Source of the DNA: Hymenobacter sp. BT559
GTDB taxonomy: Bacteria > Bacteroidota > Bacteroidia > Cytophagales > Hymenobacteraceae
NCBI RefSeq assembly: GCF_017571525.1
Contig: NZ_JAGETY010000014.1
Coordinates: 1-64,000, forward strand
Direction of reading: 5' to 3'
Length of the DNA stretch: 64,000 bases
Numbering within the stretch: the stretch's first letter is position 1; every line of letters starts with the position of its first letter. The position numbers were made by a program, and so were the translations under genes. Below are positions 1-64,000 of this stretch, piece after piece. The notes under the pieces were generated by a model, which was not told the origin of the DNA, made no database searches, and saw only the letters and a program-made list of their open reading frames with translations.

Positions 1-38
1 GAAAAAGCCTCCGCACCAAGCTGTGCGGAGGCTTTTTC
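1..38 (-). terminator. Intrinsic terminator of first DUF4142 gene
   Basis: A 14-bp perfect stem (2-15 with 24-37) with a short loop and A/T-rich ends lies 18 bp past the stop codon of the lipoprotein gene at 57-656. Read on the minus strand it is GC-rich and followed by a T run. It may work in both directions. Confidence 0.8.
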
Positions 39-56
39 TATGCGCGGGGGCTAGCG

Positions 57-656
57 CTATTTCTTGGCGTCCATTTCGTGTTGGAGCTTCTCAAACATGG
101 CCAGGTGCATTTGCAGCACCGGAATATTTTTGCTTGCGTAGGCCCGAATTTCAGGGTCGCCGGTGTTGGTCGAGCCGTCCGTAAACTCCTTGATGTCATC
201 CTTATGGTCTTTCACCATCTGCTTCACGTACTCCTTGTCCAGGTCGATGCCTTTTTTGGCTAGCACGTCATTGTAGACTTTCTGTTGCTCCTCGCCCAGC
301 ACGGTGGGCAGCGTAATATTCTTTTTTGCTGCCAATGCTTTCAGCTCCGCATTGGCTTTGGTGTGGTCGCTCACCATCTTCTGGGCGGCCTGCTTGGCGC
401 CGGGCGTCTGCGCCCGCTTGGCTACCTGGCTGCCCATCTGCACTTCGAGCATGCCGCCGCTGGCGGCCTTGGTCAAAAACTCCGAGTCTTTCTCCTTGTC
501 GTCGCGCACGGCCGCATTCTGGCCCGTGCCTTTGGTGGTGCTGTCAATTTTGGCTTCGTTGGTTTGCTGGGCCTCCTTCACCGAGTCGGGCGAGGAGTTG
601 CAGCTGGCCGCCCCTAGCAGGAGGGCCGCGGCGAGCGAAAGCTGGCTGAGTTTCAT
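57..656 (-). CDS. DUF4142 domain lipoprotein (copy 1)
   Basis: This 199-aa protein starts with a lipoprotein signal peptide whose lipobox ends at Cys19 (GAASC), followed by a polar Ser/Asp/Lys linker to about residue 55. Residues about 58-195 match the helical DUF4142 family, with a FLTKAASGGMLEVQMG start and a KMVSDHTKAN segment. DUF4142 is a four-helix, ferritin-like domain common in exported bacterial proteins; no reaction is established for it. It is expected to be membrane-anchored in the periplasm. The next gene upstream is a second DUF4142 lipoprotein on the same strand, separated by a terminator hairpin, so the two are probably transcribed separately and arose by tandem duplication. 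Confidence 0.88.
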   Translation of the reverse strand: MKLSQLSLAAALLLGAASCNSSPDSVKEAQQTNEAKIDSTTKGTGQNAAVRDDKEKDSEFLTKAASGGMLEVQMGSQVAKRAQTPGAKQAAQKMVSDHTKANAELKALAAKKNITLPTVLGEEQQKVYNDVLAKKGIDLDKEYVKQMVKDHKDDIKEFTDGSTNTGDPEIRAYASKNIPVLQMHLAMFEKLQHEMDAKK

Positions 657-674
657 GTGGAAAGCAATAAAGTA

Positions 675-710
675 AAAGGGCAGCGCCTTCTACGTAAAGC
701 GCTGCCCTTT
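675..710 (-). terminator. Hairpin terminator between the two DUF4142 genes
   Basis: Perfect 12-bp stem (675-686 with 699-710) starting AAAGGGCAGCGC, located 22 bp after the stop of the gene at 732-1391 and before the ATG at 656. Read on the minus strand the stem is followed by a T-rich stretch. Confidence 0.75.
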
Positions 711-731
711 CGGCTATTCCTCAGAAGGTGC

Positions 732-1391
732 TTACATCTTCATATTGGCATCGTTCTGGGCCATCTGGAGGTGGCTTTCTACTACGGGCAGGGTTTTAGT
801 TATAAAGCCTTGCAAAGCTGGGTCTTTGGTCATCTGCTGGTGCGCGGCCATGGTATTGGCCGTCTTCTGGTGGTCGGCCACCATCTGGCTGATATACTTT
901 TGCTCGAAGGCCTTGCCCGACAGCTTTTCCATGGCCGGGGCCATGGCCTTGTGCTCGGCGTCCATATCGGTGGGCAGCTTCACGCCTTTTTTAGCGGCTA
1001 TCTGCTTGAGGTCGGCGGTGCTCTTGGTATGGTCGGCTATCATCTTGTTGGCCATTTCTTTAGCCATGCCGGTTACACCTTTGGCCAGCGCCATTTTGCT
1101 CTGCTGAATCTCGTTCTGGTCCGAGTGGGCCGCCGTCATCATAAACTCGGCATCGGTAGCATGAGGGCCGGTGGGGCCATTGGGGTCGGCCTTGCCGGAG
1201 CCGGCGGGAGCCTGGGTGGCCATTTTTGAGCTGCTGTCGCCAGCGGCGCTTCTGTTGGCCGAGGCCGATGAGTCGGCGCCCGAGGTGCCGGTGCTGCTTA
1301 TCGTGTCAGTAGTTTTGGTTTCGGTGTTGGAGCTACACGAGCTGAGGGCGAGCAGGCAGGCCGCGAAAAGGGGCAAAGAGGCGCGAAGCAT
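732..1391 (-). CDS. DUF4142 domain lipoprotein (copy 2)
   Basis: The 219-aa product begins at the ATG at 1391; a further in-frame ATG at 1427 exists but would place 12 residues before the signal peptide. The signal ends in a lipobox at Cys19 (ALSSC), followed by a Ser/Thr/Ala-rich low-complexity linker of about 55 residues. The C-terminal 150 residues form a DUF4142 domain with FMMTAAHSDQNEIQQSKMAL and KMIADHTKSTADL, clearly related to the downstream copy but well diverged. No enzymatic role is known. It is likely an outer- or inner-membrane-anchored periplasmic protein. Confidence 0.87.
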   Translation of the reverse strand: MLRASLPLFAACLLALSSCSSNTETKTTDTISSTGTSGADSSASANRSAAGDSSSKMATQAPAGSGKADPNGPTGPHATDAEFMMTAAHSDQNEIQQSKMALAKGVTGMAKEMANKMIADHTKSTADLKQIAAKKGVKLPTDMDAEHKAMAPAMEKLSGKAFEQKYISQMVADHQKTANTMAAHQQMTKDPALQGFITKTLPVVESHLQMAQNDANMKM

Positions 1392-1593
1392 AGTGATTGG
1401 AGGGGAAAAGGGAAAGTTGTGAGGCATTGATTACGAATGATTTAGCTAAAAGTTGAGCTGCTGTGTAAGCGCCTGATTTATAGCCAGCCGCACGGCGCTG
1501 CTGTTCAGGCCAAATTTTTTTTTAACCCTCATTAAACCTCCACAAAGCTGCACGCTCTCAGCTAGTACACCTTACCTCTTCCCATCCTGCCCT

Positions 1594-2445
1594 ATGCGCT
1601 ACACTACTTCTCTCCGCATGCTGGCCCTGGCTGCCCTCACCAGCGGCCTGCTGCTCACCACTAGCTGCCACCGCGCCGACGTGGTGGCCGACGACATAAC
1701 CTCGGCCGAAGACCATGGCCAGGGCGACGAAGAAAATGCCACCTCTGCCGACCTGGTAGAAGCCGCTGCCCCGCAAGATGCCACGGCCTCGGGCAGCGCC
1801 AGCATTGCCGGCCCCGCCGAGCTGAAAGCCCTGGCCTCGGGCTGCCTCACCCGCACCTATGACGCGGCCACGCGCACGCTCACCCTCGATTTTGGCCCCA
1901 CCAACTGCCTGTGCGCCGATGGCCGCTACCGCCGGGGCCAAATCACGGCCGTGTTTAGCGGTCCCTACCGCCAGGCCGGCGCGGTGGTCACCATCAACCG
2001 CACCAACTACTTCGTGAACGACAACCAGCACCTGGGCACCCGCATTATCACTAATCTGGGCAGTGGCTCGTTTGACCTGAGCGTGCAGAATGCCAGCATC
2101 ATTTTCGCCAATAACGGGGGCAGCACCTCGTGGTCGTCGCAGCGCCGCTACACCCGCACGGCGGGCTTTGGCACTGCTACCATCCTCGACGATGCCTACA
2201 GCATCACGGGCTCGCTCACGGGCACCAACCGCCGGGGTGTAACGTACACGGCCGCCATCCAGCAGCCGCTCATCAAGAAGTTTGCCCCCGGTTGCGCCCG
2301 GCATTTTGTAGCCGGCACCATCGAGCTGACCAATTCTAATGCCAAGGCCATGCTCATTAATTACGACCCTAGCGGCACCGCCGCCTGCGACAACATCGCC
2401 ACGGTCACGGTGAATGGCCACACCCGCACTATCTACCTGAAGTAG
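1594..2445 (+). CDS. Hypothetical lipoprotein, Cys-containing beta-rich
   Basis: This 283-aa protein has a signal peptide with Cys25 as lipid attachment site (LLTTSC), then an acidic Asp/Glu/Ala linker to about residue 70. The rest is predicted beta-rich (LTLDFGPTNCLCADGRYRRG, SFDLSVQNASI, TVTVNGHTRTIYLK) with several Cys residues, including a C-L-C motif, that could form disulfides in the periplasm. I recognise the overall layout as a family of conserved Bacteroidota lipoproteins but cannot name a function. It is transcribed alone, convergent with ispD. Its end is followed by a 53-bp inverted-repeat arm and a hairpin terminator. Confidence 0.82.
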   Translation: MRYTTSLRMLALAALTSGLLLTTSCHRADVVADDITSAEDHGQGDEENATSADLVEAAAPQDATASGSASIAGPAELKALASGCLTRTYDAATRTLTLDFGPTNCLCADGRYRRGQITAVFSGPYRQAGAVVTINRTNYFVNDNQHLGTRIITNLGSGSFDLSVQNASIIFANNGGSTSWSSQRRYTRTAGFGTATILDDAYSITGSLTGTNRRGVTYTAAIQQPLIKKFAPGCARHFVAGTIELTNSNAKAMLINYDPSGTAACDNIATVTVNGHTRTIYLK

Positions 2446-2450
2446 TGTCT

Positions 2451-2638
2451 GAACCACGGATTCGGACGGATTTATCGGAGTAATTGGATTTCGTAGCCGA
2501 TTAAAAAGTAAAAAGGCCACCCGGTTGGGTGGCCTTTCTTTTGTGGGTGCTGCCTCAAAGCTGGGCTAGCAAAACTGCCGTTAGCTAATCGGCTACAAAA
2601 TCCGATTACTCCGATAAATCCGTCCGAATCCGTGGTTC
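2451..2638. repeat. 53-bp inverted repeat, family E, overlapping the ispD 3' end
   Basis: Arm 2451-2503 is the reverse complement of arm 2586-2638 with two mismatches. The arms carry the words CCACGGATTCGGACGG and TTTATCGGAGTAAT. An 82-bp centre contains a separate terminator hairpin. The right arm encodes the last ten residues and stop codon of ispD. Similar CACGGATT-type words are dispersed in many bacterial genomes, so I read this as a mobile or REP-like palindromic element. Confidence 0.85.
2512..2537. terminator. Bidirectional terminator between lipoprotein gene and ispD
   Basis: Perfect 11-bp stem (2512-2522 with 2527-2537) with a GGTT loop, followed by T-rich sequence on the plus strand and preceded by an A-rich stretch that gives a T tract on the minus strand. 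It lies between two convergent genes. Confidence 0.85.
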
Positions 2639-3349
2639 AGATAGCAACGCCTCGGCCAGCAGGAGGTCTTCGGGCGTCGTGATTTTCAGGTTGCGGTAGT
2701 CGCCCTCCACCAGCTGCACCGGGTGCAGGTCATCGACCACGCTGGCATCGTCGGTGAAGGTGGGCAGCTCGGGCAGGCGATAGGCGCGGCGCAATAGCGC
2801 CAGGTCGAAGGTTTGGGGCGTTTGCATGAGGCGCAGGCGGCGGCGGTCGAGCGGCGATGAGCCGGCCGCCCCCAGCATCCGCACCGAGTCTTTGGGCGGC
2901 ACCGCCACGGCCGCGGCGCCGTGGGCGGCGGCCGCCACGTAGGCCGCCTCAATGACCGAAGCCGTGATGAGCGGGCGCACGCCATCGTGCACGGCCACCA
3001 GCGTGCCGGCTGGCGCCTCGGCGGGCAGCGCCGCTAGCCCTGCCTTCACCGATGCCCAGCGCGTAGCGCCGCCCACCACCAACGTATGGGGCAGGGTAAT
3101 CGCATACTCGGCACACAGCTGCCGCCAAAAATCGAGTTGGTCGGCTGGCAGCACTACCACCGTTTTCGTCACCCCTAGCGCCGGCTCGGCAAAGCGCCGC
3201 AGTGTGTGCAGCAGCACCGGCTCGCCGCGCAGCAGCAAGAACTGCTTGGGCCGGTCAGCGCCCATGCGCAGCCCGCTGCCGCCGGCCACCAGGATGGCGT
3301 AGCGCGGCGCAGCCGGGCTAGCTGAGGAAGAACTAAAAACGTCTGTCAT
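2606..3349 (-). CDS. ispD: 2-C-methyl-D-erythritol 4-phosphate cytidylyltransferase
   Basis: The 247-aa product matches IspD, which makes CDP-methylerythritol from MEP and CTP in the non-mevalonate isoprenoid pathway in the cytoplasm. The nucleotide-binding signature is at residues 19-36 (ILVAGGSGLRMG then KQF), with VAVHDGVRPL near the middle and QTPQTFDL further on. The length is normal for the family. The only suitable Met is at 3349; that ATG and the next three codons lie in the arm of one inverted repeat (3337-3470), while the last ten codons and stop lie in another (2451-2638). The downstream pcrB homologue at 20587 also depends on isoprenoid supply but is not linked. Confidence 0.96.
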   Translation of the reverse strand: MTDVFSSSSASPAAPRYAILVAGGSGLRMGADRPKQFLLLRGEPVLLHTLRRFAEPALGVTKTVVVLPADQLDFWRQLCAEYAITLPHTLVVGGATRWASVKAGLAALPAEAPAGTLVAVHDGVRPLITASVIEAAYVAAAAHGAAAVAVPPKDSVRMLGAAGSSPLDRRRLRLMQTPQTFDLALLRRAYRLPELPTFTDDASVVDDLHPVQLVEGDYRNLKITTPEDLLLAEALLSEPRIRTDLSE

Positions 3350-3470
3350 TGCGGGCGGAACGAAGTGGAGCGCGGCAATCTTTCCTTTCCGTTGAGCTAG
3401 GGGGTACTACCACAACGCAAAGGAAGGATTGCCGCGCTCCACTTCGTTGCGCTCGCAATGACAGACGTTT
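3337..3470. repeat. Long inverted repeat, family A copy 1 (CATTGCGAGC type)
   Basis: Arm 3337-3388 pairs with 3419-3470 with only a few mismatches over 52 bp, around a loop of about 30 bp. Characteristic words are GTCATTGCGAGCGCAACGAA and GAGCGCGGCAATC. It lies between ispD and queA, and its left arm holds the ispD start codon. Related copies occur at 58621-58740 and 63140-63243. Confidence 0.88.
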
Positions 3471-3492
3471 TACAACGCTGACTAGCCGCAGC

Positions 3493-4548
3493 TTACAGAA
3501 TCAGCATCGCGTCGCCGAAGGCGAAGAAACGGTACTTCTCCTTGATGGCTTCCTGGTAAGCTTCCATCAGCAGCTTGTAGCCGGCGAAGGCCGAGGCCAT
3601 CATCACCAGCGTGCTTTCGGGCAGGTGGAAGTTGGTAAGCAGCGAGTTAGCGATTTTAAACTCGTAGGGCGGGTAGATGAATTTATCGTTCCAGCCCTGC
3701 GTCACCTTGATGCGGCTGCTGGCCGACACTGAAGCGTCGAGCGCCCGCATGGTGGTAGTGCCGATGGCGCACACCTGGTGCTTGGTATCAATCGACTTGT
3801 TGACTACCTGCACGGCGTCGGGGCCTACGAAGAACTGCTCCGAGTCCATCTTGTGCTTGGTGAGGTCCTCTACGTCCACGTTGCGGTAGGTGCCCAGCCC
3901 TACGTGCAGGGTAATGAAGGCTTTCTCGATGCCCTTGATTTCCATGCGCTTGAGCACCTCGCGCGAGAAGTGCAGGCCGGCGCTGGGGGCCGCCACGGCG
4001 CCGATGTGCTCGGCAAAGATGGTCTGGTAGCGCTCCTTGTCAGCCGGCTCGGTTTCGCGCTTCAGCACGTCTTTGGGCACGGGCGTTTCGCCCAGCTCAT
4101 ACAACGCCTTGCGGAACTCCTCGTCGGTGCCATCAAACAAAAACTTGATGGTGCGGCCGCGCGAGGTCGTGTTGTCGATAACCTCGGCCACGATGTCCGA
4201 CTCGCCGAAATACAGCTTGTTGCCTACCCGGATTTTGCGGGCCGGGTCTACCAGCACGTCCCAGAGGCGGCCTTCTTTATTGAGCTCGCGCAGCAAGAAT
4301 ACTTCAATCTGGGCGCCGGTGCGCTCTTTTTGCCCATACATGCGGGCCGGAAACACTTTGGTATCGTTGAACACGAACACGTCGCCCTCCACGAAGTAGT
4401 CCAGAATATCTTTGAACATCTTGTGTTCAATCTGGCCGGTGGCGCGGTTTACCACCATCAGGCGCGATTCGTCGCGGTGGCGGGCAGGGTGACTGGCAAT
4501 CAGCTCTTCGGGGAGTTCAAACTTGAACTCATGCAGTTTCATCGCCAT
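3493..4548 (-). CDS. queA: S-adenosylmethionine:tRNA ribosyltransferase-isomerase
   Basis: QueA transfers and isomerises the ribosyl group of SAM onto 7-aminomethyl-deazaguanine in tRNA to give epoxyqueuosine, the penultimate queuosine step. The 351-aa protein opens with [20 protein letters not shown] and contains the family motifs [28 protein letters not shown] and [10 protein letters not shown]. Its C-terminus [19 protein letters not shown] is also typical. Length is normal. Start at 4548 gives MAMKLHEF; the second ATG two codons later is equally possible. A TACCTTTG box lies 42 bp upstream. Confidence 0.97.
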
Positions 4549-4589
4549 GATGGGCAGTACTAGGGGGAAGTTACCGAAAATTCGGGGGG

Positions 4590-4597
4590 CAAAGGTA
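4590..4597 (-). promoter_or_regulatory. Putative Bacteroidota -7 box for queA
   Basis: TACCTTTG on the minus strand matches the TAnnTTTG -7 consensus used by the Bacteroidota primary sigma factor. It lies 42 bp upstream of the queA start. I do not see a convincing TTTG -33 element at the usual spacing. Confidence 0.5.
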
Positions 4598-4722
4598 CGC
4601 TTTTCTCGCTAGATTGTTGATGAATTGTAAGTTGAGTTTAAGAGCGCTAATAATAGCGGGCGTTTAGTAGGTTTGTCACGGCTCCGCTTGCCCGGCGAGC
4701 GCTGATTTCATTCAATGCCGCT

Positions 4723-5988
4723 ATGTTCCTGACCTTCCGCCTTATGCTCGAAAGCTTTGCCTTTGCTTGGCAGGCCCTGCGGGCCAACCTGCTGCGCACC
4801 ATTTTGTCGCTGCTAGGCGTCACGGTGGGCATTTTTTCCATCATCGCCGTTTTTATGGTGGTCGATTCGCTGGAGTCGAACGTGCGCGCCAGCATGAACT
4901 TCCTGGGCGACAAGGTTATCTACGTGGGCAAGTGGCCCTGGGTCTTTGACCCCAACCAGCCCTGGTGGAAATACTTCAACCGCCCCGTGCCTACGGTGCG
5001 CGAGTTTCGGCAGCTGCAGCGCATGCTGCCCGCTAACAGCCAGAAAGGCATTGCTATCTTCGTGCCCAAGAGCGGCAACACCTTCAAGGCGGGTATCAAC
5101 TCGGTGAGCGACTGCGCCTTTCAGGGCGTGAGCTACGAATACCGCAACGTGTCGGACGTGCCCATTGAGCAGGGGCGCTACTTCACGCCGCAAGAAGTGG
5201 AGGCGGGGCGGCCGGTGGCCATCATCGGGGCTACCATTGCCGAAAACCTGTTTCCGCAGGGCGAGCCGGTGGGTCGGCAGTTCAAAACCCACGGCCGCTA
5301 CTTCACGGTAATTGGGGTGATGAAAAAGGAGGGCAAGAAGCTGCTCGACACCCCTAGCAACGACGCCAACTGCCTCATTCCGTACGATGCCTTCGCTAGC
5401 CTCTTCGCCATGAGCAGCACCGGCATGAGCGGACCCTCGCCCAGCATCGGCGTGAAGGGCCGCGACGACGACCCCGGCCTGCTCAACCTCGAAGCCGAGA
5501 TGCGCGGCGACATGCGCATTATCCGCGGCCTCAAGCCCCGCGAGGAAGACAATTTCGCCCTCAATCGCCCCGAGATGATTGCCGATACCATCGGTAAATT
5601 ATTCAGCGTCATTGGTATAGCCGGAGGCATTATTGGCTCATTTGCCATGCTGGTAGGTGGCTTCGGCATTGCCAACATCATGTTTGTATCGGTGCGCGAG
5701 CGCACCAACATCATCGGCATCCAGAAGTCACTAGGGGCCAAAAACTACTTCATCCTGTTCCAATTCCTGTTTGAGGCGGTGTTTTTGTGTCTGCTGGGCG
5801 GGGCGGCGGGTATCTTCCTGGTGTGGCTCATCACCCTTATTCCGCAGGATGCGCTAGCCCTCACGCTGAGCGCGGGCAACATCTCGCTCGGCCTGCTGGT
5901 GTCGGTGGGCATCGGCATTCTGGCTGGTATCATCCCGGCCGTGCTGGCCGCCAACCTCGACCCAGTTATTGCCATCCGGGCCAAGTAG
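4723..5988 (+). CDS. MacB/FtsX-type ABC transporter permease
   Basis: This 421-aa protein has a first membrane helix at about residues 20-45 (LRTILSLLGVTVGIFSIIAV), a long periplasmic MacB-PCD domain (about 46-285), and three C-terminal FtsX helices with the typical FGIANIMFVSVRERTNIIGI. It ends in DPVIAIRAK, as such permeases usually do. The family exports lipoproteins, peptides or drugs, or transmits ATP-driven conformational change across the inner membrane. No ATPase gene adjoins it, so its partner must be encoded elsewhere. An internal Met at residue 8 (MLESFAFAW) is an alternative start. Confidence 0.93.
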   Translation: MFLTFRLMLESFAFAWQALRANLLRTILSLLGVTVGIFSIIAVFMVVDSLESNVRASMNFLGDKVIYVGKWPWVFDPNQPWWKYFNRPVPTVREFRQLQRMLPANSQKGIAIFVPKSGNTFKAGINSVSDCAFQGVSYEYRNVSDVPIEQGRYFTPQEVEAGRPVAIIGATIAENLFPQGEPVGRQFKTHGRYFTVIGVMKKEGKKLLDTPSNDANCLIPYDAFASLFAMSSTGMSGPSPSIGVKGRDDDPGLLNLEAEMRGDMRIIRGLKPREEDNFALNRPEMIADTIGKLFSVIGIAGGIIGSFAMLVGGFGIANIMFVSVRERTNIIGIQKSLGAKNYFILFQFLFEAVFLCLLGGAAGIFLVWLITLIPQDALALTLSAGNISLGLLVSVGIGILAGIIPAVLAANLDPVIAIRAK

Positions 5989-6174
5989 CGCCACGCTTCT
6001 GCTTCGGGCGCGAGCGCAGTAAGCAACGCGCTAGGGGCGCCCAGTACCGCCTGCTCGTTAGTCACTCGCGCGCGAAGAAGAAGCTTCGCACTGGTTTACT
6101 TATCTTCGCGCCCTTGCTTTTTATCGCCCCGCTTCCAGGAGCCGGGGCGTTTTATTTTTTCCACCCTGGCTACT

Positions 6175-7041
6175 ATGTCTAAACTCAAAAAAACCAGCAA
6201 AACCAAAGCTTCCGACGAAACACTCAACGCGGGCTCGGGCAAGACGATTGTGCAGCCCAATGTGAATGATAACAAGCTGACCAGCATCACCGAGCTGCGC
6301 CAGCAAACGGGCGGGGTGGCCAAGCTCGGCACCGACCCCGACGAGCAGCGCATCCGGAAAGCCTTCGTCGATAAAGACTGGAACGAGATTAAGATTGCCG
6401 ACAGCTGGCAGATTTTCAAGGTGATGGCCGAGTTTGTGGAGGGCTTCGAGAAGATGTCCAAAATCGGCCCCTGCGTCAGCATTTTCGGCTCGGCCCGCAC
6501 CAAGCCCGATAACCAATACTATAAGCAAGCGGAGGAAATAGCCTCCAAGCTGGTGCGCCACGGCTACGGCGTTATCACGGGCGGCGGCCCCGGCATCATG
6601 GAAGCTGGCAACAAAGGCGCCCGTGCCGAAGGCGGTAAGTCGGTGGGTCTCAACATTGAGCTGCCTTTCGAGCAGACCCACAACATCTACATCGACCAGG
6701 ATAAGTGCATCAACTTTGATTACTTCTTCGTGCGCAAGGTGATGTTTGTGAAGTACGCGCAGGCCTTTGTGGGTATGCCCGGCGGCTTCGGCACCATCGA
6801 CGAGCTGTTTGAAGCGCTCACCCTGATTCAAACCAAGAAAATTGGCCGCTTCCCCATCGTGCTCGTGGGCTCGGCCTACTGGGGCGGCCTGTTCGAGTGG
6901 ATTAAGAACGTCATGCTAGGCGACGAACGCAATATTTCGCCCGAAGACCTGGACCTCGTGCACATCGTGGACGACGCCAGCGAAGCGGTAAAAATCATCG
7001 ACGACTTCTACCACAAGTACTCGCTGTCGCCTAACTTTTAG
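6175..7041 (+). CDS. LOG family (TIGR00730) Rossmann-fold protein
   Basis: The 288-aa protein carries the LOG signature GMPGGFGTIDELFEAL (about residues 200-215) and an upstream ITGGGPGIMEAGNKGA motif that binds the nucleotide phosphate. Characterised LOG proteins are phosphoribohydrolases that cleave cytokinin riboside monophosphates or related nucleotides; many bacterial members are mislabelled lysine decarboxylases. A basic N-terminal extension of about 70 residues (MSKLKKTSKTKASD) precedes the fold. The gene is alone, with a hairpin terminator just after the stop and a TATCTTCG promoter-like box 67 bp before the start. The real substrate cannot be told from sequence. Confidence 0.92.
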   Translation: MSKLKKTSKTKASDETLNAGSGKTIVQPNVNDNKLTSITELRQQTGGVAKLGTDPDEQRIRKAFVDKDWNEIKIADSWQIFKVMAEFVEGFEKMSKIGPCVSIFGSARTKPDNQYYKQAEEIASKLVRHGYGVITGGGPGIMEAGNKGARAEGGKSVGLNIELPFEQTHNIYIDQDKCINFDYFFVRKVMFVKYAQAFVGMPGGFGTIDELFEALTLIQTKKIGRFPIVLVGSAYWGGLFEWIKNVMLGDERNISPEDLDLVHIVDDASEAVKIIDDFYHKYSLSPNF

Positions 7042-7058
7042 GGCGCGCTTATTGTGCC

Positions 7059-7086
7059 AAAAGCCGGACGGAAACGCCCGGCTTTT
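7059..7086 (+). terminator. Intrinsic terminator of LOG-family gene
   Basis: Stem AAAAGCCGG (7059-7067) pairs with CCGGCTTTT (7078-7086), followed by further T residues. It is 17 bp past the stop codon at 7041. Confidence 0.85.
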
Positions 7087-7148
7087 TTGTTGCTCAGTTA
7101 CGGAGGCCGGTATTTCCGTAGTTCTACTAGCCCGACCTTTGCCTCATC

Positions 7149-10049
7149 ATGACTGACCAATCCCAGCCCACCGCCCCCGCCAAAAAGCTTTTCCTGCTCG
7201 ACGCCTTTGCCCTCATCTACCGCTCGCACTTTGCCTTCGCCAAGAACCCCAGGGTGAACTCGAAGGGGGTAAATACGGGGGCCATACTGGGCTTTACCAA
7301 CACGCTGGTGGAGGTGCTGCTGAAGGAAAAGCCAACCCACATCGGGGTGTGCTTTGACGGACCGAAGAAAACCTTTCGGCACGAGCAGTTTGCGGCCTAT
7401 AAGGCGCAGCGCCAGGCCATGCCCGAGGATATTGGCATTGCTATCCCCTACATCAAGCAGATTATCAAGGCCTTTCATATTCCCATCCTGATGATGGATG
7501 GCTACGAGGCCGACGATGTAATTGGGACCATTGCGCAGCGGGCCGAGGCCCACGGCTTTGAGGTGTTTATGATGACGCCCGACAAGGACTACTGCCAGCT
7601 TGTGACGGAGCATATCAAAATCTACCGCCCGGCCTTTATGGGCAACGCAGCTGAAGTGCTCGATGTAGCGCACGTACTCCAGCGCTTCGAGATTGAGCGC
7701 GTCGAGCAGGTGATTGATATTCTGGGCTTGCAGGGCGATGCGAGCGATAATATTCCGGGCATCCCGGGCATTGGCGAAAAGACGGCCAAGACCCTGATTC
7801 AGAAATACGGCTCGGTCGAAAACCTGCTGGCCAACGTGGATGAGCTGAAAGGCAAGCAGCAGGAAAACGTGCGCAACTTCGCCGAGCAGGGCCTGCTGAG
7901 CAAGGAGCTGGCCACCATTCATGTGAATGTGCCCATTGATTTTGAGCCCGAAAGCCTGACGCTGGATGCGCCCGACGAAGCCCAGCTGCGGCAGCTGTTC
8001 GACGAGCTGGAATTTCGGCAGCTGGCGGCCCGGGTGCTGGGGGGCGGCAGTGCTCCTAGCGTGGGCCGCGGGCCGGCCGCCCCGGTGGGGCGTGGCGCGC
8101 GGCGGCCCAAGGTGGCCCCTAGCGCGCAGGGCTCACTGTTTGGGGAGGGCAGCGCGGCGGTAGTTATCGCGGCTGAGAACGGAGAGTTTATGCCCGGCGA
8201 GGCGGGGCACGAGTATCACGGCGCCACCCGGCGGCTTGAAGACGTGCCCCACAACTACCACCTGGTCGATACACCCGAACTACGCAAGTCGCTGGTAGGC
8301 TTCCTGTTGCAGCAAAAGGAGGTAAGCTTCGATACCGAAACTACCGGTTTGAACACGATGACAGCGCGGCTCGTGGGCCTGAGCTTCTGCTGGCATGCGG
8401 GCGAGGCGTACTACGTGCCGGTGCCCAGCGATGATGCCGAAGCGAGCCAGGCGCTGGTAGATGAGTTTTGTCCCTTCTTCGAGAATGAGCAGATTTTGAA
8501 AATCGGGCAGAATATCAAGTACGACCTGCTGATTCTCAAGAACTATAACGTGCGGGTGGCCGGGCCGTTCTTCGATACCATGCTGGCGCACTACCTCATC
8601 GAGCCCGACATGCGCCACAACATGGACGTGCTGGCCGAAACGTACCTGCACTACACGCCCGTGCCCATCACCGACCTCATCGGGCCGAAGGGGAAGAACC
8701 AGAAAACGATGGCCGACCTCGCCCCGGCCCTGGTGAGCGACTACGCCTGCGAAGACGCCGACGTGACCCTGCAACTGCGCCACACCTTCGAGCCCATGCT
8801 CCAGGAATTGGGCTTGCTAGGCCTCCTCAACGACGTCGAAAACCCCCTGGTACCGGTGCTTGCCGACGTGGAGCACGAGGGCGTTCGCATCGACTCGAAT
8901 GCCATGAACGAGTATTCGGCCGAGCTGCAGGGCTACATCTCGGAGCTCGAAACGCAGATTTTTCAGGAAGCCGGCGAGGCTTTCAACATCGGCTCGCCCA
9001 AGCAGCTCGGCGAGGTGCTGTTTGATAAGATGCAAATTGGCAAGGGCACTATCAAGAAAACCAAGACTGGCCAGTATGCTACCGGGGAGGAAATCCTAAG
9101 CCAGCTAGCCGCCGATAACCCCATTGCCGGCCTTATACTGGAGCACCGCCAGCTCACCAAGCTGCGCTCGACCTACGTGGAAGCGCTGCCCCAGCTGGTG
9201 TGCACCGATGGCCGCGTGCACACCACGTTCAACCAGGCAGTTACGGCTACTGGCCGGTTATCTTCGACTAACCCCAACCTGCAGAATATCCCGATTCGTA
9301 CCGAAAAGGGCCGCGAGATTCGCAAGGCCTTCGTGCCGCGCGATGCCCAGCACATTCTGCTCGCTGCCGACTACTCGCAGGTGGAGCTGCGCATCATGGC
9401 CGACTTCTCGGGCGATAAAACCATGATTGAAGCTTTCCGGCTAGGGCAGGATGTGCACGCCAGCACGGCCAGTAAGGTGTTTCATGTGCCGCTGAATGAG
9501 GTGGACAGCGAGATGCGCCGCAAGGCCAAGACAGTGAACTTCGGCATCATCTACGGCATCTCGGCCTTCGGGCTAGCCCAGCGCATTGGCATCAGCCGCA
9601 AAGAAGCGACCGATATTATCGACACGTATTTCGAGGAGTTTCCGAGCGTGAAGCAGTTCATGGACGATAGCATCAACCGCGCCCGCGAGCTTGAATACGC
9701 CGAAACGCTGCTCAAGCGCCGCCGCTACCTGCGCGATATCAACTCGCGCAATGCCACGCTGCGCGGCTACACCGAGCGCAACGCCATCAACGCGCCAATT
9801 CAGGGCACGGCCGCCGACATCATTAAGATGGCCATGATAAACATCCACGACTGGCTCGAAAAAGAGAAGCTCGGCACCAAGATGATACTACAGGTGCACG
9901 ACGAACTTGTGTTCGACGCCGTGCGTGAGGAAGTGGACTACGTGACGCCCAAAATCCGCGAGCTAATGACCACGGCCCTGCTGCTGCCCCATGGCGTGCC
10001 GCTGGAGGTAGAAGTAGGCACCGGCGACAACTGGCTGAAAGCGCACTAG
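7149..10049 (+). CDS. polA: DNA polymerase I
   Basis: This 966-aa protein has all three Pol I domains. The 5' nuclease occupies about 1-300 (GYEADDVIGT, GDASDNIPGIPGIGEKTA). The 3'-5' exonuclease keeps its catalytic acids: DTETTGL near residue 395, KIGQNIKYD, and a YACEDADVTL Exo III motif, so proofreading should be active. The polymerase domain has motif A (ADYSQVELRI, about 739) and motif C (QVHDELVFD, about 915). It fills Okazaki and repair gaps. A Gly/Pro/Arg-rich linker at about 297-370 makes it slightly longer than the E. coli enzyme. It is monocistronic or precedes the S41 peptidase gene. Confidence 0.98.
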   Translation: MTDQSQPTAPAKKLFLLDAFALIYRSHFAFAKNPRVNSKGVNTGAILGFTNTLVEVLLKEKPTHIGVCFDGPKKTFRHEQFAAYKAQRQAMPEDIGIAIPYIKQIIKAFHIPILMMDGYEADDVIGTIAQRAEAHGFEVFMMTPDKDYCQLVTEHIKIYRPAFMGNAAEVLDVAHVLQRFEIERVEQVIDILGLQGDASDNIPGIPGIGEKTAKTLIQKYGSVENLLANVDELKGKQQENVRNFAEQGLLSKELATIHVNVPIDFEPESLTLDAPDEAQLRQLFDELEFRQLAARVLGGGSAPSVGRGPAAPVGRGARRPKVAPSAQGSLFGEGSAAVVIAAENGEFMPGEAGHEYHGATRRLEDVPHNYHLVDTPELRKSLVGFLLQQKEVSFDTETTGLNTMTARLVGLSFCWHAGEAYYVPVPSDDAEASQALVDEFCPFFENEQILKIGQNIKYDLLILKNYNVRVAGPFFDTMLAHYLIEPDMRHNMDVLAETYLHYTPVPITDLIGPKGKNQKTMADLAPALVSDYACEDADVTLQLRHTFEPMLQELGLLGLLNDVENPLVPVLADVEHEGVRIDSNAMNEYSAELQGYISELETQIFQEAGEAFNIGSPKQLGEVLFDKMQIGKGTIKKTKTGQYATGEEILSQLAADNPIAGLILEHRQLTKLRSTYVEALPQLVCTDGRVHTTFNQAVTATGRLSSTNPNLQNIPIRTEKGREIRKAFVPRDAQHILLAADYSQVELRIMADFSGDKTMIEAFRLGQDVHASTASKVFHVPLNEVDSEMRRKAKTVNFGIIYGISAFGLAQRIGISRKEATDIIDTYFEEFPSVKQFMDDSINRARELEYAETLLKRRRYLRDINSRNATLRGYTERNAINAPIQGTAADIIKMAMINIHDWLEKEKLGTKMILQVHDELVFDAVREEVDYVTPKIRELMTTALLLPHGVPLEVEVGTGDNWLKAH

Positions 10050-10057
10050 GGGCATGC

Positions 10058-10119
10058 AAAGCACTAGATGGGAGGAAAGGGCGTAGTATCTTACACCCTG
10101 GCTTCTCATCTAGTGCTTT
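10058..10119. repeat. Inverted repeat between polA and the S41 peptidase gene
   Basis: AAAGCACTAGATG (10058-10070) is perfectly complementary to 10107-10119, with a 36-nt loop. It ends 2 bp before the peptidase ATG at 10122, so in mRNA it could act as a polA terminator or fold the translation start region. Confidence 0.6.
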
Positions 10120-10121
10120 TA

Positions 10122-11555
10122 ATGAAAACATTACTTTTTCTGCTACTGCTGCAGCAGCTAGCCTATGCCCAGGCGCCTGCTGCCTGTGGGTGCTCGCAAA
10201 ACTTTGCAGAAGCACGCCGACTGCTGGAGACTAATTACTCCGGGTATCGCGATAAAGTAACTGCCGCTACCAAGCCTCGGCTCGATTCGCTCACGAGGGT
10301 GTTGCAGCTGCAGGCCGATGCGGCAGGGAGTGCCAGTGCATGCCAGCAAGTATTGCAGCAGTACCTACAGTTTTTCCGCGATGGGCACGTGCAGTTGAGT
10401 AGCAACTCCTCTACGCGTCTCAACAATGACAGTATCCGGGCCTATTATGCCAATACAGAGCGCCTGCCTTGGACGCGGGCCAGCTTCCGCAAGTACCTCG
10501 ACGACCCTAGCCGGCCAAAGAAGCCCCTGGAAGGTATATGGCGTGACGGTGATGGGGGAGGCTACGAAATAGGCATCGTATCGGCTGGTGCCGCTGGCTA
10601 CCAAGGCGTTGTGTTGAAGGCCGACAGTATTTTCTGGGTGCCTGGCCAGGTGAAATTTACATTTACTGACCCGGAGGCTGGTCCTGCTGTAGCGCGCTAC
10701 TACATGCGCAACCACAACCTAGAGAGTCGCCCCGTGCGGGTGGTTAGCGATGGCGAGCTGCTCATCAACGGGCCTTGGTACCGCAGCTATCCGCGGCCGG
10801 TGCCGATGCCGCCAGCACCCGCGCCATTCAGCTTTCGAATGCTCGATGACACCACTGCGCTGTACCGCATTGCTTCATTTAATGGCTATTTGCGCCCAAA
10901 AATCGATAGCATCACTAAAGTCAACGCGGCTAATCTGGCGCACACCAAGCTGCTGATAATAGACGTACGAGGCAACGGTGGTGGCTCCGACGGCAGCTAT
11001 GGCTCGCTGATACCTTACCTGTACACCAATCCGGTAAAGGAAGCGAGCGCGGCCATTTTCTCGACGCCAGAAAACAACAGCACATTTAGTGGGCCAATGC
11101 TGCCCGGCACGTCGGCAAGCGAGAAGAAATACTACGCAGCCTTGAAGCAGCGACTGGACAAGCACCCGGGAGAGCTGGTATCAATGGCAGCGCACGGAAA
11201 AACCTATACCATACATCAAAAGCGCAGTCACCTTCATCCGGAAGTAACGCGGGTAGCGGTGCTGCAAAATCACTTCTGTGCGAGCACTACCGAGCAATTT
11301 TTGCTGCTAGCCCGCCAAAGCAAAAAAACCACCACCTTCGGCGAAAACTCAGCAGGCGTACTCGATTATTCGAACGTGCATTCTAAGTCTTTGCCGTGCT
11401 ACAACTTACGCTTAGGCTGGGCCATTTCGCGCAGCTTCCGCATCGACCGTGGCGAGGGCATTGATAACGTGGGGCTGACGCCCACCGTGCGCCTCGACCC
11501 CACCACTTCCGATATGGTGGAGCAAGTACGGGCCTGGTATCGGCAGCGGAAGTAA
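10122..11555 (+). CDS. Exported S41 family (C-terminal-processing-like) peptidase
   Basis: The start at 10122 gives a 477-aa protein with a clean signal peptide (KTLLFLLLLQQLAYAQ); an earlier in-frame ATG at 10068 would add 18 residues before it. The S41 peptidase core is in the C-terminal half: LLIIDVRGNGGGSDGS at about residue 280, and NHFCASTTEQFLLLA at about 385, where Ser is the likely nucleophile, then GENSAGVLDYSN. No clear PDZ domain is visible. It should act in the periplasm or at the surface as a serine protease; the substrate is unknown. The neighbours at 11798 and 13266 are also exported, but each is separated by a gap. Confidence 0.88.
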   Translation: MKTLLFLLLLQQLAYAQAPAACGCSQNFAEARRLLETNYSGYRDKVTAATKPRLDSLTRVLQLQADAAGSASACQQVLQQYLQFFRDGHVQLSSNSSTRLNNDSIRAYYANTERLPWTRASFRKYLDDPSRPKKPLEGIWRDGDGGGYEIGIVSAGAAGYQGVVLKADSIFWVPGQVKFTFTDPEAGPAVARYYMRNHNLESRPVRVVSDGELLINGPWYRSYPRPVPMPPAPAPFSFRMLDDTTALYRIASFNGYLRPKIDSITKVNAANLAHTKLLIIDVRGNGGGSDGSYGSLIPYLYTNPVKEASAAIFSTPENNSTFSGPMLPGTSASEKKYYAALKQRLDKHPGELVSMAAHGKTYTIHQKRSHLHPEVTRVAVLQNHFCASTTEQFLLLARQSKKTTTFGENSAGVLDYSNVHSKSLPCYNLRLGWAISRSFRIDRGEGIDNVGLTPTVRLDPTTSDMVEQVRAWYRQRK

Positions 11556-11797
11556 GCTTCGTGCACTTCCTAACTAGCCCTGCGCACGGCCTGTTTGAGC
11601 TGCATACCAACCTAGCATGACTTGGCTAGGAGGCGACAGTTGGGCTGCCTAGCTGCGCCGCTAGGGGCGTTGTAGGAAGAAAGCCCTAGGGTAGTAGCAC
11701 TGTCTGGCTTGGAATCTAGCCAATTAAAAAAACTGTTCAGCGAGCAGCTATCCTCTGTATCCCGGTTACTTTTACAGCCTACGCACTGCAATAGTCT

Positions 11798-13207
11798 ATG
11801 AAATACACGCTTCTATTTATGTTTTTTTGTTGGGCTGGGTTGGGCCGGCTACGGGCGCAAGCCATTCACTTTGAGAAAGACTCATTAACCCAGGTGTTTG
11901 CCAAGGCCCGGCAGCAAAATAAACCCGTCTTTTTGCTGTTCGCGCCGCCCCCGCCGTCGGCTAACCTCCCCCCGGCGTTGAAAGCGGAGCGGAGTAAGTC
12001 GGGCCTGTACACCCCAGCGGTAGTAGAAAAGCTGAACCAGGGCTTTCTCAACAAAGAGCTGGTTTTTGGCACGGCCGAAACGGGGGCCGCGGCCCGCCGC
12101 TACAACGTGACGGGCTACCCGAGCTACCTCTATTTCAACCCCGATGGTAACCTGCTGTACCGCCGCCTGGGCAATTCCAGCAACGTTGATACGTACCTGC
12201 GCGACCTCGCGGCCGCTGAGCAAGCGCGCCAAGACCCGCAGAACCTAAGCCACTTGGCGGCCGAGGTGCAGCAGGGCAACGCGAGTGCCGACCTGCTCCG
12301 GCGCTACCTCACCAAGCGCCGCGACCTAAAGCTGCCCATTGAGCCCGCCCTGCTGGATGCTTACGCCCGGCAGCTCCCGGCCCAAGCGTTTTATAAGCCC
12401 GCCGAAGTGCTGTTCATCCTCGAATGCGGGCCGGTAGTAGGAAGCCCGGCTTTTCAGCTTTCGCACCTGAGCCAGAAGCTGATAGATAGCCTGTATAAAA
12501 GCGTGCCGCTGCCCCGGCGCATCGTGTTTAATAATCTTATTATTAAGAATACGCTGGCGCAGGCCGAAGCTACCAAAGACCGGGCGCTGGCCGAGAAGGG
12601 CGCCAGCTTTGCTAGGGGTACCTGGAACGGCGACTACCTGAAAGGCCAGCGCACTTACGAGCGCAACATGCTCAACTTCTACCAAACGGTGAAAGACACG
12701 GCTAGCTACCTGCGGCAGGCAGTTACTTTTTACGAGCGGTATTACCTGAACCTGCCAGCCGACACGATGAAGAAGCAACTAGAAGCACTCCGTGCTTTTC
12801 GGCAGCGGCAGCCGGCCGTGCTACACCACCTCGATTCGGCGGCGCGGCAGCGCGCGGCGGGCCACACCCCCGTTGCAGTGGCTACTACGACCGTGCGACC
12901 CGTGGCCGTGGGTGGCCCACCGGCGTCTTTTCTGCAAGAGTTGAACAACGGGGCCTGGGCCATTTACCAAACCGGCACCCGCAATAAAAACTACCTGTGG
13001 CACGCTACTACCTGGAGCAAGCGCACCGTAGACCTCGACCCCTTGCCCTACAACTACGATACCTTAGCGCACCTGCTCTACCGGCTTGGCTATTATGCCG
13101 AAGCCGAAGCTCGCGAGCAGCAGGCCGCTAGCCTGGCCCGGCAGCAAAAAGTGCCGGCTAGCGGCTACGAGCACGAGCTAGAGAAAATGCGCAAGCGCAC
13201 GCTGTAG
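11798..13207 (+). CDS. Exported thioredoxin-fold protein lacking CXXC
   Basis: The 469-aa product has a signal peptide (to about residue 21) followed by a thioredoxin-like domain at about 22-145. It shows the fold's KPVFLLFAPPP strand and YNVTGYPSYLYFNPDG with the cis-Pro motif. The usual active-site CXXC after the first strand is replaced by a Pro/Ser stretch, so it is unlikely to be a redox enzyme. The remaining 320 residues are mostly helical with TPR-like segments near the end (LAHLLYRLGYYAEAEAREQQ). Its function is unknown; a periplasmic scaffold or binding role is my inference. Confidence 0.85.
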   Translation: MKYTLLFMFFCWAGLGRLRAQAIHFEKDSLTQVFAKARQQNKPVFLLFAPPPPSANLPPALKAERSKSGLYTPAVVEKLNQGFLNKELVFGTAETGAAARRYNVTGYPSYLYFNPDGNLLYRRLGNSSNVDTYLRDLAAAEQARQDPQNLSHLAAEVQQGNASADLLRRYLTKRRDLKLPIEPALLDAYARQLPAQAFYKPAEVLFILECGPVVGSPAFQLSHLSQKLIDSLYKSVPLPRRIVFNNLIIKNTLAQAEATKDRALAEKGASFARGTWNGDYLKGQRTYERNMLNFYQTVKDTASYLRQAVTFYERYYLNLPADTMKKQLEALRAFRQRQPAVLHHLDSAARQRAAGHTPVAVATTTVRPVAVGGPPASFLQELNNGAWAIYQTGTRNKNYLWHATTWSKRTVDLDPLPYNYDTLAHLLYRLGYYAEAEAREQQAASLARQQKVPASGYEHELEKMRKRTL

Positions 13208-13219
13208 AAGTTGCGGGCA

Positions 13220-13227
13220 TACCTTTG
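13220..13227 (+). promoter_or_regulatory. Putative -7 box before beta-lactamase-fold gene
   Basis: TACCTTTG fits the TAnnTTTG consensus and lies 39 bp before the ATG at 13266, just after the previous stop codon. Confidence 0.45.
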
Positions 13228-13265
13228 GCGCGCGGCCCCTTAGCCACGGCGTAGCCCCTGCCCCG

Positions 13266-14330
13266 ATGCTGAAAACACGTTTATTGCTCCTGCTAGCCCT
13301 ATTCAGTAGGGCAGCAATGGCCCAGCACCAAGCCGAGCTCACAGCCCTAATGCAGCGCCACCACGTGCCTGGCATGCAGCTGGTTTATACGAAAGGCACA
13401 GCCGTGCAGAACTACAGCCTGGGGGTGCGCGAAGCTGGTACCCAGCAGCTGGTCACAGCCACAACCATCTTCGAGGCGGCGTCACTAGGCAAGGAAATGC
13501 TGGCCTACGCAGCCTTGCGCCTCCATGACCGCGGTGTGCTCGACCTCGACAAGCCGCTGCTCAGCTACTACGCCTACCCGCGCCTGCGCGGGCAGGCCCG
13601 CGCCGCCCGCATCACGGCGCGCATGGCGCTGGCGCACACCACCGGCCTACCCAATTGGGCCGAAAACCCCACGGCTCCTAGCTGGAAAACCTCGGCCCTA
13701 GCCGTGAAATACGTCCCTGATAGCTGCTGGAACTACTCGGGCGAGGGCTACACATTTCTGCAAAAAACGCTGGAGCACCTTGCCGGCAAAACCTGGGAGC
13801 AGCTGGCGCAGCAAGAAATATTTGCGCCGCTAGGGCTGAAAAACAGCAGTTTTGCCTGGCGCCCGGCCTTTGCGGCTACGGCCAGCGCTGGCCACGATGG
13901 CGCTGGCAAGCCCACGCCTATCGACCATTTTGTAGAGCCCTACGCAGGGTACAGCCTGTACGCAACGGCCGCCGATTACAACCGCTTTTTGCAGGCCCTG
14001 CGCACCGGGCAGGGGCTAAAGCCCGCCACCGCCCGGCTGCTGCGCACGCCGGCCACGGCCGCCAACCGCTGCGGCCATGCTACTACGGCTGCCGACGCTC
14101 ACATAGATTGGGCCTGTGGGGTGGGGCTAGCCACCACCAGCCAGGGCCTGGCGCAGTGGCAGTGGGGCGACAACGGCAATTTCAAAGGCTTTTTTATGAC
14201 CCTGCCGGGCAAGCAGGAAAGCCTGCTTCTGTTAACGAACAGCTCCAACGGTCCGCAGCTCGTCGATGAGGTGCTAGCCCTCTTCTTTGGCCACGGCCAG
14301 TATTGGGCTACGCAGTGGCTAGCCGAATAA
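13266..14330 (+). CDS. Exported serine hydrolase, beta-lactamase/PBP fold
   Basis: A 354-aa protein with an N-terminal signal peptide ending near AAMAQ. The active-site SXXK is SLGK at about residues 72-75. The second motif appears as YSGEGY in place of the usual YXN, and WGDNGN stands where the KTG-like motif is expected. This resembles the class C beta-lactamase-related esterase and peptidase family rather than a true beta-lactamase. It would act in the periplasm on a D-amino-acid, ester or peptide substrate that cannot be predicted. It stands alone, followed 18 bp later by the Gre-like gene. Confidence 0.9.
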   Translation: MLKTRLLLLLALFSRAAMAQHQAELTALMQRHHVPGMQLVYTKGTAVQNYSLGVREAGTQQLVTATTIFEAASLGKEMLAYAALRLHDRGVLDLDKPLLSYYAYPRLRGQARAARITARMALAHTTGLPNWAENPTAPSWKTSALAVKYVPDSCWNYSGEGYTFLQKTLEHLAGKTWEQLAQQEIFAPLGLKNSSFAWRPAFAATASAGHDGAGKPTPIDHFVEPYAGYSLYATAADYNRFLQALRTGQGLKPATARLLRTPATAANRCGHATTAADAHIDWACGVGLATTSQGLAQWQWGDNGNFKGFFMTLPGKQESLLLLTNSSNGPQLVDEVLALFFGHGQYWATQWLAE

Positions 14331-14348
14331 TTCGCTTTTACCCCGCGC

Positions 14349-14801
14349 ATGATACTGAAAAACAGCCTCTACGCTGCCTGCCTCGCCCACCTGAGCCTGC
14401 GTCTCGACGCGGCCCGCGCCGGCATGGCCGCCGCCCAGGAGTCGAGCAACTCTGAAACCAAAAGTAGCGCGGGCGATAAGTACGAAACCGGCCGCGAGAT
14501 GGCCCAGCAGGAGCGCGACCGCCACGCCCAGCAGCTGCACGAGGCGCAGAAACTGCTGGCCGACCTGCAAAAGCTTCACCCCGAGCTGCCCTGCGACACC
14601 GTGCGCCTGGGCGCCGCAGTGACCACCAGCCTGGGGCTGTTCTACGTGAGCGTGGGGGCCGGGCGGCTGCGCACGGAAGAGGGGCAGGAGTTTGTGGCCG
14701 TATCGCCAGCCGCCCCGATACTGGCGGCGCTGGCTGGTAAGCGGGCCGGCGACGAGGTGCTGTTCAACGGCAAAAAGGTGCGGGTAGAGGCCGTGAGCTA
14801 G
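14349..14801 (+). CDS. Gre-factor-like protein (coiled coil plus GreA/B C-terminal-like domain)
   Basis: This 150-aa protein belongs to a Bacteroidota family often labelled 3-oxoacyl-ACP synthase, which its sequence does not support: it is far too short and has no thiolase-fold motif. Residues about 1-75 are helical with the conserved centre ESSNSETKSSAGDKYETGR, which recalls the acidic coiled-coil tip of GreA. Residues about 78-150 look like the GreA/GreB C-terminal domain (DTVRLGAAVTTSLG, YVSVGAGRL, FVAVSPAAPILAALAGKRAG, ending in a short V-R-V-E-A-V strand). A role in the RNA polymerase secondary channel is inferred. The start codon lies 18 bp after the preceding hydrolase gene. Confidence 0.82.
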   Translation: MILKNSLYAACLAHLSLRLDAARAGMAAAQESSNSETKSSAGDKYETGREMAQQERDRHAQQLHEAQKLLADLQKLHPELPCDTVRLGAAVTTSLGLFYVSVGAGRLRTEEGQEFVAVSPAAPILAALAGKRAGDEVLFNGKKVRVEAVS

Positions 14802-14862
14802 CGCCCGCGCACCCTAGCCAGCAGCGGGCCGTAAGAGGAGAAAATTCTTTCTTCTTCCCCTT

Positions 14863-15273
14863 ATGGCAACCGACGTTAAAACGACCACCTTGCAAAACGT
14901 AGCGCGCTACGCCATGGGCACCTTTATGGTGGGCGCCGGGGTGGGCCACCTCACTTTCGCCCGCCAGCCCTTCCAGGCCCAGACGCCCGACTGGGTGCCG
15001 CAGGATAAAGACACCGTGGTGCTCGAATCGGGCGTGGCCGAAATTGGCCTCGGGCTGCTTATGCTCTTCAACCACCGCTACAAGCTGCCGATGGGCGTGG
15101 GCCTAGGCGCGTTTTACGCCGCCGTTTTCCCGGGCAATATCCATCAGTATCTCAGCGGCTTGCCTGCGCTAGGCCTCGACACCGAGCGCAAGCGCTACCT
15201 GCGGCTTTTCCTGCAACCCGTGCTCATCGGCGCGGCCCTCTGGAGCTGCGGCGTGTTCAATAAGAAAAAGTAG
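14863..15273 (+). CDS. DoxX-like small membrane protein
   Basis: 136 aa with four probable membrane helices (about 15-30, 55-70, 78-95 and 112-130). The family look is given by MGTFMVGAGVGHLTF near the N-terminus and VLESGVAEIGLGLLML in the middle. DoxX-like proteins are inner-membrane proteins sometimes tied to thiol or sulfur redox, but no specific reaction is assured. It ends in Lys residues and converges with a methyltransferase gene at a shared hairpin. Confidence 0.75.
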   Translation: MATDVKTTTLQNVARYAMGTFMVGAGVGHLTFARQPFQAQTPDWVPQDKDTVVLESGVAEIGLGLLMLFNHRYKLPMGVGLGAFYAAVFPGNIHQYLSGLPALGLDTERKRYLRLFLQPVLIGAALWSCGVFNKKK

Positions 15274-15274
15274 G

Positions 15275-15326
15275 GCGCAGTAAGCGGTAGCACGAAGCGG
15301 AGGCTGCGCGCTACTGCTTACTGCGC
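15275..15326. terminator. Shared hairpin between DoxX-like and methyltransferase genes
   Basis: GCGCAGTAAGCGGTAGC (15275-15291) pairs with 15310-15326 with one mismatch, followed by a T run on the plus strand. The methyltransferase stop codon at 15318-15320 lies inside the right arm. It probably terminates the plus-strand gene. Confidence 0.65.
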
Positions 15327-16250
15327 TTTTTCGTTTTTGGCCACCACAAACATGCGGTCGCCGAAGCGGCCGGTCAGCTTGTTCAGCCAATAGGTGGGGT
15401 ACTGCGTGCCGAGCTTGGCGGCTTGCTCTACCACGTTGCCCCCTAGCCGGATATTGGCCGGCGCCTTCACCGGATTTTGCAGGTCTACTACCGAAAAGCC
15501 GTTCTTTGCCAGCATCTTATGAATAGTGGCGGGCGTGAATTCGTAGAGGTGGTAGGGCGGAATATCCATGCGGCGCTGGCGGCCCAGGGCCTTGTAGGCC
15601 GCAAACCCCAGCCGCATACTCGGCAGGTTGGTCACGCTGGGCAGGGCTAGCACTAGCAGCCCGCCGGGGCTCAGGATGCGCCCAAACTTGCGGATGGCCG
15701 CCGCCGGCGACAGCAGGTGCTCCAGCACATCGCCGAGGTAAGCCAGGTCAAACTGATTTTCGTGGAAATCCTCGGTGGTTTCGATGTTGCCCGTCACCAC
15801 GGGCAGGCCCAGCTCGCGGCGGGCGTAGTCGGCGGCATGGGCGCTGATTTCGAGGCCGTGGGTTTCCCAGCCCAGGCTTTGCAGGCTTTTGAGGGTGTAG
15901 CCAGGGCCGCAGCCCACCTCCAGGTACCGAAACTTGCGGCCGGGGTAGTGCTGCTGCATGTAGCGCGTAAACTTGTCTTCCTGCACTTTGCTTAGGTCCA
16001 GCGCCTTGCCCTCCTCAATAAAGGCCCTATCCTTCTCGGTGCGGTCGTAGTTGGGCCGGTCGGTGAAGTATTCCTTGCCATACAGTTTTTCGAGCTGCGC
16101 GGGCGTGGGCTGCGGGTCCAGAAAAGCCAGGTCGCAACTCAGGCAGCGGGTGCCTTGCAGGCGTTGGCCGTCAAAGAGATAATAGAAGGGCAGGGGCTCG
16201 AAGCGGGTGGCTCCGCACAGGTCGCAGTGGCGCATCTTGTCAATTATCAT
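15318..16250 (-). CDS. Class I SAM methyltransferase with N-terminal zinc-binding motif
   Basis: The 310-aa protein starts with two CXXC pairs (CDLCG and CLSCD, residues 9-40) that probably bind zinc, followed by FLDPQPT, as in methyltransferases acting on sugars or lipids. The SAM-binding motif is YLEVGCGPGYTLKSL at about 115-130, and DLAYLGDVLEHLLSP is the post-I/II acidic motif. The substrate is unknown. An alternative start is Met6 at 16235, which may be the true one, since the ATG at 16250 lies within a dispersed AT-rich repeat (16237-16270). It is transcribed alone. Confidence 0.9.
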   Translation of the reverse strand: MIIDKMRHCDLCGATRFEPLPFYYLFDGQRLQGTRCLSCDLAFLDPQPTPAQLEKLYGKEYFTDRPNYDRTEKDRAFIEEGKALDLSKVQEDKFTRYMQQHYPGRKFRYLEVGCGPGYTLKSLQSLGWETHGLEISAHAADYARRELGLPVVTGNIETTEDFHENQFDLAYLGDVLEHLLSPAAAIRKFGRILSPGGLLVLALPSVTNLPSMRLGFAAYKALGRQRRMDIPPYHLYEFTPATIHKMLAKNGFSVVDLQNPVKAPANIRLGGNVVEQAAKLGTQYPTYWLNKLTGRFGDRMFVVAKNEKAQ

Positions 16251-16270
16251 TTAACATTTATCAATTAACA
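16237..16270. repeat. Single AT-rich dispersed repeat unit (family F)
   Basis: The AT-rich words TCAATTATC, ATTTAACATTT and ATCAATTAAC stand out in GC-rich surroundings and resemble the arms of the inverted repeat at 25146-25244. It covers the 5' end of the methyltransferase gene. Confidence 0.5.
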
Positions 16271-16389
16271 ACCCGGAGGCAGACGACAAATGCCGATAAT
16301 TCTCCCTGTAAAGTTCAGCAGCAGAACCCAACCAGGCGCCAGGTAGTTGGTTAGTCAGGTAAGCTGTTACCTGTTAAATACTACATGAT

Positions 16390-17370
16390 ATGCTGGATAC
16401 TGTCATTATTGGGGCTGGCCCCGTGGGCTTGGCCTGCGCCATCGAAATTCAGCGCCAGGGCCTCACCGTGGCGGTAGTCGATAAGGGCGCGCTCGTCAAT
16501 TCCATCGTGGGCTACCCTACCCAGATGGAGTTTTTCTCGACCCCCGAGCTGCTCGAAATCGGCGGCTATCCTTTCCCGATGGCCAGCTACAAGCCCCACC
16601 GCGAAGATGCCCTCGACTACTACCAACGGGTGGCTGCCGCCGAAAAGCTCGACCTGCGCCTCTACGAGCGCGTTACGGGCCTGCGCGGCCAGGCCGGCGA
16701 CTTTGTAGTCGAAACCGACCAGGGCGAGCTAGCTGCCCGCACCGTGGTGGTGGCCACTGGCTTCTTCGACGTGCCCAATTACATGGGCGTGCCCGGCGAA
16801 GCACTGCCCCACGTAAATCATTATTATAAAGAGCCTTATGCGCACGCCGGCCGCGACGTAGTGGTGGTGGGCGCTAAAAACTCGTCGGCCAAGGCCGCGC
16901 TAGCCCTCACCCGGGCCGGTGCCCGCGTGGCGCTGGTGGTGCGCGGCTCCGAGGTATCGGAAAGCGTGAAATACTGGATTCGGCCCGACCTGCTCAATCG
17001 TATCAAGGAAGGCCGCATTCAGGCGTATTTCAACACCACCATCGACGCCATTACGCCCACCACCGTCGAAGTGACGATGCCCGAGGGACCGCGTAGCCTG
17101 CCGGCCACCTATGTGTATGCACTCACTGGCTACCGTCCCGATTATGCGCTGCTACTCGACGCGCTAGCCCTGCCCCTCGATGAAAATGACCCGGCCCGCC
17201 CGCCGCTGTTCAGCCCCGCTACGCATGAAACGGCCCGGCCGGGCGTGTACGTGGCCGGCACGGTGTGCGGGGGGCTAGCCACCAGCCGCTGGTTTATCGA
17301 AAACGGGCGCCACCACGCGCAGCTCATCGCCCGGGCCCTGGCGGGCACAGTCGAACTCGCGCCCCGCTAG
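16390..17370 (+). CDS. ypdA: YpdA-type NAD(P)H-dependent bacillithiol disulfide reductase
   Basis: A 326-aa flavoprotein with the N-terminal FAD dinucleotide-binding motif GAGPVG (residues 8-13) and a second nucleotide site around VVVVGAKNSSAKAAL (about residues 158-172). The IVGYPTQMEFFSTPELLEIG segment and the lack of a CXXC active site separate it from thioredoxin reductases and match YpdA. YpdA recycles oxidised bacillithiol with NADPH in the cytoplasm, and bacillithiol is the low-molecular-weight thiol of many Bacteroidota. The C-terminal motif GVYVAGTVCGGLATSRW is also typical. Bacillithiol synthesis genes are not in this window. Confidence 0.93.
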   Translation: MLDTVIIGAGPVGLACAIEIQRQGLTVAVVDKGALVNSIVGYPTQMEFFSTPELLEIGGYPFPMASYKPHREDALDYYQRVAAAEKLDLRLYERVTGLRGQAGDFVVETDQGELAARTVVVATGFFDVPNYMGVPGEALPHVNHYYKEPYAHAGRDVVVVGAKNSSAKAALALTRAGARVALVVRGSEVSESVKYWIRPDLLNRIKEGRIQAYFNTTIDAITPTTVEVTMPEGPRSLPATYVYALTGYRPDYALLLDALALPLDENDPARPPLFSPATHETARPGVYVAGTVCGGLATSRWFIENGRHHAQLIARALAGTVELAPR

Positions 17371-17399
17371 GGCCCGGGCAATAAGCGGCTGGCCGCAAC

Positions 17400-17858
17400 C
17401 TAGTTGGGCACAAAAGTGGCGTCGACGGTATACGCCGTGCCACTCACTGACTGGCTCGAATAAAGGTGCAGCGTAGTGGCCGACAGCTCTTTAATATCGG
17501 CATCGCCGTTGAGGGCGCTGTTCGGCAGCATAAGGGTGAGCTTGGTTTCGTTGCTGTTGAAGGCCCAGGTACCCGACTCGGTTTGGGGGTCAGAAGGGCT
17601 GCACTTAGTAGGGCCCGCGTCGACTATCGCCGTTTTGTCGGTGTTGAACTTATAAAAATCGTCTTTATCGCAGTCTTGCAAGAACAACGAGCTTGGCACG
17701 GCCATCCCACCCACCGTGACGATGACGGTAGACAGGCGCCAGCTCTTAGCGGTCAGCAGTGCGGTGCGCGTGGGCGCAGCGCTCGGCGACGTATCATCAT
17801 TTTTTTTGCAAGAGCCCAGGACTACCACGGAAGCTAGCAGGAGACAAAGTTTTTTCAT
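17400..17858 (-). CDS. Lipocalin-like lipoprotein
   Basis: The chosen ATG at 17858 gives a 152-aa protein with a lipoprotein signal peptide (KKLCLLLASVVVLGSC, Cys17); a longer in-frame reading to 17993 adds unlikely sequence before the signal. The domain (LLTAKSWRLSTVIV, FLQDCDKDDFYKFNTDKTA, ESGTWAFNSNETKLTL) fits the lipocalin-like family of Bacteroidota lipoproteins, an eight-stranded barrel in the periplasm or outer membrane. The ligand is unknown. It lies about 100 bp downstream of the J/TPR gene on the same strand. Confidence 0.85.
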   Translation of the reverse strand: MKKLCLLLASVVVLGSCKKNDDTSPSAAPTRTALLTAKSWRLSTVIVTVGGMAVPSSLFLQDCDKDDFYKFNTDKTAIVDAGPTKCSPSDPQTESGTWAFNSNETKLTLMLPNSALNGDADIKELSATTLHLYSSQSVSGTAYTVDATFVPN

Positions 17859-17961
17859 ACCAGTAAAAGGAAGAAGAGTGCAGGACAAATATAGGCTTCT
17901 GGCTGCTGAAACGCCGAGTTTATCTTCTTTACCTGCTGAAATAAAAGTGCTGTCTACCAGC

Positions 17962-19122
17962 TTAAGGGCAGTTGGCCAGGGCCGCCTTGGCATACGAGTA
18001 CCCCGCCGTGGCGCCGCGCCGAAAAAACTCGCAGCCGCTGGCCGAATCGCCGGCCTGCTGGGCCAGCCGGCCTAGCAAGAAAAGTGTGCGCCCGTCTTCA
18101 GGCTGCGCCTTCAGGGCCTCAAAATAAACCAGTCGGGCCTCGGGGTAGCGGGCCAGGTGGGCCAGCGCGGCGCCCTCGGCTTGCAGGTAGGGCAGGGGCA
18201 CGGCCCGGCCGGCCCGGCTGAGCTGGGCGTGGCCGTGATGCAGGTCGGCCAGGGCCGGGCGGGTTTGGCGCAGGTCGAGCAGGCGGTTTTCGCCCCGGGC
18301 TAGGTAGGCCTCGGCTAGGGCCGTGTCGAGGGCCAGCGCGCGGCAGTAGCTGAGCTCGGCCTGGGCGGGCTGGTGCAGGCTAGCCTGGCAGCGGCCCAGG
18401 CGGTAGAGCACGCGGGCCGTTTCGGCGGGGGGCAGGGGCGGGCTTTCGGCGCTGAGCAGGGCGGCCTCGTAGTCGGCCCGGGCGGCCAGCAGGTTATGAT
18501 TGATATCTTGGTTGAGCTGCCCCCGCAGGCGCAGGGCAGCCGGGTGGTCTTCGCGCAGGGCCAGCGACTGGTCGAGCTGGCGCGCGGCCTCGGTCCACTG
18601 CCCCTTGGCAAAAGCGGTGCGGCCATCTTCGTAATACAGATTGGCTTGCACACGGTCCATCACAATCTTGGCCGATACCCCAAACAAGAATATCAGAAAC
18701 GTGAGCCCTGCCACCAGCCAAAAATCCTGCTTGTTGAAGCGCACGTGCTGGCGCGGCGCGCGCTGCTGGTAGTGGCGCTCGCGGGCGCCCGCCGGGGGCC
18801 GGGTGCGCAGGGGCGGGGCGGTGGCCGGGTCGCCGGGCATCTTGTACACCGATGGGCCGCTGGCGGGCACGGCCGCCGCGCGGCGAAGCTCCTCGGCCCG
18901 GCGGCTAGCCTGCTGAAGCTGATAGTCGTACTGGGCTCGGCGGTCGGCATCCGAAAGCACGCCGTAGGCCACGGCCACGGCCTTGAAGCGCTCTTCGTAG
19001 TGGCGGTCGCCGCCGTGCTTATCGGGGTGCAGCTCGGTGGCGAGGCGGCGGTAGGCCCGCTTGATGTCGGCAACGGGGGCCGTGGGTGGTACCCCCAGCA
19101 CCTGGTAATGATTTTGACTCAC
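17962..19122 (-). CDS. Membrane J-domain protein with TPR repeats
   Basis: The 386-aa protein starts with a full J domain (residues 1-68) with the HPD motif at 32-34, so it should stimulate a DnaK-type ATPase. A basic/Pro-rich linker follows, then one membrane helix at about 132-152 (FWLVAGLTFLIFLFGVSAKI). Residues about 160-385 form TPR-like helical repeats (LYYEDGRTAFAKGQWTEAAR, RVLYRLGRCQASLHQPAQAE). No Gly/Phe region or zinc-finger is present, so it is not a housekeeping DnaJ. The single helix would put the J domain and the TPR part on opposite faces. Client and role are unknown. Confidence 0.9.
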   Translation of the reverse strand: MSQNHYQVLGVPPTAPVADIKRAYRRLATELHPDKHGGDRHYEERFKAVAVAYGVLSDADRRAQYDYQLQQASRRAEELRRAAAVPASGPSVYKMPGDPATAPPLRTRPPAGARERHYQQRAPRQHVRFNKQDFWLVAGLTFLIFLFGVSAKIVMDRVQANLYYEDGRTAFAKGQWTEAARQLDQSLALREDHPAALRLRGQLNQDINHNLLAARADYEAALLSAESPPLPPAETARVLYRLGRCQASLHQPAQAELSYCRALALDTALAEAYLARGENRLLDLRQTRPALADLHHGHAQLSRAGRAVPLPYLQAEGAALAHLARYPEARLVYFEALKAQPEDGRTLFLLGRLAQQAGDSASGCEFFRRGATAGYSYAKAALANCP

Positions 19123-19260
19123 GCCACGAAAATTTATCGAAAGCCCGGGGCAAAGGCAGCCCTGACCGAAAGTTTTGCGTAAAGAACGCCCTAGCCCGCC
19201 AAGCTGTTGCGGCTGGCTCAGCTCCTTAACCGCATTTCCTCGCTAAACAATTCCGCAACC

Positions 19261-19632
19261 ATGGCCACCCTGACCGACGACAAAACGCCGCACAACGACA
19301 GCCTCATCAGCAACCTCGTAGGCTACCTCGATACCCGGATTGATATTGTGCGCCTCGAAACCCAGGAAAAAGTTAAAGGCATATTTGTGAGCACGGTGCA
19401 CGGCGTGGCCCTCGGCGTGCTAGGCTTCTTGTTCATCATATTTGGCTCTATCTACCTGGGCCTTGTGCTCAATGATGCCCTCAATAGCCCCTCGGCCGGC
19501 TTTGGCCTGGTGGCTGCCTTGTATCTCGTGCTGGCTGTACTGTTTTTTGTGGGCGTTGATAAAAAACTGTTTCAGGGGGTGGCCGATAAGCTGCTGAACA
19601 ACACCATCTATAAATCTGATAAGCGCGCCTAG
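19261..19632 (+). CDS. Holin-like (phage holin superfamily III type) membrane protein
   Basis: The ATG at 19261 gives 123 aa. A cytoplasmic amphipathic N-terminus (DSLISNLVGYLDTRIDIVRL) precedes two membrane helices at about 45-70 and 80-102. This layout matches the Actinobacterial Holin-X-like/DUF1469 family, which in non-phage genomes is a stress- or envelope-associated protein, not a lysis factor. It is followed 44 bp later by the acidic membrane protein gene, and the two are likely co-transcribed. Confidence 0.8.
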   Translation: MATLTDDKTPHNDSLISNLVGYLDTRIDIVRLETQEKVKGIFVSTVHGVALGVLGFLFIIFGSIYLGLVLNDALNSPSAGFGLVAALYLVLAVLFFVGVDKKLFQGVADKLLNNTIYKSDKRA

Positions 19633-19676
19633 CTCGCTATTATTCTTTCTGGTCTCCTTGCTAACTCAACCCAACC

Positions 19677-20645
19677 ATGACCGAGCCTACCAACCCGTTG
19701 TTTGAAGACGAAAAAGACTTTCTGGAGCGCAAAAAGCTGGAGTACGAGCGGGCGCTGCGCGGCGACGTAGAAGAAATAAAAGAAACTACCGTGCAGGTAG
19801 GCAAAGTAGCGCTGGTGGGCGCGGGCGTAGTAGGCGGCATCTGGCTGCTGCGCAAGGCGTTTGGCGGTGGCAAGGCGAAAAAGAAGGCCAAGCACAAAAA
19901 GCATCGCTCGCACTTTGAGGACTACGCCGGCTTCGATGGTTTCGACGAAAACGACCAAGAGCTGAACGAGCTGGCTACCGATTTTCAAGCCCCCGGCTAC
20001 GACGATGGCTATGCCGGCAACGACGCCACCAGCGACGGCTTTTACTTTGATGGGCAGGACGACTACTTCGGTAACTCGGACGACCGAGCTTATGATGACG
20101 AGGCCGACGCCGATGATAACGGCCTGCACAACTACCCCGATTTCCCGGCCCACTCGGCCTCGCACCACGGCAATGACGCTGACGTGCTGCACGTAGGCGA
20201 AGACCACGGCGACGACGAAGGTCCGGCGCATTCCTACGCTTCCAGCAACTCGTACCAGGCCCGGCCCTACGACGACAGCCGCCGCCTGCCGCACACTACT
20301 AGCTTTGCCGACGAGCAAGACGACGAAGAGGCAGATACTGCGCCCGCCGCGCCAAAAACCAGGCGCAGCCTCATCGGCCCTGCTCTGATTTCCTTTGCCC
20401 AGAGCGAAACCGGCCGCGTGATTGTAGCACAGGCTGCCGCAGTAGCGCTAGCCCTCGTAACCAAGGCCGTGCAGGACTTTCTGCCCAAGTATGAGGAAGA
20501 AGCCGGCAAAAATGCCGACCTTGCAGCTTCATCGGCTAGCGTGGGGGTTCCGCCCGCTACCTGGCCCGCCACCTCTGCCGCTCAGGATGCCACTGCCGCC
20601 GCCCACCACGACGACACTACTCCCTACCGCGAGCCGCTTGCTTGA
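19677..20645 (+). CDS. Acidic low-complexity membrane protein, function unknown
   Basis: The 322-aa protein has a coiled N-terminus (about 8-40), a membrane helix (VALVGAGVVGGIWLLRKAFG, about 43-62), a strongly basic patch (KAKKKAKHKKHR), then about 150 residues rich in Asp, Tyr, His and Gly. A second hydrophobic segment (VIVAQAAAVALALVTKAV) lies near 248-265. I do not recognise a domain. The arrangement beside the holin-like gene suggests a joint envelope or stress function. Its 3' end overlaps pcrB by 59 bp in another frame. Confidence 0.7.
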   Translation: MTEPTNPLFEDEKDFLERKKLEYERALRGDVEEIKETTVQVGKVALVGAGVVGGIWLLRKAFGGGKAKKKAKHKKHRSHFEDYAGFDGFDENDQELNELATDFQAPGYDDGYAGNDATSDGFYFDGQDDYFGNSDDRAYDDEADADDNGLHNYPDFPAHSASHHGNDADVLHVGEDHGDDEGPAHSYASSNSYQARPYDDSRRLPHTTSFADEQDDEEADTAPAAPKTRRSLIGPALISFAQSETGRVIVAQAAAVALALVTKAVQDFLPKYEEEAGKNADLAASSASVGVPPATWPATSAAQDATAAAHHDDTTPYREPLA

Positions 20646-21393
20646 TACGCTGGCCGGGCTGCGGCTGCGCGGGCGTAAGGCCCTGGCGGTGCTGCTCGAC
20701 CCCGACGACTTTGAGCCCGCGCGCTTGCGCCAGCTGCTGCACCTTACGCAGCAGCACCCCATCGATTTCTTCCTCGTAGGGGGCAGCCTGGTGCTTACCG
20801 AGCACCAGGCTGCCCTTATTGCGTTGCTGAAGGCTGAGGCGCCGCAGGTGCCCGTGCTGCTGTTTCCGAGCCACGCGCTGCATGTGGACCCTAGCGCCGA
20901 CGGCATTTTGCTGCTGTCGCTCATCTCGGGCCGCAACCCCGATTTTCTGATTGGCCAGCACATAGTGGCCGCGCCGCGGCTGCGCCAGAGCGGCCTCCAG
21001 GTTTTGCCTACTGGCTATATGCTCGTCGATAGTGGGCGGCCTACCACGGCCTCCTACATCAGCGGCACAGCCCCACTGCCCCACGATAAGCCAAGTATTG
21101 CGGCGGCAACGGCTATGGCTGGCGAACAGCTAGGCCTGCGCCTCATGTACCTCGACGGGGGCAGCGGAGCGCAACACCCCGTGTCGGCCGCTATGATAAG
21201 TGCCGTGCGTGCCGCAGTCGATACGCCCCTCATCGTGGGAGGGGGCCTCAACAGCGGTGAGAAGGTATATGCGGCCCTAGCCGCTGGGGCCGACGTGGTA
21301 GTAGTAGGCAATCACCTGGAGCGCGACCCCGGTTTTCTGGCCGATGCCGTGGCTGCCGTGCGCGAAGCCACTATTGGGCAGTCAGTGAAGTAG
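20587..21393 (+). CDS. pcrB: Geranylgeranylglyceryl/heptaprenylglyceryl phosphate synthase
   Basis: This TIM-barrel enzyme (268 aa from the ATG at 20587) joins a polyprenyl diphosphate to glycerol-1-phosphate, the PcrB/GGGPS reaction. Supporting motifs are AVLLDPDDFEP, FFLVGGSL, ILLLSLISGRNPDFLIGQH, LPTGYMLVDSG, MYLDGGSGAQHPV and PLIVGGGLNSGEKVYAAL with a following VVVVGNHLE. Bacteroidota carry homologues related to the archaeal enzyme. The start overlaps the previous gene by 59 bp in a different frame; an earlier ATG at 20491 would overlap it more deeply with a Pro-rich, unlikely N-terminus. It is probably co-translated with the membrane protein upstream. Confidence 0.9.
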   Translation: MPLPPPTTTTLLPTASRLLDTLAGLRLRGRKALAVLLDPDDFEPARLRQLLHLTQQHPIDFFLVGGSLVLTEHQAALIALLKAEAPQVPVLLFPSHALHVDPSADGILLLSLISGRNPDFLIGQHIVAAPRLRQSGLQVLPTGYMLVDSGRPTTASYISGTAPLPHDKPSIAAATAMAGEQLGLRLMYLDGGSGAQHPVSAAMISAVRAAVDTPLIVGGGLNSGEKVYAALAAGADVVVVGNHLERDPGFLADAVAAVREATIGQSVK

Positions 21394-21488
21394 CCGGGGC
21401 TGCTCGTACGCCGAGCGCTACTGCCTTCGCTACTAGGCGCTGTAATGCGGACCTGACAGCGTACATCGGTAGGCAGTAGGTAATAATA

Positions 21489-21518
21489 CAAAAGGCTACT
21501 GATGCGAGTAGCCTTTTG
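21489..21518. terminator. Hairpin between pcrB and the AraC gene
   Basis: CAAAAGGCTACT (21489-21500) pairs perfectly with 21507-21518. It lies between two convergent genes and has T or A tracts on both sides, so it can serve either strand. Confidence 0.75.
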
Positions 21519-21572
21519 CCTAACCTGAAAAATGCAATAACGAGCGCTGAGCTCTCTGTAGCTGTTAGTTAG

Positions 21573-22499
21573 CTAGATGTTCATAGCCGTTTCGCGGCGG
21601 CGCATCTTGCCAGCCGGAATGCCAAACATCATTTTGAAGCGGCGGCAGAAGTAAGCTGTGTCTTTGTAACCCACTTCTTTCCCGATATCGCGGATGCTTT
21701 TCTTGGTAGTGCGCAGCAGCGAAACCGCGCGCTCCATGCGCTGATACTCAATGTAATCCTGCGGATTGATGTTGGTCAGCATCTTGAAGTACTGGCCCAC
21801 ATAGTCCTCGCTCACGTTGGCTACCGTGGCCAGCACCTTGTTGGAAAGGTCGCCGCTCAGGTTTTCCTTAATGAAGTTGAACAGGTCAATCAGGCGCGGG
21901 TCTTTGAAGTAAGTGCTGTTAGTGGCTAATTGCTCCACGAACAGATTGTTGCGCAAGATGTAGCGCACCACTTCCACTACCAGGTTCTCGGTGTAAATGT
22001 TGATGAGGCGCTCGCGGCCCGGTAGGTCTTGCAGCGACTCTTCAATGATTTTGATGACCAGATTGGCCAGCTTCGAGTTGCCTTTGATGACGAAGGCCGG
22101 CACATCGAGCGAGGCAAAGAAGTTGACCGAGTCGAATACTTTCGCCTCAAACGACACGAAGCTGTGGCTTTCCTCGGCGTCGCCGATGTAGTCAAGCTTG
22201 TCGTTGGAAGTAAAAAACCGGTCCTTATTCGTAATTAAGTCGTCGTTTGAAATGACGCGGCTAGCAGCGCTCTGGCCGTAGCCCACACGGGTAGCCCGCC
22301 CGCCCGGCAAAAACAGCAGTTCCCCTTCTTCGACTACCTGCTCATCTTCGCCAAAAAATATTTTGCCCTTATGTAGCAAAATAAGGTTATTGCCGACATC
22401 ATACGCGTTGCGTACGGTGAAGGCCTGACGAAGCACTAGGTTCTTGGCCTTGATGTATCGTACTCCTAGTGATTCAATTACTTTATTGTAGTCTTCCAT
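21573..22499 (-). CDS. AraC family transcriptional regulator
   Basis: 308 aa. The N-terminal part (about 1-200) is a cupin-like or regulatory domain with ILLHKGKIFFGEDEQVVEEG and a long helical middle section. The C-terminal 100 residues hold two helix-turn-helix motifs (LSNKVLATVANVSEDYVGQY and IRDIGKEVGYKDTAYFCRRF), as in AraC/XylS activators. It lacks membrane segments and is a cytoplasmic DNA-binding protein. The neighbour upstream on the same strand is an acyl-CoA dehydrogenase, but a terminator hairpin and an independent TACTTTTG box separate them. The inducing signal is unknown. Confidence 0.92.
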   Translation of the reverse strand: MEDYNKVIESLGVRYIKAKNLVLRQAFTVRNAYDVGNNLILLHKGKIFFGEDEQVVEEGELLFLPGGRATRVGYGQSAASRVISNDDLITNKDRFFTSNDKLDYIGDAEESHSFVSFEAKVFDSVNFFASLDVPAFVIKGNSKLANLVIKIIEESLQDLPGRERLINIYTENLVVEVVRYILRNNLFVEQLATNSTYFKDPRLIDLFNFIKENLSGDLSNKVLATVANVSEDYVGQYFKMLTNINPQDYIEYQRMERAVSLLRTTKKSIRDIGKEVGYKDTAYFCRRFKMMFGIPAGKMRRRETAMNI

Positions 22500-22539
22500 T
22501 TGTTTTCAGCTGGTAAGGGAAAATTCACACCGGGTAGGC

Positions 22540-22547
22540 CAAAAGTA
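22540..22547 (-). promoter_or_regulatory. Putative -7 box for the AraC gene
   Basis: TACTTTTG on the minus strand, 41 bp before the start codon at 22499, in an AT-rich stretch. A TTTTG lies upstream but its spacing is slightly long for a -33 element. Confidence 0.5.
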
Positions 22548-22603
22548 CCGAAAGTTACAACAAATAACTGCAAAATATTCTAAAAAAAATTCAGCAAAAT
22601 AAA

Positions 22604-22628
22604 AACCCAGGCCGATTTGGCCTGGGTT
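22604..22628 (-). terminator. Terminator of acyl-CoA dehydrogenase gene
   Basis: AACCCAGGCC (22604-22613) pairs with 22619-22628, followed on the minus strand by a T-rich tract. It is 36 bp after the stop at 22664 and upstream of the AraC promoter. Confidence 0.8.
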
Positions 22629-22663
22629 CCGTGCAAATATACTCGTTTTTTGTCGAAAAAGTG

Positions 22664-23827
22664 CTATTTCAGTATCTCGCGGGAAATAACAATTTTCTGA
22701 ATTTCGGAAGTGCCTTCATAAATCTGAGTAATCTTGGCGTCGCGCATGAAGCGCTCGACATGGTATTCTTTCACGAAGCCATAGCCACCGTGAATCTGCA
22801 CAGCCTCTACGGCCGCGTCCATCGCTACTTTCGAGGCAAAGAGCTTGGCCATGGCGCCGCTCTTGGCGTAGTCGGCGTGGTTGTCTTTGTCGGCGGCGGC
22901 TTGCAGGCACAGCAGGCGGGCCGCGTCGACGTTGGTAGCCATATCGGCCAGCTTAAACTGGATGGCCTGGTGCTTGGCAATCTCAACCCCAAAAGCCTTG
23001 CGCTGCTTGGCGTACTTGATGCTGAGCTCGAGCGAGCCCGAAGCAATGCCCAGCGCCTGCGAGGCAATGCCGATGCGGCCGCCCGCCAGCACCTGCATGG
23101 CAAACTTGAAGCCGAAGCCATCGTCGCCAATGCGGTTTTCCTTGGGCACCTTCACGTCGGTAAACATAAGGGAGCAGGTGTCGGAGCCCCGAATGCCAAG
23201 CTTGTTTTCCTTGGGGCCCTGCACGAAGCCAGGCATATCCTTATCCACAATCAGCACATTGATGCCGCGCGACTTCAGTTCGGGGTGCGTCTGGGCAATA
23301 ACCAGGTACACCGAGGCAGTGGTGCCGTTGGTAATCCAGTTTTTGGTGCCGTTGAGCAGGTAGTAGTCGCCCATGTCCTCGGCGGTAGTGCGCTGGCTGG
23401 TAGCGTCGGAGCCAGCCTCGGGCTCCGAAAGAGCGAAGGCGCCGATAATCTCGCCCGAGCATAGGCGGGGTAGGTACTTCTGCTTTTGCTCTTCGGTGCC
23501 GTATTTCTCCAGGCCCCAGCATACCAATGAGTTATTCACGCTCATAATAACTGAGCAGGAGGCATCGACCTTGGAAATTTCTTCCATCGCCAGCACGTAG
23601 CTAATGGTGTCGAGGCCCGAGCCGCCGTATTCGGGGCTCACCATCATGCCCATAAAGCCGAGCTCGCCCATACGCTTTACCTGGGCCGCCGGAAACTTCT
23701 GGTGTTCGTCGCGTTCAATCACGCCTTCCCAGAGCTCGTTCTGGGCAAAGTCGCGGGCAGCGGCCTGCACGGCCAGGTGCTCTTCGGTAAGCTGGAAGGG
23801 AGAGGCCGTAGCCGTAGTAGTCGTCAT
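22664..23827 (-). CDS. Acyl-CoA dehydrogenase (short-chain type)
   Basis: The ATG at 23827 gives a 387-aa flavoenzyme; an ATG at 23878 would add 17 mostly Pro/Thr residues. It oxidises acyl-CoA at the alpha-beta bond, passing electrons through FAD to ETF. Signatures include FALSEPEAGSDA (residues about 125-136) and the C-terminal YEGTSEIQ, whose Glu is the usual catalytic base. Closest by layout to butyryl- or short-chain acyl-CoA dehydrogenases. The chain length is not certain from sequence. A TAATTTTG box sits 49 bp upstream. Confidence 0.95.
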   Translation of the reverse strand: MTTTTATASPFQLTEEHLAVQAAARDFAQNELWEGVIERDEHQKFPAAQVKRMGELGFMGMMVSPEYGGSGLDTISYVLAMEEISKVDASCSVIMSVNNSLVCWGLEKYGTEEQKQKYLPRLCSGEIIGAFALSEPEAGSDATSQRTTAEDMGDYYLLNGTKNWITNGTTASVYLVIAQTHPELKSRGINVLIVDKDMPGFVQGPKENKLGIRGSDTCSLMFTDVKVPKENRIGDDGFGFKFAMQVLAGGRIGIASQALGIASGSLELSIKYAKQRKAFGVEIAKHQAIQFKLADMATNVDAARLLCLQAAADKDNHADYAKSGAMAKLFASKVAMDAAVEAVQIHGGYGFVKEYHVERFMRDAKITQIYEGTSEIQKIVISREILK

Positions 23828-23875
23828 GGTCGGGGAGGGAGGTAGGGGGTGGGTGGGGAGAGCAGGAATGTGGGG

Positions 23876-23883
23876 CAAAATTA
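23876..23883 (-). promoter_or_regulatory. Putative -7 box for acyl-CoA dehydrogenase gene
   Basis: TAATTTTG on the minus strand matches TAnnTTTG and lies 49 bp before the start at 23827. Confidence 0.5.
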
Positions 23884-23971
23884 CGCCCTAGCCCCGCATT
23901 CAAGCGGTAAAAGCGCCGCGGCAGCTGTTTGCTCATCCCGGCGCCTTTGTTTCAACTCCTAAACAGGCTAG

Positions 23972-24646
23972 TTAGTTACGCCGATTGCCACCTAAAAACG
24001 AGACATAGTAAAGCAGCGTAGCCAGCGAGCTCACGGCAGCCACTACATAGGTAAGGGCTGCCCACCGCAGGGCGTCTTTGGCTACGGCATGCTCATCAGT
24101 CGTTACTACACCGCTGCGGTCCATCCAGGCCAGGGCGCGGCGCGAGGCATCAAACTCGACGGGCAGCGTGATAAAGGAGAACAGTGTGGCAAACGCAAAC
24201 AGCGCTATCCCGATTTCGAGCGGGACGGGTGTAGTGCGCAGCATAAACACGCCGGCCAGGAGCAGCAGCGGCATAAAGCGCGAAATAGACGAGAGCACCG
24301 GCACCAGGGCCGAGCGCAGCTGCAGGAAGCTATACGACTGGGCGTGTTGCACGGCGTGGCCGCACTCGTGGGCAGCCACCGCGGCGGCCGTAGCCGAGTA
24401 GCCGCTGTACACGTCGGCGCTCAGATTCACAGTTTTATCGGTGGGGTTGTAGTGGTCCGAGAGCTGGCCCTCGGTACTGATAATCTGCACATCGTAGATG
24501 CCGTGGTCGCGCAGCATCTTGCTAGCTACCTCGCGCCCACTAAGGCCCGAGCGCAGGCCGATGGCCGCATACTGCCGAAACTTGCTCCGCAGCCGCTGCT
24601 GAATAGCGAAGCTAACGAGCGTGAGCAGAATGAGAATGAGGTACAT
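23972..24646 (-). CDS. YugP-type membrane zinc metallopeptidase
   Basis: 224 aa. An N-terminal membrane helix (YLILILLTLVSFAIQ) precedes a domain with the zinc motif HECGHAVQH at about residue 111, and two to three further helices follow (FMPLLLLAGVFML, and one near the C-terminus). It matches the neutral zinc metallopeptidase family typified by YugP. It is expected to cleave proteins at the inner membrane; the substrate is unknown. The stop of rfaE2 is 20 bp upstream, so this is likely the last gene of the panD-flippase-rfaE2 run. Confidence 0.9.
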   Translation of the reverse strand: MYLILILLTLVSFAIQQRLRSKFRQYAAIGLRSGLSGREVASKMLRDHGIYDVQIISTEGQLSDHYNPTDKTVNLSADVYSGYSATAAAVAAHECGHAVQHAQSYSFLQLRSALVPVLSSISRFMPLLLLAGVFMLRTTPVPLEIGIALFAFATLFSFITLPVEFDASRRALAWMDRSGVVTTDEHAVAKDALRWAALTYVVAAVSSLATLLYYVSFLGGNRRN

Positions 24647-24666
24647 GGAGAAGAAAAAGGTGAAGC

Positions 24667-25140
24667 CTACAGCTGGCGGGCTTTCTCCACGAGGCGCGAC
24701 GTGCTATAGCCGGCCACGAGGGGCACCGTAAGTACCTGCCCGCCTCTATTCAACACCAATTCGTGGCCCACAATTCCGTCAATAGGATAGTCGTCGCCCT
24801 TCACCAGCACGTCGGGCTGCACCACCTCGATAAGCTGCAACGGCGTAGCCTCGCCAAACAGCACCACGGCATCGACGAAGGCTAGCGCGGCCATAATGCG
24901 GGCCCTAGCGGTTTCATCCTGCAAGGGGCGGCCGGGCTTGAGGGCGCTCACCGAGGCGTCGGTATTGAGGCCTACTACCAGCCGGTCGCCCAGCGCGTGG
25001 GCCTTTTCCAGGTAATCGACGTGGCCCAGGTGCAGCAAATCGAAGCAGCCATTGGTGAATACAATGCGCTCGCCAGCGGCGCGCCATGCAGCCAGCGTAG
25101 CGGGCAGCTGCTCAAGAGTCAGGATTTTATCGGCAGTCAT
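24667..25140 (-). CDS. rfaE2: D-glycero-beta-D-manno-heptose 1-phosphate adenylyltransferase
   Basis: The start at 25140 gives 157 aa; an ATG at 25170 lies inside a repeat and adds a hydrophobic-polar tail. This nucleotidyltransferase domain (FTNGCFDLLHLGHVDYLEKA with the HXGH motif, later VVGLNTDASVSALKPGRPLQ) activates heptose-1-phosphate with ATP for LPS inner-core synthesis. It equals the C-terminal half of E. coli HldE, so a separate kinase gene is expected elsewhere. It is followed closely by the YugP gene and preceded by a repeat and the flippase-like gene. Confidence 0.94.
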   Translation of the reverse strand: MTADKILTLEQLPATLAAWRAAGERIVFTNGCFDLLHLGHVDYLEKAHALGDRLVVGLNTDASVSALKPGRPLQDETARARIMAALAFVDAVVLFGEATPLQLIEVVQPDVLVKGDDYPIDGIVGHELVLNRGGQVLTVPLVAGYSTSRLVEKARQL

Positions 25141-25145
25141 GAGTC

Positions 25146-25244
25146 TAATGGTTAATTGATAAATGGTCAACGATTAATAGCCCATGAATGGCAAGGGCTA
25201 AAGGGGATTCCATCAACCATTGACCATTAATCAATTAACCATTA
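25146..25244. repeat. AT-rich inverted repeat, family F copy
   Basis: TAATGGTTAATTGATAAATG with following bases (25146-25176) is the near-perfect reverse complement of 25214-25244. The loop of about 37 bp is less AT-rich. It fills the gap between the flippase-like gene and rfaE2, and an in-frame ATG upstream of rfaE2 lies in it. A similar single unit is at 16237-16270. Confidence 0.8.
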
Positions 25245-25249
25245 AAACG

Positions 25250-26296
25250 TTATTCGGTCGTCAAAGGCTCGTCGGCTAGGGCCTCGGCCTCTGCTACTAC
25301 GCTGCCTTTGTCGGCGGCGGCCACCGCCACGAAGCTGATGCCGCCCAGCAGCACTACCAGCAGGGTTTGGGCGCCGTGCACCACCAGCGCGTAGGCAATA
25401 CCAGTCTCTTTGGTCATGCCATAGGCTAGCAAAATGCCCTGCACCAGCACGTGAAATGGCCCAATGCCGCCCGCCACCGGCGCCGCCATGCCAAACGCCC
25501 CAAAGGTGAGCACAGCGAGGGCCGCCTTTGCGCCTAGCCCGTAGGTTTCGGGGAAGCAGAAAAACGCCCAGTAGTCCATGAGGTAGTAGACCAGCCAGGT
25601 AAAAAAGGTGTGGAACAGAAAAGCAGCTTTATTATCAAGCTTTACAATGCTCAGGATGCCAGCTAATAGGCCCTCGATAAACACGACAACCTTGCCAAAA
25701 AGCGCGTGCTGGCGCAGCCGCTCCAGGTTGCGCAGCACGGTATAGCCGGCCACCACCAACAGCACCAGCGCAATAACGCCAGCAATGAGCAGCGGCAGCG
25801 GGTTGCGGGCAATAGTGTCGGCCTTGCCCCCTAGCAACTTGTCGTTGAAGAAGCTCCAGAAGGTGTTGAAATCCAGCAGCAGCGTGCCCCCGAGCAGGCC
25901 CAGCAGCACCAGCACGTCGATAACGCGCTCCGTAACCACCGTGCCCAGCGCCACCTGCACTGGCACGCCGCTCGTGCGTCGCAGCACCGAACACCGGATT
26001 ACCTCGCCCGCGCGCGGTAGCACTAGGTTGGCCAGGTAGCCCACCATCATGGCGTGGTACACTTTCCCGAATGGCGCCGGTGTGCGCGAGGCCGCGAGCT
26101 GCATCTGCCAGCGGTAGGCTCGGCTGAGGTAGCCCAGAGTCGACACGACGAGCGAGAGGCCTAGCCAGAAATAGTTGGCCGTGCGGATATAGTGCCCGAT
26201 GCGCGACAAATCCTGTCCCCGCAGCGCATACCACATCAGCGCCCCCGAAATGCCCAGCAGCAGCGCGTATTTTAGAAAAGTGAGCAAGTTTTTCAT
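25250..26296 (-). CDS. Lysylphosphatidylglycerol synthase transmembrane (UPF0104) family protein
   Basis: A 348-aa protein with about eight membrane helices, starting KNLLTFLKYALLLGISGALM. Landmarks are YLSRAYRWQMQL, LANLVLPRAGEVIRC and GTVVTERVIDVLVLLGLLG, which match the MprF-flippase-like UPF0104 family of Bacteroidota. It probably moves a lipid or glycolipid across the inner membrane; the aminoacyl-transferase domain of true MprF is absent. It lies in a run with panD upstream and rfaE2 downstream, which hints at a link with envelope building. Confidence 0.9.
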   Translation of the reverse strand: MKNLLTFLKYALLLGISGALMWYALRGQDLSRIGHYIRTANYFWLGLSLVVSTLGYLSRAYRWQMQLAASRTPAPFGKVYHAMMVGYLANLVLPRAGEVIRCSVLRRTSGVPVQVALGTVVTERVIDVLVLLGLLGGTLLLDFNTFWSFFNDKLLGGKADTIARNPLPLLIAGVIALVLLVVAGYTVLRNLERLRQHALFGKVVVFIEGLLAGILSIVKLDNKAAFLFHTFFTWLVYYLMDYWAFFCFPETYGLGAKAALAVLTFGAFGMAAPVAGGIGPFHVLVQGILLAYGMTKETGIAYALVVHGAQTLLVVLLGGISFVAVAAADKGSVVAEAEALADEPLTTE

Positions 26297-26302
26297 TTTT
26301 AA

Positions 26303-26398
26303 GCCGTTGGCCAGTAGCCGTTGGCCAGTAGCCGTTAGCCAGTAGCCAGTAGCTGTCGTTCTAAAAGAAGCTAACAGCTAACAGCCACTAGCTAGCAG
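26303..26398. repeat. Tandem and inverted repeat between panD and the flippase gene
   Basis: Two copies of GCCGTTGGCCAGTA are followed by the variant GCCGTTAGCCAGTA and a partial GCCAGTAGC. Across a short AT-rich spacer the sequence CTAACAGCTAACAGCCACTAGC runs partly complementary to them. It separates panD from the flippase-like gene. Confidence 0.7.
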
Positions 26399-26400
26399 CG

Positions 26401-26748
26401 TTAAGAAACCCGGTTGTGCTGGTCGGGGAAGATGACGGTGGGTTGATGGTCGCGGGCCTCCTTGAAATCGACAAGGCCGTAAGAAATGATGATAACGATG
26501 TCGCCCACGGCAGCCTTACGGGCAGCGGGGCCGTTGAGGCAAATCATACCCGAGCCACGCGCCCCCTTGATGGTGTAGGTTTCGAGGCGCTCGCCGTTGT
26601 TGACGTTCACCACCGTCACCTTCTCGTTCTCGACCATATTGGCCGCGTCGAGCAGGTCTTCGTCGATGGTGATGCTGCCCACGTAGTGCAGTTCGGCCTG
26701 GGTCACCTTGGCGCGGTGAATTTTAGATTTAAGAACTTCGATATGCAT
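26401..26748 (-). CDS. panD: Aspartate 1-decarboxylase proenzyme
   Basis: The 115-aa PanD precursor makes beta-alanine for pantothenate and CoA synthesis. It self-cleaves between Gly and Ser in YVGSITID (about residues 22-29), giving the pyruvoyl-carrying alpha chain. [14 protein letters not shown] and [16 protein letters not shown] are family signatures; the length is slightly short of the E. coli 126 aa, which is normal. It begins a minus-strand gene run that continues through the flippase-like, rfaE2 and YugP genes. A TATCTTTG box is 23 bp upstream. Confidence 0.96.
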
Positions 26749-26770
26749 AGCTGAAAACTATAAAAGCCCA

Positions 26771-26778
26771 CAAAGATA
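26771..26778 (-). promoter_or_regulatory. Putative -7 box for panD
   Basis: TATCTTTG on the minus strand, 23 bp before the panD start at 26748, fits the TAnnTTTG consensus and gives a short leader. Confidence 0.55.
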
Positions 26779-26861
26779 GCCGCCCCGCTAGCCCCCGTGG
26801 GACTAAGCGCCGAGCGGGTTGTACTTTCCGGCCCTCAATCTGCTCACTGCCTGTATTTGAT

Positions 26862-27701
26862 ATGCAAAACCAACTTGCCCGCGGCTGGGCGCCGGCGCTG
26901 CTGGTAGCCGGGCTGCTACGCCCCCTCGCTAGCCCCGCCCAAACGCCGCTGGGCCAGCCCTCGCTCGACGAGTCGAAGGTGCAAATCTGGTGCGCCACCG
27001 CCCGCTACGTGTATGCCGATGCCGGCCGGCCCCAGCTACAGCGCACCCTGCGCTGCGAGGGCGGCAACTTGCAGGCGCTGGCCGCCAGCCTGCGGCCCGA
27101 TAGCCTGCGCATCTATTCGGTGCTGTATGCGCCCATCGAGGGAAAGGGGAAGATATACAAGGGCTTGAAGGATAACCCGGCGCGGCTGGCGGCCCTGACT
27201 AAGGCCATCATTAACAAGTTAAAATCTTCTCCCGCCCGGCAGCGCGACCCCGCCCGCCTGGCCGGCCTCCAGGCTCTAGAAAAAAAACTGACTGACTACG
27301 TGCAAACTGGTCTGCCGCCCGCCGACCCCGCCCCCGCGCCCGAGGCCGACGCTGAAGCCAGCGCTAATGCCGGCTTGGCCGAAGCCGCCGAGGCTAGTGG
27401 CACACCAGCTGCGGCCATGCGGCCAGGCGCCCCCGTGGCCGCCGAGCCGCTGCTCAACCGCATTTTTGCCCCGCTAGCCCTCATTCTGAGCATTCTGAGC
27501 CTGGTGCTCTACGGCATGTTGCGCCTCAGCCTGGGCCGCACCCTGCGTGAGCTGCGCCGCGCTAGCCCCCCGGCCGGTCGGGACTTCACGGCTGCCCAGC
27601 GCCAGCAGCTTGATGACTTGGTAGCCCAGCGCGTGGCCGAGGCCCTGCGCACCGCCCGCCCCACCCTGCCTGCCGACGCCGATGCCCAGCTACCGGGCTA
27701 G
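26862..27701 (+). CDS. Exported/membrane protein of unknown function
   Basis: 279 aa with a signal peptide (cleavage near SPAQ, residue 27), a polar domain (DESKVQIWCATARYVYADAG with two Cys), an Ala/Pro/Glu-rich linker at about 147-190, and one membrane helix at about 198-218 (FAPLALILSILSLVLYGM). The C-terminal 60 residues are cytoplasmic or periplasmic and helical. I recognise no domain. It is followed by a small lipoprotein gene on the same strand, 21 bp away. Confidence 0.72.
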   Translation: MQNQLARGWAPALLVAGLLRPLASPAQTPLGQPSLDESKVQIWCATARYVYADAGRPQLQRTLRCEGGNLQALAASLRPDSLRIYSVLYAPIEGKGKIYKGLKDNPARLAALTKAIINKLKSSPARQRDPARLAGLQALEKKLTDYVQTGLPPADPAPAPEADAEASANAGLAEAAEASGTPAAAMRPGAPVAAEPLLNRIFAPLALILSILSLVLYGMLRLSLGRTLRELRRASPPAGRDFTAAQRQQLDDLVAQRVAEALRTARPTLPADADAQLPG

Positions 27702-27722
27702 CCACTGTGGCCGCCGTGCCGT

Positions 27723-27935
27723 ATGCAAAGAATGATGCGCGGTATTTCTCTTTTAGCCGGTGTACTGACCGGGTTGGTGCTCACCAGCTGCCGCATCTCG
27801 ACGTCGCACGCGCCGGGCTATAAAGAAGCCGTGCGCACTAATGCCATCTCTAATAAGCACATCCTTAGCGAGGAGCCTACGCTGGAGCGCGCCGCGCCCC
27901 GCGTGGCCCCAGACTCTGAAGGAGTGGTGCACTAG
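27723..27935 (+). CDS. Small lipoprotein
   Basis: A 70-aa peptide with a lipoprotein signal (GISLLAGVLTGLVLTSC) and a short polar tail that holds no recognisable domain. An internal Met (residue 5) is an alternative start. Its stop codon is followed immediately, after one CCT codon, by the TTG start of the oligopeptidase gene, so the two are probably translationally linked. Confidence 0.62.
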   Translation: MQRMMRGISLLAGVLTGLVLTSCRISTSHAPGYKEAVRTNAISNKHILSEEPTLERAAPRVAPDSEGVVH

Positions 27936-27938
27936 CCT

Positions 27939-29993
27939 TTGCCTGATTTGACTTACCCCGCCGCCCGCCGCGACCCGCGGCCCGATACCTACTTTGGCAC
28001 CGAGGTGCCCGACCCCTACCGCTGGCTCGAAGACCCCGATGCGCCCGAAACCCAGGCCTGGGTGCGGGCCGAAAACGAGGTGACGTTTGGCTACCTCGCC
28101 CAGATTCCATTTCGCGACCAGCTGCGCGAGCGCCTTACCCAGCTCTGGAACTACGAGCGCTACGGGGTGCCTAGCCAGGAGGGTGTTTTATTGATTTTCA
28201 GTAAGAACGACGGCCTGCAAAACCAGGCTGTCGTATACGCCCTGCCGGTGGGCCAGCCCCTCGAAAGCGCCGAGGTACTGCTCGACCCCAACCAGTTTTC
28301 GGAAGACGGGACCACGGCGCTCATGGGCCTGCACTTCAGCCCCGACCACCGCCACCTAGCTTACACCACCAGCGGGGGCGGCTCCGACTGGCAGCAGATT
28401 CACTTGCTTGAGTTGGCTAGCCGCCAGCCCCTGACCGAGGTGCTCGACTGGGTAAAAGTATCGGACGTGGCCTGGGCCGGCGCGGGGTTCTACTACAGTG
28501 CCTACGATGCGCCCCGACCGGGTGAAGCGGCCCTAGCCGGCAAAAACGAGTTTCACAAGGTGTACTACCACCGCCTTGGCACGCCGCAAACCCAGGATGA
28601 GCTGGTGTATGAAAACCCGGATAGGGCGCTGGGTTTCCGCATTGCCAGCACCACCGAGGATGAGCGATGGCTCTGCCTGAGCCTCACCGATGGGCTAGCC
28701 GATGGCAACGGACTACTAGTGCGCAACTTGCACGACCCTAGCCAGGCCGGGCAATGGATTACCGTTCAGCCGAGCTACGAATTTGATACGAGTGTAATCG
28801 GCAACGTGGGCGATGAGCTGCTGCTTTATACCAACGACCACGCGCCTAACTACCGCGTGGTGCGCGTGCACCCTGGCCGGCCCACCGAGTGGCACGATGT
28901 CATTCCCGAAACCACCGAAAAGCTTGAGAGCATCAGCCAGGCGGCGGGCTGCCTGCTGGCCATGTATCTGCAAGATGCCAGCTCGCAGGTGAAGGTGTAC
29001 TCGGAAGCCGGTGAGTTTCGGCACGAGGTGGCCTTGCCGGCCATTGGCACGGCCGGCGGCTTTGGCGGGCGCCGCACCGATGCGGTGTTATACTATGCCT
29101 TCACATCGTTTACCTATCCCACTACCATCTACTGCTACGACCCGGTAGCCAACGCGAGCACCGTATTTAAGGCGCCGACGGTGGATGTGCGGCCGGATGA
29201 GTACGAAACCCGGCAGGTTTTTTACGAGAGCAAGGACGGCACCCGCGTGCCGATGTTCATCACCCATAAAAAGGGGCTAGCGCTGGATGGGCAAAACCCC
29301 ACCTACCTCTACGCCTACGGCGGCTTCAACGTGAGTTTGACGCCAGGCTTTTCGGTAGCGCGGCTCTTGTGGCTGGAGCGTGGCGGGGTGCTGGCTATTC
29401 CGAACCTGCGCGGTGGTGGCGAATACGGCGAAGCCTGGCACCAAGCCGGCATGACGCCCCGCAAGCAAAATGTATTCGACGACTTCATCGTCGCTGCCGA
29501 AACGCTGTTTGCCCAAGGCTACACCAGCCCCGAAAAGCTAGCCATCGCGGGCGGCTCAAACGGCGGCCTGCTCGTGGGCGCCATCATGACGCAGCGGCCC
29601 GACCTGTGCCGCGTGGCCCTGCCGGCCGTGGGTGTCATGGACATGCTTAAGTACCAGAAATTTACCATCGGCTGGAACTGGGCGCCCGAGTACGGCACCT
29701 CCGACGACGAGGCGCAGTTTCGTAACCTGCTCAGCTTCTCGCCCTTGCACAACCTGCGGCCTGGCACTGCCTACCCAGCCACGCTCATCACCACCGCCGA
29801 CCACGACGACCGCGTGGTGCCTGCCCACTCCTTCAAGTTTGCCGCCGAGCTACAAGTGTGCCAGGCTGGCCCTAGCCCCGTGCTCATCCGCATCGACGTG
29901 AACGCCGGCCACGGCGCCGGCAAAAGCACCCAGCTGCAAATAGCCGAGTGGGCCGACGTGTGGAGCTTCACGCTGTTTTCAATGGGAGAATGA
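27939..29993 (+). CDS. Prolyl oligopeptidase (S9A family)
   Basis: A 684-aa serine peptidase with an N-terminal propeller (DPYRWLEDPDAPETQAW onward) and a C-terminal alpha/beta-hydrolase domain. The triad is Ser in GGSNGGLL (about 539), Asp in the DHDDRV region (about 621-624), and His in NAGHGAG (about 657). It cleaves short proline-containing peptides. There is no signal peptide, so it should be cytoplasmic. The reading frame opens right after the lipoprotein stop and has no ATG for about 120 codons, so TTG at 27939 (or 27948) must serve as start. Its last three codons and stop form part of a repeat arm. Confidence 0.93.
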   Translation: MPDLTYPAARRDPRPDTYFGTEVPDPYRWLEDPDAPETQAWVRAENEVTFGYLAQIPFRDQLRERLTQLWNYERYGVPSQEGVLLIFSKNDGLQNQAVVYALPVGQPLESAEVLLDPNQFSEDGTTALMGLHFSPDHRHLAYTTSGGGSDWQQIHLLELASRQPLTEVLDWVKVSDVAWAGAGFYYSAYDAPRPGEAALAGKNEFHKVYYHRLGTPQTQDELVYENPDRALGFRIASTTEDERWLCLSLTDGLADGNGLLVRNLHDPSQAGQWITVQPSYEFDTSVIGNVGDELLLYTNDHAPNYRVVRVHPGRPTEWHDVIPETTEKLESISQAAGCLLAMYLQDASSQVKVYSEAGEFRHEVALPAIGTAGGFGGRRTDAVLYYAFTSFTYPTTIYCYDPVANASTVFKAPTVDVRPDEYETRQVFYESKDGTRVPMFITHKKGLALDGQNPTYLYAYGGFNVSLTPGFSVARLLWLERGGVLAIPNLRGGGEYGEAWHQAGMTPRKQNVFDDFIVAAETLFAQGYTSPEKLAIAGGSNGGLLVGAIMTQRPDLCRVALPAVGVMDMLKYQKFTIGWNWAPEYGTSDDEAQFRNLLSFSPLHNLRPGTAYPATLITTADHDDRVVPAHSFKFAAELQVCQAGPSPVLIRIDVNAGHGAGKSTQLQIAEWADVWSFTLFSMGE

Positions 29994-30086
29994 GTGAATA
30001 GCGTCGAATATCATTCAGCCATTCACTCATTCTCCCATTCACTCATTCTCCCATTCACTCATTCTCCCATTCACTCATTCTCCCAT
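29981..30086. repeat. 16-bp tandem repeat with complementary arm (family G)
   Basis: Four copies of CATTCACTCATTCTCC run from 30020 to 30083, preceded by a partial CATTCAGC. An 18-bp stretch at 29981-29998, holding the end of the oligopeptidase gene, is complementary to them, so a hairpin can form with different copies. Each 16-mer is itself two related 8-mers. Copy number is likely variable. Confidence 0.88.
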
Positions 30087-30091
30087 TGGCG

Positions 30092-30394
30092 CTACTCCAC
30101 CACCTCCAGCACGGTACGGAAAGAGTGGTATTTGCCCGGAAACTTCTTGTCCATTTCCTGCCGCAGGGCGGGCGCAAAGTGCTGCTGATAAGCCTCTAGC
30201 TGCTCAAGGCTGATGCTGAAATACTGCGCGGCGTAGGTCACGCCGTCGTCTTCCTCGTTGAGCAGACGCAGCAGCTGGCTGCGGATAAAGCAACCTGTGC
30301 CTACTACTTCGGCCATGTGGTGGTCGCGCATGTAGGCTACCCACTCATCGGCGATGCTGGGGTCGAGGCTGGTGGTTACGTTGTAAAGAATCAT
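30092..30394 (-). CDS. DUF4286 family protein
   Basis: A 100-aa cytoplasmic protein matching DUF4286: MILYNVTTSLDPSIADEWVA at the start, MAEVVGTGCF and ISLEQLEAYQQHFAPALRQE. These are small alpha/beta proteins of unknown function, often in Bacteroidota, with a ferredoxin-like fold expected. It is convergent with the oligopeptidase gene and separated from it by the tandem repeat. A nitronate monooxygenase gene lies upstream on the same strand. Confidence 0.88.
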   Translation of the reverse strand: MILYNVTTSLDPSIADEWVAYMRDHHMAEVVGTGCFIRSQLLRLLNEEDDGVTYAAQYFSISLEQLEAYQQHFAPALRQEMDKKFPGKYHSFRTVLEVVE

Positions 30395-30470
30395 AGGGCA
30401 ACAAGCTGAAGGGTAAGAAGGTAGCGGAGATGACTAGCGACTAAGGCCAGGCCCGCTCCTGCAAGAGAAG

Positions 30471-31544
30471 TTATGAAGTCGTAGTGGGCAGGGCCGCTTT
30501 CAATTCGGCAGCCAGTACCTGCACCAGCTCGGCGGCCGGCAGCGCCCGGGCCCGGCCGGCGCCTGTGCCTGCCCATTGCACGGCAAAGCCCGGCTCGCCG
30601 GCTTGCTGGGCAGCTGCTACCAAGGCTTTGCCGGCCGCGTAAGCGCGCGAATAGGCGGCTACCGGTGGCCGCCCCGGCTGGTCTACGTCGAGCATAAAGC
30701 GGTTGACCAACCCGCGCGCTGGCCGGCCCGAAATAACATCGGTGAGCTGCGTGGGTAGGGGCGGCTGGTGCAGCAGCGCTGCCCGGTAGGCGGGGCTAGC
30801 CGCTGACTCGGGGCAGGCTACGAATGCCGTGCCGAGCTGTGCGGCCGCCGCGCCGGCCTGCAAGGCAGCGGCTATATCAGCGCCGGTCATTAGCCCACCC
30901 GCCGTCACGATGGGCAGCGGTAGGGCCTGGGCCAGCTGCCGCGTTAGGGTCAGGGCTGGCTCGTGGGTATCAATGGTGCCGTCGAACACGCCGCGGTGGC
31001 CGCCCGCCTCGATGCCCTGCGCTACTAGGGCATCGGCCCCAAGCGCCAGGGCGGCCTGGCCCTCAACCAGGGATGTGACGCAGGCTAGCAGCAGGCAGCC
31101 CGCCTGCCGTAGGGCGGCTGCTTGCGCCGCCGTGGGCAAGCCAAAATGAAAGCTCACCACTTGGGGCCGGGCAGCCACCAGCACGCGCAGCAGCTCATCA
31201 TTTACCCGAAAGCTTGGGTACACCTCGGCAAGGCTAGCCGGGGGCTCACTGCCCAGCTCCTCAAAAAAAGGGCGTAGGTACGCCAGCCACTGCGCATCGT
31301 GGGCGGGGTCGGGCGCCGCCGGCTGGTGGCAAAATACGTTGACGTTGAAAGGCTTATCGGTAGCTACTTGCAGTTCGGCCAGTTGCCGGGCCACCAGGCT
31401 GGCATCGGGTGTAGCCCCGGTAGCCAGCGAGCCCAGCGCCCCGGCTCTTGATACCGCCAGGGCCAGCGTCAGCGTCGAAACACCCGCCATAGGGGCCTGA
31501 ATGAGTGGGTAGGTCAGCGCCAGGCGTTCGCAAAAAGCATTCAT
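30471..31544 (-). CDS. Nitronate monooxygenase (2-nitropropane dioxygenase family)
   Basis: A 357-aa FMN TIM-barrel enzyme. It opens with LTYPLIQAPMAGVSTLTLAL and holds FNVNVFCHQPAA, IEAGGHRGVFDG and PIVTAGGLMTGADIAAAL, all typical of the family. Such enzymes oxidise alkyl nitronates, including toxic propionate-3-nitronate, with oxygen. It is transcribed with DUF4286 downstream, in a minus-strand run with the DUF6526 gene upstream. The substrate in this organism is unknown. Confidence 0.92.
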   Translation of the reverse strand: MNAFCERLALTYPLIQAPMAGVSTLTLALAVSRAGALGSLATGATPDASLVARQLAELQVATDKPFNVNVFCHQPAAPDPAHDAQWLAYLRPFFEELGSEPPASLAEVYPSFRVNDELLRVLVAARPQVVSFHFGLPTAAQAAALRQAGCLLLACVTSLVEGQAALALGADALVAQGIEAGGHRGVFDGTIDTHEPALTLTRQLAQALPLPIVTAGGLMTGADIAAALQAGAAAAQLGTAFVACPESAASPAYRAALLHQPPLPTQLTDVISGRPARGLVNRFMLDVDQPGRPPVAAYSRAYAAGKALVAAAQQAGEPGFAVQWAGTGAGRARALPAAELVQVLAAELKAALPTTTS

Positions 31545-31590
31545 AAGCTCAAAATAGTAGTTCGGCAGAGCAATTGCGCGTGCGGGCTAC

Positions 31591-32031
31591 TCATACCCGC
31601 ATGGTGTCAAGCTGGAAGTCGTTGATGCGGGCCAGTATGGCTTGCGGGGCAAGCTTTTCGGCGGCTGCAGCCTGGGCCAGCGCGGGCAGTTCCTGGTCGC
31701 CGGCCAGGCGCAGAGTTAGTATCTGCTTGAGGGTCAGCTTCTGTTCAAGTGGGGCAAAGCGCTGGCCGCTGATTTCAAAATAACGCTGGCGCACTTCGAG
31801 GCGACCTACTCGGTCTTGCAGCAGCAGGGCATAGTGCTGGCGCAGCATCACGAGCGTAGCAAAAAAGAGCAGCGTTACGGCCGCCAGCGAAAACCAGAGC
31901 CGCGAAATCTCGGAGTCGTCGCCGGCCACGCCCACGTAGCGCCGAATGGTATAGCCCACCATCAGCAGCGTAAGGGGCAGCAAAACGAAGTGGTGCAGTG
32001 GATAGTAGCGAGCGGGGTTTTTGGCGGCCAT
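31591..32031 (-). CDS. DUF6526 family membrane protein
   Basis: 146 aa with two membrane helices (about 13-32 and 45-65) and a cytoplasmic helical tail carrying LQDRVGRLEVRQRYFEISGQ. It matches DUF6526, a Bacteroidota membrane family with no known role. The start at 32031 gives AAKNPARYYPLHHFVLLPLT. It is followed by the nitronate monooxygenase gene 47 bp later, and preceded by a terminator of the coiled-coil gene. Confidence 0.85.
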   Translation of the reverse strand: MAAKNPARYYPLHHFVLLPLTLLMVGYTIRRYVGVAGDDSEISRLWFSLAAVTLLFFATLVMLRQHYALLLQDRVGRLEVRQRYFEISGQRFAPLEQKLTLKQILTLRLAGDQELPALAQAAAAEKLAPQAILARINDFQLDTMRV

Positions 32032-32081
32032 GGGGCGAAAATGCGGGGCTAGCGGGTAAAAGCAAGCATACGGGCAAAACT

Positions 32082-32113
32082 AAAAAAGCTCCGGCCCAGG
32101 CCGGAGCTTTTTC
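32082..32113 (-). terminator. Terminator of the coiled-coil protein gene
   Basis: AAAAAAGCTCCGGCC pairs with GGCCGGAGCTTTTT around a CA loop centre. It lies 36 bp past the stop at 32149 and before the DUF6526 gene. Confidence 0.82.
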
Positions 32114-32148
32114 GAGCTGCACGGCCAGGCGGCCGCTACGCAACTGGG

Positions 32149-32526
32149 TTACATGGCTTTGCGCGCTTCTTTGGCCGCTTTCTTTTCGGCGCGCAGCTGG
32201 TCTTTGGCCGCTTTTTCCTGCTGGTGGGCCGCCTTGGCCTGCTGGCGCTGCATGTTGAGCTGCTCCTTCTGCTGTTTGGCCTGCTGGCGCTGCTCCTGCA
32301 TCTGGTGCTTGAGGTCGCGGGCCTGGCTTTCCTGCTGCTTGAGGGCGCGGCGGTTGTCAGCTACGGCCTGGTCGGCCGCGCGGCGCTGCTCACGCTGCTG
32401 GTCGTAGGTGGCTTGGGTGCTTTGCGGGGTGGCGGTGGCCGGGTTGGGGGTAGAAGTCTGGGCGTGGGCCGAAGTGGCGGCCAGGCTGACGAGCCCAACG
32501 GCCGCCAGCATTACAAAAGATTTCAT
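32149..32526 (-). CDS. Exported Gln/Lys/Ala-rich coiled-coil protein
   Basis: The ATG at 32526 gives 125 aa with a signal peptide cleaved near AHAQ (about residue 23), a Thr/Pro linker, then about 85 residues of continuous charged helix rich in Gln, Lys, Arg, Ala and Glu. This is a probable periplasmic coiled coil without conserved enzymatic motifs. Its ATG is preceded directly by TTG. I cannot give a function; a structural or chaperone-like role is only a guess. Confidence 0.72.
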   Translation of the reverse strand: MKSFVMLAAVGLVSLAATSAHAQTSTPNPATATPQSTQATYDQQREQRRAADQAVADNRRALKQQESQARDLKHQMQEQRQQAKQQKEQLNMQRQQAKAAHQQEKAAKDQLRAEKKAAKEARKAM

Positions 32527-32669
32527 CAAGTAGAAGCCCTTTTAACAAGTAGCGGGCTATGCTTTCAACGCGTTTGATTTTTATTGGTTAGGTCCAGCTT
32601 CCACGGAAAGAACGCGCTGTTAGTCAAAACCCCATTATTAATCAATGACTTGGAAAAGCGATTTTATCC

Positions 32670-33644
32670 TCATTCGTGGTGCGCACCTACTAAAGAAGGG
32701 TCAGCCGCCGGCTCAGCGCAGCCGCTGTGGCAGCCATCGGGCAGCTCCACATCCTCTACCTGCACGGTGCTGTGATGAATGTGAAACTCGCGCAGCAGCC
32801 CCGCCGAAAGGCTAGCCAGCCAGGTGGCGTCGGTGCCGCCGGGGCGCACCAGGTGCGCCATCAGGGCGGTATCATGGCCGTCGCTGCTCATGCTCCAGAT
32901 GTGCAGGTCGTGCAGGCTCTGCACCCCAGGCTGGGCTAGCATAAACTGCCGAACTTTCTCCAGGTCAATGCCATCGGGCACGGCTTGCAGGCCCAGCCGG
33001 ATGGTGTCGCGCAGCAGGCCCCACGAGCCCACAGCTATTACGGCCAGCAGCCCCAGGCTGATGATGGGGTCGAGCCAGGTCCAGTGCGTGAAGTAGGTGA
33101 TGGCGCCGCCCACCACCACGCCCAGGCTCACCAGGGCATCGGTGAGCATGTGCAGGTAGGCCCCGCGCACGTTCACGTCGCCCTTCTGCCCGGCCCGAAA
33201 CAGCCAGGCCGTGAAGCCATTAACCAGGATGCCGGCCCCGGCCAGGCCCATTACCATCACGCCGTTCACGGGCTCGGGGTGGCGCAGGTGGTCGATGGTT
33301 TCCCACAGAATGAACCCTAGCGCGCCGTAGAGCAGGGCGGCATTGAGCAGGGCCGCCTGAATGGTGGCCCCCCGGTAACCGAAGGTGTAGCGCCCCGTGG
33401 CGGGCCGCCCGGCCAGCCAGGCCGCACCCCAGGCTAGGGCCAGGCTGAGTACATCGCTCAGGTTGTGGCCGGCATCGGAGAGCAAGGCCGCCGAGTTGGC
33501 CCCTAGCCCGCCAATAACCTCGGCCACTACAAAAGCCAGATTCAGGCCGATGCCCCACGCAAAAGCGGCGCTGAACTTGCCCCCGGCTGGGGGGGCGGCG
33601 TGCACATGGCCAGCGTGGTCGTGGCCGTGGTGGTCGTGGGGCAT
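32670..33644 (-). CDS. Cation diffusion facilitator (CzcD/ZitB-like) metal exporter
   Basis: The 324-aa protein has a His-rich N-terminus (DHHGHDHAGHVHAA), six membrane helices and a cytoplasmic C-terminal metal-sensing domain. The transport-site motifs HXXXD-type LLSDAGHNLSDVLSL in helix 2 and HMLTDALVSLGV in helix 5 are intact. CDF proteins export Zn, Co, Cd or similar ions against protons. The gene is monocistronic or followed by the coiled-coil gene after a 140-bp gap. Metal choice is not certain. Confidence 0.94.
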   Translation of the reverse strand: MPHDHHGHDHAGHVHAAPPAGGKFSAAFAWGIGLNLAFVVAEVIGGLGANSAALLSDAGHNLSDVLSLALAWGAAWLAGRPATGRYTFGYRGATIQAALLNAALLYGALGFILWETIDHLRHPEPVNGVMVMGLAGAGILVNGFTAWLFRAGQKGDVNVRGAYLHMLTDALVSLGVVVGGAITYFTHWTWLDPIISLGLLAVIAVGSWGLLRDTIRLGLQAVPDGIDLEKVRQFMLAQPGVQSLHDLHIWSMSSDGHDTALMAHLVRPGGTDATWLASLSAGLLREFHIHHSTVQVEDVELPDGCHSGCAEPAADPSLVGAHHE

Positions 33645-33709
33645 AACTAAAACGGAACGGGTGAATGCCTAAAGAACGTAACCGGCCCGCAATTGGGTGC
33701 CCGAGGGGG

Positions 33710-34408
33710 CTAGCTGGCCGGCCGGGTCAAGACTTCGTCAATCAGGCCGTACTCCTTGGCTTCGGGGGCCCGCATCCAGTAGTCGCGGTCCGAGTCGTCG
33801 TGAATCTGCTGATAAGTTTTGCCGGTGCGCTCGGCATAGATGCCGTAGAGCTCGTGGCGCAGCTTCACCACCTCACGGGCCGTGATTTCGATGTCGGCGG
33901 AAGGCCCCTGCACCCCACCGCTGGGCTGGTGTATCATCACCCGCGCGTGCGGCAGAGCCGAGCGCTTGCCCAGCGCGCCGCCGCACAGCAGAAAAGCACC
34001 CATCGAAGCCGCCAAGCCCGTGCAGATGGTAGCTACGTCGGGGTTCACATACTGCATGGTGTCGTAGATGCCCATGCCCGCATACACCGAGCCGCCGGGC
34101 GAGTTGACGTACAGTAAGATATCCTTCTTGGCGTCGGCCGATTCCAGAAACAGCAGCTGCGCCGTGATGATGTTGCCGATAGTTTCTTCCACCGCCGTGC
34201 CCAGAAAGATGATGCGGTCCATAATGAGGCGCGAAAACACGTCGATTTCCCGAAAGTTCTGCGGGCGCTCCTCTATCACGGCTCGCGTCATGCCGGTAGG
34301 TAGCGACCGCGCTAGCCCCTCCGTGTGGCGCAGGTACTGGTCTACGGCCAAGCCGTTGAGCCGCTGGTCTTTCACGGCAAATTTGCGAAATTCTGCTTGG
34401 GTGAGCAT
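33710..34408 (-). CDS. clpP: ATP-dependent Clp protease proteolytic subunit
   Basis: The start at 34408 gives 232 aa (an ATG at 34435 would add nine residues). ClpP is the tetradecameric serine protease that works with ClpX or ClpA-type ATPases. Ser lies in [14 protein letters not shown], His in [10 protein letters not shown], and Asp in the SDRDYWM region; INPGG-type [20 protein letters not shown] is intact. The N-terminal extension of about 35 residues before [15 protein letters not shown] is a propeptide region common in Bacteroidota ClpP. No clpX adjoins it. Confidence 0.96.
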
Positions 34409-34491
34409 GGTATTGTGGTTGAAATGAATAGGCAAGGCGCGGCCAGCTTCACTTTTTAAGTGAAGAAGTTAAGCCCCGTTAAGTCAGATAA

Positions 34492-34773
34492 TCAATTCCT
34501 TCCGAAAGCACCGCGTAGCCAGCTGGCTACCCGATGCGGCCAGGCCTCCGGCGGTGGGCCGTAGAGGCGCGTATGAATGCCCGCCAGCTCGCTGCGCAGC
34601 TGCCGCCGCCCAGCCGCCCGCAGGCCCGCATAAAGCTGCTGCTGAGCCTCGGCATCGGCCTGCAACTCGGGGTCGAGCAAAAGCTGGAGCTGCCACTCGG
34701 CGGCCGGCTGCGCCGCCGGGCCGCGCAGCAGCTGCTCCTCAATGTGCTGGAGGCGTTCGAGTTCGGGGCGCAT
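34492..34773 (-). CDS. Unknown small protein paired with the ECF sigma factor
   Basis: 93 aa, mostly helical, starting RPELERLQHIEEQLLRG. It has no signal peptide or membrane helix and no HXXXCXXC zinc motif, so it is not a classic anti-sigma factor. Its start lies 4 bp after the sigma factor stop, implying tight co-translation. A cytoplasmic regulator of the sigma factor is a reasonable inference. The Leu/Ala/Gln-rich helices give no further hint. Confidence 0.6.
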   Translation of the reverse strand: MRPELERLQHIEEQLLRGPAAQPAAEWQLQLLLDPELQADAEAQQQLYAGLRAAGRRQLRSELAGIHTRLYGPPPEAWPHRVASWLRGAFGRN

Positions 34774-34777
34774 GGCG

Positions 34778-35338
34778 TCAGGCAGTTAGGGTTTCGGCCC
34801 CAAAGGCGGCGCGCACTGCTTGGCGCAGCCGCTCCAGGCACTTGAATTTTTGCACCGTGGCCGAGCGAACGCTGCCGTAGCCGTGGCTAGCCGTAATCTG
34901 GGCTAGCGGCTGCTGGAAGTAGTAGAAATCAAGCAGAATGCGCTTGCATTTCTCGCCCATTCGCGCCACGTAGTCGAGCACGGCCACCTCGGTTTCGACG
35001 GGCTCGGGGGCTAGCGGCTCCAGGTGGTCGGGCAGGGTTTCGTGAGGCAGGCGGGCGCGGCGGCGCTGCTCGTGGTGCCACAGGTTGCGGGCGATGCCCA
35101 CCAGGTAGGTGCTGGCCGAGGCCGTGAGCACGAGTGTGCCGCCCACCGCCCGCTCATAGAGCAGCAGCAAGGCATCCTGAAACACATCCTGCGCATCGTG
35201 CGCCGAGCCGCCGTGGCGGCCCACGTGCTGCCGCACCAGCGGAAAGGCGTGAGCGTAGAGCTCCGTCAGGACCTGCTCGCGGTTAGCCAGCAGGGCTAGC
35301 CGCAGGGCGGCCGGGTCAGAAAGCGAGAAAGCAGACAT
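34778..35338 (-). CDS. ECF-type RNA polymerase sigma factor
   Basis: The ATG at 35338 gives 186 aa; an extension to 35422 has poor sequence. Region 2 is seen in DAQDVFQDALLLLYERA and YLVGIARNLWHHEQRRRARL, and region 4 in LLDFYYFQQPLAQITASHGY followed by a SVRSATVQKFKCLERLR helix. The family directs RNA polymerase to stress or transport promoters. A linked small gene follows directly. A TonB receptor gene lies upstream on the same strand, but after a 315-bp repeat-filled gap that argues against one operon. Confidence 0.9.
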   Translation of the reverse strand: MSAFSLSDPAALRLALLANREQVLTELYAHAFPLVRQHVGRHGGSAHDAQDVFQDALLLLYERAVGGTLVLTASASTYLVGIARNLWHHEQRRRARLPHETLPDHLEPLAPEPVETEVAVLDYVARMGEKCKRILLDFYYFQQPLAQITASHGYGSVRSATVQKFKCLERLRQAVRAAFGAETLTA

Positions 35339-35501
35339 GGTACTAGTTAATCCATTTTTGGCGCAACTATCACCCGGAGCGCTCAAAAATAAAAAGCAGC
35401 TTTTCTTCGCGTCTAAGCACAATTGCCTGTAAGAAAAGAGATTATGCGATGCATAGGCGGGTTTCTGCTAATATTGAGGGGGATGAGGCTAGGGCCAGTA
35501 C

Positions 35502-35624
35502 ACCGGTCAGACGGCTGAAAGCCGTCCGACCGGTCGCCATCAGGGCTAGCCAATTTTTCCTTGCCGCAAACACGTTCCAGGCGTTTGCCGAGACGCATCC
35601 TTGCAGCTTACAAGGATGCGTCTC
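35502..35624. repeat. Two hairpin elements between sigma factor and TonB receptor genes (families I, J)
   Basis: First hairpin: ACCGGTCAGACGGCT (35502-35516) pairs with 35520-35534 with one mismatch. Second hairpin: GAGACGCATCCTTG (35590?-35604) pairs with CAAGGATGCGTCTC ending at 35624. Both sit downstream of the receptor stop and upstream of the sigma start, and resemble dispersed palindromes seen in other genomes. Nothing else is visible in this 315-bp gap. Confidence 0.75.
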
Positions 35625-35653
35625 TACACCGAATGTGAAATGCAAAACAGCCA

Positions 35654-38125
35654 CTACTTAAACGCCAGCGGCACCACCACTTTCACGCTCAGCGTGCGGC
35701 CAATGTTATACACCCCGCGCCGGCCGCTGAGGTAATTGATACTCTCATACTTAAGGCGGCTGAGGTGGCTCTGATAAGCCACGTCGAAGAGGTTATTGGC
35801 CGTGAGGTAGAGCGAGAACAGCGTGCGGCCCTTGGCGTCGGCCACGTCGGTGCCCACGCCGGCATTGAATAGGGTGTAAGCGGGCGTAGCCGTTTCGGTG
35901 TCGAAGGCCGCGAAGTAGCGGTTCTGAGCAAAATTCTGCTCCAGCTGCACCCTAGCGTATACGTTGGTCAGGCGCTTGCCCTGGCGGCGGAAATTGCCCC
36001 GTAGCTCGCTTTGCAGGCGGTCGGCCGGGATGAAGGGCAGAAACTGCTGCTCGGCGGGCACGTCGAGCTGGCGGGCGCGCACCATCGAAAACGAGTTTTC
36101 GAAGTGCAGCCAATCGAGCGGGTGGGGGTGAAAATCGAGTGTCACCTCGCCGCCCAGCAGCTGCGCCTGGCCCTGCACATAGTTGAACAGGCCAATGTCG
36201 GGCCCTGTCGACACAAGCGAGTCGGTGCCCGCCCGGTTGAGCACGCGCTGCTCGAAGATGTAATTATTGATGCTGTTCTCAAATGCATCGACCGAAAAGC
36301 GCACGTGGTCACTGGTGTAGCTCACGCCGGCATCTACCTGCAAGCTGGTTTCGGCCTTCAGGTTTGCATTGCCCACCTCGTAGCGAATGGTACCCTCGTG
36401 CACGCCATTGGCCCCTAGCTCAGCAATATTGGGCGCCCGGAAGCCGCGGCTCAGGTTAGCCTTCACCGTAAGGCGGTCGCTCAGGTTGTAGGCCGCGCCA
36501 AGGCTGCCGCTGTAGTTCTGGAAAGTGCTCAAGAAGCCCGGAAACTTCGTTTCGGCGCCCGGCGTGGTGGGCGCGGTGGGCAGCTCGTTGGCATCGAGGT
36601 AGAGGCTCTGGGCCGAAATGCGACGTACATCGTAGCGCAGGCCGCCGCTGAGGTCGAGGCCACCAAACGACTTTTTTACCACCCCAAATACCCCGCCCTC
36701 GGTCATGTCGTAGGCCGGAATGAGAAATTCGGTGGCCAGGTTGCGGTTCTGTTGGCGCAGGCCGGTGGTGCCCACCGCCACGTTCCAGCCGTTGAGCTCA
36801 GGCAGGAAATAGCGCAGCGCGTAGTCTACCGTGCGCAGCTGAAAGTAAAGCTGCGGCGTGTCGGGGGCTAGCGCGTCGCCGTATTCGCGGCGCAGGTTCT
36901 GCTGGTAGTTTACTTGCAGAGCTAGCCGGCCGCCTTTCTCTCCAATAATGAAGCTGTTGTCGGTGCCCAGGCGCAGGTGGTTTACCAGTTGGCGCGGCAC
37001 CGCCAGCGCGTAGCCGTGCAGCTCGTCGTCGGTCACTACCCGCGACTCCACCTGGCCGCCCACCGCCACGTCGCGCACAAAGCGCCCGCTCAGGCTGTCG
37101 CGCCCGCCTTCCACCAGGCCCAGGTTTTGGTTGAAGGTGCTGAAAGTGAGGTGCGAATAGCCCCAGCTTTTGTTGAGACCCACGTAGCCATTGGCATCCC
37201 ACTCGTTGAAGCCCGAGTTGAAAACCTTGCCGTCGTAGCGGTTCTGGTAGTTGCCGGCCACTTTGCGGGTGCCGCGCACCAGCCAGTTGATACCATTAAT
37301 ATTCCCCGCGTTTTCGAGCGAGTAGCCCTGCTGCTGGTTGTTGGTCTGGTAGTTAGCCGTAGCCGTGCCCGTAATATGGCCTTCGGCAATGGGCTCGGGC
37401 GCCAGAAAGTTGATGACGCCCGCCATGGCATCGGAGCCATACAGCAAGGAGCCGGGCCCCTTGATAATCTCGGCCCGGTCGATGCTAAACTCATCAATCT
37501 CAATGCCGTGCTCGTCGCCCCACTGCTGGCCCTCCTGCTTGGCGCCGTTGTTCAGCGTCACTACCCGGTTATACCCTAGCCCGCGCACCACCGGCTTGCT
37601 GATGGCCGCGCCGGTCGTAATCTGGCTCACGCCCGGTGTGTGGGCAATAGCGTCGATGACGTTGGTCGACGACGTTTGGTTGAGCCGCGTGCGGTCTACT
37701 ACCGTAGTGGGCACCGGCGAGCGGCGCAGCTCGGTAGCCTGGCTTACCCCGGTCACCACCACCTGGCCGATTTCGGTGGCGGCGGGTGTCAGCTTCAGGT
37801 CGAGCGGCTGGCCGCTACCGGTATCAACCGTCTGGTTGATAGTATTATACCCTAGCGAGGTCACTTGCACCAAAAACCGGCCTCGGGGCAGGCTAGCGAA
37901 GCCAAAGCGGCCGTCGGCGTCGGTGGCGGTGCCTTGCTTGAGGTCGGGAAAAACAACGTTGGCGCCCGGCAGGGGCTGGCCAGTGGCCGCATCGGTGAGG
38001 CGCCCGGTAAACGTGGCCGCCGCCCGAGTGCGGGCCGGCGCCGCAGCAGGTGCCACCTGGCCCGCCGCCTTAAATGAAAAAATTAACGTGCTGGCTAGCA
38101 CCACTACTGAAGAGGTACGAAGCAT
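35654..38125 (-). CDS. TonB-dependent outer-membrane receptor
   Basis: The 823-aa protein has a signal peptide, a carboxypeptidase-like regulatory domain at about 35-120 (FTGRLTDAATGQPLPGANVV, SLGYNTINQTVDTGSG), a plug with NVIDAIAHTPGVSQITTG and IIKGPGSLLYGSDAMAGVIN, and a beta-barrel ending in the aromatic VKVVVPLAFK. It is a single-protein receptor, not a SusC: no SusD follows. The size and the neighbouring HTHCH-motif protein suggest a metal or metal-complex as substrate, which is an inference. It seems to be co-transcribed with the small gene at 38374, 249 bp upstream. Confidence 0.93.
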   Translation of the reverse strand: MLRTSSVVVLASTLIFSFKAAGQVAPAAAPARTRAAATFTGRLTDAATGQPLPGANVVFPDLKQGTATDADGRFGFASLPRGRFLVQVTSLGYNTINQTVDTGSGQPLDLKLTPAATEIGQVVVTGVSQATELRRSPVPTTVVDRTRLNQTSSTNVIDAIAHTPGVSQITTGAAISKPVVRGLGYNRVVTLNNGAKQEGQQWGDEHGIEIDEFSIDRAEIIKGPGSLLYGSDAMAGVINFLAPEPIAEGHITGTATANYQTNNQQQGYSLENAGNINGINWLVRGTRKVAGNYQNRYDGKVFNSGFNEWDANGYVGLNKSWGYSHLTFSTFNQNLGLVEGGRDSLSGRFVRDVAVGGQVESRVVTDDELHGYALAVPRQLVNHLRLGTDNSFIIGEKGGRLALQVNYQQNLRREYGDALAPDTPQLYFQLRTVDYALRYFLPELNGWNVAVGTTGLRQQNRNLATEFLIPAYDMTEGGVFGVVKKSFGGLDLSGGLRYDVRRISAQSLYLDANELPTAPTTPGAETKFPGFLSTFQNYSGSLGAAYNLSDRLTVKANLSRGFRAPNIAELGANGVHEGTIRYEVGNANLKAETSLQVDAGVSYTSDHVRFSVDAFENSINNYIFEQRVLNRAGTDSLVSTGPDIGLFNYVQGQAQLLGGEVTLDFHPHPLDWLHFENSFSMVRARQLDVPAEQQFLPFIPADRLQSELRGNFRRQGKRLTNVYARVQLEQNFAQNRYFAAFDTETATPAYTLFNAGVGTDVADAKGRTLFSLYLTANNLFDVAYQSHLSRLKYESINYLSGRRGVYNIGRTLSVKVVVPLAFK

Positions 38126-38373
38126 AAAAAACCGCGAAATAAAGGGGGCAGACTTTCGGGCCGCTGGGGGCTACGGGCCAGGCAAATGGGCTCCGCAAAC
38201 AAACCCCGGCCAGGGGTCAGGGTCTGTCTGCATTTTCTCTAAAACCAAACCAGAGAAAAAATCGGAGCTCCGAGCCGCCGTGGGCCAGGTAGCAAGTGGC
38301 TTGCAGTCAACTAGAAAGCTACTGCGTAAACGAAAGTCAGAAATAAACTAAGAAGGTTGCGTCGGGGCATTTG

Positions 38374-38718
38374 CTAGGCCTGCGGTGGGCCGCGCAGCGC
38401 CGTGCGTCGCAACGCTGCCGCCGAAACCGCCAGCTGCGCCGGCACCGCCAGGGCCCGGTAAACGACCTGTACCCGTGGCTGCGGCAGGCGCACCGGCAGG
38501 GCGGGCGCAAAGGGCACACTGTAAAACGTTTCAGCGTGGCAGTGCGTGTGCTGCGGGCTTAACACCTCTTTGCCGGTGGGCCGGCGGGTAGTAGCTACCT
38601 CCTCGGTGGTGTGCGCGTGGCGGTGCAGGGCCAGCACCCACGCCTCGGGCAGCAGCGTCCGCACGAGGCAGAGCAGCAGCAGCAAAGCGAGATAGGGGCG
38701 AAGGATGGGCCGCAACAC
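38374..38718 (-). CDS. Small His-motif membrane/exported protein before the TonB receptor
   Basis: 114 aa starting with a hydrophobic segment (LALLLLLCLVRTLLP, about 10-24) that is a signal anchor or signal peptide, followed by ALHRHAHTTEE and SPQHTHCHAETF. The two His clusters could bind a metal in the periplasm. The C-terminal half is Pro/Val/Ala-rich with no known domain. It lies just upstream of the TonB receptor gene on the same strand and has a TACCTTTG box 62 bp before its start. Confidence 0.62.
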   Translation of the reverse strand: MLRPILRPYLALLLLLCLVRTLLPEAWVLALHRHAHTTEEVATTRRPTGKEVLSPQHTHCHAETFYSVPFAPALPVRLPQPRVQVVYRALAVPAQLAVSAAALRRTALRGPPQA

Positions 38719-38779
38719 AGTAGCGCTAGGTAAGCAATGGGAAGGAGGCCGCCGGTGCGAAATGGTTGCATCGGCCGGG

Positions 38780-38787
38780 CAAAGGTA
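38780..38787 (-). promoter_or_regulatory. Putative -7 box for the His-motif gene and TonB receptor
   Basis: TACCTTTG on the minus strand, 62 bp before the start at 38718, matches TAnnTTTG. No clear -33 element is seen. Confidence 0.4.
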
Positions 38788-38925
38788 CGCGAACTAAAAG
38801 CTAAAATGCGTCTTGTTTGCAACATTGTTACATGATAAACGATGAGCCGGTCTGGCAGGCCATTTTGCCAGCGGTTGAGAGCGCTGGGTAAAATATTAAA
38901 CCCACGGTGTATCTTGCTGCCCTTT

Positions 38926-39387
38926 ATGGCGTTGGCGCCACTTATAATGCTATTTAGCCTCAAGCGTTGCAGCCTGTTTATATTGCCGATAAGTCTGCTA
39001 GGCTCGGCGGTGGGCTCCGTGCGAGTGCCCGCCCTGCTGAGGCAGAAGCAAAGGCACCAAAGCAGCTTTGTGGCGAACCAAATGCTGCCCTCCGGCATTT
39101 TAGAACAGCTGGATGATTGCGAGGTGGCCACGCTAAACCAGCAACTGGCTGGGGGCACGGCGCAGCTTGCGGTGTCCCGGTCGGGGCCGCCCGCTCGCCT
39201 TGACACCGAAACCTATACTAATAGAGATAAAAGCCTATTGGCGCAAAGTTCCGGCACGCAGGAGGGCTCGTCGCTTGCTGGCCAAGAAGTGATGCAGCGA
39301 AGCCGATGCCGGCCGCTAGTAGCGTTTCCGGTTGGCACTGAGCTTCCCGGCATAACTGAAGAAGTCGAATACCGCCGGATACAGTAA
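38926..39387 (+). CDS. Doubtful open frame in a poorly explained region
   Basis: An ATG at 38926 opens 153 codons with a hydrophobic start (LAPLIMLFSLKRCSLFILPI) that could be a signal peptide or anchor, then a polar sequence (EVATLNQQLAGGTAQLAV). I recognise no family. G/C at third codon positions is less marked than in neighbouring genes. The stretch 38788-39515 has no other supported gene, so this is either a lineage-specific small gene, a decayed one, or noncoding sequence. Confidence 0.3.
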   Translation: MALAPLIMLFSLKRCSLFILPISLLGSAVGSVRVPALLRQKQRHQSSFVANQMLPSGILEQLDDCEVATLNQQLAGGTAQLAVSRSGPPARLDTETYTNRDKSLLAQSSGTQEGSSLAGQEVMQRSRCRPLVAFPVGTELPGITEEVEYRRIQ

Positions 39388-39515
39388 CCCGGAAAAATCA
39401 AATTTTTTTCACATAAGGCAGACCAAGCCGAATAGTTTTTCGTATGTGTGCCGCTTCACTACGACGCCAGCGGCCAGGCAGCCACTAGCAAGCAGAGAGG
39501 CTGGGAAAGGACTTT

Positions 39516-40031
39516 ATGATTATCAGCTCAATAGCTGAACTGTGTGTTCAGTTTGACAAACCGTTGGATTTGGTACGGGTGGCCTGGGTGGCTGGTCGTA
39601 GCATGCGTTATTTTCAGCAAGCCTTTAGGCAGCTGCGTGAGGTGATTACGCAATTGGGGGCGAGCCGCGTGGTATTGGAGCTGAATGCAATGCCTGATAT
39701 TCCGGTATATGACCAGATTTGGCTTAGCACTACGTTTATGCCGGCCCTGCTGAAGCTGCCCCTCAAGCAGGTAGTGGTGGTGCTGTCGGCACGGCGCGTC
39801 TATAACCAGCAGGTAGTAGAAGGTGTATTATCGGCCTCGGCCTTGAATATTCGGTTCGACGTGCAGTTTTTTGCGCAGGCTGAAGCCGCAATGGCTTGGC
39901 TCACCGACGACTCGCCCCGCCTGCCCGCGCTGCTGCGCGAATGGGCCGGTAGCTGCGGCGCCTCTGCACCCGCTACCGACGAAGTAGCCGAGCCGCGCGC
40001 GCCCTATAACCAACCCCGGCGCCCCGACTAA
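39516..40031 (+). CDS. Hypothetical protein, possible STAS/SpoIIAA-like fold
   Basis: 171 aa with no signal peptide or membrane helix. An alternating pattern of short strands and helices (SRVVLELNAMPDIPVYDQIW, LKQVVVVLSARRVYNQQV, FDVQFFAQAEAAMAWLTDDS) and the ending AMAWL fit the SpoIIAA/STAS-like proteins common in Bacteroidota. No phosphorylatable Ser can be placed with confidence. The C-terminal 25 residues are disordered and Pro-rich. It is 112 bp upstream of htpG on the same strand; a functional link is not evident. Confidence 0.68.
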   Translation: MIISSIAELCVQFDKPLDLVRVAWVAGRSMRYFQQAFRQLREVITQLGASRVVLELNAMPDIPVYDQIWLSTTFMPALLKLPLKQVVVVLSARRVYNQQVVEGVLSASALNIRFDVQFFAQAEAAMAWLTDDSPRLPALLREWAGSCGASAPATDEVAEPRAPYNQPRRPD

Positions 40032-40143
40032 CTGCCAACCTGGCAGCTAGCCGGGCATTGGAATAGCCTTTGAACTACTGGGTTGATTGACGGGCGCTGC
40101 CTGTTAGTCAGCCTTTTGTTGTTTTTACCCCCTAGCTAGTACC

Positions 40144-41973
40144 ATGTCTGAAACCGGCTCTATTTCCATCCATACCGAGAACATCTTCCCTATTATCAAG
40201 AAGTTCTTGTATTCTGACCACGAGATTTTCCTGCGCGAGCTGGTCAGCAATGCCGTCGATGCCACCCAAAAGCTGCAAAGCCTGGCCCGGCAGGGCGAAT
40301 TCACGGGCGAGCTGGGCGAGCTCAAAGTGCGCGTGACGGTGGACAAAGAGGCCCGCAAAATCACCGTCTCGGACCACGGCCTGGGCATGACGGCCGACGA
40401 GATTAAGAAGTACATCAACCAGATTGCCTTCTCCGGCGCCACCGAATTTGTGGAGAAGTACAAGGAGAAAGATGCCCAAGCTAAGGAGCAGATAATCGGG
40501 CAGTTCGGCCTGGGCTTCTACTCGGCCTTCATGGTGGCTAGCGAAGTAGAAATCTGGTCAAAGTCATACAAGGAAGACACCCTGACGGCGCACTGGACCT
40601 GCGACGGGTCGACTCAGTACACCATCGACGAGCCGACTGGCGAGCACGCCAAGGCCGAGCGCGGCACCGACGTGGTGCTGCACGTAGCCGAAGACTCGGA
40701 CGAGTTTTTGGAAGAGGCCCGGCTGCGCGGCATCCTGGAGAAGTACTGCAAGTTTTTGCCGGTGCCGATTGAGTTTGAGGGCCAGCTGGTTAACGACACT
40801 ACGCCCATCTGGACCAAGCAGCCGGCCGACCTCACGGACGAGGACTACAAGAAGTTCTACCGCGAGCTGTATCCGATGAGCATGGATGAGCCGCTGTTCT
40901 GGATTCACCTCAATGTAGACTATCCATTTAACCTGACGGGCATTTTGTATTTCCCGAAGGTGAAGGACGAGTTGCAATTCTCGCGCAACAAGATTCAGCT
41001 CTACTCACGCCAGGTGTTTATCACCGACGAGGTGAAGGACGTGGTGCCCGAGTTCCTGATGCTGTTGCACGGCGTTATCGACTCGCCTGATATTCCGCTG
41101 AACGTGTCGCGTAGCTTCCTGCAGGCTGATGCCAACGTGCGCAAAATCAACACCTATATCACCAAGAAAGTAGCCGATAAGCTGGCGGAGCTCTTCCGCA
41201 AGGACCGCGCCGGCTACGAGGAGAAGTGGGCTGATATTGGGCTGTTTGTGAAGTACGGTATGCTCTCGGATGATAAATTCTACGAGCGCGCCAAAGACTT
41301 TGTGCTACTGAAAAGCGTGGAGGGAAAGCTCTACACGCTCACTGAGTACACCGAGCACGTACAAGCCAACCAGAAGGATAAGAGCGACAACACCGTGGTG
41401 CTGTATACCACCGATGCCGAGCAGCAGCACGGCTTTGTGGCGGCAGCCCAGGAGCGCGGCTACGACGTGCTGAATATGGACCAGGTGCTCGACGCACACT
41501 TCATCGGCCTGCTAGAGCAGAAGTTGGAGAAAACCACGTTTAAGCGCGTCGACTCGGCCACCGTGGGCCAGCTCATCGAAAAAGACGAAGCCCCGGCCAG
41601 CGTGCTGAGCGAGGACGACCAGAAGAAGCTCGAAGAAGTATTCCAGGGCGCCATCCAGAACCCGGCGATGCACGTCAAAGTGGCGGCCCTCTCGCCGCAG
41701 GATGCGCCGGTGGTTATCACCCAAAACGAGTTTATGCGCCGCATGAAAGACATGCAGCGCACCGGCGGCGGAGGCGGCATGCAGATGTTTGGCAATATGC
41801 CCGACTCGTTTGACGTGACCGTGAATGCCAACAGCCCCCTAGTGAGCAAGGTGCTAGCAGAGGGCGGCGATACCATCGCCAAGCAGGCCTTCGACCTGGC
41901 TCTGCTGGCGCAGGGCCTGCTGAAAGGCGAGGCCCTGACGGCCTTCGTGAAGCGCAGCACCGAGCTGCTGTAA
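40144..41973 (+). CDS. htpG: Molecular chaperone HtpG (Hsp90)
   Basis: The 609-aa protein matches bacterial Hsp90. The N-terminal ATPase domain has LRELVSNAVDATQKL, SDHGLGMTADEIKKYINQIA and IIGQFGLGFYSAFMVA. The middle domain holds RGILEKYCKFLPVPIEF and NVSRSFLQADANVRKI, and the C-terminal dimerisation part completes the family's usual length. It is an ATP-dependent cytoplasmic chaperone. It is transcribed alone and ends with a strong terminator. Confidence 0.97.
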   Translation: MSETGSISIHTENIFPIIKKFLYSDHEIFLRELVSNAVDATQKLQSLARQGEFTGELGELKVRVTVDKEARKITVSDHGLGMTADEIKKYINQIAFSGATEFVEKYKEKDAQAKEQIIGQFGLGFYSAFMVASEVEIWSKSYKEDTLTAHWTCDGSTQYTIDEPTGEHAKAERGTDVVLHVAEDSDEFLEEARLRGILEKYCKFLPVPIEFEGQLVNDTTPIWTKQPADLTDEDYKKFYRELYPMSMDEPLFWIHLNVDYPFNLTGILYFPKVKDELQFSRNKIQLYSRQVFITDEVKDVVPEFLMLLHGVIDSPDIPLNVSRSFLQADANVRKINTYITKKVADKLAELFRKDRAGYEEKWADIGLFVKYGMLSDDKFYERAKDFVLLKSVEGKLYTLTEYTEHVQANQKDKSDNTVVLYTTDAEQQHGFVAAAQERGYDVLNMDQVLDAHFIGLLEQKLEKTTFKRVDSATVGQLIEKDEAPASVLSEDDQKKLEEVFQGAIQNPAMHVKVAALSPQDAPVVITQNEFMRRMKDMQRTGGGGGMQMFGNMPDSFDVTVNANSPLVSKVLAEGGDTIAKQAFDLALLAQGLLKGEALTAFVKRSTELL

Positions 41974-41991
41974 GCAATAGGCTTCAACATG

Positions 41992-42029
41992 AAAAACCCT
42001 CGCTACCAGAATGGTAGCGAGGGTTTTTT
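41992..42029 (+). terminator. Terminator of htpG
   Basis: AAAAACCCTCGCTACC is complementary to GGTAGCGAGGGTTTTT around a short loop, with a further T run, 18 bp after the stop at 41973. Confidence 0.9.
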
Positions 42030-42134
42030 TGCGTAATATGGGGCTAGCGGCTGCGGCTGGCCTTAGCTATTCCATCATTTGTGGCGCGAGTTTAGGGTAG
42101 CGTAACTCGTGCCAGAAGGGCTGGTGGCAATGTG

Positions 42135-42806
42135 CTACTTGCCGGTTTCACTGGTGGCCGCATCCACGGGCTTCGACTGCGGGGAGGCCTGCTGGCGCAG
42201 GAAGATAGAAAGGCCAACCAGCGAGAAAATGGAAATAAACTCGCTTTGCCAGTTTTGAAACGACTCAAACCAGAACCGGCTCGTGTGCATATAGCCCCAG
42301 GTGCTGACGAGCAGCTTGCCTTCGTGGGCCTGCTCGATGTTGTAGACAGCCATGCCACCGCGGGCGTGGAGGTACATGGCCCCCAGAAATAAGGCGAAGA
42401 ATACGAGGCTTAGCGAGTTTTGATAGAGGCGCAGCCAGCCTCCCCCTCGGCGCACGGGCCACGGCGCGTCGGCTTTGCCAGGGTCGGGGTCTTTGTCTAC
42501 GTCCTCTTCGCCCTCGAGCTTCTTCGACTCGGGCGAGCCTTTTTGGCGCAGCCAGATGGTGAGCACCACGTAGACGCCCATTTGCAGAAACTCGCTTTCC
42601 CAGTTCTCGAAGGTGGCTTCGAGCAGGTGGCCCGAGTGCAGGTACTGGCCTAGCGTGAGCTGGGCTAGGCCCATCTGCTGGAGGTCGTCGTTGTTGTCGT
42701 GCCAGCCGGTGAGAATTTGGCCCGTCAGGGCGGCTAGTATCATCACGAGCGTGACCAGGAGCAGGCCGTTTTCATACAGAAACCTGCGGAAGCGAGAGGT
42801 AGGCAT
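42135..42806 (-). CDS. DUF6766 family membrane protein with internal duplication
   Basis: 223 aa with four membrane helices in two repeated halves. Half one (about 10-95) has ENGLLLVTLVM, FENWESEFLQMGVYVVLTIW and LRQKGSPESK; half two (about 128-215) has QNSLSLVFFAL, FQNWQSEFISIFSLVGLSIF and LRQQASPQSK. The N-W-x-SEF motif in each half marks the DUF6766 family, common in soil bacteria. A charged Asp/Glu linker at about 96-118 joins the halves. Its function is unknown. It is divergent from the carboxylesterase gene. Confidence 0.88.
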   Translation of the reverse strand: MPTSRFRRFLYENGLLLVTLVMILAALTGQILTGWHDNNDDLQQMGLAQLTLGQYLHSGHLLEATFENWESEFLQMGVYVVLTIWLRQKGSPESKKLEGEEDVDKDPDPGKADAPWPVRRGGGWLRLYQNSLSLVFFALFLGAMYLHARGGMAVYNIEQAHEGKLLVSTWGYMHTSRFWFESFQNWQSEFISIFSLVGLSIFLRQQASPQSKPVDAATSETGK

Positions 42807-42974
42807 GGGCGGGAGTGCAGAAAAAAGGTGTACTTAGCGGCGTCAAACGCGCTGGCTGGCTGCCCGGTTGAGGTAGAGGCCAGGCAGGCATTTGACGAAG
42901 CCGAAGCTTACCGGCAAGTAATACGCTGTCCTTCAACGCAGCTTGCTGCATCATCCTTTTCACTGAACCCACCC

Positions 42975-44612
42975 ATGAAAAAAGTGTTAGCCCTGAGCGG
43001 GTTGTGCCTGCTTGCTTCGGCTGCCCTGGCGCAGCCAGGGCGGCCGGCAAGCGCCGGCCTGGCCGCCAACCAGGTGCAGGTGGCTGGCGGCCGGCTGGCC
43101 GGCGCTACGGCCCCTAGCGGCATCCACGAGTTTAAAGGCATTCCCTACGCCGCGCCGCCGGTGGGGCCGCGCCGGTGGCAGGCGCCACAGCCCGCGCAGC
43201 CTTGGAAAGGCGTGCGCCCGGCCACGCAGTTCGGCCCGCGCGCTATGCAGCTGCCATTGTTTGGCGACATGAACTTTCGCTCGAACGGCGTGAGCGAAGA
43301 CTGTCTCTACCTCAACGTGTGGACCGGTGCCAAGGCGGCCAGTGAAAAGCGGCCCGTACTGGTATATTTCTACGGCGGCGGCTTCGTGGCCGGCGATGGC
43401 TCGGAACCCCGCTACGACGGCGAGGCGCTGGCCAAAGATGGTATCGTGACGGTGACGGTTAACTACCGGCTAGGGGTGTTTGGCTTCCTAGCCCACCCCG
43501 AATTGACCAAGGAATCGCCCCACCACGCCTCGGGCAACTACGGCCTGCTCGACCAGCAGGCGGCCGTGCAGTGGGTAAAGAAGAACATCGCGGCCTTTGG
43601 CGGCGACCCGGCGCACATCACCATCGCGGGCGAGTCGGCCGGCTCGTGGTCGGTAAGCGCCCAGATGGCCGCGCCAGCCACCAAAGACCTGCTAGTGGGT
43701 GCCATTGCTGAAAGCGGCTCGCTGCTGGGCTTGCAGCCGCTGCTTACCCTGGCGCAGGGCGAGCAGGCGGGAGTGGCTTTTGGCACTAGCCTGGGGGCTA
43801 GCACCTTGGCCGCGCTGCGGGCGCTGCCGGCCCAGCAAGTGCTCGAAGCCACTGGCAAGCCGGGCGCGCCGCGCTTCTCGCCGCTGGTCGATGGCTACTT
43901 CCTGCCGAAGCAGCCTACCGAGATTTTTGCCGCCGGCCAGCAGGCCCACGTGCCGCTGCTGGTGGGTTGGAACTCGCAGGAGTCGGGCTATCAGGGGCTG
44001 CTTGGCTCGGCCGCGCCTACCGTAGAAAACTACCGCACTGCCGTGCAGAAGCTCTACGGCGACCAGTCGGCCGAGGCCCTGCGCCAATACCCTGCTGCCA
44101 CCGATGCTGAGGTGGAGCAGGCCGCCACCAACCTGGCCAGCGACCGCTTCATCGCCTACAGCACCTGGAAGCTGGCCGACGCTCAAATTCAGACCGGCGG
44201 CAAACCCGTGTACCGCTACCTCTACGCCCGCCCCCGCCCGGCCATGACGCCCGAAATGGGCAACGCCACCGCCAACCTGGCCGGCGGCGTCACCCGCAAC
44301 GCTGGTGCGGCTGCCCCCGCGCCGCCCGCCAAGGGCGCCGTGCACTCGGCCGAGATTGAGTACGCGCTCGGTAATCTGTCCACTAATAAAGTATTTGCCT
44401 GGACGCCTGAAGATTATCAGGTGTCGAAAATCATGCAGGGCTACTTCGCCAACTTCATTAAAACCGGCAACCCCAACGGTGCCGGCCTGCCCCAGTGGCC
44501 CGCCGCTAGCCAGCAGAACGGCCAGTACCTGCGCCTCGACGTGAAAACCCAGGCCCTGCCCGACCAGACGCGCTCGCGCTACCAGTTCCTGGAGCAGCAC
44601 GCTAGTAAGTAA
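42975..44612 (+). CDS. Exported type-B carboxylesterase
   Basis: Start at 42975 gives a 545-aa protein with a signal peptide (KKVLALSGLCLLASAALAQ); an open frame to 42828 adds 49 residues of doubtful coding. The alpha/beta-hydrolase triad has Ser in GESAGSWS (about 220), His in VHSAEIEY (about 456), and a Glu or Asp between. VYFYGGGFVAGDGSEPR and NYRLGVFGFLAHPE form the oxyanion-hole and core motifs of the carboxylesterase/lipase family. It hydrolyses ester substrates outside the inner membrane; natural substrates are unknown. Confidence 0.93.
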   Translation: MKKVLALSGLCLLASAALAQPGRPASAGLAANQVQVAGGRLAGATAPSGIHEFKGIPYAAPPVGPRRWQAPQPAQPWKGVRPATQFGPRAMQLPLFGDMNFRSNGVSEDCLYLNVWTGAKAASEKRPVLVYFYGGGFVAGDGSEPRYDGEALAKDGIVTVTVNYRLGVFGFLAHPELTKESPHHASGNYGLLDQQAAVQWVKKNIAAFGGDPAHITIAGESAGSWSVSAQMAAPATKDLLVGAIAESGSLLGLQPLLTLAQGEQAGVAFGTSLGASTLAALRALPAQQVLEATGKPGAPRFSPLVDGYFLPKQPTEIFAAGQQAHVPLLVGWNSQESGYQGLLGSAAPTVENYRTAVQKLYGDQSAEALRQYPAATDAEVEQAATNLASDRFIAYSTWKLADAQIQTGGKPVYRYLYARPRPAMTPEMGNATANLAGGVTRNAGAAAPAPPAKGAVHSAEIEYALGNLSTNKVFAWTPEDYQVSKIMQGYFANFIKTGNPNGAGLPQWPAASQQNGQYLRLDVKTQALPDQTRSRYQFLEQHASK

Positions 44613-44631
44613 AGGGTCTTCTTTTGACGTG

Positions 44632-44733
44632 AAAAACGTCCGCCATGCTGAGCTTGTCGAAGCATCTCTCCCGAACGGCACCCTAGCGGCGCGGGAGAGA
44701 TGCTTCGACAAGCTCAGCATGACGGACGTTTTT
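44632..44733. repeat. 42-bp inverted repeat, family B (CTGAGCTTGTCGAAGC type)
   Basis: Arm 44632-44673 is the reverse complement of 44692-44733 with one mismatch and a loop of 18 bp. The characteristic word is ATGCTGAGCTTGTCGAAGCA. It lies 19 bp after the esterase stop. Similar words occur as dispersed repeats in many bacterial genomes. Confidence 0.88.
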
Positions 44734-44769
44734 AATTTAAAAAGCTTGGCGTTGGCCCCACGCCAGCCC

Positions 44770-44874
44770 TTACTTCTTGAAAAAAGCCACCAAATCAGCC
44801 TTGTAAGATTGGCCAATCGGTATCTTATCACCTGTTGTCACCACGAGCTGCGTGGGCAGGAAGTCGCGCTTAGA
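44770..44874 (-). pseudogene. C-terminal remnant of a LytTR-type DNA-binding domain
   Basis: Reading the minus strand from 44874 to the stop at 44770-44772 gives 34 residues ending in GDKIPIGQSYKADLVAFFKK, the normal C-terminus of LytTR regulators (IPIGRSY-like). Upstream there is a TAA codon at 44875-44877 and then repeat sequence from 44878, so the rest of the gene is missing. The fragment lies beside the repeat elements, which suggests they took part in the deletion. Confidence 0.7.
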
Positions 44875-44877
44875 TTA

Positions 44878-44935
44878 GTATAGCGCGGACTCTGATTAAG
44901 TCCGCGCCGCAAGGTCCGCGCCTGCGCAACGCCTC
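44878..44935. repeat. Repeat of family C (TAGCGCGGACT type)
   Basis: TAGCGCGGACT followed by TTAAGTCCGCG and a nearby second GGTCCGCGC form short inverted repeats. The word TAGCGCGGACTT is shared with the repeat at 54837-54899. It begins where the LytTR remnant breaks off. Confidence 0.65.
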
Positions 44936-44959
44936 CACACCCGGACTCACAGCCAACAT

Positions 44960-45005
44960 CCACCAAAAAGCCCCCTGGCCGCCCGGCCGCGGGGCTTTTT
45001 GGTGG
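44960..45005. terminator. Strong palindrome before the AsmA-like gene
   Basis: CCACCAAAAAGCCCC (44960-44974) pairs exactly with 44991-45005, with a GC-rich centre that folds further. T or A runs lie on both sides of the stem. It resembles a bidirectional terminator left near the LytTR remnant. Confidence 0.7.
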
Positions 45006-45090
45006 ATGAAGTTCTGGTGTTGGTAGAATAAATGCGTTGTCAGGGTGCATTCGGCTTCATTTTCGCGTTAAGCTGGGTTGAGCGGGCGCT

Positions 45091-45098
45091 TATTTTTG
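45091..45098 (+). promoter_or_regulatory. Putative -7 box for AsmA-like gene
   Basis: TATTTTTG, 26 bp before the ATG at 45124, matches TAnnTTTG in an otherwise GC-rich stretch. Confidence 0.45.
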
Positions 45099-45123
45099 CC
45101 CGAAGCCCTTATTCCCTTTCTCG

Positions 45124-48100
45124 ATGCGTAAGATTCTGCTTGGTTTTCTAGCGTTTATGCTGCTGCTGGTGGTGGCGCTGGCCGCCGCGCCCTTCCTCTT
45201 TAAAGACAAGCTGCGCGCGCTGGCCGACAAGCAGATAGCCCAGCGCGTGCGCGCCAAGGTGCAGTACAACCCCGCCGACATCGATGTGACGCTGCTCAGC
45301 ACCTTCCCCGATTTAGGCCTCGATATCAAAAACCTGCGCGTTATCGGCCTCGACTCGTTCAGCCGCGACACGCTGGCCTACCTGCCCGACCTCAAGGTGG
45401 GCCTCGACCTGATGAGCGTCATCAAAGGCCAGCAGATTGACGTGAAAAGCGTGGTTCTCGACCAGCCCGACATTGCCGTGAAGGTGCTCAAGAGCGGGCG
45501 AGCCAACTGGGATATCATGATTTCGGATTCGGCCGCGGCTTCTAAAGGGCAGGATACCAGCTCGGTAAACCTGGCTATTCAGGGCTGGAAAGTGACCAAC
45601 GGCCGCCTGCGCTACGACGACCGCAGCATCCCGTTCAGCATGGACGCGCGCGGCCTGAACCACACCGGCAAGGGCGACTTCTCGAAGAACATCTTCGACC
45701 TGACCTCGAACACCACCATCGACAAGCTCACGGCCAACTACAACGGCATCGACTACCTCACCGACAAGCAGGTGAACGCTGATGTAGCGATGGCGATGGA
45801 CCTGAACAAAAACCTCTACACGTTCAAGGAAAACCAGGTGAAGCTCAACGATTTCCCGTTCAGCTTTGCGGGCGCCATTGGGCTGCCCAATGCCACGGAT
45901 ATTACCTACGACATCACGTTCAAGGCGCTGCAAACCGACTTTAAGAACATCCTGAGCCTAGTGCCGGGCGTGTTCAATGCGCAGTTTAAGGACGTGCAGG
46001 CTAGCGGGCAAGTGGCCTTCAACGGCTACTACAAGGGCGTGCAAAACAAGCTGCGCATGCCCGGCTACGGCGTGAACCTGAACGTGACCAATGGTCGCTT
46101 CAAGTACCCGCAGCTGCCCCAGGAGGCCAAGAATATCAACGTGGCGATGGTGGTCGATAACCCCTCGGGCTTCACCAACAACGTGAAAGTCAACGTGTCG
46201 AAGTTTCACCTCGACCTGGGCACCAACCCCGTGGACGGCAACGTGACCGTAGACGGCCTGGAGCCCATGAAGGTAGATGGCCGCGTGAAAGCCAACGTGA
46301 ACCTGGCCGAAGCGCTGAAAGTGTACCCCGTGGCCGGCGTCACGGCTAGGGGCCAGCTCTTTGTGGATGCCACCGGCAAGGGCACTTACTCAAAAACCCA
46401 GATGCCGGTGGTGAACGCCGCCATTAAGATGACCAATGGCTACGTGAAATCGAACAAGTTTCCGGCGCCGATTGAGGATATTAACCTGAGCGGCACAGTG
46501 GTGAACTCGACGGGCCAGGTGAACGATACCTACGTGAATTTGCCGCAGTTTCACATGGTGCTGGAAGGCGAGCCGCTCGACGGCCGCCTCACGGCCCATA
46601 ATATCAATTCGCCCATCTTCGACGCCAACGTGAAGGGCACGGTGGACCTGACGAAGATGACCAAAATATTCCCGCTCGAAGGCATGACCGTGACCGGGCG
46701 CGTATCGGGCAACGTGGCTGCCGCCGGCAACATGGCCGACGTAGAAGCCGGCCGCTACCAGAACGTGAAGGCTAGCGGCACGGTACAGGCCAAAAACGTG
46801 ACCTACAAGAGCAAGGACCTGCCGCAGGGCGTGAGCATCAGCAGCGCCGCCGGCACGTTCAACAACAACCAGATTGTCATTCAGCAGCTTAACGGCACGG
46901 CTGGCACGTCTGACTTTGCCGCCAACGGCACGGTGAGCAACTACCTGGGCTACCTCTTCACGCCCGGCCAGCCCCTGCGCGGCACCCTAAACGTGACCTC
47001 GCACAACTTCAACGTGAACGAGTTTATGGTGGACCCGGTGAGCGAAAAGCCCACCGCCGGTGCCGTGCAGAAGGCACCCGCCAAGGCCGATGGCGTAGTG
47101 CCAATTCCGAAGTTCTTCGACCTGGTGCTGAACAGCAAGGTCGACAACGTGACCTACGACAACCTGAAACTGAACAACGCCACCGGCACCGTGACGGTGA
47201 AGAACGAAGTGGCGACGCTCAAAGATTTGACATTTAACACGCTAGGTGCCTCTTTCGGCACTACCGGTAGCTACAACACCCAGGACCTGGCGCACCCCAA
47301 GTTTGACCTGGGGCTGAACATTCAGAACCTGGATTTCCAGAAGGCTTTCGCGAGCTTTAACACCGTGAAGGCCCTGGCGCCCATCGCGGCGGTAGTGCAG
47401 GGCGTGTTCAATACCAAGTTTACGGCCAGCGGCGAAATGGGCCAGGATATGCTGCCCAAGCTGAGCACGCTAAGCGGCACAGGTCTGTTTGACATCGTGA
47501 AGGCCGCCGTGCTGCAATCGCCCACGCTCAACCAGATTGCCAGCCTCACGACCCTGCCCGAGTTGAAAAACCTGCAAGTGCTCAATAAGATAGTCAATGC
47601 GCAGATTGTGAATGGCAACCTCGTGGTGAAACCGTTTGACCTGACGGTGGGCGACGTGAAGATGACGCTGGGCGGCTCCAACAACCTCAGCGGCCTGCTC
47701 TCTTACGTGGCCGCCATCAACACGCCTACCGGCAAGCTAGGCAACGCCCTGAACAGCAAGCTCACGCAGCTGACCGGGGTGCAAAATATCCAGGGTACCG
47801 ACCGCGTGACGCTGGGCCTCAACATCGGCGGCAACATCGCGAGCCCGGTGGTGAAGCTAACCAGCGGCAGCCTCAAAGACCAGGGCAAAGCCATCGTAAC
47901 CAACGTGGTGAAAACCAAGCTCACCGACGCGCTCATTGGGCTAGCCAACAAGAACAAGGCGAAAACCGACAGCACCCAGAAAGCCACTACCACGGCCCAG
48001 CAAACCTCACAAGAGCAGGTGCAGCTCGAATTGCAGAAAAAGAGACTGGAGGCGCAGGAAAAGGCCAAACAAGCCATCGGCGCCGGGCTGAACAGCCTGT

Positions 48101-48162
48101 TTGGCGGCCGCAAGAAAGCAGCTGCGCCTACCCCCGCGCCGGCCGACACTACCAAGAAGTAG
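45124..48162 (+). CDS. Large AsmA-like envelope protein
   Basis: A 1012-aa protein with an N-terminal membrane anchor (LLGFLAFMLLLVVALAAAPF) followed by repeated beta-rich AsmA segments: PADIDVTLLSTFPDLGLDIK, VGLDLMSVIKGQQIDVKSVV, ATGKGTYSKTQ and later DSKVDNVTY-like strands. The C-terminal AsmA region is at about 700-900, then a Lys/Gln-rich helical tail. AsmA and TamB relatives act between inner and outer membrane and are thought to bridge lipid traffic. It stands alone, with a promoter box upstream and terminator downstream. The lipid or partner is unknown. Confidence 0.9.
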   Translation: MRKILLGFLAFMLLLVVALAAAPFLFKDKLRALADKQIAQRVRAKVQYNPADIDVTLLSTFPDLGLDIKNLRVIGLDSFSRDTLAYLPDLKVGLDLMSVIKGQQIDVKSVVLDQPDIAVKVLKSGRANWDIMISDSAAASKGQDTSSVNLAIQGWKVTNGRLRYDDRSIPFSMDARGLNHTGKGDFSKNIFDLTSNTTIDKLTANYNGIDYLTDKQVNADVAMAMDLNKNLYTFKENQVKLNDFPFSFAGAIGLPNATDITYDITFKALQTDFKNILSLVPGVFNAQFKDVQASGQVAFNGYYKGVQNKLRMPGYGVNLNVTNGRFKYPQLPQEAKNINVAMVVDNPSGFTNNVKVNVSKFHLDLGTNPVDGNVTVDGLEPMKVDGRVKANVNLAEALKVYPVAGVTARGQLFVDATGKGTYSKTQMPVVNAAIKMTNGYVKSNKFPAPIEDINLSGTVVNSTGQVNDTYVNLPQFHMVLEGEPLDGRLTAHNINSPIFDANVKGTVDLTKMTKIFPLEGMTVTGRVSGNVAAAGNMADVEAGRYQNVKASGTVQAKNVTYKSKDLPQGVSISSAAGTFNNNQIVIQQLNGTAGTSDFAANGTVSNYLGYLFTPGQPLRGTLNVTSHNFNVNEFMVDPVSEKPTAGAVQKAPAKADGVVPIPKFFDLVLNSKVDNVTYDNLKLNNATGTVTVKNEVATLKDLTFNTLGASFGTTGSYNTQDLAHPKFDLGLNIQNLDFQKAFASFNTVKALAPIAAVVQGVFNTKFTASGEMGQDMLPKLSTLSGTGLFDIVKAAVLQSPTLNQIASLTTLPELKNLQVLNKIVNAQIVNGNLVVKPFDLTVGDVKMTLGGSNNLSGLLSYVAAINTPTGKLGNALNSKLTQLTGVQNIQGTDRVTLGLNIGGNIASPVVKLTSGSLKDQGKAIVTNVVKTKLTDALIGLANKNKAKTDSTQKATTTAQQTSQEQVQLELQKKRLEAQEKAKQAIGAGLNSLFGGRKKAAAPTPAPADTTKK

Positions 48163-48211
48163 GATATTTTGAAGTAGCTGCGTGGGCATTTGGCAGTGTT
48201 TTTGAGGAAGG

Positions 48212-48246
48212 AGGCCCGGCTGCCGTATGGTAGGCCGGGCCTTTTT
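48212..48246 (+). terminator. Terminator of AsmA-like gene
   Basis: AGGCCCGGC (48212-48220) pairs with GCCGGGCCT (48234-48242), followed by TTTT, 50 bp after the stop at 48162. Confidence 0.82.
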
Positions 48247-48278
48247 ATTTGGGCTGCTTTTCTATTCCTTTCCTTTCC

Positions 48279-49124
48279 ATGAAAAACTATCGTCTCTTAA
48301 GTCTGGCCGCGGCGGCTACGCTAGCCCTTGCCAGCTGCTCGAAGAATGCCGATAACGCCAGCGCCTCAGCGGCCAAGCTGGAAGTGCGCCTGACCGATGC
48401 ACCGGGCAACTTCAACGCTGTAGTGCTTGATGTGCAGCAGATTGAGGTGCACGACAAAGATGAAAATGACCCTAGCGGCTGGCAAACGCTGGTCTTCACG
48501 CCCCAGGCCGTTAATGTGCTCGATTACGTCAATGGCAAATCGGCGCTGCTGGTAAACACTGATTTTGCCCCTGGCGACCTCAAGGAAATCCGCCTCATCT
48601 TAGGGCCAAATAGCTATGTGGTGGGCACCGACGGCCAGCAGTACGCCCTCAAAACGCCCAGCGGCCAGACTTCGGGGGTAAAGCTGAAATTGGATAAAGT
48701 GACCCTAGCGGCCGGTAGCACTTATCAGCTATTGCTCGATTTCGACGTAGCCAAGTCTATCGTGGAGCGCGGCAATTGGAAGGCTGGCAACGACAAGAAG
48801 GAGCGTTACCTGCTCAAGCCCGTTATCCGTCTGGTGGCGCAGGACCTGCGCGGGGGCCTGCGCGGCACCGTGAACCCGGCCGTGGCCCGGCCGCAGGTGC
48901 TGGCCATTCGGGCCGCCATCACGGGGCCCGATACGGTGAGCACCTTCGCCGACGCTTCGGGCGCCTATCAGCTCAATGGGCTAGCGGCGGGCACCTACCA
49001 GGTGCAGTTCTTCCCCAGCGTGGCGGCTCCCACGGGCCAGCCGGCCTACAAATCGGTGGTGCGCCCCGGCATCACGGTAACCAACAACCAGGTGACGGAC
49101 CTGGGCGTGACGCCGCTTAATTAA
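48279..49124 (+). CDS. DUF4382 lipoprotein with C-terminal Ig-like/CarboxypepD-like domain
   Basis: Start at 48279 gives 281 aa with a lipoprotein signal (LAAAATLALASC, Cys20). The DUF4382 domain (about 33-185) shows KLEVRLTDAPGNFNAVVLDV and LVNTDFAPGDLKEIRLILGP. A second domain at about 195-280 is beta-sandwich like (GGLRGTVNPA, FADASGAYQLNGLAAGTYQV). DUF4382 proteins are surface or periplasmic with unknown ligands. An ATG at 48249 would place the signal peptide ten residues in. It ends with a terminator. Confidence 0.88.
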   Translation: MKNYRLLSLAAAATLALASCSKNADNASASAAKLEVRLTDAPGNFNAVVLDVQQIEVHDKDENDPSGWQTLVFTPQAVNVLDYVNGKSALLVNTDFAPGDLKEIRLILGPNSYVVGTDGQQYALKTPSGQTSGVKLKLDKVTLAAGSTYQLLLDFDVAKSIVERGNWKAGNDKKERYLLKPVIRLVAQDLRGGLRGTVNPAVARPQVLAIRAAITGPDTVSTFADASGAYQLNGLAAGTYQVQFFPSVAAPTGQPAYKSVVRPGITVTNNQVTDLGVTPLN

Positions 49125-49142
49125 CCCTTTCGTATACCTAGT

Positions 49143-49177
49143 AAAAAGGCCATTCCGGAGCAGGAATGGCCTTTTTT
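49143..49177. terminator. Bidirectional terminator after DUF4382 gene
   Basis: AAAAAGGCCATTCC (49143-49156) pairs with GGAATGGCCTTTTT, between the convergent DUF4382 and thioredoxin-like genes. Confidence 0.88.
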
Positions 49178-49189
49178 GTGGGAGAGGGG

Positions 49190-49801
49190 CTAGCTGAGTT
49201 TCTGCACCAGAGATAGCAGCTCGTGCTGGGTAGTGCGGGTGTCATCCTGGTCGTACCAGGCGTGGGCCTGGGCGGTAATGTCCTTGGGGTCCGTCTGGCG
49301 GGCTTTGAGGTCTTGCATCAGGGCTTGCAACGGAGCCGGGCGTGGGCCCCACACGGCCGCCTCGGTGAGCGAGTCGGCGTGCAGGAGCACCGCAATGGGC
49401 ATGGCCCGGCCGCCATTGGTGAGGTAGCGGTCGATTAGGTCGGTATTGGCGTTACGCAGGAAGTAGCGGGTTTCGATGTGGCCGCCGCTAGCCTGCGCAA
49501 CCGCTTCGAGCAGGGGCACCGTGTGCGAGGCGTCGCCGCACCAGCCTTCGGTAATAATGGCCCACACGTAGCGCTGGGTGAGGCTAGCGAGGGCGGTTTG
49601 CAGCTCGGGCAGCAGGTGTATCGTTGGGGTAAGCTGGTTTATGCGCTCGCTGCATTCGCGGTAGTAGGGCAGCTGTTTGGCCAGGTGCTCGTCGGGCTGC
49701 GGCGTGGCTAGGGCCTCCGTAATATGCTGACGTAAGCCGTCATAGGTGAGGCTAGCAGCCAGTCGGTCGGCGGTGAGGACGGGAGCGTTTGGAGTCGACA
49801 T
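49190..49801 (-). CDS. Thioredoxin-like protein with WCGD motif
   Basis: 203 aa with a thioredoxin-like fold at about 75-190. The active-site region reads TEGWCGDASHTVP, with one Cys only, as in the Bacteroidota thioredoxin family that has WCGD in place of CXXC. IETRYFLRNANTDLIDRYLT and GGRAMPIAVLL hold the cis-Pro. No signal peptide is seen, so it is cytoplasmic. Single-Cys members may act on peroxides or mixed disulfides, but no function is shown. The gene is alone between two terminators/repeats. Confidence 0.85.
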   Translation of the reverse strand: MSTPNAPVLTADRLAASLTYDGLRQHITEALATPQPDEHLAKQLPYYRECSERINQLTPTIHLLPELQTALASLTQRYVWAIITEGWCGDASHTVPLLEAVAQASGGHIETRYFLRNANTDLIDRYLTNGGRAMPIAVLLHADSLTEAAVWGPRPAPLQALMQDLKARQTDPKDITAQAHAWYDQDDTRTTQHELLSLVQKLS

Positions 49802-49882
49802 AAAAATGAAAGGGCAACGGATGAAGTCCTAACGAAAAAGCCACCGCAAGGGTGACTTTTCGGTAGCTAGGGTGCTGAGTAT

Positions 49883-49962
49883 CGTGAACTTTGTAGTTCG
49901 GGTCCCCGCGCCGGTAGCATCGTTGCGGCGCCGTGAAAACGCGAACTACAAAGTTCGCGCTA
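49883..49962. repeat. Inverted repeat at the 3' end of the efflux cluster (family C-like)
   Basis: GTGAACTTTGTAGTTCG (around 49884-49900) pairs with CGCGAACTACAAAGTTCGCG (49940-49959). Words resemble the 54837 repeat with A in place of G. The channel gene's stop codon lies at its right edge. It ends the efflux cluster. Confidence 0.78.
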
Positions 49963-51402
49963 CTGCCAACCGCCGCCCAGCGCGCGGTAGAGGTTCACGC
50001 TTTGCAGCAATTGGGCCTGGCGGGCATCGGCCAGGCTCAGTTCAGCTTCGAGTACGCTGCGTTGAGCGGTAATAATCTCTAGGTAAGAGGCATAACCGGC
50101 GATGAATAATTCATTCGAAGTAGCCACGGCCTTGCGCAGCTGGTCTACTTCCTGGGCGCGAAGGTCGGCGGCGGCGCGGAAGTTTTCGAGGCCTTTGAGG
50201 CCTACTACCACTTCGCGGAAGCCGGTTTGCAGGGCCTGCTGGTAGCGGTAGTAGCTCTCGTAGTTGCTGGCGATGGCTTGGCGCAGGTCGGCGCGGTACT
50301 GCGACCGGTTGAGGATGGGGCCGGCTAGCCCGCCCACTGCCCCGAATACCACGGAAGCGGGGTCGAGTAGGAGGCTGGCCCGGAAGGCGTTGAGGCCCAC
50401 GTAGGGCGTGAGGGTGAGGCTAGGCAGGAAGGCAGCGCGGGCGGCATCGACCTCGGCGCGGTTGGCTTGCAGCTCTAGCTCGGCCTGACGCACATCGGGG
50501 CGACGCAACAGCGACGAGGAGGGCAAGCCCGCCGCTAGGCTAGCAGGCAGGCTCTGGGTGGGCAGCAGTCGGCTGCGCCGGATGGGCTGCGGATAGCGCC
50601 CCAACAGCTGGTTGAGCTGAGTTTCGGTCTCGACAATGCGCTGGCGGGTTTCGAAGGCCAGGCTTTTGGTGCGCAGCGACTGGGCGGCAAACTGCTGCAC
50701 GGCTAGCTCCGTCACGCGGCCGGCTTGCTTCTGAATTTTGGTCAGGCGCAGGCCTTCTTCCTGAAAGCGGGCGTTGCGCTCCAGCGTGGCTAGCTGGCTG
50801 TCCAGGGTCAGTAGCTCATAATAGGCGCGGGCCACGTCGGTCACTACGTTAGTAATAACCAAGTTGCGGCCCTGCTCCGAGCTTAGCACGCGCAGGTAGG
50901 CCGCCTTGCGGCGGCTCCGCAGCTTGCCCCAAATGTCAATTTCCCAGGAGCTGCGCAGGCCCACAAACAGGTCGGGCGTGAGCGGGCCGGGGATACGCCG
51001 GTTGCCCACAGTATTATTTGAAAAATTGGTGTCGTAGTTACCCACGCCGTTCGGGGTGTACTCGCCGTAGCGGTCGAGTGCCGCCGTGCCCGTGGCCGAC
51101 AACGTCGGAAGCAGCGCGCCGTGCCGAGCCAGGTACTGCGCTTGAAACGTCTCAACCCGCGTGAGAGCCACCCGCAAATCGAGGTTTTGGCGCAAGGCCG
51201 TGTCGATGAGGCCCACTAGTGCCGAATCGCGGAAGAACTGCCGCCAGGGCTGGGTGCCCACGCTCACGCTGTCGCTCGTGTTAGCGGCTTGGTTGTAGGC
51301 TTTCGGGACGGCGGGGCTAGCGGCCGGGTCGGCCGGGGCCGCCACGCGGCAGCCGGCGGCGAGCAAGAGAATGGTTATGAAAAGGGCGAGTGAGCGGAGC
51401 AT
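49960..51402 (-). CDS. RND efflux outer-membrane channel (NodT/OprM family)
   Basis: The 480-aa lipoprotein (lipobox LLLAAGC, Cys18) matches TolC-like factors: QPWRQFFRDSALVGLIDTAL, a repeated LRVALTRVETFQAQYL helix pair and SLLRRPDVRQAELELQANRA. It forms the trimeric outer-membrane exit for the pump encoded just upstream. It is the last gene of the cluster. Its stop codon borders an inverted repeat, and a second repeat separates it from the pump gene. Confidence 0.95.
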   Translation of the reverse strand: MLRSLALFITILLLAAGCRVAAPADPAASPAVPKAYNQAANTSDSVSVGTQPWRQFFRDSALVGLIDTALRQNLDLRVALTRVETFQAQYLARHGALLPTLSATGTAALDRYGEYTPNGVGNYDTNFSNNTVGNRRIPGPLTPDLFVGLRSSWEIDIWGKLRSRRKAAYLRVLSSEQGRNLVITNVVTDVARAYYELLTLDSQLATLERNARFQEEGLRLTKIQKQAGRVTELAVQQFAAQSLRTKSLAFETRQRIVETETQLNQLLGRYPQPIRRSRLLPTQSLPASLAAGLPSSSLLRRPDVRQAELELQANRAEVDAARAAFLPSLTLTPYVGLNAFRASLLLDPASVVFGAVGGLAGPILNRSQYRADLRQAIASNYESYYRYQQALQTGFREVVVGLKGLENFRAAADLRAQEVDQLRKAVATSNELFIAGYASYLEIITAQRSVLEAELSLADARQAQLLQSVNLYRALGGGWQ

Positions 51403-51419
51403 GTGGTTGTCGTTCTATC

Positions 51420-51555
51420 GGGGCGCCTCACCCCCTGGCCCCCTCTCCGAAAAAGAGAGGGGGAGCCACGGCGGCGTGCGAGTTCAGGTTTTAGCTAAAA
51501 AATTGTCAGGCCCCCTCTCCTTTTCGGAGAGGGGGCCAGGGGGTGAGGCGCCCCG
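51420..51555. repeat. 45-bp inverted repeat between pump and channel genes (family D)
   Basis: Arm 51420-51464 is the reverse complement of 51511-51555 with one mismatch. Each arm holds GGGGCGCCTCACCCCCTGGC and CCCTCTCC words. The 46-bp loop is less GC-rich. The outer ends lie 18 bp from the channel start and 8 bp from the pump stop. Confidence 0.9.
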
Positions 51556-51562
51556 CTAGGGT

Positions 51563-54500
51563 CTAATGCGCCACTAGCTCCGGTTCCGACGCGTGTGCAG
51601 GGTTAGCCACCGGCTCTTTTTTCACCTCGGCATCCAAATTTTTAGGCTTCTCGAAGCTGGCAAACAGCACGTACAGGCCCGGTATCAGCACCATGCCGAA
51701 GATGGTGCCGATGAGCATGCCGCCCGCCGCCGCCGTGCCGATAGAGCGGTTGCCCAGGGCGCCCGCGCCGTCGGCCAGCACCAGCGGAATTAGGCCCGCG
51801 ATGAATGCGAAGGAGGTCATCAGAATGGGCCGTAGGCGCGATACGGCACCCTGCACGGCGGCCTCCAGCACGGTGGCGCCGGCGCGGCGGCGCTGCTCGG
51901 CAAACTCGATAACGAGGATAGCGTTTTTGCCCAGCAGGCCGATGAGCATCACGAGCGCCACCTGGGCGTAGATGTTGTTTTCGAGCCCTAGCAGCTTGAG
52001 GCTGAGAAAGGCGCCGAACACGCCGGTGGGCAAACTCAGTAGCACGGGCAGCGGCAGCAGCAGGCTTTCGTACTGGGCGGCCAGCAGCAAGTACACGAAG
52101 ATGAGCACGATACCGAACACGTAGAGCGCCTGGTCGCCGCTCAGGATTTGCTCGCGGGTCATGCCGCTCCACTCGTAGCTGAAGCCGCGGGGCAGCACAT
52201 CGGCGGCCACTTTTTCGATGGCCGTGATGGCGTCGCCCGAGCTGTGGCCGGCGGCGGCGTCGCCGTTTATCATGGCCGAGGTGTACATGTTGTAGCGTGT
52301 GAGCTGGTCGGGGCCGAAGACGCGCTCCAGCGTCACGAACGTGGAGAAGGGCACCATCTCGCCGCGGTTGTTTTTCACGTGCAGGGCCAGCAGGTCGTCG
52401 GGCCGGCCGCGGTACTCGGGGCTAGCCTGCACCATCACCTTGTACATCTGGCCGAAGCGGATGAAGTTGCTGGCGTAGTAGCTGCCCAGCAGCGTTTGCA
52501 GGGTGCTCATGGCTTTGTCCACGGTCACACCCTGCTTGGCGGCCATGTCCTGGTCGAGGTGAATGAGGTACTGCGGAAAATTGGGGTCGAAGCCCGTGAA
52601 CGCACCGTTGATGGCCGGCTCCTTTTGCAGCGCCGCCAGGAAGGTTTGCGATACCTTGGCCGTCTGCTGCAAGTCGCCGCGGCCCGACTTATCGAGCAAG
52701 CGCAGCTCGAAGCCGCTGCTGTTGCCAAAGCCCGGCACCGTGGGCGGCGGCAGAAACTGAATTTCGGCATCGGCAATGCCCGCCGTCTTCTTTTCCAGCT
52801 CTTTAATCACGTCGGTCACTGACTGCTCGCGCTCGTCCCAGCCTTTGAGGTTAATCATGCCCATGCCGTAGCTGGAGCCGGCCACTTCGTTCACGAGGCT
52901 ATAGCCCGCTAGGGTCGAAACCGACTCTACCGGCCCCATTTTCTGGGCGATGCGCTGCACCTGGGCCAGCACGGCTTCGGTGCGCTCCACGGTGGCGCCG
53001 GCTGGGGTGGTCACGTTGATGTACACCATACCCTGGTCCTCGGTCGGGATAAAGCCCGAGGGCAGGATGCGGCTCACGCCCCAGGTAGCCCCAAAGAAGA
53101 GCAGCAGCGCCCCGATAGTCACGAGCCGGCGGCCAGCAATGCCGCCCAGCAGCCGCTGGTAGCCGCCGGCTAGCCCCTCGTATTTGGTATTAAAGCCCTT
53201 GAAGAACCGGCCCACCAAGCCCGTGCGCTCGCCCTCGTGCTGCTTCAGCATAAGCGCGCAGAGCGCTGGCGTAAGCGTCACGGCATTGACACCCGAAATG
53301 ACGATGGCGATGGCTAGCGTGAGCGAAAACTGGCGGTAGAACACGCCCACTGGCCCGTCCATAAACGACACCGGAATGAACACCGCCGACATCACCAAGG
53401 TGATGGCAATCAGCGAGCTGCTGATTTCGTGCATGGCTTCGAAGGTGGCGCTGCGGGCGTCCATGTGCTTCTCCTCCATCTTAGCGTGCACGGCCTCGAC
53501 CACCACAATGGCATTATCGACCACAATACCGATGGCGAGTACCAACGCAAAGAGCGTGAGCAGGTTAATCGAGAAGCCCAGCATCTGCATGAAGGCGAGC
53601 GTGCCGATGAGCGCCACCGGCACGGCTAGGGCCGGAATGAGCGTGGAGCGCCAGTCTTGCAGGAAGAGGTATACGATGACGAACACCAGCAGGAATGCCT
53701 CGACCAGCGTGCGCAGCACCTCGTGGATACTGGCGTCGAGGAAGCGCGATACGTCGTAGGCGATGCTGTACTTCATGCCCGGCGGGAAGCTCGTGGCTTG
53801 CAGCTCGGCCATGCGGTTTTTCACGTTGGCAATCACGTCGCTGGCATTGGAGCCGGGGCGCTGCTTGAGCATGATGGCCGCCGAGGGCTGCCCGTCGTTC
53901 TTCGACGACATGCCGTAGGTGAGCGAGCCAAATTCCACGTCGGCCACTGCCTTGAGGCGCAACACCGAGCCGTCGGGGTTAGAGCGAATGACAATGTTGC
54001 GGTACTGCTCGGGCTCGAAAAACTTGCCGGTGTAGCGCAGCACATACTGCAGCTGCTGGGCCGCGCCGCCCGAGCTTTCGCCCGATTTACCCGGCGCCGC
54101 CTCCACATTTTGGGCCCGGATGGCTTCCACAATCTCGTCGGTGCCCACCTCGTAAGCGGCCATGCGGTCGGGCTTCAGCCATACCCGCATCGAGTATTCA
54201 CGCGAGCCCATAATCTCGGCAAAGCCCACGCCGTTGATGCGCTTGAGCTCCTGCAAGACGTTGATGTCGGCGAAGTTGTAGATGAATTTCTCGCCCGCCT
54301 TCTTGTCGTCACTCGTGATGTTGAGGTAGAGCAGCATGGAGTTTACCTCCTTCTCCGTAGTCACGCCGGCCTTAATTACCTCCTCGGGCAATTCGTCAAT
54401 CACGGTCGTGACGCGGTTCTGCACGCCCACCGCCGCCAGGTCGGGGTCGGTACCTACTTCGAAGAACACCGTGATGAGCGTCACGCCGTTGTTCGAGCTC

Positions 54501-54742
54501 ACCGAGTTCATGTAAGTCATGCCCGGCACGCCGTTGATGGCGCGCTCCAGCGGCGTGGCCACGGCCTTGGCGCACACCTCGGCATTGGCGCCGGTGTACT
54601 TGGCCGTCACGGTCACCGAAGGCGGCACAATGTCCGGAAACTGCGTGATGGGCAGCGTGTACAGGGCTAGCCCGCCTAGCAGCACCAGAAACACGGAAAT
54701 AACCAGCGAGAGTATCGGCCGGCGAATGAAGATATCGAACAT
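51563..54742 (-). CDS. RND efflux pump inner-membrane subunit (HAE1 type)
   Basis: A 1059-aa RND transporter. The ATG at 54742 begins MFDIFIRRPIL, the typical N-terminus of the family; an upstream ATG at 54763 is less likely. Twelve membrane helices and two large periplasmic loops are evident, and TM4 keeps the proton-relay acids in LALVLAIGIVVDNAIVVVEA. Motifs such as FIPTEDQGMVYINVTTPAGA are hydrophobe/amphiphile pump signatures rather than CusA metal type. It exports drugs or similar compounds through the adaptor and channel genes next to it. Confidence 0.96.
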   Translation of the reverse strand: MFDIFIRRPILSLVISVFLVLLGGLALYTLPITQFPDIVPPSVTVTAKYTGANAEVCAKAVATPLERAINGVPGMTYMNSVSSNNGVTLITVFFEVGTDPDLAAVGVQNRVTTVIDELPEEVIKAGVTTEKEVNSMLLYLNITSDDKKAGEKFIYNFADINVLQELKRINGVGFAEIMGSREYSMRVWLKPDRMAAYEVGTDEIVEAIRAQNVEAAPGKSGESSGGAAQQLQYVLRYTGKFFEPEQYRNIVIRSNPDGSVLRLKAVADVEFGSLTYGMSSKNDGQPSAAIMLKQRPGSNASDVIANVKNRMAELQATSFPPGMKYSIAYDVSRFLDASIHEVLRTLVEAFLLVFVIVYLFLQDWRSTLIPALAVPVALIGTLAFMQMLGFSINLLTLFALVLAIGIVVDNAIVVVEAVHAKMEEKHMDARSATFEAMHEISSSLIAITLVMSAVFIPVSFMDGPVGVFYRQFSLTLAIAIVISGVNAVTLTPALCALMLKQHEGERTGLVGRFFKGFNTKYEGLAGGYQRLLGGIAGRRLVTIGALLLFFGATWGVSRILPSGFIPTEDQGMVYINVTTPAGATVERTEAVLAQVQRIAQKMGPVESVSTLAGYSLVNEVAGSSYGMGMINLKGWDEREQSVTDVIKELEKKTAGIADAEIQFLPPPTVPGFGNSSGFELRLLDKSGRGDLQQTAKVSQTFLAALQKEPAINGAFTGFDPNFPQYLIHLDQDMAAKQGVTVDKAMSTLQTLLGSYYASNFIRFGQMYKVMVQASPEYRGRPDDLLALHVKNNRGEMVPFSTFVTLERVFGPDQLTRYNMYTSAMINGDAAAGHSSGDAITAIEKVAADVLPRGFSYEWSGMTREQILSGDQALYVFGIVLIFVYLLLAAQYESLLLPLPVLLSLPTGVFGAFLSLKLLGLENNIYAQVALVMLIGLLGKNAILVIEFAEQRRRAGATVLEAAVQGAVSRLRPILMTSFAFIAGLIPLVLADGAGALGNRSIGTAAAGGMLIGTIFGMVLIPGLYVLFASFEKPKNLDAEVKKEPVANPAHASEPELVAH

Positions 54743-54794
54743 TGATTCTTGCTTAGTAATCAACTAATTAACTGGATGACAGGCCCCACAAAGC

Positions 54795-54899
54795 CGTCAT
54801 GCAGAGCGTAGCATCTCGCTTGCATCGTTGGGAGTAGTAGCGCGGACTTTTAGTCCGCGAGTTGGCTGACCTCACTCGCGGACTAAAAGTCCGCGCTAC
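54795..54899. repeat. Compound repeat between adaptor and pump genes (family C plus B-like)
   Basis: GTAGCGCGGACTTTTAGTCC with following CGCGAGT (54837-54862) pairs perfectly with 54874-54899. Each arm is itself a palindrome. Next to it, 54795-54818 carries GTCATGCAGAGCGTAGCATC, a different dispersed-repeat word. The right end lies 6 bp from the adaptor stop. Confidence 0.85.
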
Positions 54900-54905
54900 T
54901 TGCTG

Positions 54906-56063
54906 TTACTGCGCGGCCACGGCCAGCGAGTCCATCACCACGGCTTTGGCCTTGATTTGCTGCTTGTCGCGCAGCTCCGGTGCGCCCTCGTACACCACGC
55001 GCTCGCCGGGTTTGAGGCCCTCTTTCACCACGTAGAAGTCGCCAAGGCGCGTTTGAGGCGTGAAGCTGCGGGTGTGCACCATGCTATTCTGGTCCACCAC
55101 GTACACGAAGTTCTGGTCCTGAATCTCGAACACCGCCTTTTGGGGCAGTAACAGCGCCGAAGGCAACTGGCTGGTTAGGCGTATCTTACCTGATGCGCCG
55201 TGCTTAAGCAGGCGGTCGGGGTTAGGGAAGCGGGCGCGCAGGGCGATGGAGCCGGTGTTGGGGTTGAACTCACTCTCGGCGGTTTCGATGTGGCCGGCTA
55301 GGGGGTAGGGGTCGCCGTTGGCCAGGGTCAGGCGCACCGAGTCGGAGTGCAGCTCGGGGTGCTCGCGGCGGGCCTTGGTGTAGTTCATGTAGCTGCCCTC
55401 GGCCACGTCGAAGTAGGCGAAAATGGAGCTGAGGTCCGACACCGTGGTCAGCAGCGTGCCTTCTTCCACCACGCTGCCCACCTTGAGCGGAATGCGGTCG
55501 AGCACGCCATCGAAGGGCGCGCGCACCAGCGTGTAGCCCAGGCTGAGGCGGGCGGCGGCCACGCCGGCTAGGGCATCGGCCACGCGGGCATCGGCCTCCT
55601 TCACCTTGCTTGTGGAGAGGGCCAGCTCGGTTTTGGCGATGATGTTCTTATCGACCAGCAGGCGCACGCGGTCGCGCTCTACGCGCACGGCGGCGGCCTG
55701 GGCCTGGGCGCTGGCTACGGCCGCCTGAGCCTGGCGCAGCTTGTTTTGGTAGGCGCTGGCATTGAGGCGGAAAAGCGGCTGGCCCTTCTTCACGGGCTTG
55801 CCCTCATCCACAAAAATCTGCTCCAGAAAGCCAGCTACCTGGGCGCGTACTTCCACGTTGCGCACGGCCTGCACATCGGCCACGTAGTCGCGGTGCAACT
55901 GCTGCTCCGAGGTTTTGAGGGTCACTACTGGCACCACGGGCGGGGCCTCGGCGTTGTCCTTCTTGGCCTTGGCTGAGCAGCCGCCCAGGCCTAGCGCCAG
56001 CAAGCCCGCGGCGCTGGCCATGGCGACGTAATGAAAGAAAGAGCGGCTACTCAAGGGGTTCAT
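54906..56063 (-). CDS. RND efflux periplasmic adaptor (MFP/HlyD family)
   Basis: The 385-aa adaptor is a lipoprotein (LLALGLGGC, Cys29) with VVTLKTSEQQLHRDYVADVQ, a biotinyl-lipoyl-like half motif AQVAGFLEQIFVDEGKPVKK, a coiled-coil hairpin (about 105-170), and the matching second half LVRAPFDGVLDRIPLKVGSV. It links the RND pump and the outer-membrane channel. It lies next to a small membrane protein gene and is separated from the pump gene by a compound repeat. Confidence 0.95.
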   Translation of the reverse strand: MNPLSSRSFFHYVAMASAAGLLALGLGGCSAKAKKDNAEAPPVVPVVTLKTSEQQLHRDYVADVQAVRNVEVRAQVAGFLEQIFVDEGKPVKKGQPLFRLNASAYQNKLRQAQAAVASAQAQAAAVRVERDRVRLLVDKNIIAKTELALSTSKVKEADARVADALAGVAAARLSLGYTLVRAPFDGVLDRIPLKVGSVVEEGTLLTTVSDLSSIFAYFDVAEGSYMNYTKARREHPELHSDSVRLTLANGDPYPLAGHIETAESEFNPNTGSIALRARFPNPDRLLKHGASGKIRLTSQLPSALLLPQKAVFEIQDQNFVYVVDQNSMVHTRSFTPQTRLGDFYVVKEGLKPGERVVYEGAPELRDKQQIKAKAVVMDSLAVAAQ

Positions 56064-56099
56064 ATAGAAAGGATGTACAAGTCGAAAAGCCCCGGCCTG

Positions 56100-56372
56100 C
56101 TACTGGGCTGAGGTGGCAGCCGTGGGCACGGCTTGCGGAAGGAGAGAAGGATGCAGGGCTAGCAGGCTGTCCTGCTGGTGGTGGTCGGCCTGGCAGCGGG
56201 CCAGCAGCCGCTGCGTGAGGCGCAGGTCGGCTTCGGCTTCCTGCAAGTCATCGTAGTCGGCCGCCACCAGGGGGCGGCTGTAAAGCAAAAACCCATTGAG
56301 CACCAGCGACAACGCCAGCGCTCCTGCCAGCAGCACCGATAAAAAATTTAAGGACCGAGAAGGGCGAGGCAT
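56100..56372 (-). CDS. Small single-helix membrane protein in the efflux cluster
   Basis: 90 aa from the ATG at 56372, with one membrane helix at about 8-30 (LNFLSVLLAGALALSLVLNG) and a short helical periplasmic tail (DDLQEAEADLRLTQRLLA) with one Cys. It resembles no known domain. It lies directly upstream of the adaptor gene (36 bp) on the same strand, so a role as accessory subunit of the pump is plausible. An ATG at 56408 would add 12 residues. Confidence 0.65.
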   Translation of the reverse strand: MPRPSRSLNFLSVLLAGALALSLVLNGFLLYSRPLVAADYDDLQEAEADLRLTQRLLARCQADHHQQDSLLALHPSLLPQAVPTAATSAQ

Positions 56373-56489
56373 GGCAAAGCAGGGCAGTGGCAACTGCCCG
56401 CAAAGCACCCTAACCGATATTAAAACGGTATGAGAACCGTATTAGAAAAGATGAAAACATAGTGAAAGTACGCTTTCACTATGACCTCA

Positions 56490-57203
56490 CTAGGCTAGCC
56501 GAAAGCTTTCCATGCCGGGGCTAGCCAACAACGCATTCGCTACTTCTGCCGGGCCGCCAAAGGCTAGCCAATCCACTAGCTCGGCCTGGTAAAAACACCA
56601 GGAATAGTTGGCGGCAAAGACGTAGGTTGGGAAGGAGCCATCCTGGCGATAGGTTTTTGGTAAGTCAGCCAGGGTACCCAGGGCCAGCCAGTCGGCGGGG
56701 AGGCCATCGCTGTCCCAAGTGCCGTTTCCCTCTTCTTGCGAGCCGTAGAAATAGGCCTCCATAGCTGGCCCCATAGCCTGAGTTAACCGTTGGGCAAATG
56801 CCTCGGTGAATAGCGAGGAGCTACCCAGGTGCGGCGGCCAGTGGCCGCCGTGGGCCCGGCTGATAGCTGCGCTGTCAAAATCAGTACCATAGGCCAGGCC
56901 TAACGAGGCAGCTATTTCCTGGTGCGTAATGGGCTGGAGGCGGCTAACCGCCGGCTGCCCCTGCACGATGCCGTACTTATTCCAAAACGCCGCGCGAGCA
57001 TTCAACTCCGCCACCGAGCTGCGGGCAAACGAGTATTCGGCAATCGGCACACTCCTGTCGATACCCAGCGGCGGCAGTAGGTTGAGATAAGTCTCATACC
57101 CAGCCGGCAACCCTGGCACCGAGGCCGCGGCAGTGCCAGCATGGTCGGGCAGCCAGGCCAGCTGGTCGGTGATGGTAACGTAATGGAATGGCATGGGGCA
57201 CAA
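56490..57203 (-). CDS. Unknown 237-aa protein in the efflux/two-component cluster
   Basis: A soluble 237-aa protein with no signal peptide. Conserved-looking blocks are HYVTITDQLAWLPDH, AYFYGSQEEGNGTWDSDGLP and VFAANYSWCFYQAELVDWLA, rich in Trp, Tyr and Gly. I recognise no family. The start at 57203 lies 12 bp after the histidine kinase stop, so it is very likely in its operon; a second ATG at 57194 is equally good. A sensor partner, substrate-binding or unrelated inserted gene are all possible. Confidence 0.72.
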   Translation of the reverse strand: MCPMPFHYVTITDQLAWLPDHAGTAAASVPGLPAGYETYLNLLPPLGIDRSVPIAEYSFARSSVAELNARAAFWNKYGIVQGQPAVSRLQPITHQEIAASLGLAYGTDFDSAAISRAHGGHWPPHLGSSSLFTEAFAQRLTQAMGPAMEAYFYGSQEEGNGTWDSDGLPADWLALGTLADLPKTYRQDGSFPTYVFAANYSWCFYQAELVDWLAFGGPAEVANALLASPGMESFRLA

Positions 57204-57215
57204 GGTAATAAATAG

Positions 57216-58592
57216 CTACACCGGCAGTGCTGGCAGCCACACCGTGGCTGTAGTGCCCTCGCCCACGGCCGAGGTCAACTTTAGCCGGCCACCGTGGCGC
57301 TGCACAATGCGCTGCGTGAGGGGCAGGCCCAGGCCGTAGCCCGGGCGACCCACTGCGCCGGCGGCTCGGTACAGCGGCTCGTAGATGTGGCTCAGCTCCT
57401 CGGGGCTGAGGCCGGGGCCGACGTCGGTGATGCGCACGCGCAGGGTGGCGGGGCCGTCGTAGCCTACTTCAGCTAGCACGGGGCCAACTGAGTATTTGGC
57501 GGCGTTGTCGAGCAGGTTGAGTAGGGCGGTGGTGAGCAGCTCGGCATTGCCGGGCATCATAAATACGTCGCCCTCGAAGGCTTCGGGCAGCGTACCGAAG
57601 GCTAGCCGCAGCTCACGGCCGGGGTATTTGGCCCGAGCAAAGTCCAGGGCCTGGTTCAGGCACTCATCCAGGCGCACGGGCTTGAAGGCGGGCAGCGTGC
57701 CATCGGCCTTGGCCAGGGCCAGGAGGCTAGCGGTGAGGCTTTGCAAATGCCGGGCGGCGTCGAGCGAGTGGGCGAGGCTTTCGCGGGCGGCGGGCAGGTT
57801 ATTGTCGTAGGCCAGGGCCGTTTCGAGGGTGCCGGTGAGGGTGGTGAGCGGCGTGCGCAACTCGTGTGAGGCGTGGGCCAGGAAGCTTTTTTGTGCCTCA
57901 AATGCCTGCTCCAGCCCGGCCAGCATTTCATTGAAGACGCGGGCTAGTTGGGCTAGCTCGTCGCGCCCATTGCCCTCCGACAAGCGCCGGCCCAGGCTGC
58001 TGGCCGAGATGCGTCCCGCCTGCCGGCTGATGCGCGCCACCGGCGCCAGCGCGGCCCCCGCAAAATACCACCCGGCCAAAATGCTGAGGGCCAGTGCGCC
58101 CACATTGCCCACCAGCAGTAGCAGCCCCAGCTGGTGCAGCCGGGCCCAGCCCACCTGGTCCTCGGCCGATACAAAAATCGTGTATTGCTCACCCTCGTGG
58201 TCGTAGCCCATGCCCACGGCCTCGCGGCGCCCGGCAGTGGCAAAAGCTACCTGCTGCCCGGGACGCAGCGCCGGCAGGTGCGCTTGGTTCAGCGTTTGGT
58301 CGATGTCATCGGCGCTGCTGTAGCGCAAGCCGCCATCGGGGCCATAGATGCTGATTTGCTCGTTGGGAAGCGTTACCAAATCGCGGCGACGCAAGCTGCC
58401 GAGCTGCCCGGTTTCGAGCTTGCCGGGGCGCACGAGCAGGCGCGTGGCTAGGGTAGCGCTCGTGCCCAACCGATGCTCAAAGCGTTGGGCGCGCGTGCTG
58501 GCATTGAAATAGTAAATGAACGCCGAAAAGCTGACCTGAATAGCCAGCACCACCAGCGTAAAGCGTAGCATCAGCTTATTGCGAATCAGCAT
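57216..58592 (-). CDS. Sensor histidine kinase
   Basis: 458 aa with two membrane helices (about 10-30 and 157-180), a periplasmic sensor of about 120 residues, a HAMP region, then HisKA with FLAHASHELRTPLTTLTGTL and HATPase with LLNLLDNAAKYS, DVGPGLSPEEL and GYGLGLPLTQRIVQ. It would autophosphorylate on the His of SHELRTP and pass phosphate to the response regulator encoded upstream. The efflux genes downstream on the same strand are its likely targets. Confidence 0.95.
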   Translation of the reverse strand: MLIRNKLMLRFTLVVLAIQVSFSAFIYYFNASTRAQRFEHRLGTSATLATRLLVRPGKLETGQLGSLRRRDLVTLPNEQISIYGPDGGLRYSSADDIDQTLNQAHLPALRPGQQVAFATAGRREAVGMGYDHEGEQYTIFVSAEDQVGWARLHQLGLLLLVGNVGALALSILAGWYFAGAALAPVARISRQAGRISASSLGRRLSEGNGRDELAQLARVFNEMLAGLEQAFEAQKSFLAHASHELRTPLTTLTGTLETALAYDNNLPAARESLAHSLDAARHLQSLTASLLALAKADGTLPAFKPVRLDECLNQALDFARAKYPGRELRLAFGTLPEAFEGDVFMMPGNAELLTTALLNLLDNAAKYSVGPVLAEVGYDGPATLRVRITDVGPGLSPEELSHIYEPLYRAAGAVGRPGYGLGLPLTQRIVQRHGGRLKLTSAVGEGTTATVWLPALPV

Positions 58593-58620
58593 GTTAGCAA
58601 TGGGTGCGTGACAGTATACC

Positions 58621-58740
58621 CGTTTGTCATTGCGAGCGCAACGAAGTGAAGCGCGGCAATCCTTCTTTATCGTATGCTTCGTTGTAAAACTATCCCTAAC
58701 GTGAAGGGAAGATTGCGACGCTACGCTCGCAATTACAACT
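58621..58740. repeat. Inverted repeat, family A copy 2
   Basis: The left part has GTCATTGCGAGCGCAACGAA and GCGCGGCAATCC; the right part is its imperfect complement (GATTGCGACGC, GCTCGCAATTACAA). It fills the gap between the response regulator and the kinase gene, so it lies inside an otherwise tight operon. Confidence 0.82.
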
Positions 58741-58759
58741 GATTACTACTTGCGACTTC

Positions 58760-59437
58760 TCATTGCTCGCGCATCACGTAGCCCATGCCCACTACAGTAT
58801 GAATGAGCTTGGGCGAAAAATCACGGTCCAGCTTCTTGCGCAAATAGCTTACGTACACGTCGATAACATTGGTGGTCGTGTCGAAGTCCAGGTCCCAGAC
58901 GCGCTCGGCGATGTCTACGCGCGACACCACGCGGCCGCGGTTGCGGAGCAGGTGCTCCAGCAGCGAATACTCGCGGGTGGTGAGGTCGATGCGCTGGCCG
59001 GCGCGGGTCACGGTTTTGGCGTCGAGGTCGAGCACCAGGTCGGCCATGTGCAGCTCACGACGCTCGCCGTTGGCCACGGCGTAGCGCTGGGTAAGGGCGC
59101 GGGCGCGCATCAGTAGTTCCCTGAACTCGAAGGGCTTAACCAAGTAGTCATCGGCTCCTGCTGCGAAGCCGGCTTCCTTGTCGTCGAGGCTGTCGAGGGC
59201 CGTGAGTAGCAGCACCGGCACGCGCTGGCTAGCCCCCCTGATGCGGCGGCACAGCTCCACACCGTTCAGGTAGGGGAGATTAATGTCCAGAATAACCAGG
59301 TCGTAGGGCTGCTGCTCGTAGAGCGACCAGCCGGTGCGCCCGTCGTAGGCCACGGTAAGGTCGTAGCCTTCGTGCTCAAACCCCTTTTTTACGAACGAGG
59401 CGAGCGGCGGCTCGTCTTCCACCAACAAGATTTTCAT
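58760..59437 (-). CDS. OmpR-family response regulator
   Basis: The ATG at 59437 gives 225 aa starting KILLVEDEPPLASFVKKGFE; a longer reading to 59482 adds 15 doubtful residues. The receiver phosphorylation site is the Asp in DLVILDINLPYLNG, with DDYLVKPFEFRELLMRARAL and a C-terminal winged helix (TREYSLLEHLLRNRGRVVSR, IDVYVSYLRKKLD). It is the first gene of the efflux cluster and most likely its activator, together with the kinase downstream. Confidence 0.95.
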   Translation of the reverse strand: MKILLVEDEPPLASFVKKGFEHEGYDLTVAYDGRTGWSLYEQQPYDLVILDINLPYLNGVELCRRIRGASQRVPVLLLTALDSLDDKEAGFAAGADDYLVKPFEFRELLMRARALTQRYAVANGERRELHMADLVLDLDAKTVTRAGQRIDLTTREYSLLEHLLRNRGRVVSRVDIAERVWDLDFDTTTNVIDVYVSYLRKKLDRDFSPKLIHTVVGMGYVMREQ

Positions 59438-59538
59438 AAGCAAAAAGGCTAACCAGTGCCCCGGCGCCGGCCTCAAAACCAACGCGGGCCGCCCCGCAAG
59501 CTAGTGCCGGGCGGCCCGCTAGGGCAGTCAACGAGCGG

Positions 59539-60030
59539 CTACAACTGGGGCTGCACCTGGCCGGCCTGCTCGCGGCAATACGTGATAAAATCGGAGTTAA
59601 TAGGCTCAAGGCCAGCTTCGCGCATCTTGGTGGCTACCTGGCCGCGGTGGTAGCTGGCGTGCACCACGCAGTGGGTCAGGATGTCGCTCACCTGCGAGTC
59701 GAAGGCATCGCCCTGCGAGTTGGTGTACTGAATGTGGCGGTTCAATTCGGCCTCGTCGGTAGTGGCGCAGAGGTCGGCAAACTTTTGCGAGGTTTGCTCG
59801 TGCCAGTGGTGCAGGCCAGCCAGGTCGTGCTCCTGCCACACTTTGAGGGGGCTAGCCGTGCCGCTGAGGCGGGCAATCCAGATGGCCTGGGCATTGATAA
59901 CGTGGCTGAATATGCGGAGCGCGGCTTTGGGGGCCTCCTGGCCAGCGGCCACCGACGAGTCGAGGCGGCGCAGAAGCGTTTCGTTGGCCCACACGTTGAA
60001 AACGCCGAGCTTAGCGATGGTATTAATCAT
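59539..60030 (-). CDS. DinB-like four-helix protein
   Basis: The ATG at 60030 gives 163 aa; a longer frame to 60288 overlaps the next gene and lacks coding character. The sequence INTIAKLGVFNVWANETLLR and DSQVSDILTHCVVHASYHRGQVATK match the DinB/YfiT-like metal-binding fold, with three His residues that could bind a divalent metal. Members range from thiol transferases to proteins without known function. It lies just downstream of the DUF6970 lipoprotein gene. Confidence 0.88.
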   Translation of the reverse strand: MINTIAKLGVFNVWANETLLRRLDSSVAAGQEAPKAALRIFSHVINAQAIWIARLSGTASPLKVWQEHDLAGLHHWHEQTSQKFADLCATTDEAELNRHIQYTNSQGDAFDSQVSDILTHCVVHASYHRGQVATKMREAGLEPINSDFITYCREQAGQVQPQL

Positions 60031-60063
60031 GAGAGGAAAAGCAAAAGGTAGTTTGACTGCAAA

Positions 60064-60107
60064 GAAAAGGACGTCCTGCCTCGACAAGCGCAGCAGAACG
60101 TCCTTTT
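60064..60107 (-). terminator. Probable terminator of DUF6970 lipoprotein gene
   Basis: AAAAGGACGT (60064-60073) pairs with ACGTCCTTTT (60098-60107) around a partially paired 24-bp centre. It lies between the lipoprotein stop at 60125 and the DinB-like start. Confidence 0.6.
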
Positions 60108-60124
60108 GTACTGGTAGGCGCCCC

Positions 60125-60586
60125 TCAGCGGGGGTCTTGCCACACGAGCTGCTCGTTGGTGCGGCGCTTCTCAAAGTTGGCGCACTTGCCATCGCCCTTG
60201 CCCGTGATGCCGCCTTCGGGGTGGCACAACACCTTGCCCTGGGCATCATAAAGCACCGATTGCTGGTCGCAGCACGGCGCCGACTCATAGTACACCGTTT
60301 CGCCCTCGTATTGGTAGCGCGAAATGCGGATAATGGGGTTGCGCTTGCGGGTGGCCAAGATGTTCTGAATGCGATTGCGGAGCCACTGAGGCCGGGCGGT
60401 GCTGTCGAGGCGCATGCCGCGAATGGGCACCGGGTCTACGGTGTTGGCGCTGGTGGGCGCAGGGGTATCGCGCTCACTCACAAAGCCTTCAGCGGGCGGC
60501 GTGGTGGGCGTGTTCACCACCACATCTTGTTGGCAGGCCCCTAGCAGCAGGGCTAGCGCGGTAAATGGTATCAGTAGCAGGCGCAT
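60125..60586 (-). CDS. DUF6970 domain lipoprotein
   Basis: 153 aa with a lipoprotein signal (LLIPFTALALLLGAC, Cys18), a Pro/Thr-rich linker, then a short domain with WLRNRIQNILATRKRNP, YYESAPCCDQQSVLYDAQGK and GITGKGDGKCANF. This fits DUF6970, a small periplasmic family of Bacteroidota with conserved Cys residues. Its function is unknown. It is on the same strand as the diacylglycerol kinase gene upstream, after a 77-bp gap. Confidence 0.85.
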   Translation of the reverse strand: MRLLLIPFTALALLLGACQQDVVVNTPTTPPAEGFVSERDTPAPTSANTVDPVPIRGMRLDSTARPQWLRNRIQNILATRKRNPIIRISRYQYEGETVYYESAPCCDQQSVLYDAQGKVLCHPEGGITGKGDGKCANFEKRRTNEQLVWQDPR

Positions 60587-60663
60587 TGCGGAGCGGACTA
60601 GTAAAAGTGAACGAGCGCCAAAGAAGCGCTAGCCCCCTACGTTACGCCAACCGCCCCGAATAG

Positions 60664-61080
60664 TTAGCGCGGCCATACCGCCCAGATTTTGGGTCCGAAG
60701 ATGCAGCCCCCTACCGCCACTGCCCCAAAGCCAGCCAGCAGCACAGCCCCGGCGGCCACGTCCTTGGCCTTGCCGGCCAGGGGGTGAAAATCGGGCGAGA
60801 CGAGGTTGGTGAGGGTTTCGATGGCGGTGTTTACCAGCTCGGCCGTCCACACGCCCGCCACCGCCAGCGCCACTAGGGCCCACTCGGTGAGGCTAAGCCG
60901 GAAATACAGCCCGCCGCCGATAACCACCACCGTGGCCACGGCATGAAACTGCAGGTGCGACTCGGAGCGCAGCGCTGCCCAAATGCCCCGAAAGGCGTAG
61001 CCGAAGCTCGCCACCTGCCGGTGCCACAAGCTGGGGTGGCCAGAGGTGTAAGGCTTAGCCACGGGTGTCGAACTCGGCAA
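60664..61080 (-). CDS. Diacylglycerol/undecaprenol kinase family protein
   Basis: The 138-aa inner-membrane protein belongs to the DgkA family, which phosphorylates diacylglycerol or undecaprenol with ATP. Core motifs are ASFGYAFRGIWAALRSESHL, FHAVATVVVIGGG, ELVNTAIETLTNLV and HPLAGKAKDVAAGAVLL with three membrane helices. The short soluble N-terminus and the Bacteroidota setting favour an undecaprenol kinase role. Its start overlaps the end of the GNAT gene by 26 bp, so the two are translationally coupled. Confidence 0.92.
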   Translation of the reverse strand: MPSSTPVAKPYTSGHPSLWHRQVASFGYAFRGIWAALRSESHLQFHAVATVVVIGGGLYFRLSLTEWALVALAVAGVWTAELVNTAIETLTNLVSPDFHPLAGKAKDVAAGAVLLAGFGAVAVGGCIFGPKIWAVWPR

Positions 61081-61648
61081 ACGTGGTGCGGCGCAGCTCG
61101 GGCCACTCGCCCCGGATAATGCTGAATATCATGGTATCGCGCCGGTAGTTGCCTTGCGTGAGGCGGTGGCTGCGCAGGGTGCCTTCTTCGGTGGCGCCCA
61201 TCCGGCGCATGGCGGTTTGCGACTTGTGGTTGCGGCTGTCGGTTTCAAGCTCGACCCGCTCGTAGTTGAGCTGGTCGAAGGCGTGAGCGAGCAGCAGGTG
61301 CTTGGCGGCGCGGTTGAGGCCGGTGCGCTGAAAGTCGGTGCCCACCCACGTGTAGCCAATGCTCAGGCGCTGGTCGGCCGGAAAATCATTGTAGTAGCTG
61401 GTGCTGCCCGCCAGCCGCCCGCTAGCCCGGTCGATAATGGCGAAGGCGTAGCGACGCCCCGTTTGGCGGTCTTGCACGGCCTGGGCCAGGTAGTCGGCCA
61501 GGCTCAAGGCATCGTCGGCGCGCGTGAGGGTAAATTCCCAGAGCGCGGGGTCGAAGGCTATCACCTTCAATTCTTCAAAATCGGTGGCTTCGAGCGGGCG
61601 CAGGCGCACGCGGCTGTTTTCCAAGACAAGGTTTTGGGCAAAATCCAT
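61055..61648 (-). CDS. GNAT family N-acetyltransferase
   Basis: 197 aa matching RimJ/RimL-like GNAT enzymes. It opens LVLENSRVRLRPLEATDFEE, and the acetyl-CoA region has SIGYTWVGTDFQRTGLNRAA then LLLAHAFDQLNYERVEL and TDSRNHKSQTAMRRMGATEE. It transfers an acetyl group to an amine, often a protein N-terminus or small molecule; the substrate is not deducible. It is followed by the kinase gene with a 26-bp overlap. Confidence 0.93.
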   Translation of the reverse strand: MDFAQNLVLENSRVRLRPLEATDFEELKVIAFDPALWEFTLTRADDALSLADYLAQAVQDRQTGRRYAFAIIDRASGRLAGSTSYYNDFPADQRLSIGYTWVGTDFQRTGLNRAAKHLLLAHAFDQLNYERVELETDSRNHKSQTAMRRMGATEEGTLRSHRLTQGNYRRDTMIFSIIRGEWPELRRTTFAEFDTRG

Positions 61649-61714
61649 AGCGCAGCAGGCAAGATGGTAGACCGCAAAGATGCGAAAAAACCACGCCTGT
61701 CGGCTGGTTTGCCC

Positions 61715-62326
61715 CTAGGGCTTCACCCCGCACTGGCTAGCCACGTAGGCTTTGTACTCGGCATAGGCCGGCTCCTGCACCAGGCTTTTGAGGGCGCGCA
61801 CGTGCGGGTCGGCCAGGTCGTTTGAGCGGCTGCGCAAGAGCATGAACTTCAAACCAGTTTGCAGGGGAGCGCAGTCGCCGGCCTCAGCTAGGGCCTTGGT
61901 TTTGAGTAAGGAGTAGTCGAAGGCCGCCCGCTCGCTGGCCTGCGAGTCGCGCTGGCTAGCCGGCACGGTGCTGAAATAATGCAGGTGCCCGATTTCGTGG
62001 TACAGTACCACCACCAGCCGGTTGTCGTCAAACTCGGGCTGCGGGTGCTCTAGAAAGCGCCGGTCGAGCCGCACCACGCCGTTGGGGAAAGCCGCGGCCG
62101 GGCTACCGAGCGGCCCTGCGCTGGTGACCACTACAAAGCGCCGCAGCAGCGGGTCGTGCTGGCGCACATCATCCAGCGCCGCGGCAAACTTGGGGTATTG
62201 CCGCGCTGCCTGGGCTAGCAACACGCGCGCCGTAGCCGAATCGACGGGCACCGCCTGCGTGAGCTGGGCGTAGCCAATGAGCGGACTGAACAAGCAAACC
62301 AGAGCAATTAGCAGTAGCGTACGCAT
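61715..62326 (-). CDS. Exported HEIGH-motif metallopeptidase-like protein
   Basis: Start at 62326 gives a 203-aa protein with a signal peptide (TLLLIALVCLFSPLIGYAQ). It contains the zincin motif HEIGHLHYF at about residue 116, followed by ASERAAFDYSLLKTKALAEA, whose Glu could be the third zinc ligand. This resembles a small gluzincin-like fold, but I cannot name the family. It probably acts in the periplasm. An ATG at 62380 would add 18 residues before the signal peptide. The two C-terminal Cys could form a disulfide. Confidence 0.78.
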   Translation of the reverse strand: MRTLLLIALVCLFSPLIGYAQLTQAVPVDSATARVLLAQAARQYPKFAAALDDVRQHDPLLRRFVVVTSAGPLGSPAAAFPNGVVRLDRRFLEHPQPEFDDNRLVVVLYHEIGHLHYFSTVPASQRDSQASERAAFDYSLLKTKALAEAGDCAPLQTGLKFMLLRSRSNDLADPHVRALKSLVQEPAYAEYKAYVASQCGVKP

Positions 62327-62438
62327 AGCTAGCAGACGTCCAGCGTGGCCCCAGGGTTTAAGGCTGCAGTGGCTTTTCACTCAAATCGAGAAGCCAGCGC
62401 GGCGGCTCGGCAGCCAAGGCCAGTGGTGCGAGGTTGAG

Positions 62439-63104
62439 TCACGCCCCAGCCCGGTCGAGTACGGCCGAGTCGGCGGTTACGACCACCTCGGTGGTTTCGG
62501 CCAGCACGGAGTCGGGGTTCATCACTACCTCGGCCGTCCAGGGCAGGCCTAGCTCGGCGCCCAGGTCGCGCAGGCGCGCCGCCAGCCGTCCGCTGTTCGA
62601 CACGGGTTGGTCGAGCAGCCAGCGCACGGGGCCCGGCGCTAGGGCCCCCAGTGCCGTCGCTACCAGCCGAATGGCGCGGTCGGTTTCCTGCACCGCGCGG
62701 TAGGTGCCATGAATGCTCGACAGGTCGCGCCAAGCGCCATCGCGACCACCCAGCACAATGCCGCCACTCAGCGCCGCTTCGAGCGTGATAATCAAGTTGA
62801 AGCCGTCGATGGCCACCGGCCGGCCGTTGAGGCTGCCGGGCGGTAGTAGCGTAGCCGCCCGGCGGAGCTGCTGCTCATCGGCGCAGGCGGCGCGGCCCAC
62901 GGCCCAGCGCTGGCGCTCGGTGAGGGCGTAGCGGTCGCCTACCAGCTTCAGGGTGGCGGCTGGCGGGTAAGCGCGCGTCAACAGCCACGACAGCTCGGCC
63001 ACGGCGCTACGGAGCACCGGCGCCCACTTGGGGGCAAACAAGGTGTCGTCGGCGGGGTGCGGGCCCCGGTGGCGGGTGTCGGCTGGACGCATGAGGTAGA
63101 GCAA
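62439..63104 (-). CDS. DUF434/DUF5616 domain protein
   Basis: The 221-aa protein has the DUF434 pattern at about 28-75 (LRSAVAELSWLLTRAYPPAA, LVGDRYALTERQRWAVGRAA) and the DUF5616 pattern from about 90 (PVAIDGFNLIITLEAALSGG, VLGGRDGAWRDLSSIHGTYR, VVVTADSAVLDRA). The fold of DUF5616 with spaced Asp residues suggests a PIN-like nuclease or an NTP-binding role, which I infer only from its acidic motifs. The family is known mainly from Archaea and scattered bacteria. Met5 at 63092 is an alternative start. Confidence 0.85.
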   Translation of the reverse strand: MLYLMRPADTRHRGPHPADDTLFAPKWAPVLRSAVAELSWLLTRAYPPAATLKLVGDRYALTERQRWAVGRAACADEQQLRRAATLLPPGSLNGRPVAIDGFNLIITLEAALSGGIVLGGRDGAWRDLSSIHGTYRAVQETDRAIRLVATALGALAPGPVRWLLDQPVSNSGRLAARLRDLGAELGLPWTAEVVMNPDSVLAETTEVVVTADSAVLDRAGA

Positions 63105-63139
63105 TCAGTAAGTCAACGTAGCGCTACGCTACAAAAGAA

Positions 63140-63243
63140 AAAACGCCTGTCATTGCAAGCCTGCGAATCAAGCACACGAGAACGAATCGGTTGGGTATCG
63201 TTCGGGTGCGATTGCTTCGCAAGCTCGCAATGACAGGCGTTTT
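63140..63243. repeat. Inverted repeat, family A copy 3
   Basis: AAAACGCCTGTCATTGC (63140-63156) pairs exactly with 63227-63243. The inner part carries a further GATTGCTTCGCAAGC palindrome. It lies between the DUF434 gene start and fumC. Confidence 0.85.
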
Positions 63244-63272
63244 GGATTGCCAGCAGATTATATAACGCAGGG

Positions 63273-64000
63273 CTAGCCCACGTTAATCTCGCCTACCATG
63301 TCTTCGGGCTTCAGCCACTCGTCGAACTGCTCAGGCGTCACGTAGCCGAGCTGCACGGCGGTTTCCTTCAGGGTCGAGTGGTTTTTGTGGGCCGTCTGGG
63401 CGATTTCGGCCGCTTTGTAGTAGCCGATGTGCGGGTTGAGGGCCGTTACCAGCATCAGCGACGAGTCAACGTGCTTCTTGATGTTGGGCAGGATGGGCTC
63501 GATGCCCACGGCGCACTTGTCGTTGAAGGCCACGCACACGTCGCCGATGAGGCGGGCCGAGTGTAGGAAGTTGTAAATCATGACGGGCTTGAACACGTTC
63601 AGCTCGAAGTGGCCCATCGAGCCGCCGACCGTGATGGCCACGTCGTTGCCCATCACCTGGGCGGCCACCATCGTCATGGCTTCGCACTGGGTAGGGTTCA
63701 CCTTGCCAGGCATGATGCTGGAGCCGGGCTCGTTGTCGGGAATCGAGATTTCGCCGATGCCGGCGCGCGGGCCGCTGCTGAGCATGCGCACATCGTTGGC
63801 GATTTTCATCAGGCTCACGGCCACGGTTTTAAGGGCGCCGTGGGCTTCCACGATGGCGTCGTGGGCCGCTAGGGCCTCAAATTTGTTCTCGGCCGTGATA
63901 AAGGGCAGGCCGGTGAGCTCGGCAATGTGCTTGGCCACGTTCTCCGAATAGCCGGGAGGCGTGTTGATGCCGGTGCCCACGGCGGTGCCGCCCAGCGCCA
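63273..64000 (-). CDS. fumC: Fumarate hydratase class II, 3' part (cut by window edge)
   Basis: The reading frame enters from beyond 64000 and ends at 63273, giving about 242 C-terminal residues of class II fumarase, which interconverts fumarate and malate in the TCA cycle. The superfamily signature [17 protein letters not shown] is present, along with [25 protein letters not shown] and [16 protein letters not shown]. The first half, including the start, lies outside the window. Confidence 0.95.

Follow-up and report, generated by a model that had tools for sequence, protein, structure and literature searches.

Do the two ends of ispD, an isoprenoid gene of Hymenobacter sp. BT559, come from inverted repeats, and by what route would repeats enter a reading frame? 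The window is the whole stretch of DNA analysed, 64,000 nt in length (contig NZ_JAGETY010000014.1, positions 1 to 64,000). The ispD gene lies at 2606–3349 on the minus strand and encodes 247 aa. Its tandem neighbour upstream is queA (3493–4548, minus strand, PF02547). The convergent gene on the other side (1594–2445, plus strand) has no Pfam match. The product is a genuine IspD by profile searches (PF01128, E 1e-48, residues 18–237; NF001186 above cut-off), with a conserved core of about residues 16–237.

The two repeats at ispD

Both ends of ispD lie in repeat arms, as an earlier note on this DNA had proposed, with borders slightly wider than it gave: 3336–3471 for 3337–3470 at the start and 2448–2641 for 2451–2638 at the end. 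The 5' repeat (family A) was delimited by an inverted-repeat search and consists of 65-nt arms at 3336–3400 and 3407–3471, 91% complementary, with a 6-nt loop. Its predicted RNA fold has −103.8 kcal/mol (z −17.5 against shuffles). The second arm adjoins the queA stop, and the hairpin probably also serves as the queA terminator. The first arm, whose outer end reads outward as ATGACAGACG, overlaps the ispD coding sequence by 14 nt (3336–3349, minus strand). These are ATG ACA GAC GTT TT, the codons of MTDV and two nucleotides of an F codon, so that the start codon and the first four codons are placed as claimed. The in-repeat ATG is the sole in-frame ATG, GTG or TTG between the upstream stop and the IspD core, in agreement with the statement that no other plausible start exists.

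A wrongly annotated start, with IspD beginning downstream of the repeat at a non-canonical codon (CTG, ATT) and the 5' repeat reduced to mere upstream DNA, is very improbable. It accords with first residues that are unconserved and, in relatives, dispensable. Against it stand the uniqueness of the in-repeat ATG and the habit of most congeners, with or without repeats, of using an ATG 5–30 codons upstream of the core; the stop end of ispD is unambiguous regardless. The in-repeat ATG and the tail codons are taken as those probably translated.

The 3' repeat (family Z), delimited by the same kind of search, has arms at 2586–2641 and 2448–2503, 96% complementary, with an 82-nt spacer. The pair folds at −132.9 kcal/mol (z −19.9 against shuffles). 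The second arm begins 2 nt past the stop of the convergent gene. The other overlaps ispD by 36 nt: the frame misses the arm's own TGA and continues 12 codons into the arm, giving the tail SEPRIRTDLSE and TAA (2606–2641, minus strand). The last codons and the stop are therefore repeat-encoded as the earlier note had it, with eleven codons before the stop and not ten. Between the arms lies a bidirectional hairpin (2510–2539) with a G+C-rich stem followed by a T run on both strands, as expected of an intrinsic terminator. Terminator sites numbered two against 1.4 in shuffles, which is consensus evidence only, supported by persistence of the hairpin in relatives. Similar hairpins occupy most family Z spacers.

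Solved IspD homologues align over about residues 15–240 only. As Pfam and structure coverage end there, what the repeats encode falls outside the enzyme or at its margin. The N-terminal extension is nearly absent in some congeners, whose IspD begins MSKNRYA or MPLPRFA. By sequence comparison the termini are dispensable, and the word essential, applied by the earlier note to the whole gene, is to be kept for the enzyme core.

Chance overlap of repeats with the ispD ends was ruled out by arm complementarity, fold z-scores, the placing of Z arms at stops (below) and membership of both repeats in dispersed families. Very probably, each border of ispD was settled by a different MITE/REP-like palindromic family, the two being unrelated, and both were absorbed into the reading frame. 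The A hairpin would fill the queA-ispD spacer, and its outward ATG would have become the start (MTDV). The Z arms would flank, on either side, the terminator that separates ispD from the convergent gene, with the frame entering one arm; the tail would be tolerated since the enzyme core spans residues 16–237. Translation signals at A and Z ends would ease repeated take-over of gene ends. Gene borders, with their dispensable protein ends that can take up such elements at little cost, would be the places where they accumulate or survive.

Families A and Z in the genome

Families A (AAAACGTCTGTCATTGCGAGC..., at the ispD start) and Z (TCTGAACCACGGATT..., at its end) are unrelated, and both are dispersed in the genome. 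The matches listed are at least 79 for A and at least 108 for Z, self and reverse-strand matches included. Genome-wide counts refer to 60 stretches chosen for their top-scoring matches; 40 of 53 and 40 of 91 candidates were scored in the searches, and the copy numbers of both families are lower bounds. They are probably underestimates, because draft contigs break within A or Z repeats (C2:31, C4:22, C9:22, C28:1 and the ends of C16 and C30). Each family has dozens of copies. Elements are about 90–160 bp (A) or 140–240 bp (Z) long, and arms are mostly 30–65 nt.

In size (a class of about 100–200 bp), long terminal inverted repeats and dispersed copies, A and Z agree with MITEs. They do not have the dimensions of REPs, which are short palindromes (about 14–40 nt) seldom overlapping coding sequences; A and Z measure about 90–240 nt and overlap gene ends frequently. 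An Rfam search of 1500–4700 gave zero family matches. The two repeats probably moved as elements, to judge from their sequences. The Z signature has 47 exact matches in the genome against 0–7 in sampled congeners, which suggests recent expansion of Z in the lineage of the studied genome. The exact A pattern was absent from all 197 other genomes sampled beyond the genus, and the exact Z pattern is rare outside the genus; exact patterns miss diverged copies in both cases.

Within an element the two arms are more alike than either is to other copies (Z, 0.90 vs 0.77; A, 0.88 vs 0.70). This feature bears on the possibility that arms form in situ: template switching around the palindrome of the terminator would copy gene-end sequence in reverse orientation across it, the repeats growing from local sequence rather than from incoming mobile elements. 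Partner arms do match better within a locus than across species or loci. The dozens of copies of A and Z arms elsewhere speak against local invention of the sequence, and as a full account template switching is unlikely. It may refresh arm pairing in place; it leaves the dispersed families unexplained.

The only RAYT-like gene found (L039:1399-2025) matches NF047646 with E 1e-20, below cut-off, and is the genome's sole match to PF01797 (Y1_Tnp), the transposase family searched for. It is bordered by GCGGACTTTCAGTCCGC hairpins, neither A nor Z. RAYT as mobiliser of A or Z is rejected for this gene, the flanks being those of a third hairpin family. The third family (GCGGACTTTTAGTCCGC) stands on both sides of the gene and also at 54836–54900 of the window. 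It encodes the last RAYT residues, NADFQSASE.

ispD in congeneric species

IspD was found in 119 of 120 congeneric genomes, and ispD loci from about 100 of them were compared. Over the congeners examined the core is conserved, and both termini are variable and track the local repeats. Identical termini in species without repeats, named in advance as the refuting observation, were looked for and not seen among the examined congeners. The proposal that separate palindromic elements rewrote the two termini is thus supported, the repeats being of unrelated dispersed families and the termini following whichever repeat is local.

Of the 17 closest species, counting the studied one, six carry an A hairpin that ends at the start of ispD, and their proteins begin MTD or MTN. 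Two others (L015, L018) hold the right-hand A stub only, yet ATGACA is kept. The remaining species have other ispD starts. Because L015 and L018 retain the ATG-bearing stub alone, the repeat-born start has outlived the hairpin. In the genomes G020 and G005 (L015 and L018 at ispD; L179 and L176 at mnmE), start-bearing repeat remnants are seen at both genes alike.

The eight species with A starts are not one clade (p-AU 6e-50; parsimony needs six changes; the sister species L017 and L019 do not agree). A single origin of the A-type start within a clade is rejected under the fitted tree, a result that spacer recombination between species could mimic. The distribution thus implies several gains or losses, or else exchange of spacers between lineages.

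Relatives without the A hairpin have a native terminator and a native start in the queA-ispD spacer. In several of them other paired repeats (heptad GTGAGTAA, GGTGAACT, GGGGACTTGG) surround the native terminator, and the right arm of such repeats encodes a linker, e.g., LLTYSPTHL. At the 3' end, tails follow the local Z subtype: NHGLHGF (L010), NHGLPGF (L013) and ADSNGFN (L014). Both arms in the ispD spacer change jointly around a persisting native terminator (0 of 5000 permutations, phylogeny uncorrected). Persistence of the native terminator between unrelated kinds of arm is as template switching would have it, and so is a 67-nt match between the arms in L014.

The stop register of Z described below, the similarity of arms within an element and their joint change make plain whole-element insertion insufficient. 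A fuller account is offered tentatively and is more likely wrong than right: Z would carry its own translation punctuation and lodge preferentially at stops in a fixed register, its arms renewed pairwise around the resident terminator by neither RAYT nor whole-element insertion, so rewriting conserved protein ends across the genus.

Other gene ends and known systems

Genes other than ispD are affected alike, among them mnmE, MPG (DNA-3-methyladenine glycosylase), trpS and mtaB. Genes in the 60 stretches were called from codon usage with a simple caller; start calls at genes other than ispD are predictions, and stop calls are unambiguous. Z ends have a TGA when read inward and a GTG when read outward; A ends have an outward ATG. 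Of 41 stops faced by a Z arm, 35 fall at −3 to +6 relative to the arm consensus, compared with none of 33 for A arms (Fisher p 3e-15; the range −3 to +6 was set after the distances were seen). Loci were selected for strong repeat matches, and the comparison of Z with A, sharing this selection, is the fairest control. Seventeen of the 41 stops lie exactly at +5. Eleven of these are the arm's own TGA (TCTGA) and six are TAG or TAA, some of which may be native stops abutting a shortened Z arm.

That Z arms dock so sharply at stops, and that most Z spacers hold a terminator-like hairpin, would also be expected if selection kept the elements as 3'-end or border devices, for terminator bracketing or for an action on translation termination like that of E. 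coli REPs lying 15 nt or less from a stop; coding overlap would then be a by-product. However, some relatives (L016) lack arms at the same sites and seem to manage, and arm sequence varies widely among species. Selection as the main explanation is considered rather improbable. It can be combined with settlement of the two families at the borders of ispD, which is still the preferred reading.

The outward GTG GTT CAG ACA of Z (VVQT) is the apparent start of mnmE and of genes for an M20-type amidohydrolase, a DNA glycosylase and a TIGR02757 protein. A gluQRS-like gene, MPG and a gene at L052 have no nearby ATG but that of an A arm. At mnmE an empty site is seen in three genomes (G102, G034 and G042), where the upstream stop and the mnmE start overlap as TGATG. 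The first of these is the closest relative by IspD, and its MnmE is 94% identical. In the studied genome a Z element comes after that stop, with the mnmE GTG in its far arm. The ATG was replaced by this GTG and not merely displaced. No target-site duplication was evident at this single empty site, the flanks of which have diverged. MPG starts in an A arm in five species, has a Z-type repeat and a TTG start in four, and looks native in others. At their stops, trpS and mtaB show a like mixture of repeat and native states.

Comparable cases are known in other bacteria. RPEs, as described by Ogata et al. (2000) and summarized in a review (PMC2229807), are in-frame intragenic insertions in conserved proteins. 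Compared by that description, A and Z are alike in being palindromic repeats read in frame within conserved proteins (14 and 36 nt at ispD); they differ in being terminal rather than internal and in supplying start and stop codons. Enterobacterial RU-1/ERIC sequences abolish the native stop and are fused to protein C-termini, the tail lying outside the conserved domain (PMC2759123) as at the ispD 3' end. Those are single cases, whereas A and Z display a recurrent fixed stop register, donate starts as well, and have arms paired on either side of a terminator. In Coxiella, several functional genes are stated to share 1–50 bp at their C-terminal ends with QMITE1 or QMITE2, and EnhC to carry a 33-residue QMITE tail (PMC5896051). 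The likeness is one of MITEs overlapping the C-terminal ends of functional genes. The differences are the other phylum, the bracketing of native terminators by Z, and start donation, of which the available text of that paper gives no description. E. coli REP/BIME inverted repeats lie within 15 nt of stops, and a translational role is proposed in PMC12306157 and a study cited there. They resemble Z in standing near stops but, on that account, are short and seldom overlap coding sequences; A and Z arms are longer, and the sole RAYT of the studied genome goes with another hairpin family.

Open-access papers yielded no description of the A core sequence, nothing specific on Hymenobacter repeats, and no report of a fixed stop register, start donation by both families or paired arms around terminators. 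Provisionally, novelty appears to lie in the stop-codon register and in the pairing of arms around native terminators; conversion of repeats into protein ends is of a kind already known. The argument for such conversion mostly relies on isolated examples. This genus offers numerous parallel instances at the starts and stops of housekeeping genes, and the orthologues are variously filled, empty or decayed. One can therefore count directly how repeat-derived protein ends are born, become fixed and erode. Automatic start annotation and terminal residues in such genomes are to be read with caution, as they may reflect repeats.

Further long inverted repeats are present in the window. One at 63140–63243 is A-like and lies between genes (CTGTCATTGCAAGC). 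Those at 25146–25244, 44632–44733 and 51415–51559 are intergenic and of other kinds. The inverted repeat at 29980–30088, built of tandem CACTCATTCTCCCATT units, lies over the 3' end of the coding sequence at 27948–29993 and extends to the end of the neighbouring gene at 30092.
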